Position numbers and translations under genes: made by a program. Of a stretch of DNA of 34,231 bases, positions 1-34,231 are shown one piece after another. Origin of the DNA: Thalassocella blandensis (lineage in GTDB: Bacteria; Pseudomonadota; Gammaproteobacteria; Pseudomonadales; Cellvibrionaceae). The notes under the pieces are model-generated. The model was not told where the DNA came from, searched no databases, and was given only the letters and a program-made list of their open reading frames with translations. Where the stretch lies: contig CAMCXE010000013.1 in assembly GCA_945882995.1 (NCBI GenBank), forward strand, positions 1-34,231. Direction: 5' to 3'. Each line of letters starts with the position of its first letter. Positions within the stretch are counted from its first letter, which is position 1.

Positions 1-107
1 AACCTAGAAACCTCAGTTGGGCGCCAAAAAGCTGTGTAATCCATTGGTGTGATTAGCAAAAGGGGTTGCGCAGACTTTTGGTGATCCAACTGAGGTTTCT
101 AGGTTAA
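1..107. mobile_element. TTAA-flanked palindromic MITE-like element, copy 1
   Basis: A non-coding element of about 101 bp (3-103) with perfect 18 bp terminal inverted repeats: CCTAGAAACCTCAGTTGG at 3-20 and its reverse complement at 86-103. The pairing continues imperfectly inward (CCAAAAAGCTGTGTAATCC against CCAAAAGTCTGCGCAACCC), so nearly the whole element can fold into one long hairpin. TTAA follows at 104-107, and AA (the end of a possible TTAA) precedes at 1-2, where the window begins. The same element occurs at 21584-21755. It has no ORF, so it is non-autonomous. Its right-hand TTAA contains the stop codon of rpoS. The TTAA flank with CC...GG ends resembles IS1380/piggyBac-type transposition; that family link is recalled, not searched. 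Confidence 0.8.
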
Positions 108-1111
108 ACCACGCCAAATAGGGATTCCGCGCTCAAGCCCTGTTTTTCAAGAATGTCACGTAAACGACGCAAGGCCTCAACCTGAATTTGACGCACACGC
201 TCACGCGTTAAACCAATCTCGCGCCCCACCTCTTCCAGCGTACTGGACTCATGACCGCGCAAACCAAACCGACGCGCTAAAACTTCACGCTGTTTTTCAG
301 TTAGCTCATCAAGCCAGTGATCCAAACTCAGGTTCAGATCACTATCCTCCAGCAGCTCTACAGGATCCGAGACATGGGTATCAGGTACCGTGTCCACAAG
401 TGTCTTGTCCGAGGTCGGACCTATAGGGGCGTCCATGGATGTCACCCGCTCATTCAGACTGAGCATGCGCTCCACATCCGCAACAGGTTTATCTAATAGC
501 GCGGCAATTTCTTCTGCCGAGGGTTCGTGATCCAGCTTCTGCGACAATTCACGTGCTGCGCGCAAATAAACATTTAGCTCTTTAACCACATGTATGGGCA
601 GCCGGATTGTGCGGGTCTGATTCATGATGGCGCGTTCGATGGTCTGACGAATCCACCAAGTTGCGTAGGTCGAGAAACGGAAGCCGCGCTCTGGATCGAA
701 TTTCTCAACCGCCCGAATTAAACCCAAATTGCCCTCTTCGATGAGATCCAATAACGCCAAACCGCGATTGACATAACGGCGCGAAATTTTTACCACCAAG
801 CGCAAATTACTCTCGATCATGCGCTTGCGTGCGGCAGGATCACCTTTAAGTGCCTTGCGCGCAAAAAACACCTCTTCTTCAGCACTTAATAGCGGTGAAA
901 AACCGATTTCATTGAGGTAAAGCTGGGTCGCATCCAGATTTTTTTGGTAGACATCTTCCCCTTCGATAACTCCCGGGCGTGATTTTGGCGCCAATTCAAA
1001 ATCGTCTACGCCATCAACCAAGTCTTCTAAAGTTAGGGAGTCGTCCATATCGCCTCGCAGATGTAGATCATCCGACTTCAGCGCTTCCAATTCAATTTGT
1101 TGGCTAGCCAT
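104..1111 (-). CDS. rpoS: RNA polymerase sigma factor RpoS (sigma-38)
   Basis: Stationary-phase and general-stress sigma factor, 335 aa, of the sigma-70 family group 2. An acidic N-terminal stretch is followed by region 1.2 ([16 protein letters not shown]) and region 2 with the -10-binding segment [17 protein letters not shown]. Region 3 follows, then region 4 with the helix-turn-helix [19 protein letters not shown]. All are close to Pseudomonas RpoS. I chose the ATG at 1111 (MASQQIEL) because GAGGAA lies about 7 nt upstream. A GTG nine codons further up has no ribosome site. nlpD lies directly upstream, the usual neighbour, and in relatives the main rpoS promoter lies inside nlpD. The C-terminus ends LFGVV, slightly longer than the LFQ of Pseudomonas, and the TAA stop is part of the TTAA at the edge of the palindromic element. 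Confidence 0.97.
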
Positions 1112-1293
1112 GTTGCATTCCTCGTTTGAGGTCGGCACTTTCCGAACTGCGCGCCTCGTAGAGAGAGCAGGATTCAGGGAAATTCCAAACCAGTGTTATG
1201 TGCGCACCTAGGTGAAGGTAACATTATTGGTTGTATTGGTGACTCAACCTAGACTTGGTAATCTTCTTGTCGGCCGTATAAATTTAACTTTAA

Positions 1294-2109
1294 TCAATTT
1301 TTTACGGCACGCCGAGCAGGCAAATGGCGCAACGGATCGACCGGCTGCCCGTCATAGCGGATCTCGAAATGCAGCATTACGCCAGCTCCCACATCACCCA
1401 CTACAGCGATTTTTTGCCCCACTCTTACCTTTTCTCCCTCGCGCACCAAAAGTCGCTGATTATTACCGTAGGCACTTAAGTAATCGCCGGCGTGCTTGAG
1501 GATGATCAAGTTACCGTAATCTCTTAAGCCGGAGCCGGCATAAACCACCGATCCGTCCGATGCTGCAACCACAGGCTCGCCTAATTTCGACTGAATATCA
1601 ATACCCTTATTTAATCCCTTTCTAGACAAATACGAACCCACTACTTGGCCATCAAGCGGCCAAACCCATGAAACCTTTTTAATACTTTTATCAGACTCGA
1701 CAGCATTATTTGCACCGTCATAATCATTTTTTAAACAGCACGCAGGTCGTCCACCAGCCCGCACCAACTCAACGGGGCGAGGCGCCGAGGCGCGTAAACG
1801 CAGCTGCTGCCCAACCGAAATTTTGGCATCATCCCCCAGGCGGTTCATCGCCTGAAGCCGCGCAACTACAAGACCGTATCGCCAAGCGATACTGTATAGC
1901 GTGTCGCCCTTCTGCACTTTATACCAGACCGGAAAATCGGCACCCACAACAGGTGATACACGCCCATTCGACGGGTTAAGATCCGAAACGGGCGCAGACC
2001 TTGACGCTTGAAAACCACAGCCATAACTTGATAAGGCGAAAACAATAACGAACAACCACGCCCGAGCTATTAGGTCTAAACGGATCCAAAACAGTATAAA
2101 CGGTCTCAT
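1294..2109 (-). CDS. nlpD: NlpD-type LysM/M23 lipoprotein, amidase activator
   Basis: 271 aa envelope protein. A hydrophobic N-terminal segment ends in SSYGC, a weak lipobox with Cys near residue 31. A LysM peptidoglycan-binding domain follows at about 60-107 (VWYKVQKGDTLYSIAWRYG). A C-terminal M23/LytM domain spans about 145-262. The LytM domain is degenerate: the first zinc ligand position reads NKGID instead of an H-containing motif, and the HxH motif reads LHFE. This is normal for NlpD, which activates the cell-wall amidase AmiC at the septum instead of cutting peptidoglycan itself. Residues 30-60 and 110-145 are low-similarity linkers. The gene precedes rpoS, as in most gammaproteobacteria, and may carry its promoter. 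The start codon has no clear Shine-Dalgarno, so the exact N-terminus is uncertain. Confidence 0.9.
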   Translation of the reverse strand: MRPFILFWIRLDLIARAWLFVIVFALSSYGCGFQASRSAPVSDLNPSNGRVSPVVGADFPVWYKVQKGDTLYSIAWRYGLVVARLQAMNRLGDDAKISVGQQLRLRASAPRPVELVRAGGRPACCLKNDYDGANNAVESDKSIKKVSWVWPLDGQVVGSYLSRKGLNKGIDIQSKLGEPVVAASDGSVVYAGSGLRDYGNLIILKHAGDYLSAYGNNQRLLVREGEKVRVGQKIAVVGDVGAGVMLHFEIRYDGQPVDPLRHLPARRAVKN

Positions 2110-2342
2110 AAGAACACAATAACCGCGGGTTTGATAGATAAAACACCCAGCAAAACAGCCATATAAATTCCAAAAAAATCTATTAAAAATGGGGATATTT
2201 TTAACAACTAATGAAAAGTAACCAGAAAATTTATTAGATTAAGGCCAAAAACTCATACTAAAACTAATCGCAAAGATTATCAGCCTGAAACATTGGCATT
2301 AGGATTTAACCTACCTTAACACACAAAAATCATACTTTTTAA
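2110..2342. other. AT-rich intergenic gap where surE-pcm would be expected
   Basis: 233 bp between truD and nlpD, visibly much richer in A+T than its surroundings, with no convincing ORF. It probably holds the nlpD promoter, but many AT-rich hexamers compete and I cannot choose one. In Pseudomonas surE and pcm occupy this place. Confidence 0.6.
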
Positions 2343-3320
2343 CTAGCCATCAAGCGAGCCCGCGTGACTTTTGATCGACCTATCGGTTACGCAGGCGAGC
2401 TCACGCAACACCGCCGTAGCGTACTCACCGGCCCCCAACGTGAAGCGAAGTAATACACCCGCGTCATCAAGCTCCCATTCAAAACCCGCCAGATCTAGCC
2501 ATAACTTGCGCCGCTCTTGACTCAAACCACAATGCTCAAGGCCGTTCAGAATATTGGCCAAGCCATCTAAGCAGGACAACTCCCATTCGGCCTGATCACC
2601 CGTCAAGTGGCCGCGCCCCCACAGCGGCCCACTCATCGATGTAATGTCGCCAATCGCGGCACAGAGTATTCGCTCATGAAGCACGCGATTAAACACAAAG
2701 GAGCGCATGGCGGACATCCATATGGAGCGATTGGACTTGGGATTAATCGCGCGCATATCAGCCAGCCAGGCGGCGGCCCCAGCAAGATTTTGTCGACCAT
2801 GGCCAAAACGTTGCTCGCCAAAATAGTTCGGCACACCCAGCGCCTGCACTAGCCTTAGTCGACCCTCCATTTCCTCTGGGGTAAGCGTCAGGTTGCGTAG
2901 GCGTATCGCAAACCGGTTGGCCGCATGATCACCCCGTCGCAATTTTTTTGAACCTCGCGTCACCTGCAGGATGGCGACATCGTCCCCCACAAAAGCCGCT
3001 AAATCCTCCCAGGGTTTCACTTCCCCCTTGGGCTTGTAGATGCTAAACCACTGGGTGGTTTTCGCATGCCGATCCTTCATACCGCAAAAGCCAACATCCA
3101 CCAACTTGACCTCCGCGAAACGCGCCAGCTGTTTCGCCAGCCATTCGGTGTTTACGCCGCGCTTTTGAATGTGTAAATAAATATGCTCGCCCACACCTTC
3201 TGGCGCAAACCCCAAGTCCTCGTCGACCACAAAATCATCCCATTCCACACGAAAATCGGCCCGCGCTTCGGGACGACCGTGGGCATACGCAAATTCAAGC
3301 TCAAACACTTTTAGATCCAT
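2343..3320 (-). CDS. truD: tRNA pseudouridine(13) synthase TruD
   Basis: Converts U13 of glutamate tRNA to pseudouridine in the cytoplasm. 325 aa, slightly short for the family (about 340-350). The signature GMKDRHAKTTQWFS is present, with the catalytic Asp at about residue 83. The family's C-terminal FTLGAGEYATAVLREL is also seen. The TRUD insertion domain lies between about 150 and 300. The ATG at 3320 has only a weak GGCGG upstream. The reading frame begins 11 nt after the T-tract of a strong terminator, which leaves almost no room for its own promoter. In Pseudomonas truD directly follows ispF; here the DUF1592/DUF1552 pair lies between them. Confidence 0.95.
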   Translation of the reverse strand: MDLKVFELEFAYAHGRPEARADFRVEWDDFVVDEDLGFAPEGVGEHIYLHIQKRGVNTEWLAKQLARFAEVKLVDVGFCGMKDRHAKTTQWFSIYKPKGEVKPWEDLAAFVGDDVAILQVTRGSKKLRRGDHAANRFAIRLRNLTLTPEEMEGRLRLVQALGVPNYFGEQRFGHGRQNLAGAAAWLADMRAINPKSNRSIWMSAMRSFVFNRVLHERILCAAIGDITSMSGPLWGRGHLTGDQAEWELSCLDGLANILNGLEHCGLSQERRKLWLDLAGFEWELDDAGVLLRFTLGAGEYATAVLRELACVTDRSIKSHAGSLDG

Positions 3321-3331
3321 TGTTAACCGCC

Positions 3332-3366
3332 AAAAAAAAAGCCATGGCGGATTGCACCATGGCTTT
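3332..3366 (-). terminator. Rho-independent terminator of the DUF1552 operon
   Basis: Read on minus: AAAGCCATGG, a 9 nt loop, CCATGGCTTT, then an unbroken run of T (A run at 3332-3340 on plus). The stem is perfect (GCCATGG at 3341-3347 and CCATGGC at 3357-3363). It sits 26 nt after the DUF1552 stop codon and ends 11 nt before the truD start. Confidence 0.85.
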
Positions 3367-3391
3367 CGTAAGTACTGCTTAGAGTGAAGGC

Positions 3392-4645
3392 TTACCAGAT
3401 GCCCTGCATGGGGCCTGTAGCCAAACCGAACTTAGTGATGGTGTTGTAGCCGGCTTTCTGCGCAATGACCGTTAACAAATCGCCGTGACTTGCGCCCGTG
3501 CCACCGTTCCGGAAATCTAGCGCACGATTACCCACCAAGCCGGTGTTTCTACCGCCGGCCAAAACAAATGGAATACGGTAGTGATCATGCGCATTGGAGT
3601 GCCCCAGTTCGGATACCAACAACACAATGGTATTGTCTAGCAGCGTGCCTGCGCCATCGGGTGTTTTTGCCATTTTATCTATAAGATTGGCAATCTCGCC
3701 CATAAACCAAACCTTGCTGGGCGTGAAGGCATTGTCCGTATGCGAGGCGTCGTGATCGCCTACGCCATGACCCGGGACCTTCACTTGAGAAACCGGATGG
3801 GAATACATAAACGAAACATTGCGTACCAAATCACAGGCCAAGGCCTGCACCAGCACATCCTGCTGGGCCGCCGACAACTCGGCAACTTTGGCGAGGTTGT
3901 TGCCATCGGTGGGCAGGGCGCCGTAAAAATTGGTCGGCGCTACACAGCTGGCACCCGTGCCCGCGCCAGCACCTAAGGCCGTTACCCGTTGTTGGAGAAT
4001 CGAAAAGGACTGGGCATGCTGGTCTAAGCGGTCTTTTTCTACGGCCCCTAATTGGGTGCGCAACCGGGTTAAATCTTTGTTCACATTATCCAGCACGCGC
4101 AGCTGATCCGCGTTGGAGTTACCACCGCCACCGCCGCCGCCAGAAAACAAGGTTTTAACCGCTTGCTGCGGACTGTTTTCGTAAGGTAGACGAGTGGTGC
4201 CATTGAAGCTGATCGACTTATCTGAATAGAAACTGGCCGTAACACCCAGCTGCAGCGATTTAAACAGCGTTGGGCTTAAGCCGCCCAACACCACCTCGAT
4301 GGACGACGAGGTAGCCGCTCCGCCAGGCGCGTTATTGGCAGTTAGCACCTTGCCGGAGCCCCCTTCATGGGTGTCGCCGGTACCCACCAACCTAATGCCA
4401 TCCAAAAAAGTGCAATATTGCTTGACCTTAGCAAGCGGCATGGTCTGCGCTCGCAAGGTTGGGTTTACCCCCGCCGCCGGATGAAATTCATTCGGGGTGC
4501 AACCATTGGGGTGATAGATGAATAGCGTACGGATGGGGCGTGCTGCCTCGGCAGCCATAGCGTTGCGCGCCAGCAAAGCCGACAGCGGTAATGCTGTGCT
4601 TAGTGGGGCGGCCATAATCCCCTGAATTATTGAGCGTCGTTTCAT
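3392..4645 (-). CDS. DUF1552 family secreted protein with Tat-like signal
   Basis: 417 aa exported protein of the DUF1552 family; no member has a function I can name with confidence. The N-terminus MKRRSIIQG, a hydrophobic stretch and an AMA-AEA cleavage site near residue 32 look like a twin-arginine signal, so it probably folds before export. His/Asp-rich clusters (PGHGVGDHDASH, about 290; SELGHSNAHDHYR, about 345; GASHGD, about 388) are arranged as in the related DUF1501/sulfatase-like alkaline-phosphatase superfamily and could bind metal; this is inference. A Gly/Asn spacer (GGGGGGGN, about 170) interrupts the protein. Start: ATG at 4645 has AGAAGG 9 nt upstream; ATG at 4651 is possible but too close to it. 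It follows the DUF1592 gene by about 14 nt, so the two are co-transcribed, and it ends at a strong terminator. Confidence 0.88.
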   Translation of the reverse strand: MKRRSIIQGIMAAPLSTALPLSALLARNAMAAEAARPIRTLFIYHPNGCTPNEFHPAAGVNPTLRAQTMPLAKVKQYCTFLDGIRLVGTGDTHEGGSGKVLTANNAPGGAATSSSIEVVLGGLSPTLFKSLQLGVTASFYSDKSISFNGTTRLPYENSPQQAVKTLFSGGGGGGGNSNADQLRVLDNVNKDLTRLRTQLGAVEKDRLDQHAQSFSILQQRVTALGAGAGTGASCVAPTNFYGALPTDGNNLAKVAELSAAQQDVLVQALACDLVRNVSFMYSHPVSQVKVPGHGVGDHDASHTDNAFTPSKVWFMGEIANLIDKMAKTPDGAGTLLDNTIVLLVSELGHSNAHDHYRIPFVLAGGRNTGLVGNRALDFRNGGTGASHGDLLTVIAQKAGYNTITKFGLATGPMQGIW

Positions 4646-4659
4646 TGTCATTGCCCTTC

Positions 4660-7530
4660 TTAGTTGCGCTTAAGGAAGGATTCGGACGATACCGCTTCCA
4701 ACCAAAGTTCGTTAATGGTGTAGGCCTTGCTGCCCCAGCGAGATGCGACGTTTTGCACCACGCAATGGTCAGGCTCTTTGGCGCCACTCAAATACATTTC
4801 GAATTGCTGAGCGAAGCAGGCGCGCGCCGAAGTGGCGCCAGCAATTATGCCGGCCAATTCCTGAGTGCCGAAATAATCCTTAGAATCCGGATCAGTACGA
4901 TTAACTAGGCCGCTTAGGGTGCCGGAGTCATCGACAAACACCCCGCTTTCCGTGGTGCGGTAGGCGCCGATGGCGTCGTATCGCTCAAAGGAAAAACCGA
5001 TAGGGTCTATGTATTTGTGGCAACTCTGGCAACTCGCAACCGATGTATGTGCGGCAAAACGTTCCCGAGTGGGCTTACTAGGATCCAAGGCAACCGGAGG
5101 AATTTCCAAGCCAGGCGGCGGTGGCGGCAACTCTTGGCACAATAAACGCTCCCGCACAAACTTGCCGCGACGAATCGGTGAGGTTTGTGCCGACTGCGCA
5201 TGGCTCGCCAATACGGCGCCTAAATCCAATACGCCGCCGCGTTGCGCCCCGGCCGGCATTCTCGCAAAGGTCGCCGTGCCGCCGCCTAAACCATAAAATT
5301 GCGCTAATACATTGTTGGCGTAGGTGTAATCCGCCAACAAGAGGTCACTGAATTTACTGGTGCCATTGAAGAATAGGTCCTGAATAAACATATCGAATTC
5401 GGTATCCAAGGCCGCACGCACATTGCTGGTGAGGGTTGGGAAAGCATTGATATCTTTATTAATGGTGAGCATAGATTCAGCCCCCAACCATTGCCGTGCG
5501 AAATAGATTAACTGCTTTCTGGCCTTAGCATTCGCCAACAAACGGGTAACCTGCGCACGCAACTGGGCGGTAGTGCTTAATTGGTTCATAGCCGCCGCGG
5601 TTAGCAAGGCTGCATCGGGCGTACTGCCCCAGAAGGTGTAGGCCAACAAGCTTGCCGTTTCGTAGGGAGTCAAGGTGCCGTTAACGCCTATTTCTGAACG
5701 ATAGAGGAAGTGAGGCGAAGCCAACATGCCGCGAATCACAAATCGGGTACCTTGGGCGGCGTCTGTTCCATACATAAAGAGATCAATATAGTCGGCCTTT
5801 TCTAGCGCCGTCAGCGGCCTGCGGAACGCCTTGAGGCCGAAGGCATCAACAATGGTGCCGGCACAAACCGTAGTTTTTTGATTGCAGGTGTTGATGCCGG
5901 TAAGGCTCACGGTATCCGCTAATATACCTGCGGCATCCCAATACTTGCTCATATGTGTTTCGCTGACAGCGGCGGCCTTCGCGTTATTGTCATAACCCGC
6001 CACAATACCGGCAATAGGCAGGTTGCCCGCTAGCGTAGAATTGATACCAAACAAGTCATTAACGGTGTTGCCGTATTCTTTGGCAGTGAGTAGGCGCAAC
6101 TGCTTGGGCAGCGCCGCTTCTACTTGACCACAAGCCGTGGAAGGGGTGAAATTTAAGATAATAAAATCTTCAATCGCCGCTGCACAATTGGCATCACAAA
6201 CCACGCCATATTCACTGACCATGTCTGGGATTTTAGTGGTGGCCACATAAGGCTTGCTATAAGCCTCTTTGTTTAATGCGGGAAAGTTAGGTGCTTTACC
6301 TTCACCATTAACACCATGACATCTAGCGCACTGAGCGCCATACAACGCCTTACCATCCAAACCACCGGAACTACTTGAGCTACCGGAAGAGGAGGATGAA
6401 GAGGAGCCACCACCCGTTTTTAAGCTATTCAAAAAAGCCGCAACGTCAGCCGCGCAGCCATCAATACAGGCCGGCATGGTTCTTCGACTCATCACCTCGT
6501 GAATGTATTTGGGTAGGCTTGCTCGAGCCGCAGCCACCTTGAAATTGTTAACGTCGAAATTGATGTGCGCGGAGGTTTCGTGGCAACCAGAACACCGTTC
6601 GCTATACAGCTGCTCACCACGCGCCGCATTGCCAACTACAGACCAACCAGCGCCGGAAGAGCTAGACGAGATTGACGATGAGGAACGGCTGGACGACGAG
6701 CGGCTAGATGATGAACTGCTCGATGAGTACCTAGAACTACTTGAACTACTTGAACTACCACCGGCCGCACCGCGCACCACTATGCCGGATAAGGTCGCAT
6801 TGTTCACCGACGCCGAAAAGTTCAGGGTTAACTTGCCATCAGTTACCACAATGTTTTTAAAGGTGAGGTCTGCAGCCGTATTTCGACCATAAGTGGAAAA
6901 CAAGTCGATATTGTTGACTACCGTTACGCCCTCAATGGCCACGCTCATTCTGCGCATGCCAATGCTTGTCGCCCATTGCTCATTAAGATTGAGAGTTACA
7001 TCAAAGGAACCGTTAGTGACCGGCAGGTCATAGGTGAACGACCCGTACCGCTGACTTTGATAGAGAGGGTCATCGTCTGTGCCGTTAATGGCATCGGTAG
7101 TGTTAGCCGTGGCGTTTGTGACACCTTGGGCGCTAGTTAACAAATTGGCAGCAGGCACAGAGTACTGAATACCCGACAAGGTTTTATAGGCATTCCCAGC
7201 CGCACGAAGTGCGTAGAGAATCACACTACCCGAACTGGAGGAGGCTGACGCACTGGAAATAGCGGTAGAGCTACTGAAGCTGCTCGAGCTAGAAGAGCTG
7301 CTCGAGCGAATAGCGCTAGAAGAACTGCTCGAGCGAATAGCGCTAGAAGAGCTGCTGGACGTTGAAGGGCTACTTGAACTGCCCTCTCCCTCCAAGCCAG
7401 GGCCGCCGCAGTTTGCTAGCACCAAGGCCAACAAACTTGACGTGCCCACCGCCTTTAGGGCCGATAGCAGTGAAGCCGGCTTACGCGCTACTCCACGGCA
7501 GGCGTCTGAACGACTTACATGTAATTTCAT
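4660..7530 (-). CDS. Three-heme DUF1592/1588/1585 poly-Ser lipoprotein with malectin-like domain
   Basis: 956 aa predicted outer-membrane lipoprotein. In order: signal with lipobox-like LANC (Cys41; Asn at -1 is unusual); poly-Ser linker 50-101; malectin/CBM-like beta domain 103-252; poly-Ser linker 259-293; cytochrome c domain with CSGCH (313-317); short Ser linker; second cytochrome c with CARCH (401-405). A C-terminal half of DUF1587 (about 432-500), DUF1595 (FRRPLTALE, about 560), DUF1592 (about 600-740), DUF1588 with CQSCH (834-838) followed by DPIGFSFERYDAIG, and DUF1585 comes after. Both cytochrome domains carry an extra CxxxC (CIDGC, CDANC), probably a disulfide. DUF1592 proteins usually pair with a DUF1552 or DUF1501 partner, as here. 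The reaction is unknown. The malectin-like domain suggests carbohydrate binding and the hemes suggest redox chemistry; both are inferences. Start: ATG at 7530, preferred over an upstream TTG; GTG at 7539 is also possible. Confidence 0.9.
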   Translation of the reverse strand: MKLHVSRSDACRGVARKPASLLSALKAVGTSSLLALVLANCGGPGLEGEGSSSSPSTSSSSSSAIRSSSSSSAIRSSSSSSSSSFSSSTAISSASASSSSGSVILYALRAAGNAYKTLSGIQYSVPAANLLTSAQGVTNATANTTDAINGTDDDPLYQSQRYGSFTYDLPVTNGSFDVTLNLNEQWATSIGMRRMSVAIEGVTVVNNIDLFSTYGRNTAADLTFKNIVVTDGKLTLNFSASVNNATLSGIVVRGAAGGSSSSSSSSRYSSSSSSSSRSSSSRSSSSISSSSSGAGWSVVGNAARGEQLYSERCSGCHETSAHINFDVNNFKVAAARASLPKYIHEVMSRRTMPACIDGCAADVAAFLNSLKTGGGSSSSSSSGSSSSSGGLDGKALYGAQCARCHGVNGEGKAPNFPALNKEAYSKPYVATTKIPDMVSEYGVVCDANCAAAIEDFIILNFTPSTACGQVEAALPKQLRLLTAKEYGNTVNDLFGINSTLAGNLPIAGIVAGYDNNAKAAAVSETHMSKYWDAAGILADTVSLTGINTCNQKTTVCAGTIVDAFGLKAFRRPLTALEKADYIDLFMYGTDAAQGTRFVIRGMLASPHFLYRSEIGVNGTLTPYETASLLAYTFWGSTPDAALLTAAAMNQLSTTAQLRAQVTRLLANAKARKQLIYFARQWLGAESMLTINKDINAFPTLTSNVRAALDTEFDMFIQDLFFNGTSKFSDLLLADYTYANNVLAQFYGLGGGTATFARMPAGAQRGGVLDLGAVLASHAQSAQTSPIRRGKFVRERLLCQELPPPPPGLEIPPVALDPSKPTRERFAAHTSVASCQSCHKYIDPIGFSFERYDAIGAYRTTESGVFVDDSGTLSGLVNRTDPDSKDYFGTQELAGIIAGATSARACFAQQFEMYLSGAKEPDHCVVQNVASRWGSKAYTINELWLEAVSSESFLKRN
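7298..7351. repeat. 27 bp in-frame tandem repeat in poly-Ser linker
   Basis: Two nearly identical 27 bp units (7298-7324 and 7325-7351), each encoding SSSSSSAIR on minus. The unit length is a multiple of three, so copy-number changes would alter the linker length without a frameshift. Confidence 0.8.
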
Positions 7531-7874
7531 AATATCCACGTCTTCTTCCCCTTGAGCCAAGGCTCAAACCGGTGATTAGTTAATTATTTAATGCATAACG
7601 CAAAAGCTAACTTCTTTTCCAAGTGCCATTGTGCTGCAAAACCCGACGATCGTGGAATAGAGTTTGTCACACTTAATTAAAAATCTAGGTAGCACTTTGC
7701 GCATTTGCTAACTGGCGCTCAAAATAACGCTTTCGACCTTGCTTCAAGCAACCGGAATATTTCTTCAAAACAATTTGGTTAGGCCCTCTTTGAGGCGGCG
7801 GCTGCAAATGCGGGGCAATTGGGCGAAGTGCCCACCTATGCGGACAAGCCATCTCCCATGGGGTGCGGCGCCGC
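7531..7874. other. Intergenic region upstream of the DUF1592 operon
   Basis: 344 bp between the end of ispF and the DUF1592 lipoprotein gene, both on minus. It must hold the end of the ispF transcript and probably the promoter of the DUF1592/DUF1552 operon. An AT-rich part (7575-7600 and 7672-7690) lies on the promoter side. I see short hairpins (GGGCGAAGTGCCC near 7822) but no clear terminator and no unambiguous -35/-10 pair. No convincing ORF. Confidence 0.5.
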
Positions 7875-8354
7875 TCAAATCCCCTGCAGTAGCACTACGG
7901 CAAAACAGGCGATACCCTCACCGCGCCCAGCGAAGCCCAGGTGTTCTGTAGTGGTTGCTTTGACATTAATGCAGGTCACATCAACGCCTAAATCCTCAGC
8001 AATGTTAGCGTTCATCCGAGGAATATAGGTTGCCATACGCGGCCGCTGTGCGACGATAGTGAGATCCGCATTGCCCAGCTGCCAGCCTTGGGCGCGCACT
8101 TTGGCATTCACCATGCGCAGCAAGGCCCGGCTATCGGCGTTGGCGTATTGTGGGTCCGAATCTGGGAAATGGCGGCCTATGTCACCCAATGCCGCCGCCC
8201 CCAACAGCGCATCACATAAGGCATGCAGCAGCACATCACCGTCAGAGTGAGCCACCAAGCCACGCTCAAACGGAATAACCACGCCACCCAAGACAAATTT
8301 TTCACCTGGCCCAAAGGCGTGTACATCAAAGCCCTGTCCAATACGCAGTGTCAT
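7875..8354 (-). CDS. ispF: 2-C-methyl-D-erythritol 2,4-cyclodiphosphate synthase
   Basis: Fifth step of the MEP isoprenoid pathway: cyclises the CDP-methylerythritol 2-phosphate intermediate to the 2,4-cyclodiphosphate, releasing CMP. 159 aa, full length for the trimeric zinc enzyme. The N-terminal GQGFDVHAF supplies Asp/His metal ligands. [19 protein letters not shown] and [10 protein letters not shown] follow, and the C-terminal [19 protein letters not shown] is the nucleotide-side signature. The start is ATG at 8354, which overlaps the ispD TGA stop as ATGA. This 4 nt overlap points to translational coupling with ispD. In Pseudomonas truD follows; here it is displaced by the DUF1592 unit. 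Confidence 0.97.
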
Positions 8355-9076
8355 AACCCTAACTCCTGATGCCGCCGCAGAATTTGCTCGGCAAGCCAAA
8401 GATCCTCCGGTTGTGTAATTTTAATGTTGTCCCGCCGGTCGACCACAAGTCGAGGCTGATAACCCAAGCGCTCCACAGCCGAAGCCTCGTCCGTCAATTG
8501 AGCTCCCGCCTCCAGCCCAGTACGCAAGGCGCGGGATAGGAGGCCCAACGGAAACAGCTGAGGAGTATGGGCCAGCCATAATTGCCGACGATCCTGCGTA
8601 TGCTCGATACGAGCAGCATTCACCACGGGCTCGGCCGCGTATTTGAGCGTGTCGGCAACGGGGACTGCCAATATGCCACCCGCCACACTGTTGCCAACCT
8701 CGTCCAGCAGCTGCCGAATGGCCGTTTGAGTAACGCAAGGACGGGCCGCGTCGTGTACCAGCACCTGCGCGTTTTCGGCTAGCTTAAGGGTATGGCGCAT
8801 GAACTCCAGCCCAGACAGCACCGAATCCGCACGCTCTTCGCCCCCAGTGACAACGTGAATGTTGGGATGCTGCGCAATAGGCAAAGAGGCAAACCGCTCA
8901 TCCCCTGGAGCCAACACCACCACTATGCCAACCAAGCCCGGGGTGGCCAACAGCTGCTGCAGGGTGACGGCCAACACAGTGCCCCACCCTAATGACAAAT
9001 ACTGCTTGGGCACAGCCGAGCCCATGCGCGAACCGACACCCGCCGCAGGTACCAAGGCCCACAGCTCAGCGCTCAT
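8351..9076 (-). CDS. ispD: 2-C-methyl-D-erythritol 4-phosphate cytidylyltransferase
   Basis: Third step of the MEP pathway: joins CTP and methylerythritol 4-phosphate to give CDP-methylerythritol. 241 aa, normal length. The N-terminal nucleotide-binding loop [18 protein letters not shown] carries the catalytic Arg and Lys. VHDAARPCV binds metal/CTP, and the C-terminal half has [14 protein letters not shown]. The start is ATG at 9076 (MSAELWAL), inside the last codons of ftsB (11 nt overlap). A longer in-frame extension upstream lies wholly over ftsB and is not homologous. ispD and ispF, separate genes here, are fused in some other bacteria. Confidence 0.97.
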
Positions 9077-9353
9077 GTTTTTGCTCTTTGAGAAACAAAA
9101 AAAATGTCTCGCCCTCTTTGACCATGCCCATGTTCGATCGAGCACGCTCTTCGAGCGTGGCGTCGCCATTTTTCAAGGAATCCACTTCTGCGCTCAAGAT
9201 ACGATTGCGCTCCCTTAAGGCAGTATTTTCTTTCTGCTGCTTGGCCATTTGCTGATTAAGCTTGGCCACATCCAAATAGCTGCCCTCGGCAATCCAAAAA
9301 CGGTATTGCAGAAATAACAGCACAGCGAAGAGAGCGAACAGCAGATATTTCAT
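9066..9353 (-). CDS. ftsB: Cell division protein FtsB
   Basis: 95 aa bitopic inner-membrane divisome protein that bridges FtsL and FtsQ. One N-terminal membrane helix (YLLFALFAVLLFLQYRFWI, about 3-21) is followed by a periplasmic coiled coil (about 28-62, with LNQQMAKQQKENTALRERN heptads). The short conserved tail EERARSNMGMVKEGETFF, shared with Pseudomonas and E. coli FtsB, comes next. It lies between eno and ispD as in Pseudomonas and overlaps ispD by 11 nt. A terminator-like hairpin separates it from eno, so its level may be set by read-through. Confidence 0.95.
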   Translation of the reverse strand: MKYLLFALFAVLLFLQYRFWIAEGSYLDVAKLNQQMAKQQKENTALRERNRILSAEVDSLKNGDATLEERARSNMGMVKEGETFFLFLKEQKHER

Positions 9354-9401
9354 GGAGAACTCGAGTGGAGTTTGTTGCTCAGCTACGGAACAACCAAAAA
9401 C

Positions 9402-9427
9402 AAAAAAGCCGACACAGGGCCGGCCTT
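9402..9427 (-). terminator. Terminator or attenuator between eno and ftsB
   Basis: Read on minus: GCCGGC, 5 nt loop, GTCGGC (stem with one G-U pair), then TTTTTTG. It lies 20 nt after the eno stop. Because ftsB-ispD-ispF follow on the same strand within 50 nt, it probably lets most eno transcripts end and some pass. Confidence 0.7.
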
Positions 9428-9446
9428 TAGCTTACGTAATACCCGC

Positions 9447-10789
<1,343 letters not shown>

Positions 10790-10806
10790 ACCGTTAAAAA
10801 AGTAAA

Positions 10807-13626
<2,820 letters not shown>

Positions 13627-14106
13627 CTAGGGCGCCACAAACTTCGCATCGACAATCTTGTTATGCTGGCCTTTGTTCGCGACAAACGCATTTAGCACAA
13701 TGCCGCAGGCCACGTTAACATTCAGTGATGCCCCCGAACCAAACTGGGGGATATACACGCAATAGTCGCACTGAGCGATGATTTCCGCCTGAATACCACT
13801 GGTTTCATTACCCAAAATAAATACTGAATCTCGGGAAAATACATGCGTGTTGATGGAGCGGAAACTCTCGCCAATCTCCACCCCAATAAATTCGTAATTT
13901 AGCTTGGCATAAAAATCGAAAGCCTCATGCATCTTATAAAAATGCCTGAACTGCGTATCCAATTTGGTATTTTGATTGCCATGCGTGGAAAACCCTTTTC
14001 TACCGACCACGCAAACTTCCTCCACACCAAATACATTGGCGGTGCGAATTAAATTACCAAAATTCTTATTTTTCTGAATATTGAACAACAGTAGAACAAA
14101 TTTCAT
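13627..14106 (-). CDS. SpoU/TrmH-family RNA 2'-O-methyltransferase
   Basis: 159 aa trefoil-knot (SPOUT) methyltransferase that would transfer a methyl group from S-adenosylmethionine to a ribose in tRNA or rRNA; the target nucleotide cannot be told from sequence. The three SpoU motifs are present: NFGNLIRTANVFGV with the catalytic Arg (about 15-28), FILGNETSGI (about 97-106), and IPQFGSGASLNVNVACGIVL (about 118-137). It lacks an extra N-terminal substrate-binding domain, like TrmL-type enzymes. It is AT-richer than its neighbours and stands alone between two gene-poor stretches, which suggests acquisition. The start is uncertain: neither ATG 14106 nor ATG 14127 has a ribosome site; I prefer 14106 because the fold begins at MKFVLLLFN. 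Confidence 0.85.
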   Translation of the reverse strand: MKFVLLLFNIQKNKNFGNLIRTANVFGVEEVCVVGRKGFSTHGNQNTKLDTQFRHFYKMHEAFDFYAKLNYEFIGVEIGESFRSINTHVFSRDSVFILGNETSGIQAEIIAQCDYCVYIPQFGSGASLNVNVACGIVLNAFVANKGQHNKIVDAKFVAP

Positions 14107-15001
14107 AGACGGGTTAAAACTCGGCATGCATTTATGTGTACGGTCTTGCGTCCGCAGCTAAGGGTCATCGGGGAAATATACCACACTCAGACCCAACCAC
14201 CGGCAGCAATCTCACCAAGACACAACCGACACGCCACCCATCTGGGCCGACTATAGGGCACCTCCGGAAATTTAATTTTTGCGATGATCGCAAGGCGTTA
14301 GCGCGAAAAATGAATTTCCGGAGATGCCCTATATTTAGGCGCACAGCTTGTCATACCACACCGACAGCCACGACATCGCCGCATGAGCAACCAATGCCCC
14401 ACCCTTGCGAAGTGCATACAAAATTAGGTGTCAACGGCAATGACGAAACACAACACGAAAATTACAACCGTACAAACGCGGTTAAATTGCCAAAGCCTGA
14501 GCAACACTTGCCTGTGTAACTTTTTCCCACTTTAGGAATCCATTAATTGCAGCTGCATTACACGAGCGCCGCAGGGCTCACATGTTTTTACTACGCCGGA
14601 CAATTTATCGCACTAATCACATGTAGATATACACCTAGCGACACCGCTCGTAAAATGTATCACTTGCACTGACACAGTGTTATTACACCGATGATTACCG
14701 TGAAATTAGTGCTACCCAAGACGTCCGCACACCAGTCAAACTCTTTTTCACTCAACTCAAATCGCACGTTTAGAAAATCCGAATCCCAGACTACAGCGCT
14801 CAGCAGAGTTCGGCTGGCGCCACCGACTTGAAATCATCGCATTTGTGAAAACACTGAATATCTACCGCGACCTAACTTGCGACTCCGCTGAGGGACGTGT
14901 AGTTATCGCGACACAAATTGACTGCCGCCGAAATGGCGACATACTTGTATGAATGCTCGCACCAGCAGTCTTGACCGGTTCAAGCCGTCTTCGGGGGTAA
15001 C
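14107..15001. other. Gene-poor region of about 0.9 kb
   Basis: 895 bp between two divergently read genes. Apart from the TA-flanked palindromic element at 14252-14333 I see no supported gene. The plus-strand ORF at 14136-14519 runs through that element, has no ribosome site and has an unlikely composition (rich in Thr, His, Pro), so it is probably not real. 14340-14860 is AT-richer and resembles decayed sequence. The last bases before 15002 carry GGGGGTAAC, the ribosome site of the TPR gene. No tRNA was recognised. Confidence 0.55.
14252..14333. mobile_element. TA-flanked 78 bp palindromic MITE-like element
   Basis: Element 14254-14331 with 30 bp inverted arms matching at 26 of 30 positions. 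The left arm begins TAGGGCACCTCCGGAAATT and the right arm's complement begins TAGGGCATCTCCGGAAATT. The dinucleotide TA flanks both ends (14252-14253 and 14332-14333), consistent with a TA target duplication as made by IS630/Tc1- or some IS5-type transposases. The centre (GCGATGATCGC and GCGTTAGCGC) has further small palindromes. It has no coding capacity and is unrelated to the TTAA-flanked family at 1 and 21584. Confidence 0.75.
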
Positions 15002-16273
15002 ATGAAGCAGTGCTATGACAGAAACAGATCCTGTGGGAGCATTCGCGCCCATCAACACCAATCGGCGCAGGCTGTGCATAACAGTGAGTCACACACGTTG
15101 CCTATTGTTTCGCTAGCGCTGCAGTTGCTTCGAATGCTGGCACTCAAAACAGGGCTGCTGTGTTGTGCATTGCACGGCGCCACTGCGTTGGCGGCGTCGA
15201 CTTCCGATCTACCCAGCCCCCCTGAGAGTGAAAAAGCCCCGCAAATTATCGCATCATCGGCAAACGCAGCGGACCTTAAGGCCTTTTTGGAAATTAGCCC
15301 AGAATTACGCTCCATTCTTGACTCAAAAATAGCGACCATTCACAGCAAGTCCGCCCGAGTAGTAGCGCTGCACGAACTGTTTTACAACCCTAAATTTTTT
15401 GGCATCCACTACGATAATTCCTTCACAAAAACAGCACAACAAGCGTTGGATACCCGCGCCGGCAACTGCCTGTCATTGTCAGCACTCTTTGTTTCAGCGG
15501 CGCGTTATGTCAACCTGAACGCACATTTTCAGCAGGTGCAACTGCCGGCGCAGTGGGATGACAATCCAAATTTCAATGTTTATTTGGCGCACGTAAATGT
15601 CCTGGTAATGATTCCCGGAGGCAATGCCACCGTGGAATTTTTGGACACCTATACAGCGGCACAAACCAGCAAATTTGCCTCACGAAAAATAAGCGACAAT
15701 GAGGCGCTAGCGCGCTATTACAGCAATCGCGGCGCTGAACTTCTGGGGCACAAGCAGGTGGAATTGGCATTGCCATTGCTGCGCCTTGCGGTGGATACCT
15801 ATCCAAAACTGGCCGATGTTTGGGTGAATTTGGGCGTCGCTTACAAGATGCGCAAAGACGACCAAATGGCGGAAGACGCCTATTTAAAAGCACAAAAAAT
15901 TGACCCCAAAAATTTGTCGGCCAGCACTAATCTGTTTGCGCTCTATAGCGAGCGTGGCGAAAGCCACAAGGCAGATCTGCTAGCGACAAAAATACGCCAG
16001 CACCAACTAAAAAACCCCTATTACCAAATTAAACTGGGCGAGGACCAAATGGCCGCGCAGGACTACGCCCAAGCCTTGGCTCATTTCAACAAGGCAATAA
16101 AAATTCAACCCGAAATGGCGGACTTTTATAAACGACAGGCAGAGGCCTATACCAAGTTAGGTCGCTCACAACAAAGCGCTGAGGCGCTGGAGAAATCACT
16201 GGCGGTAGCTCGCAAACCCGCAGATAGGGCTCAGACCAGCAGCGGCACTGGGGGAATTCTCGCCAAGTTTTAG
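15002..16273 (+). CDS. Transglutaminase-like protein with TPR repeats
   Basis: 423 aa. A hydrophobic export-signal-like segment (LALKTGLLCCALHGATALAA) lies unusually far in, at about 46-65, after a basic 44-residue extension. A transglutaminase/papain-like core follows at about 85-220, with a plausible triad: Cys156 in RAGNCLSLSALF, His197 in VYLAHVNV, Asp215 in VEFLDT. About four tetratricopeptide repeats span 240-405 (RYYSNRGAELL, WVNLGVAYKMRKDDQMAEDAY, and others). It is probably a periplasmic or lipid-anchored protein that binds other proteins through the TPRs; whether it cuts or crosslinks is unknown. Start: ATG 15002 has a strong GGGGGTAAC site. ATG 15134 would give a normal signal peptide but has no ribosome site. 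It is convergent with the LRR protease gene. Confidence 0.8.
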   Translation: MKQCYDRNRSCGSIRAHQHQSAQAVHNSESHTLPIVSLALQLLRMLALKTGLLCCALHGATALAASTSDLPSPPESEKAPQIIASSANAADLKAFLEISPELRSILDSKIATIHSKSARVVALHELFYNPKFFGIHYDNSFTKTAQQALDTRAGNCLSLSALFVSAARYVNLNAHFQQVQLPAQWDDNPNFNVYLAHVNVLVMIPGGNATVEFLDTYTAAQTSKFASRKISDNEALARYYSNRGAELLGHKQVELALPLLRLAVDTYPKLADVWVNLGVAYKMRKDDQMAEDAYLKAQKIDPKNLSASTNLFALYSERGESHKADLLATKIRQHQLKNPYYQIKLGEDQMAAQDYAQALAHFNKAIKIQPEMADFYKRQAEAYTKLGRSQQSAEALEKSLAVARKPADRAQTSSGTGGILAKF

Positions 16274-16316
16274 GCGAAGATAACTCAACGGGTGCACCCA
16301 GAAAGCATCGCCTAAA
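16269..16316. terminator. Inverted repeat in convergent gap
   Basis: TTTAGGCGA at 16269-16277 pairs perfectly with TCGCCTAAA at 16308-16316, with an inner palindrome GGGTGCACCC at 16290-16299. It includes the TAG stop of the TPR gene and lies between two convergent genes. There are only three T at the stem end, so its role as a terminator is likely by position rather than by form. Confidence 0.45.
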
Positions 16317-16380
16317 CAGCATCAAATTACGCATGACACAGCAGTAACGACCCAGCAGGCCCCTCACCAACCGCTGCCGC

Positions 16381-19170
16381 TCAGGGATAAGTTTGCGTGA
16401 GCACCAACTTTTCTCTGTGGAATATTTCCACCTTGGCCACGGCCACAAACACTGTGCTGGCAACAAAATAGACCGGACTCATAACGTCCGGGTGATCGAG
16501 CTGTAAAAGCTGTAAATCCGTGTGTAGCTGCTGCCCATCTGTTGCGGTGACGGTCATGTGATAGTCGCTTTTTTGGCCACCAATTTCAGGAGCCTGCTGC
16601 GCAGGGCTGACGCGCCTCAGGCTAACCACGCCATCCGGATCTATACGTCCACTGATATAAAGACTCTGTAACAAAGGCGCCGCGGCTGCATTGCCAGAAG
16701 CAGCAAACGCAGTGGCAAACGCCATTGGCGGGTGCGCCTTTAAATAGGTTTGCACGCGGCCATAGCTGAAATCGGAAACATGCTGCGGATAACAGTAGCT
16801 CATCACATCTGATGTGCCTGCGGGCGAAATTAGCGTATTCAAGCTGTAATTAATACCCACACTGCCAATAGTGTTGGTGGCGTAGGGATAATCCCATTGC
16901 AAGCCGCTGGGGTGACCACAGTCAACGTGATATAGGCCGAACATATGCCCCAGCTCGTGCGCCATGGTGGTGCCGTTGGGATCGCTGAGTCGATCAATGC
17001 CCACCCCCACACGCCGACCAACATAGGCGATACCGCCCACTTCAAAATTGGGCGCCGACACATTAACAACGCCGTAGTAGATTGCAGGGTCATTCTCTTG
17101 CGCTTGCAAATCAGCCAGTTGCGCCAAAGCATCATCCGGTGAGGTAAAGCTCATGTCCAGTGGACTGTGCGTGCGCACTACCACTTTCGCTAGGGGCCAA
17201 ATGGTTTTGAGATTGCGCTCTACAGCCGCTGCAGTGGGTAGGCTCGGCGTTAAACCACCAGAGGTAATGGGTACCAAGGTGACATAGAGTGTGGTGCTGG
17301 CGCCAACTTTAGGCGCCAGCGTTTTACTGACGCCGTTGGCCAGATTGATTTGCACACTGAGGCCTGGCTGCACCCATGCCGCCGGCACTACGGCTGAGTA
17401 GCTGCGATCTAGCCGCTGAAATTCCAACAAACTGGGCAAGCGGCTGGGTTTAGCTAGGGCAAGGGTTTGGCTTTGCCCATTCAAGCGCAGAGTAAGGGTG
17501 CCACTGGGTACAATGGTGGGCTGGCTGACAATCACATGGATACGCAATAAGGCTTCTCGGCTAGCCACTAGCAGTGGGTTGCTTTTCACCACGCTCTGGC
17601 CCCAATCCATGCTCTCGATATAGAAGGTTGGCAGCGAGCCCGCCTCCGCGCTACGCACAATGTCTAACCGCTTCACCCAGCGCCCGCCCAAGCCATCTTC
17701 GAAGACCATGTTTTTGCCTGTGTCCACGAGCTGGCTGTCGTACATCAGACCAGAGTTCAGCCCGCAGTTCTCAATCCGTACCAAAGGCTCCGCCGGCAAT
17801 TGCAAAGTGAGATCGCCGTGTAATTCACAGCGACATGGCGCTCCATAGGGAGCAGCTGGCGTGATACTCCAGTTAACGTCCAGTAGGCTGCTGGTAGTTT
17901 GTTGCGCTTTCAGTTGCAGGCTTGCATTGGCAAGGGTATCCGCACAATTTTGTCGCCGTTGCCCCGCATCCGTGAAATCCACCTGCACGCCTCTACTACG
18001 CAGATTGGCCATGTCCAATAAGGGTCGAGAGTACCCCTGAGTGTTCAAACACAGCGCATCGCCACCGCCCAAGCTCACCGTACTGGCCGCCTGAAGGCCG
18101 GTGCTGAGCAGCGGGGCAAGATCATTGACGAACGTATCGCTTAAGGAAAGATAGCGCAGGCCACCCGCCCCTTCTAAAAATGCCAAGGAAGCAACCGATG
18201 AGCGATCGAAACTTAACGACTCCAGCGATAATCTCGCCAATGCGGATAAGTCGCTAAGCGGATTGCGGCTAAGATCGAGGTATTTCAAACCCGTTAGGCC
18301 GTGCAGCGGCGCAACATCGGCTATTTGATTGCCCGCCAACACGAGGCGCTGCAAATTCTTAGCCCCCTCCAAACCGACTAGGCTCAGGATATTGCGGTTG
18401 CTGGCATCCAGCTGCTGCAGACTAGCCAAATGCCCGGGGCCAACCGGACTATCCGCCGCCACGCCCAAGGCACTGCGAATACTGGCCTTAAGGTTCACAT
18501 CAGGAATATCCACGTCACCCGCGAAGGTGAAATTCACTTGCAATGTGCAAGGGGTTAACAGGGGTGCGGTAACAAAGCGGTTACCCGTCAGCTCCCCAGG
18601 GCAACCGGTGAGGAGAGAAACGTTATAATCCAGCAGGGGGTTAACCACAAACTCTACACTGGCACCCGGTGCCACCAGCTGTAGCGCAGGCTCAACACTA
18701 CCGCCGGTGCCTGCCAGCGCCGATATTCGCAGTGCTGCCATCCTACTGGAGCTGGTAGTTGAAGACGTCGACGAAGAAGAAGACCCAGCGCCAACACTCG
18801 AGCTTGTGGAAGAGCTGGACGAATTACCCGCGGCACCGCTGCTACTGGATGAGGAGCTGTTTGAGCCAGATGAAGAAATGCTCGAACTCGAAGGCAGACT
18901 GTCCGATGAAGGACTCCCGGATGAAGTGCTCGTTGAATTAGAGGCAGAACTGGAAGAGTTGGAAGTACTGGAAGAGTTGGAAGTACTGGAAGAGTTGGAA
19001 GAGCTGGAAGAGCTGCAAGAGCTGGACGAACTTGAAGAGCTGGAAGAACTGGAAGATCCAAGGATCGAGCCGCTAGAACTAGCCCCAGACGTTGACGAGT
19101 CCAGCGATTTACCACCGCACCCAGCCAATAAGACCAGCATTAAACCGCCGAGACAAAGCTTTTTTAACAC
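16381..19170 (-). CDS. Poly-Ser LRR lipoprotein with metzincin zinc protease domain
   Basis: 929 aa predicted surface lipoprotein. The signal ends in a perfect lipobox LLAGC (Cys18). A Ser/Asn/Thr linker of about 135 residues (20-155) follows, then a bacterial-repeat beta domain (GTGGSVEP...LLTGCPGELTG, about 160-225). Internalin-like leucine-rich repeats come next (about 245-375: LVLAGNQIADVAPLHGLTGLKYLDLS). A long region with no recognised domain precedes the metzincin motif HELGHMFGLYH (His738, Glu739, His742, His748), with a likely Met-turn at SDVMSY (Met790). The three His bind zinc and Glu is the catalytic base, so this should be an active secreted peptidase; the substrate is unknown. 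Start: GTG at 19170 with GGGGA 7 nt upstream, placing the signal peptide at the N-terminus; a GTG 13 codons earlier is unlikely. Confidence 0.88.
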   Translation of the reverse strand: MLKKLCLGGLMLVLLAGCGGKSLDSSTSGASSSGSILGSSSSSSSSSSSSSCSSSSSSNSSSTSNSSSTSNSSSSASNSTSTSSGSPSSDSLPSSSSISSSGSNSSSSSSSGAAGNSSSSSTSSSVGAGSSSSSTSSTTSSSRMAALRISALAGTGGSVEPALQLVAPGASVEFVVNPLLDYNVSLLTGCPGELTGNRFVTAPLLTPCTLQVNFTFAGDVDIPDVNLKASIRSALGVAADSPVGPGHLASLQQLDASNRNILSLVGLEGAKNLQRLVLAGNQIADVAPLHGLTGLKYLDLSRNPLSDLSALARLSLESLSFDRSSVASLAFLEGAGGLRYLSLSDTFVNDLAPLLSTGLQAASTVSLGGGDALCLNTQGYSRPLLDMANLRSRGVQVDFTDAGQRRQNCADTLANASLQLKAQQTTSSLLDVNWSITPAAPYGAPCRCELHGDLTLQLPAEPLVRIENCGLNSGLMYDSQLVDTGKNMVFEDGLGGRWVKRLDIVRSAEAGSLPTFYIESMDWGQSVVKSNPLLVASREALLRIHVIVSQPTIVPSGTLTLRLNGQSQTLALAKPSRLPSLLEFQRLDRSYSAVVPAAWVQPGLSVQINLANGVSKTLAPKVGASTTLYVTLVPITSGGLTPSLPTAAAVERNLKTIWPLAKVVVRTHSPLDMSFTSPDDALAQLADLQAQENDPAIYYGVVNVSAPNFEVGGIAYVGRRVGVGIDRLSDPNGTTMAHELGHMFGLYHVDCGHPSGLQWDYPYATNTIGSVGINYSLNTLISPAGTSDVMSYCYPQHVSDFSYGRVQTYLKAHPPMAFATAFAASGNAAAAPLLQSLYISGRIDPDGVVSLRRVSPAQQAPEIGGQKSDYHMTVTATDGQQLHTDLQLLQLDHPDVMSPVYFVASTVFVAVAKVEIFHREKLVLTQTYP
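18953..18988. repeat. 18 bp tandem repeat in poly-Ser linker
   Basis: Two exact copies of GAAGAGTTGGAAGTACTG, followed by degenerate GAAGAGCTG units to about 19060. It encodes Ser/Thr/Asn on minus, and the unit keeps frame. On plus it creates a long Glu/Leu-rich ORF that is an artefact. Confidence 0.85.
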
Positions 19171-19343
19171 GCAAGATTCCCCATTTTTGCCCCTGCGGAA
19201 CCAAGGCACACAACATCAAAACTTAAACTTAACCCCTTTAAGTGGGCGAAGAATCCCCAGTTACACCAAGGATGCACGTTTATATGTTACCCCCCTAGGT
19301 GTAGGCATACTGCCGACCAACCCACACTTTTACGCTTCTGGGC

Positions 19344-19371
19344 TGCGGCCCGCCCTGAAGCCAAGGCCGCA
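19344..19371. terminator. Hairpin after the LysE-family gene
   Basis: TGCGGCC at 19344-19350 and GGCCGCA at 19365-19371, a perfect 7 bp stem 21 nt past the stop codon of the exporter gene. No T run, so termination is only a guess. Confidence 0.35.
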
Positions 19372-19391
19372 CGATACCCTCCCGAATACGA

Positions 19392-20018
19392 CTAACTGCG
19401 CAAGCGAATCAGCTGATCCCAGGCGATACATGCCCCACCCAAAAACATCATCAAACCTAAACCGCGATTCAGCCACACCATGGCCAGACCACCGCTTAAC
19501 CGGCTTGTTACAAAATTCCCACCAAAGGCATATAGGCGCATCACCACAACATCAATGACCAAAAAACTCAGGGTCAAAACCGCAAACTGCACCACAAGCG
19601 CTTGTGCTGGGTCGATAAACTGAGGGAAGAGTGCGCCAAAATAGAGGATGCCTTTGGGGTTGCTAACCGCAACGGCCAGGCCCCGCCTAAAGGCATAGCC
19701 GCCGGAGGGCGATGGGGCCTGCGGGCTGAATAATGCCTGTTGAACGCCAATTTGCCAGGCCAAGTAAATTAAATAGAACGCCCCCAGCAACCCCAAAACA
19801 GCAAAGGCCTCCGGCCAAAAATGCACCAAAGCACCCACGCCCATTGCCGACAACAGCATCAAGAGCACATTACCCAGCGAAGCGCCGAGCATACCCAGCG
19901 CCTGCTCCCTCCCACCCAGATTAACCCCATTAACTAGACACATCAGCATTACTGGGCCGGGGCTCAGGCTCACGACGCTAGTCATGCCAGCAAAAAGCAA
20001 CCAGCTATCAAGACTCAA
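19392..20018 (-). CDS. LysE/RhtB-family amino acid exporter
   Basis: 208 aa inner-membrane protein with about six hydrophobic helices, the normal size for the LysE/RhtB superfamily that exports amino acids and small metabolites. The N-terminal SLSPGPVMLMCLVNGVNLGGREQALGMLGASLG is the family signature, and the mid-protein RRGLAVAVSNPKGILYFGALFPQFI is also typical. The substrate cannot be assigned. It is divergent from the DUF2167 gene (150 bp gap) and read toward the LRR protease gene, 221 bp away. The ATG at 20018 fits the expected N-terminus. Confidence 0.92.
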   Translation of the reverse strand: MSLDSWLLFAGMTSVVSLSPGPVMLMCLVNGVNLGGREQALGMLGASLGNVLLMLLSAMGVGALVHFWPEAFAVLGLLGAFYLIYLAWQIGVQQALFSPQAPSPSGGYAFRRGLAVAVSNPKGILYFGALFPQFIDPAQALVVQFAVLTLSFLVIDVVVMRLYAFGGNFVTSRLSGGLAMVWLNRGLGLMMFLGGACIAWDQLIRLRS

Positions 20019-20168
20019 GGCGCATCATCCACCGTCAAAATCGTCGCCCGTAAACCAACCCCTGGGGGCCAGATTGCCGCAATTTTTGCTCGAAAACCGC
20101 CAAGCGTTGCTGCTACCATGACGGCCAGATTGCTCGCACCCCGCACAGGCTTCGCTTTAGGATTTTTC

Positions 20169-21080
20169 ATGGCTATTGTCCGCCCACTCGTGTTGTTGCT
20201 GCTGCTATTACTGCCAAAGCCGATGCTGGCAGAGGAAATGGAAACCGCGGAGTCGGCGATGAACTCCGAATGGGCTGAAAATATCTGGCAGTCGTTAGAA
20301 CGCCAAACCGGCCAAATAAAGCTAGCGTCCGCACAAGCCACACTCAACATCGCAAATAACTTCTATTTTTTAAACGCCGCCGACGCCGAAAAAGTACTCG
20401 CTGAGGTTTGGAACACCCCTGTCGATCAGCCAATTTTGGGGATGATCTTGCCCGCCACTCAAACTCCCTTCGATAAAAACGTTTGGGCCATGGTAATTCG
20501 GTATGAAGCCGACGGCTATATTCCCGACGAAGATGCCGCCGACATAGGCTACGCTGACCTGTTAAGTGCCATGCAGGATGAAATTCAAGCTGGCAACACC
20601 GAGCGCCTTGAACAAGGGCGGGATCCCATCACATTAATCGGCTGGGCGGCACAGCCCCAATACGACACCAAACAGCACGCGCTGCACTGGGCAGAGGAGT
20701 TTCAATCTGGAGAGGACTCCCTGCACACGTTGAGTTACAACATTCGTGTTCTGGGCCGTAAAGGCGTGTTAGCACTAAGCGTTATTGCCGACATTGAACA
20801 ATTGCCAGCAATTGAAAGCCAGCTCAGCAGCATCATTGGGCTGGTGAGTTTTGATCCAGGCGCCACTTACGAAGAGTTCATCCCTGGCTCCGACAAAGTC
20901 GCCACCCAAGGACTTAGCGCTTTAGTAGTCGGCAACACCTCCACTCAAACAGGATTCGTAAAAACCACCCTGCTATTTTTTAAAAAGTTTGGAGTATGGC
21001 TGGTCGTTGGTTTAGGCCTATGCCTAGGCATGGTGTGGCACAAAAGCGGTAATCGCAGAAGCCAATTTAGCCGCACATAA
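20169..21080 (+). CDS. DUF2167 family membrane-anchored protein
   Basis: 303 aa. An N-terminal signal (IVRPLVLLLLLLLPKPMLA, about 3-21) leads to an extracytoplasmic domain with the DUF2167 pattern: GQIKLASAQATLNIANNFYFLNAADAEKVLAEVW, then LGMILP, GYIPDEDA and LIGWAAQPQYD. A C-terminal membrane helix (FGVWLVVGLGLCLGMVW, about 277-293) with a basic tail anchors it. The family's function is unknown. Start: ATG 20169 has TAGGA 6 nt upstream and puts the signal peptide at the N-terminus; an ATG 17 codons earlier is less likely. Confidence 0.88.
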   Translation: MAIVRPLVLLLLLLLPKPMLAEEMETAESAMNSEWAENIWQSLERQTGQIKLASAQATLNIANNFYFLNAADAEKVLAEVWNTPVDQPILGMILPATQTPFDKNVWAMVIRYEADGYIPDEDAADIGYADLLSAMQDEIQAGNTERLEQGRDPITLIGWAAQPQYDTKQHALHWAEEFQSGEDSLHTLSYNIRVLGRKGVLALSVIADIEQLPAIESQLSSIIGLVSFDPGATYEEFIPGSDKVATQGLSALVVGNTSTQTGFVKTTLLFFKKFGVWLVVGLGLCLGMVWHKSGNRRSQFSRT

Positions 21081-21107
21081 CCACAAGCCAATAAATCCCC
21101 TAACCCG

Positions 21108-21443
21108 TTAATTCAATCCTGTAAAAAAGCGTATGACCTTCGGCAAATGCTCTTCCAGATGTGACGCCGTTTTCGACCGCAACACCCCGTTATCGATATT
21201 ACCTTGGAGTTGTTTGAGTTTACCCAAAGCCCCGCGCCAAGGCGCCGTAATAGGCTCGTACGCCATGTAATGGTCAGACACACTGAGTTTGGCCAACTCA
21301 TTCAATTCAGCATGTAGAATGCTAATAAGATTATAAAAAAGGTCTTTTTGATGCACCGCAGAAGAGTCCCAATAGGCGTTATCCAAGCACCCAGACAAGT
21401 CTTCTAGCTCACGCACCGCATCAGCAACAGTCACTCGCTCCAT
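21108..21443 (-). CDS. Small conserved-looking protein of unknown function
   Basis: 111 aa, predicted soluble and mostly helical, with no signal peptide or membrane helix. I do not recognise a family. The ATG at 21443 has GAGG 6 nt upstream, a good ribosome site that decides against the ATG four codons earlier. A TATACT box lies 35 bp further up. It is convergent with the DUF2167 gene and divergent from the DUF4823 lipoprotein gene, with the second palindromic element in the divergent gap. Confidence 0.7.
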   Translation of the reverse strand: MERVTVADAVRELEDLSGCLDNAYWDSSAVHQKDLFYNLISILHAELNELAKLSVSDHYMAYEPITAPWRGALGKLKQLQGNIDNGVLRSKTASHLEEHLPKVIRFFTGLN

Positions 21444-21477
21444 TGTGAACCTCATTTGTAGTGTTAATCGTCACTGC

Positions 21478-21483
21478 AGTATA
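21478..21483 (-). promoter_or_regulatory. Possible -10 box of the 21443 gene
   Basis: TATACT on minus, 35 bp before the ATG. The -35 side has TTGGAC but with only 14 bp spacing, so the call rests on the -10 alone. TATACT also suits RpoS-type promoters. Confidence 0.4.
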
Positions 21484-21551
21484 GACCAGGGTTTTCCGTC
21501 CAACTTACCCCTCATTCGCGTCAGCCAAACCAGTTTATGTACAACAGGCTC

Positions 21552-21557
21552 TATAAT
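21552..21557 (+). promoter_or_regulatory. Possible -10 box of the DUF4823 gene
   Basis: Perfect TATAAT on plus, with no good -35. If used, transcription would begin near 21564 and the whole palindromic element (21584-21755) would lie in the 5' leader of the lipoprotein mRNA. Confidence 0.45.
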
Positions 21558-21583
21558 CCTAAAAACTGGGCTGAAAACATCGG

Positions 21584-21755
21584 TTAACCTAGAAACCTCA
21601 GTTGGGCGCCAAAAAGCTGTGTAATCCATTGGTGTGATTAGTGAAAGTTAAAAATCACGGGCAACCTGGTTGGTTGTTCGTGATTTTTAACTTTTACTAG
21701 GCGCGCCAAAGGGTTGCGCAGACTTTGGTGATCCAACTGAGGTTTCTAGGGTTAA
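21584..21755. mobile_element. TTAA-flanked palindromic MITE-like element, copy 2
   Basis: Same element as at 1-107. The left end is TTAA-CCTAGAAACCTCAGTTGG (21584-21605) and the right end is CCAACTGAGGTTTCTAGG-G-TTAA (21733-21755). The first 56 bases of copy 1 match 21586-21641 exactly. The right parts match with a 1 nt indel in each of two places, and this copy has one extra G before the right TTAA. It differs from copy 1 by about 65 extra bases at the centre (21642-21706). It sits between divergent genes, 38 bp before the DUF4823 start codon. Confidence 0.85.
21639..21699. repeat. Hairpin nested inside element copy 2
   Basis: Arms TAGTGAAAGTTAAAAATCAC-G (21639-21659) and the matching 21679-21699, 20 of 21 positions paired. 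The 19 nt loop itself holds CAACC/GGTTG. It is absent from copy 1, so it is either a second small palindromic element inserted into the first or a part lost by copy 1. Confidence 0.85.
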
Positions 21756-21792
21756 CTAAGGCCTAGATAAAACCATCGCATCGAGACGCCAC

Positions 21793-22392
21793 ATGTCGCC
21801 ACATCTGCACCTTGCCACTTTTTGCATCCTATTGCTCACCGGCTGCACCACCACCTACACCCGCGAGCTGAGCCATAACTTTCTCGAAGAAACCACAACT
21901 ATCGAACACCACCAAGTGACGCGAGAGCATAGCTGGGTGCTGCCCCAGGGAGCGAAAATCCTGCTGGCTTACCCCGCCATTAACACCACCGACCAAAAAC
22001 GCCGGCTTAACCGCACGCAATACCAACTTGCCGAAGCCCTAAACAAAAACTTTATGCGCTACTTCCCAGCCTCGCATCAGTCACTCGAGGAGCAAACCCT
22101 TGGTGCCGCACTTAGCGAAGCTATGCGAAGCAATCAAGAATTTTTGATATTCCCCAGCCTACTCGTGATCAGCGACAACCCCAACGCCTTGGGTGCTGAC
22201 GAAAAACCAGAGACCGACAAAAAAACAGCATTACAGGTTAATTTACAAATTTATGATGTGAGGTCCCGAACCTTATTAGAAACCCTAAAAATTAGCAGCG
22301 GCCAAGGCTGGCTGGACTTCAGCACACAAGAACCGGCAAGCCTAATGGACAAGGCTTTGAATGAAGCCGCAAAACAGCTGTCCAGTCGTTAG
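21793..22392 (+). CDS. DUF4823 family lipoprotein
   Basis: 199 aa. A signal peptide with lipobox LLTGC (Cys near residue 18) is followed by a single domain resembling DUF4823 lipoproteins of Pseudomonas and relatives. Landmarks are the SWVLPQGAKILLAYPA start of the domain, the central QEFLIFPSLLVISDNPNA and the C-terminal LQVNLQIYDVRSRTLLETLKISSGQG. Function unknown; such folds usually sit in the periplasm, attached to the outer membrane. The ribosome site is weak (GAG 8 nt before ATG). The palindromic element lies immediately upstream and is probably in its leader. Confidence 0.82.
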   Translation: MSPHLHLATFCILLLTGCTTTYTRELSHNFLEETTTIEHHQVTREHSWVLPQGAKILLAYPAINTTDQKRRLNRTQYQLAEALNKNFMRYFPASHQSLEEQTLGAALSEAMRSNQEFLIFPSLLVISDNPNALGADEKPETDKKTALQVNLQIYDVRSRTLLETLKISSGQGWLDFSTQEPASLMDKALNEAAKQLSSR

Positions 22393-22563
22393 CGATAGAC
22401 CCATGTAGATCGAATAAAATTACGCGGTATTGGCCTTGGGGGCGGCGCAATAAAATTTTCAACCCAGCCAAACATAACCGCTTGTCTGCGCTCTAAAAAC
22501 TATTCAGTGCGCATTCAGACGAATAGCTTAATCTGAACATGCAATAACCCCTTGGAGGTTGCC

Positions 22564-23031
22564 ATGAAAAATTTTGCCCTTAGTCTATCTACAGTTTTAT
22601 GCCTATTTATGGGAGCCCAAGCCAACGCCTGGGATCACAATCACCGCGGCGCCCATTACGGTCGAGAATCACACAACTACCACCATAATAATTATCGGGG
22701 TTCATCCAATGATGCGGCCATTTTATTGGGGGGCGTGTTACTCGGCGCAGCACTGGCAGACACACCTCGAGTACCCACCTATTCCAGTCGATACCCCACG
22801 TACTACACCTCTCGTAGCTATAGGTCAGCGGACTATTATTCACCTATCACTTATTCCTCGACCACTTATAGCCGCGGCTATCCTTCACACACAACCGTCC
22901 GCTATGAGACACCAGTAAGCCGGTACGAACCCGCCGTCGTGCGCGATGGACCAAGCGACTGTTACGAAGTTATCTACCGCAATGGCCGCCGAATTTTGCG
23001 CGAACTCTCATCGTACGAATGCCGTCGGTAA
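22564..23031 (+). CDS. Secreted His/Tyr/Ser-rich small protein
   Basis: 155 aa. A clear signal peptide (MKNFALSLSTVLCLFMGAQANA) is followed by a His/Asn/Tyr-rich stretch (about 24-47), a short Gly/Ala hydrophobic segment (AAILLGGVLLGAALA, about 52-66), and a Tyr/Ser/Arg-rich repetitive middle. A conserved-looking tail SDCYEVIYRNGRRILRELSSYECRR has two Cys that could pair. Ribosome site GGAGG 5 nt before the ATG is strong. I recognise no named family, though small exported proteins with this layout are common in marine gammaproteobacteria. An inverted repeat TTCAGA/TCTGAA about 25 bp upstream may be an operator. Confidence 0.75.
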   Translation: MKNFALSLSTVLCLFMGAQANAWDHNHRGAHYGRESHNYHHNNYRGSSNDAAILLGGVLLGAALADTPRVPTYSSRYPTYYTSRSYRSADYYSPITYSSTTYSRGYPSHTTVRYETPVSRYEPAVVRDGPSDCYEVIYRNGRRILRELSSYECRR

Positions 23032-23047
23032 TTTTAGACATACGCTA

Positions 23048-23371
23048 ATGCAGCAGTACAAAATATCCACCATGCATACAAAGCAACATAGGCATATCGA
23101 GTTCTTTTCGTCTCCAGAGAATGCAGAATTTCGGAAAGCCTGTGAGGACGCTTTCCCGCCCCATGGTTTTGAATTGAAATACGACGGCCACTACTTTTAC
23201 GTGACGCACCCCGATAAAAACTCTCGCTTATCTGACTTGAAGATAGAGTCCGACGAATGGGGTGTAATCTGGGGCGACGCCTCGCCATGGGGCACGGACG
23301 ATGAAAACTCCAAAGGAATCGAACTCTTTGAGTCAATTTTGAAAAATAGCGGATTATTTATTGCAGGTTAA
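23048..23371 (+). CDS. Small hypothetical protein, about 107 aa
   Basis: Soluble-looking protein with a mixed, natural amino-acid composition (HIEFFSSPENAEFRKACEDAF, then YFYVTHPDKNSRLSDLKIESDEWGVIWGD). No family recognised, no signal peptide. The start is unsure: ATG 23048 and ATG 23078 both lack a clear ribosome site. An upstream extension of the frame overlaps the preceding gene and is not credible. It lies 16 nt after that gene, so it may share its transcript, and a strong terminator follows. Confidence 0.6.
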   Translation: MQQYKISTMHTKQHRHIEFFSSPENAEFRKACEDAFPPHGFELKYDGHYFYVTHPDKNSRLSDLKIESDEWGVIWGDASPWGTDDENSKGIELFESILKNSGLFIAG

Positions 23372-23478
23372 AAGCGTATTAAATGGTTTAAGCTCGTCCG
23401 CTTCGCTCCTTGGGAATGGCAAATCGTTGCGCATTTCGTCAGCATCTAAACATAGTGATGCGTCAAAGTGCAAAACTA

Positions 23479-23498
23479 GGGGCTACGGCCCCTTTTTT
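23479..23498 (+). terminator. Rho-independent terminator
   Basis: GGGGC-TACG-GCCCC followed by TTTTTT on plus, a compact textbook form, about 110 bp after the small hypothetical gene. Confidence 0.9.
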
Positions 23499-23627
23499 AA
23501 TGGCCGGATTTAACCTGAAACCGGTGATGCTTCACCAAAGGCTGCGCGATCCATAGGCTTTCTACTGGTGGTTTTAGCATTACCCAGCGCACCCTTGTAA
23601 AAAAACAAACAGGGAAATTCTTGCGAC

Positions 23628-23633
23628 TATACT
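23628..23633 (+). promoter_or_regulatory. Possible -10 box of the PilZ gene
   Basis: TATACT on plus, 35 bp before the start codon, without a recognisable -35 at 16-18 bp. Confidence 0.35.
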
Positions 23634-23667
23634 CAGGATAAATCCCTAAAAAAGGTAATAGAGACCT

Positions 23668-24081
23668 ATGCCTACAAAAATGGAAGCGACCTATCGCCGC
23701 AAGCATATCCGTATTGAACCTAAAGCCGGCCAGCCCATTCAAGTGAACATTAATGGTGAAGACTTCATCGACATCACCAATGCGGTGGACATAAGCCTCG
23801 GCGGTGTTGGCTTGAAAGTCCCTCACGAATTTAAGGGCTGTGAACTCGCGCGGCAGGTGTCGTTTATCATCGACCTGCCGACAGAGCCGAAAAAACAGTG
23901 CGTGCAAGTGCACGGGCGTATTTTGCACGTCTCTGGCCAGCGTTTTGGTGTGTCATTTACCGATATGTCAAAGGCCAATCGGCAAAAAATAAAAAAATAT
24001 ATTGGCAGTAGAATTAAGGAAGAATCTTGGCTGGGGTGGCTAAAGTATTCCCTAACCGGACTCATGAACCCGGCTTTTTAG
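23668..24081 (+). CDS. PilZ domain protein (cyclic di-GMP binding)
   Basis: 137 aa single-domain PilZ protein. The two c-di-GMP-binding motifs are intact: RxxxR in RKHIR (Arg11, Arg15) and DxSxxG in DISLGG (Asp41, Ser43, Gly46), so it should bind the second messenger. The barrel continues through VHGRILHVSGQRFGVSF. The C-terminal tail after about 105 is basic, then hydrophobic (ESWLGWLKYSLTGL), and may meet the membrane or a partner. The output is unknown; such proteins commonly tune motility or matrix production. It stands alone between a terminator and the convergent prsR. Confidence 0.9.
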   Translation: MPTKMEATYRRKHIRIEPKAGQPIQVNINGEDFIDITNAVDISLGGVGLKVPHEFKGCELARQVSFIIDLPTEPKKQCVQVHGRILHVSGQRFGVSFTDMSKANRQKIKKYIGSRIKEESWLGWLKYSLTGLMNPAF

Positions 24082-24114
24082 CTGCTGAAATACTGCCAAA
24101 TACTGTCTCAACGT

Positions 24115-24144
24115 GATGCTAGGCGTGGGCAACCACGCAGCATC
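24115..24144. repeat. Hairpin with GNRA-type loop after the PilZ gene
   Basis: GATGC...GCGTGG-GCAA-CCACGC...GCATC in the convergent gap between the PilZ gene and prsR. The inner 6 bp stem is capped by GCAA, a stable tetraloop. There is no T run. It could be a transcript-end structure. Confidence 0.5.
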
Positions 24145-24266
24145 GCGCCGAAGTTCTGCGCCTAACAGGCTATAGCTAGGCATTGGGACGTCTTCGCCAA
24201 CACAAGATCAGACTGCAGTTTCCCAACAGTCGACAGCAAGTCCTCTGTGGTTATTCGGGTAATGGC

Positions 24267-25634
24267 TTACACCACTTCGCCCTGCAGCGGGATATTGTAC
24301 TTTTTAAGTAAATCGTAAAGTGTTGGACGCGTAACGCCCAGCAACTTAGCGGCTGAGGAAATGTTGTTTTCGGTTAGGGTTAGAGCGCGCAAAATTGCGC
24401 TGCGCTCGGCCTGCAAGCGCACTTGGCGCAGATTAATACTGACACCATCTGTGTTGGTGAGGCCTAAATCCCCCGAACTGATCTGCTTGTCTTCACACAT
24501 AACCACGGCGCGCTTAACGCGATTCTCCATCTCGCGAATATTGCCAGGCCACTCATAGGCCTCTATAGACTCCGCCGCCTCCCCACTAAACCCAGTAACA
24601 CTGCTGTTGTTCTGTTCGCAATAGATTCGAAGAAAATGGCGCGCCAATAAAAGCTTGTCGCCTTGGCGGTCACGCAGGGGCGGAATGTGAATTTCCATTT
24701 CACATATGCGGTAATACAGGTCTTCCCGAAAAGTGCCCTCCTTAACCATTTGCTGCAAATTTTTGTTGGTTGCGCAGACTACACGTACATCCACCGCAAT
24801 ATCCTCTCGCCCTCCAACTCGTTCAATGGTCCTCTCCTGCAAAAAACGCAGCAATTTAGCCTGCAGCGCCAAGGGCATATCGCCGATTTCATCGAGGAAC
24901 AAAGTACCCTCATTCGCCGTTTCAATTTTTCCCACCGTACGTTTATTGGCGCCGGTAAAAGCGCCTTTTTCGTAGCCGAACAACTCACTTTCCATCAGAT
25001 TTTCGGGAACGGCCGCACAATTGATGGCCATCATGCGATACGCCGCTCGGGGACTAAGGTGATGTAACGCACGCGCTAACACTTCTTTGCCAGTACCGCT
25101 TTCCCCGGTGAGGGTACAGGTCACATTAGATGGGGCCAGTTTTTCGATGGTGCGGCAGATTTTAAGCATGGCCGGATCACAGGCAATAATGCCGTCAAGG
25201 GGCGCCTGCTGCTGCTCAACCAAAATACGGTTTTGTTGTTCAAGATGATAAATGTGGAATGCACGCTGTAAAATCAGGTCCAGTGTTTCGGCATTCACCG
25301 GCTTTTGGTAGAAGTCGTAGGCACCCATTGCAATGGCGCGCACCGCATTTTCGTAGTCGCAATTGCCCGTCATCACAATGATTTTGGCAGTAGGCAGTAG
25401 TGCGGTAATTTCACGAATGGAGCGGAAACCCTCTTCCACCCCCTCTTCGTCTGGCGGCAACCCGAGATCTTGTAAAATAATCGATGGCTCGTGCAGTCTC
25501 ACCGCCGCCAGCGCATCTTCCCGATTCCCAGCAACCACCACGTCATACTGGTCGAAATGCCAGCGTAACTGGCTTTGCAAACCAATATCGTCTTCGATGA
25601 TCAGCAGTTTTTCTTTTTCGCCGGATTTAGTCAT
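24267..25634 (-). CDS. prsR: PEP-CTERM-box response regulator PrsR (sigma-54 activator)
   Basis: 455 aa NtrC-type regulator. The receiver domain (8-130) has acidic pocket EDD (14-16), phosphorylation site Asp56 (ILQDLGLP), Thr in IVMTG and Lys in YQKPV. The AAA+ domain (about 150-380) has Walker A GESGTGKE, the sigma-54 contact loop GAFTGA and Walker B LFLDEIGD. A Fis-type helix-turn-helix lies at the C-terminus (NNISSAAKLLGVTRPTLYDLLKKYNI). The start LLIIEDDIGLQSQLRWHF is characteristic of PrsR, the regulator paired with exosortase systems. It would activate sigma-54 promoters after phosphorylation by PrsK, encoded just upstream. AAGG precedes the ATG by 4 nt. Confidence 0.92.
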   Translation of the reverse strand: MTKSGEKEKLLIIEDDIGLQSQLRWHFDQYDVVVAGNREDALAAVRLHEPSIILQDLGLPPDEEGVEEGFRSIREITALLPTAKIIVMTGNCDYENAVRAIAMGAYDFYQKPVNAETLDLILQRAFHIYHLEQQNRILVEQQQAPLDGIIACDPAMLKICRTIEKLAPSNVTCTLTGESGTGKEVLARALHHLSPRAAYRMMAINCAAVPENLMESELFGYEKGAFTGANKRTVGKIETANEGTLFLDEIGDMPLALQAKLLRFLQERTIERVGGREDIAVDVRVVCATNKNLQQMVKEGTFREDLYYRICEMEIHIPPLRDRQGDKLLLARHFLRIYCEQNNSSVTGFSGEAAESIEAYEWPGNIREMENRVKRAVVMCEDKQISSGDLGLTNTDGVSINLRQVRLQAERSAILRALTLTENNISSAAKLLGVTRPTLYDLLKKYNIPLQGEVV

Positions 25635-25800
25635 GAGGCCTTAAGGTCAGGTGATGATTACCGCACAATAACCATCTCGCACCCACCACACAAGTGGTTA
25701 ACCAGTAAACAAATTCGGGGTGAATTCCAAAGCCGGTGGGTTTGCTCGGCAGGCAGCGGCAAACTCTAAAGCGCGCCGCTTAAGGCTGTTGTTCCATAGC

Positions 25801-27870
25801 CTACTCGTCAGCCGTACTAACGCCGCTGATGGGCTCCAAAGTTAAGGGTAGACGAATAACAAAGGTGGTGCCTTCACCGGGCACACTTTCCACGTCAATA
25901 TCGCCGCCAAGGTTCAAAATGTAGTCACGCGCCTGATACATGCCTATGCCCATACCTTTACCGGCCTTGGTGCTATCAAACGGCCGGAAGAGGCGGTTTT
26001 GAATAAAGGCTTCGTCCATGCCCTTACCGTTATCCTCAATCACTAGGGTGGCAAACCCGTCGATACGACTAATGAATAGGTCCACGTAACCACTGGCTTG
26101 TGTTGCATCCTGTGCGTTTCGAATCAGATGGGAAAACACCATGGTGAGATTGTCGCGGTCAGCTTGGACGCGCAAACCCTCATCGTCGATGCGCAACGTA
26201 GGTACCGGCTTACTTTTTTGACACCGCTTCACGGCCTCAATCAAAACTTCGGAGAGCAATAATACGCGCACTTCATCCGTGGTGTTTTGCTGCAGTTTTT
26301 GCAGCAGGTGCTGCATACGATTAACCGAATTACTGATTGTTTGGATGGCGTCCTCCACAAACGCGGGATTGTCCTTGTGTTTGGCCGCGTTGTTTACAAC
26401 CAACAATTGTTGCGCGATCAGATTTTTGAGGTCGTGCATCATGTACGCCGAAAGCTTGTTAAACGCTTCAAACTGGCGCGCTTCCGCCAGTTGCTCGGCT
26501 TGGGCCTGACGAGAAAGATAGTGAGATACCTGCCGCCCCAAGGTTTTTAACAAATCAAGGTCCTCCCAATTCAGCGGTGGCCCCTCGCCGCTCGGACAGG
26601 TGAGGAGCATGAACCCCAATAGCCGCTTTTCATCAATAAGCGGGAGAATAAACCAGACATCAGGAATGTCATTCACCCAGCTGGGCAGCAACTCATTGTA
26701 ATGAGCCAACTCGTGATCTTCATTGGCCTGCGAGGGGAAAAACACCCACTCATCAGCTTCTAGCGCGTTGATGAAGCGACTATCAACAGGCTCTAGGGCG
26801 CGCTTAATGGGGATTAAATCCGGCTCCTGATGCACGACTTGGAATACCTTCCCCCGCCTTAACCAGAGTGCTCCGCCTTCACTTTTAATAATGCTGGTCA
26901 CCACCGCCAAGGCGCGTTGATTGACTTGATCTGGCCTCGAAGGTTTGGAGAGCTGCTCAATTAACCGCAGCCATTCGGTGCGGTAGTCATATTTATGGCT
27001 GAAAAAATGCTTGTTGATCAACACGCTCATCTGATCGCGAAAGCGTTTAGAACTAAACACACTAGCCAGCAAAATCAGTGTAGCCACCAGCAACAGCGAA
27101 TAGATCGTTGTGCCCCAGTCACCGCCGTACAGCTGCATGTAATAGCCGGCTAAGCTCACCGACGCGAGAAGCACACCGGCAATGGACAAGGACGTGGTGT
27201 AAAACACAATGGGCCGTGACAGGGACAGCTGCGCGGGCTGTTTGCGCTGCTGCTTCAGCACACTAGTGGCCAAAATGATTAAAGCCGAGGTTACGATGGA
27301 GACAGTGGCGCGGAGCTGATCCAAACTCGCACCCGATTTATCAAAAATCAGGCTTTGGGAATACAGGTAAATATCGCAAATAAAAATGGCCGCCAAGTTA
27401 AGACTGATGATCTTAATCAGGCGCACACTGATCACGTTGCGATACAGCTGTTCGGTGTTCAAAAGGCACACAATGGCCAGGATCAACCCCTGCCAGAGCA
27501 GCAAATTGTGGGCTTTTTGCAGCAGTCCACTAACGGCCAACACATTTAGCCCTATAAAGCTAACCCCTAAGCCAAGCATAAACATTCGGTAGGTTTTGGG
27601 TAATTGGCGCGCGCAGTAGACGGGAATGACTCTGATCAGTGCAAACATCCAGGCACAGTAATGCAGTGACTCCAAAGCCATGGTGATGTCTAGCCAAGTG
27701 GACCCCATAAATGCCACGGCACTCAGCCATAGAGTCTGTAAGCCGGCAGCAAGAATCAGCGAATAGTGAATGGCGCGGCTGCGTCTAGCGGCAGTTAAAA
27801 CCCCAGTAAGCAGCAGAGATAGGCCCGCCGCTGCGACATAGGCGAGGTGGGTTAAGCTAGTAATTTCCAT
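25801..27870 (-). CDS. prsK: XrtA/PEP-CTERM system histidine kinase PrsK
   Basis: 689 aa inner-membrane sensor kinase. The N-terminal 290 residues hold roughly eight hydrophobic helices. A GAF-like domain follows at about 320-450 (LPSWVNDIPDVWFILPLIDEKRLLGFMLLTC). The phosphoacceptor is His479 in SAYMMHDLKNLIAQQ, and the ATPase domain has N box HLIRNAQDATQ, G1 EDNGKGMD and G2 GKGMGIGMYQARDYI. The kinase core and the many-helix N-terminus match PrsK, which acts on PrsR. The ATG has GGA 6 nt upstream. The gap to prsR is 166 bp, so prsR may have its own promoter. The signal sensed is unknown. Confidence 0.9.
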   Translation of the reverse strand: MEITSLTHLAYVAAAGLSLLLTGVLTAARRSRAIHYSLILAAGLQTLWLSAVAFMGSTWLDITMALESLHYCAWMFALIRVIPVYCARQLPKTYRMFMLGLGVSFIGLNVLAVSGLLQKAHNLLLWQGLILAIVCLLNTEQLYRNVISVRLIKIISLNLAAIFICDIYLYSQSLIFDKSGASLDQLRATVSIVTSALIILATSVLKQQRKQPAQLSLSRPIVFYTTSLSIAGVLLASVSLAGYYMQLYGGDWGTTIYSLLLVATLILLASVFSSKRFRDQMSVLINKHFFSHKYDYRTEWLRLIEQLSKPSRPDQVNQRALAVVTSIIKSEGGALWLRRGKVFQVVHQEPDLIPIKRALEPVDSRFINALEADEWVFFPSQANEDHELAHYNELLPSWVNDIPDVWFILPLIDEKRLLGFMLLTCPSGEGPPLNWEDLDLLKTLGRQVSHYLSRQAQAEQLAEARQFEAFNKLSAYMMHDLKNLIAQQLLVVNNAAKHKDNPAFVEDAIQTISNSVNRMQHLLQKLQQNTTDEVRVLLLSEVLIEAVKRCQKSKPVPTLRIDDEGLRVQADRDNLTMVFSHLIRNAQDATQASGYVDLFISRIDGFATLVIEDNGKGMDEAFIQNRLFRPFDSTKAGKGMGIGMYQARDYILNLGGDIDVESVPGEGTTFVIRLPLTLEPISGVSTADE

Positions 27871-28058
27871 GAGCCGTCCAACGTGAATAACGCCGTATGA
27901 TAGCAGCCACTTAGCAAGTTACCTAAGCCGCCGCAGCAATAGCTTACAGCGAGCCTGATGGCGGCTTTCAACGCGCAAGTTGAAAAACCCACACGAGGCC
28001 CCATCGGCACTTAGGCTTGCGGCGGGCTCCACTGACGCCAGACGATAGCCGGCCAAAA

Positions 28059-30275
28059 CTAGGCGTTCTCGCGCAGCCGCCCAACCAACCGCGTCATAAT
28101 GCGGTCGAACATGGGCCTCGAGTCCAGCACACGTACACGTTGACTTTGTAGATCCAACGCCAGATTTTTACACGTTTTTTCCATCACTTTGGCGCCGAGT
28201 CTATTCACAAAAAGGTAGGTATCCCCATCCAATTTTGTGGTCAGTTTCCCGCGCAGCTGTTTGCCCGACACCTCATCCGTGCTCTCCACCCAAGTTCCCA
28301 AGGGCATGTCTTTGGCTGCCACATAATACTGGTTAAAGAGTTCTTGGTGACGGGCCATGTGCCGCTCAATGGGCGTCATATCATTCCAAGATTTTGGGCT
28401 CTGCTGCCCATGCCCCAGCTCATCGAGCTGCGCATCCGTGATCGCGTGAAAGGACTCGGTGGGAAGCTGCTGGCGACTAATGCCCTGCAGCGTTTGCTCT
28501 AAATCCTGCACTATGGCATTACGCTCGCTCGCGTCACTGAGAATATTGGCCAAACCGGCCTCTATTGCATCCAACAACTGAGGCAACATACGCTCGCGAC
28601 GACTCGGTGAGCGAGAGTCCTCATGCTCATGACATAGCCAAATCAAATCGACAATGGTTTGTTCAGCGGCCAACCATTCCGCGCTGCTAGGGCCGCGCCG
28701 TAAATGAATAAACGTGAGCGCCTGCAGCCAGTATCCCGTTAGAAAATTGCCAACGTTATCCTGCAGGGCTAGGTCGCGTATTTTTTCATAAATGAGCGCT
28801 TGAGCCGCTAGACGCGCCTGCACTAAACGGTGCTGCCCTTCCTCGGCCTGCAAAGTGCGCTGCTCAACCAGCGTAGATTTGCGTTTTTCCTTGTCGAGTA
28901 ACGCCTGCAAAGACGCTTGCGCCTCCGCAAAAATACTATCGTCAGCTTGATAGTAATGATTAATATGCTGCACCAACTCAAACATTTTTAAATACACTGG
29001 GTCTTTATCGAGCGGCTTGGTATCGTCCAGCTCTAATCCGGCTCCGGTGATCCCGTTAATCAACTGGCGCGCGGGGTGATTTTCCTCATCAAAAAATTGG
29101 CTGTCGCGCATAGCCACTTTCAGGATGGGAATTTGCAAACGGCAAACTAAGGACTGCACGGCGATAGGGAGGTTTTCATCCGCCAATACCTCATCAAAAA
29201 ACAGCGCCACCAAATTAATCACGTCTTCGTCGGCTTGTTGCAAAGCCTGCGGCTCTGCAGCGTCGTTACTCGCCAACAGGTCCGAGACAATTTCCCCAAT
29301 CATATTGCGAGGAAGGTCGCTACTAAGCGTCTGTTCAATTTTTTGCTGAGCGAGAGTGAGCAATTGGCTTAACTCCGCATGCGGCATCACTGGGCCTGGG
29401 TTTGCGGTGTAGATATAGCAATTAATGGCGGGAGCCCGCCCTTGATGGCTCGAGCCATACGAAGCATTGCGCGCCGCCGCCATGAGTATGCCTAAGGCGG
29501 CGGGATTCAGCGAAAACGGTGCCGCGGGAGTGTTGCGAGTGGCGGGTGCCGCCATGGCTGCGCCGGCTTGAGGGCGGGTGTGTACAGGGTACTTCGCCTC
29601 CTCCGCACTGCGCGACTGGCGAGCCACTTTTGGCAAAATTCCTGCGTCGATTAACACCTGATTGGCTAGGCGATACACATTGCCCATTTGCCCCAACAGG
29701 TGCTTTTCGAACATTTTCAACACGATAAGCTTGCCCTTCAAATTAACCGAAAGCTTACTATTACAGGCGTCAACGAAGGCGTCGGCCAGTTGTTGCGGGT
29801 CAAGAGGGTTGTTCTGCTCGGTAATTGGTACAGGTGTGACAACAAGATCTAGGCGCGCGCAGAGTTCGTGCAGCTCCTCGCTATAAAGTGCTCGCGCTCT
29901 GGAGATCATAGTGGTCCTAGCCAGATCAATCTCCATGTCCTCACCGTCAATGATGGCCAAGGTTACCGGTTCCTCATCCAAACTGTAGCTGCCACCTAAT
30001 TCGTGCATGTCGAGTAGCTTGGAAAACCCCTTGCCGATGAGATACAAAAAGCGTTTCGCCGCGCCCTCGCGCCCCATGCGAATATCGCGCATAGCCTCGA
30101 AATACAGGTTCGCCTCTTGATTGCTAGACGCCCGCTTCGACAAGTCGTAGAACAAATCGTCAACCGCCGAAAACATGTGCGCCAGCAACTGCTCGCCCCC
30201 CAGCAGCGCATGGGTTTTAATCTGTTCTAATAATTTAGCCGTTTGCACGGCGTCAGAACCTTTGCTGGAAATCAT
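28059..30275 (-). CDS. DUF1631 family protein with PilZ-like C-terminus
   Basis: 738 aa cytoplasmic protein of the DUF1631 family, found in gamma- and betaproteobacteria. It is mostly helical, with a coiled-coil-like stretch around 470-510 (LQALLDKEKRKSTLVEQRTLQAEEGQHRL). The low-complexity, Ala/Pro-rich region at about 215-285 separates two helical halves. The last 90 residues (LGTWVESTDEVSGKQLRGKLTTKLDGDTYLFVNRLGAKVMEKT) look like a PilZ-type beta-barrel, but the Arg-rich c-di-GMP motif is not evident, so ligand binding is doubtful. Function unknown. It is transcribed toward prsK, 188 bp away, and is divergent from trpG. No clear ribosome site precedes the ATG. Confidence 0.85.
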   Translation of the reverse strand: MISSKGSDAVQTAKLLEQIKTHALLGGEQLLAHMFSAVDDLFYDLSKRASSNQEANLYFEAMRDIRMGREGAAKRFLYLIGKGFSKLLDMHELGGSYSLDEEPVTLAIIDGEDMEIDLARTTMISRARALYSEELHELCARLDLVVTPVPITEQNNPLDPQQLADAFVDACNSKLSVNLKGKLIVLKMFEKHLLGQMGNVYRLANQVLIDAGILPKVARQSRSAEEAKYPVHTRPQAGAAMAAPATRNTPAAPFSLNPAALGILMAAARNASYGSSHQGRAPAINCYIYTANPGPVMPHAELSQLLTLAQQKIEQTLSSDLPRNMIGEIVSDLLASNDAAEPQALQQADEDVINLVALFFDEVLADENLPIAVQSLVCRLQIPILKVAMRDSQFFDEENHPARQLINGITGAGLELDDTKPLDKDPVYLKMFELVQHINHYYQADDSIFAEAQASLQALLDKEKRKSTLVEQRTLQAEEGQHRLVQARLAAQALIYEKIRDLALQDNVGNFLTGYWLQALTFIHLRRGPSSAEWLAAEQTIVDLIWLCHEHEDSRSPSRRERMLPQLLDAIEAGLANILSDASERNAIVQDLEQTLQGISRQQLPTESFHAITDAQLDELGHGQQSPKSWNDMTPIERHMARHQELFNQYYVAAKDMPLGTWVESTDEVSGKQLRGKLTTKLDGDTYLFVNRLGAKVMEKTCKNLALDLQSQRVRVLDSRPMFDRIMTRLVGRLRENA

Positions 30276-30313
30276 TTCGAGGTATCCAAGCTTGGATGGA
30301 AGTTCAGCAGGCA

Positions 30314-30359
30314 GTTGAAAAACGTTGGCCGCAGCAGCCGAGTAACCGAGTTTTTCAAC
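30314..30359. repeat. Inverted repeat GTTGAAAAAC / GTTTTTCAAC
   Basis: Perfect 10 bp arms at 30314-30323 and 30350-30359 with a 26 nt spacer, about 40 bp before the DUF1631 start. The same 10-mer occurs once more at 27979-27988, just past the far end of that gene, where it overlaps another small hairpin. Confidence 0.6.
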
Positions 30360-30662
30360 CGCCCGTTAGACATCAAGTTAAGCCGGTTAAGGCCCGCGCG
30401 CAGGAACGGTTCGCAACTAATAGCCAAGTTTAAGCAGAATCTGTTCCCAATGCAGAGAAATACCAACAAACAGCCCTTAAAATTTAAAATTTCGGCTATC
30501 TCCGGCAAAAAATTGTGTTATTCAACGGCGGAGCTGCGTAGCTTGGGTCATTGCAGGGGTTGCGTAACGGTAAATAACCTTTGCCCTGTTAAAAAATTCG
30601 ACAAAAAAGCTGGGCGCAACGCAAAAAAATCGGTGCTTCGCTGTAAAAAGCCGCGGCTTCCG

Positions 30663-30668
30663 TATAAT
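30663..30668 (+). promoter_or_regulatory. -10 box of the trp operon
   Basis: TATAAT exactly, 33 bp before the trpG ATG. The best -35 is weak (CTGTAA at 30641-30646, 16 bp spacing). No operator can be named. Confidence 0.55.
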
Positions 30669-30700
30669 GCCCAGCTCTCGCGTATAACTTGGAACACCCC

Positions 30701-31279
30701 ATGTTGCTGATGATTGATAATTACGATTCATTTACCTACAACCTTGTGCAATATTTTGCCGAGCTGGGCGCCGAGGTTAAGGTTATCCGTAATGATGAAT
30801 TGACTATTGAACAGATTCAGGCACTCAAACCCGAGCGTATCGTCATTTCCCCTGGCCCCTGCACGCCATCCGAAGCCGGCGTATCCATTGGTGCCATCAA
30901 AACATTTGCTGGCCATGTGCCAATTTTAGGCGTCTGCTTGGGTCACCAAAGTATTGGCCAAGCCTTCGGCGGCAATATCATCCGCGCCAAAGCGGTAATG
31001 CACGGCAAGGTGTCGGCAATCCATCATCAGCAACAGGGCGTGTTTAAAAACCTGCCCAGCCCTTACACGGCTACCCGCTACCATTCACTGGTGATTGAGC
31101 AGTCCAGCCTCCCCGCTGAATTAGAAATCACCGCCTGGACTCAGACGGCGGATGGCAGCTTGGATGAAATTATGGGTGTGCGTCACCGCCACCTCGCCAT
31201 CGAGGGGGTGCAATTCCACCCTGAATCAATCCTCAGCGAGCACGGCCATCAGCTGCTGCAAAATTTTCTTAACATCTGA
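30701..31279 (+). CDS. trpG: Anthranilate synthase component II (glutaminase)
   Basis: 192 aa class-I glutamine amidotransferase that feeds ammonia to TrpE to form anthranilate from chorismate. The nucleophile Cys79 sits in [15 protein letters not shown], and His173-Glu175 in VQFHPES complete the triad. [10 protein letters not shown] is the oxyanion-side strand. It could also serve p-aminobenzoate synthesis, as many single TrpG/PabA proteins do. trpE is not adjacent; in Pseudomonas-type genomes it lies a short distance away, upstream. Start ATG 30701, four codons after a TTG that lacks support. trpD follows after 14 bp. Confidence 0.95.
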
Positions 31280-31293
31280 TCACAAGGTCGGTT

Positions 31294-32328
31294 ATGGACA
31301 TCAAACAAGCACTCACCGAACTCGTGGAAGGCAACTCACTTAATCAGGCGCAGACAGCCGATGTGATGCGCCAAATCATGACCGGGCAAGCTAGCCCCGC
31401 ACAAATTGGCGGGTTTTTAGTGGCTCTACGTATAAAAGGGGAAACCGCCGATGAAATTGCCGGCGCCGTGCAGGTGATGCGCGAACTCCTAACCCCTGTG
31501 AGTATTCAAGTGGGCCCCTTGGTTGACACCTGCGGCACTGGCGGCGATGGCGCCTCGCTGTTTAATGTTTCTACCGCTGGCGCCTTCGTAGTCGCCGCGG
31601 CGGGAGGCAAAGTGGCCAAACATGGCAACCGCTCCATAACCAGCGTCACCGGCAGCGCCGACCTGCTCGAGGCAGCGGGTGTATCGCTAAACCTCACACC
31701 CGAGCAAGTCGCTAAGTGTGTGGAATCCTTGGGTGTGGGCTTTATGTTCGCCCAAGCCCATCATAGCGCTATGCGCCACGCCATAGGCCCGCGCCGTGAA
31801 CTGGGCCTGCGCACCCTATTTAATATTCTTGGCCCCATGACCAACCCAGCGGGCGCCAAGCGCCAAGTCATCGGCGTGTTTGACGTCAAATTTTGTCGCT
31901 TGATGGCCGAAGTGCTAGGACGCTTAGGTAGCGAGCATGTATTGGTCATCCACTCAGCGGATGGGTTGGACGAAATTAGTGTGGCCGGCCCCACCCATGT
32001 GGCGGAATATCGCGCAGGTCAAGTCAGCGAATTCACCATACGGCCGGAAGACTTTGGCATGACCGAACAGTCCCTCGAAGGCTTGGCCGTGGGCTCAGCC
32101 GAAGAATCCCTTGCCCTGATTAAGGATGCCCTCACCAAACGCTCGGGCCGTCACGCCCAAAAAGCCGCCGACATGATCGCCCTCAATGCGGGTGCCGCAC
32201 TCTATGTGGCGGGCATTACGGCTAGCTTGGTGCAGGGCGTAGCTCTGGCAGAGGACGTAATAGCCAGCGGCCTAGCCTATGAAAAACTCAAAGACTTGGT
32301 GGAGTTTTCCGCCTGTTTTTCCGCCTAA
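31294..32328 (+). CDS. trpD: Anthranilate phosphoribosyltransferase
   Basis: 344 aa enzyme that joins anthranilate to phosphoribosyl pyrophosphate in tryptophan synthesis. Landmarks: the glycine-rich phosphoribosyl pyrophosphate loop [26 protein letters not shown], and [27 protein letters not shown] and DEIS-type residues bind metal. Full length, typical of the family. AAGG lies 6 nt before the ATG. It is the middle gene of trpGDC and is followed by trpC after 31 bp. Confidence 0.97.
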
Positions 32329-32359
32329 CTTATCTGCGAACGCTCGCCAAGAGATTACC

Positions 32360-33160
32360 GTGACCTCAACGCCTACAATTCTGCGCAAGATCATCCAGCG
32401 CAAACATGAAGAAATCCGCGAGCGCCAAGCACAGCGCTCACTGGAACAATTGCGCGCTGCCGCTGCAGCCCAAGCCCCTTGCCGTGGTTTTGAAGCGGCC
32501 ATGGCAAGCCGTATCGAACAGCGCCAAGCTGCAGTCATCGCTGAGATCAAAAAAGCCTCACCCAGCAAAGGCGTGATTCGCGAAAATTTCGACCCCGTGG
32601 CTATTGCGCAAAGTTATGAAGCCGCTGGGGCCGCCTGCCTGTCCGTGCTCACCGATGTGGATTTTTTTCAGGGCGCCGATGTATACCTGCAGCAGGCCCG
32701 CGCCGCCACGGCCCTCCCAGTTATCCGCAAAGATTTTATTGTTGATCCCTACCAGATAGTAGAAGCCCGGGCCCTCGGCGCAGACTGCATATTGCTCATC
32801 GCGGCAGCCCTCGCCCCCAATCAACTGCACGACTTAAATCAGGAGGCTAAAGCACAAGGCTTGGATGTTTTAGTGGAGGTGCACAATGAGGAAGAATTGG
32901 TATTGGCCCTTGAATTGCCCAATCGCATGGTAGGCATTAACAATCGCGATTTACACAGCTTTGCCGTGAGTTTGGACACCACCTACCGATTGCTGGAACA
33001 AATTCCCGCCGATAAATTAGTCATCACCGAAAGTGGCATAGTCTCGCGCGACGATGTAACCGCCATGAACGATAAAGGTGTATTCGGTTTTTTGGTGGGG
33101 GAATCTTTTATGCGGGCGCCGAGCCCTGGAGCGAAACTCGCGGAATTATTTTTTAGCTGA
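32360..33160 (+). CDS. trpC: Indole-3-glycerol phosphate synthase
   Basis: 266 aa TIM barrel that closes the indole ring from carboxyphenylamino-deoxyribulose phosphate. The catalytic Lys is in [12 protein letters not shown], with [41 protein letters not shown] and ITESGI following. It is monofunctional, with no TrpF domain attached. I chose GTG at 32360 because GAG lies 6 nt upstream and the protein then begins as in Pseudomonas ([10 protein letters not shown]). A longer in-frame start at 32279 would overlap the end of trpD and is unlikely. Confidence 0.95.
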
Positions 33161-33183
33161 GAGGGGTTCCGCTTACAAGAATG

Positions 33184-33233
33184 AAGCCCCCGCAAGACGC
33201 ACACCCAATGTTGGCGGCGCCTTACGCGGGCTT
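33184..33233. terminator. Possible bidirectional hairpin between trpC and crp
   Basis: AAGCCC-CC-CGC at 33184-33193 pairs with GCGGGCTT at 33226-33233 with a two-base bulge. It lies in the 86 bp convergent gap. T/A runs are short, so confidence is low. Confidence 0.35.
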
Positions 33234-33246
33234 AAGGATGACGTAA

Positions 33247-33879
33247 TTAGCGGGTACCGAAGACCACCATGGTTTTGCCTTTTACCGTTACCAAACCCTG
33301 ATCTTCTAATGTTTTGAGTACGCGTCCAACCATTTCACGGGAGCAGCCGACAATACGGCCTATCTCTTGGCGGGTAATTTTAATCTGCATGCCGTCAGGG
33401 TGTGTCATAGCGTCCGGCTCTTTACACAGTTCCAAGAGCGTGCGCGCTACCCGACCTGTTACGTCTAAAAACGCGAGGTCCCCAACCTTACGCGTGGTCG
33501 CCCGCAGGCGTCGCGCCATTTGCAAACCCAAGGCAAATAAGAACTCTGGGTGAATGGCCGAAATTTCCATAAATTTGGCGTAACTGATTTCGCCAATTTC
33601 ACACTCTGTCTTGGCTCGCACCCAAGCGCTGCGATTATCTTTCTCGTCAAACAAGCCCATCTCACCGAAAAAATCGCCATCGTTAAGGTAGGCCACAATC
33701 ATTTCACGGCCTTCATCGTCTTCAATTAATACCGTTACCGACCCCTTAATAATGTAGTACAGCGAGTCGCTCTTGTCCCCGGCATAAATTAAGGTGCTTT
33801 TGGACGGGTAACGGCGGCGGTGGCAATGCGCTAGAAAAGTTTCAACATTTCGAATGTGTGGAGAGAGTGCGATAGCCAA
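33247..33879 (-). CDS. crp: cAMP receptor protein Crp/Vfr
   Basis: 210 aa global regulator, very close to Pseudomonas Vfr. The cyclic-nucleotide-binding barrel (about 15-125) has [12 protein letters not shown] and [13 protein letters not shown], with the Arg-Ser that hold cAMP phosphate. A dimer helix follows, then the winged helix-turn-helix with recognition segment [21 protein letters not shown] (about 165-185). [34 protein letters not shown] is nearly identical to Vfr. The start codon is most likely TTG at 33879: GAGGAA lies 7 nt upstream and the product then aligns with the Vfr N-terminus. A second TTG at 33900 would add seven residues. No clear TGTGA-N6-TCACA site was found upstream. Confidence 0.95.
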
Positions 33880-34231
33880 GAGAATATTCCTCGAATCCAA
33901 AGTGAGCCGATTCTAAATGTAAATTCCGGTGCGGGGTCAAAGGCCCGAACACCCGAATGCTGCAAAATGGTAAGTGCCAAGCCGGCACAAAACCTTAGCT
34001 GCTGAACAGTCAAACCGAGAGTGTTTAGTTATTTTTGAAATTATAGACGCTTCAAAAGGATTTTCCGCTTGCAGAGTGAAATCATTACGGCTAGCCGTCA
34101 AGTACACATCGTGGAATCATGAGATTTTTGGTACAAATTCCACATTTTTTGAGGGTGGCGGGAGCGAACGCCTGTGCTAGTCTGCTGTCCGCGCCACAAA
34201 TTGAATGAATTCAGCGTGGACAAGACGATGC
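33880..34231. other. Region upstream of crp to window end
   Basis: 352 bp without a supported gene. It should hold the crp promoter (minus) and perhaps a divergent promoter toward the right edge, where TTGAGG near 34149 and GCTAGT near 34173 loosely resemble -35 and -10. The sequence ends before any plus-strand gene starts. Confidence 0.4.

Follow-up and report, generated by a model that had tools for sequence, protein, structure and literature searches.

Proteins that join an X183-type cytochrome to an X132 module have been described from Cellvibrio japonicus (Cbp2D) and Teredinibacter turnerae (TERTU_2913 and TERTU_3803) (PMC8981238, PMC10916295). Cbp2D has the architecture CBM2-X158/YceI-FN3-X183-X132, and DUF1587 has been named in it (PMC8981238). 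Deletion of cbp2D impairs growth on insoluble cellulose (PMC12542752), and a 2025 study of Cbp2D suggests a novel cutting mechanism. In vitro, the cytochrome domain CjX183 is able to activate two LPMOs (PMC8981238); published tests of the isolated TtX183 domains gave no support for LPMO activation, nor did the pf08450-X173 domain bind PQQ (PMC10916295). A Cellvibrio DUF1592 protein with a CBM2 has been found in the metasecretome of a lignocellulose-degrading community (PMC6004670), and PSCyt3 genes of Verrucomicrobia are known to neighbour a family of unknown genes (PMC5615132). A gene pair of this kind in Thalassocella blandensis had been put forward as a candidate for an undescribed system, which, given these publications, it is not wholly.

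A gene pair between ispF and truD

The window, a 34,231-nucleotide stretch of the T. blandensis genome (contig CAMCXE010000013.1), carries on its minus strand the order ispD-ispF, a DUF1592-type gene, a DUF1552 gene, truD, nlpD and rpoS. The DUF1592-type gene comes first and is separated from its partner by 8 bp. The following features were assigned:

4660–7560, minus strand: DUF1592-family multihaem lipoprotein gene; the open reading frame begins at a TTG at 7560, and the likely start is the ATG at 7530
7408–7530, minus strand: lipoprotein signal peptide with lipobox LANC and Cys51, whose column is nearly invariant in 42 relatives
6796–7218, minus strand: malectin domain, residues 115–255 (PF11721, E=6e-18; PDB malectins 2k46 and 2jwp)
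6424–6639, minus strand: first cytochrome c domain, X183 type, residues 308–379, CSGCH at 323 (8q1w_A, E=0.022; CxxCH)
6145–6357, minus strand: second cytochrome c domain, X183 type, residues 402–472, CARCH at 411 (PF13442, 8e-11; 8q1v_A, E=0.0016)
4675–6096, minus strand: X132 module, DUF1587-DUF1595-DUF1592-DUF1588-(DUF1585) (Pfam; same series in Cbp2D)
5017–5031, minus strand: third haem motif, CQSCH, residues 844–848, within X132, invariant in 113 relatives
3392–4651, minus strand: gene for a DUF1552 (HXXSHH) protein with a Tat-type leader (Pfam; His95, His300, His304, His355 and Glu119 conserved)
3337–3367, minus strand: intrinsic terminator 3' of the DUF1552 gene, with a 13-bp stem and T tract
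2110–2342, no strand: truD-nlpD gap, the surE-pcm position, about 2 kb in relatives (gene order in relatives)

The original prediction of a two-gene operon with its own terminator, interrupting a conserved core block between ispF and truD, agrees with this arrangement. The interval given for it, 4645–7530, covers the DUF1592-type gene only. The terminator draws its weight from its stem length and T tract, as terminator-like sites overall are no commoner than in shuffled sequence. The insertion is not the only change to the block: neither surE nor pcm stands between truD and nlpD, which lie 233 bp apart in the window as against about 2 kb in most relatives (about 1 kb in one). SurE has no match anywhere in the genome; as the draft is 97% complete, the gene is likely, though not certainly, absent altogether. 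PCMT matches are weak and partial, and lie elsewhere than truD-nlpD. The ispF-truD-nlpD block has thus acquired the pair, and surE and, probably, pcm have dropped out of it.

The truD regions of 20 relatives were compared, a few of whose contigs lack one marker. Wherever both ispF and truD could be read, the two genes adjoin or lie at most about 1 kb from each other, and no DUF pair separates them, which supports the accessory status claimed for the pair. Base composition gave no signal of a foreign origin, the GC content of the pair resembling that of neighbouring genes. Another pair of the window genome (L013:5685-10085) directly follows lptB in a kdsC-lptA-lptB block, again beside core genes. 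Elsewhere in the window, positions 16381-19209 encode a Ser-rich lipoprotein that combines leucine-rich repeats with a peptidase M66-like domain, in which HELGHMFGLYH occurs.

Domains of the lipoprotein and its DUF1552 partner

The lipoprotein has CxxCH motifs at residues 323, 411 and 844, its lipobox at residues 48–51, and Ser-rich linkers. Pfam recognizes DUF1592 (4e-36), DUF1588 (1e-33), DUF1587 (1e-14) and DUF1595 (2e-14). The three CxxCH haem motifs, malectin-like domain, poly-Ser linkers and four of the five DUF families first read from the DNA are thus present; the fifth, DUF1585, stays under the cut-off (17.1 versus 25.8 bits). In phmmer comparisons, the two cytochromes matched the crystallised X183 domains of TERTU_2913 (8q1v, E=0.0016; 8q1w, E=0.022). 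A 667-residue model of the lipoprotein was good over X132 and poor over both cytochromes; its top fold match was 8q1v (E=0.76, probability 0.97), and a structure search with it found nothing in the PDB matching the X132 fold. CcmF, for haem c maturation, is present in the genome. NCBIfam offered no useful family for either protein of the pair. The X132 region of close relatives (L132:5693-7990) weakly matches DUF1800 (E=5e-6), a hint of kinship with DUF1800 proteins.

The DUF1552 protein was assigned with a Pfam E-value of 1e-43, and its twin arginine is kept in 98-99% of 119 relatives, in line with the Tat-type export first suggested. A sequence search of the PDB gave no credible relatives. 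The leading fold matches of its model (pLDDT 81.7) are mostly sulfatases, phosphatases and related members of the alkaline-phosphatase/sulfatase superfamily (E 6e-5 to about 1e-2), with modest TM-scores of about 0.3-0.43, and hhalign against the superfamily aligned the C-terminal part with its DNT-SD motif at E=2.6e-5 over only 85 C-terminal columns. The predicted fold resembles that superfamily. The conserved residues differ from it: His95 and His300 are invariant (119/119 each), as is an acidic residue at position 119 (119/119), His304 is kept in 116/119 and His355 in 117/119, and position 348, in the SDxG motif, is acidic in just 65/119. By motif reading, the profile alignment being limited to those 85 columns, the invariant His95 falls close to where sulfatases have their nucleophile. 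The label of hydrolase first given to the protein is therefore doubtful, and the four histidines and acidic residue may form one metal site.

The DUF1592-DUF1552 pair across genomes

The co-occurrence of the two families, described as known at the outset, is evident from neighbour mapping. Among the 136 DUF1552 open reading frames collected, from loci some of which overlap, 126 adjoin a DUF1592 frame, 123 of them directly downstream with a median gap of 12 bp; several of those unpaired lie at contig ends or are fragmented. Because most loci were found through DUF1552, the count speaks more for DUF1552 having a partner than for the reverse. Across 103 pairs, the distances of the two partners correlate with r=0.95, and across 21 paralogues within a single genome with r=0.81; neighbouring genes inherited together co-diverge in this way even without contact. 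Within the window genome there are five DUF1552 loci (six matches, two being pieces of one frame), four clear DUF1592 genes and an additional weak DUF1592 relative paired with DUF1501 instead. When the window genome was taken together with 37 relatives, DUF1552 exceeded the cut-off in 14 of the 38, and a Marinagarivorans-type genome (G010) holds 24 matches. A search for a substrate theme in flanking genes, by a Pfam tally of 108 neighbours, found none dominant, with a few redoxin and DUF3570 genes. In three genomes a redoxin and a DUF3570 gene follow TERTU_2913-like pairs (L101:7739-9646, L102:10661-12643, L105:7113-9015).

The closest likeness is to Cbp2D itself. One genome (G039), taken as C. 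japonicus from the identity of its Cbp2D (7b21 match and published length), encodes at L214:4425-7793 a protein of 1122 aa with CBM2 and YceI, identical to 7b21 over X183 apart from the final aligned residues, at which the tail of the construct starts. A CBM2-YceI protein of Cbp2E type lies upstream and a DUF1552 gene 47 bp downstream, giving the order cbp2E-cbp2D-DUF1552, and a DUF1552 gene directly follows the cbp2D-type gene in the other such Cellvibrio loci sampled too. The window protein shares with Cbp2D the X183-type cytochrome, DUF1587-1595-1592-1588, Ser-rich linkers and the downstream DUF1552 gene, but has malectin instead of CBM2 and YceI, two copies of X183, and a lipobox. In the window, Pfam and the neighbouring genes gave none of the features of a strict Cbp2D orthologue (CBM2, YceI/X158, a cbp2E neighbour). 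On its X183 domains and an X132 with its own CxxCH, the window protein would be classed with the X183-X132 (Cbp2D/TERTU_2913) redox proteins. What is new here is a malectin variant of the Cbp2D-like redox pair, together with the adjacency of DUF1552 to cbp2D, of which the searchable literature on cbp2D (supplements and subscription papers lay outside the search) makes no mention.

The T. turnerae proteins likewise share X183, X132 and an adjoining DUF1552 gene: L102 (G023), with X122 and X183 domains that match 8q2a and 8q1v, is identical or nearly identical to TERTU_2913, and L103 has the TERTU_3803 architecture. They differ in carrying X122 (Cip1-like) or CBM10/SGL/GSDH/CBM2 modules, and in L102 redoxin and DUF3570 follow DUF1552. 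DUF1592-DUF1552 pairs were also recovered from contigs of Verrucomicrobia and Planctomycetes, whose PSCyt3-PSD proteins (PMC5615132) have the same Pfam series, although their DUF1552 proteins are about 22-25% identical to that of the window and other CBM types are reported for them (PMC5615132). One locus (L090:4423-8961) encodes a fusion of a DUF1592 protein with a cytochrome and a GH5 cellulase domain. Pairs of DUF1501 proteins with other PSCyt/PSD proteins similarly place a protein with a Tat-type leader next to one that is Ser-rich and carries CxxCH, as in a Ser-rich CxxCH lipoprotein-like gene and DUF1501 gene of the window genome (L016:3849-7685), but DUF1501 is a separate family (PF07394) without a DUF1552 match.

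A candidate redox complex and its alternatives

The best-supported reading is the one first advanced, a polysaccharide-directed, electron-transferring surface complex, for which the X183-type cytochromes, the malectin domain and homologues carrying CBM2, CBM26, CBM60, CBM4_9, YceI or GH5 all speak. This reading, as a complex of the Cbp2D/TERTU_2913 type with X132-DUF1552 as its catalytic core, we consider an even call. In such a complex the lipoprotein, to judge from its lipobox, would be anchored in the outer membrane and displayed at the surface, malectin would bind a glycan, the presumed substrate, and the two X183 cytochromes would wire electrons to the X132 haem, with the solved homologues as guide and the direction of flow likewise presumed. 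The Tat-exported DUF1552 protein may bind X132, as near-obligate adjacency and co-divergence suggest, and would probably bind a metal through His95, His300, His304, His355 and Glu119, given their conservation. The binding and electron-feeding modules (CBMs, YceI, GSDH-like) vary around what would be a constant core of X132 and DUF1552, and because of this constancy the core is proposed to perform redox chemistry on polysaccharide. We argue that it would need no LPMO, since no PF03067 (LPMO_10) match, and hence no AA10 LPMO, was found in the 97% complete genome. Against the redox complex count the published results on the isolated TtX183 domains and on pf08450-X173 (PMC10916295), the lack of a clear glycan theme in the flanking genes and the modest TM-scores. 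The bolder proposal, that X132 and DUF1552 form a new class of oxidative polysaccharide-attacking enzyme, a hydrolase fold turned haem-wire-fed, LPMO-free redox metal enzyme and the missing third part of Cbp2D/Cbp2E, is tentative and on the whole unlikely.

The absence of LPMO_10 equally disfavours a simple electron-donor role in this organism, and with it the account in which the lipoprotein feeds AA10 LPMOs, as proposed for Cbp2D, with DUF1552 serving in assembly or docking. The activity of CjX183 speaks for that account, as does the co-occurrence of DUF1552 with LPMO_10 (12/14 versus 4/24 of the 38 genomes, Fisher p=8e-5, phylogeny uncorrected), perhaps only since both mark polysaccharide degraders. 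However, G010 has one weak LPMO match for its 24 DUF1552 matches, and deletion of lpmo10B is milder than that of cbp2D/E (PMC12542752), which leaves the donor role unlikely. A genuine hydrolase of sulfatase or phosphatase type, targeted to glycan by the lipoprotein with electron transfer secondary, would suit the superfamily fold and C-terminal motif; the poorly kept SDxG acidic residue, the invariant histidine near the nucleophile position and the invariant haem, which would be left unexplained, make it decidedly unlikely. One haem protein with one dedicated, co-diverging, Tat-exported partner also recalls MauG by analogy, X132 then oxidatively modifying the exported DUF1552 protein, which would act on the glycan; yet the sequence and fold searches matched X132 with neither MauG nor cytochrome c peroxidases, and we consider this very improbable. 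Position alone would favour a housekeeping role within the ispF-truD block. It was rejected on the gene order of relatives, none of which has the pair at a readable ispF-truD junction; 24 of the 38 genomes have no DUF1552 above the cut-off, and the pair has its own terminator, so that such a role can practically be set aside.

Because the same DUF1592-DUF1552 pairing occurs at cbp2D, the pair points to a putative component of a machinery for the oxidative breakdown of polysaccharides. Growth on insoluble cellulose requires Cbp2D, and the DUF1552 gene in the cbp2D cluster offers a direct test of how Cbp2D acts. With X132 linked both to the PSD module of planctomycetes and to DUF1552 as a near-obligate partner, the question of Cbp2D extends to the Planctomycetes and Verrucomicrobia, where such pairs are abundant.
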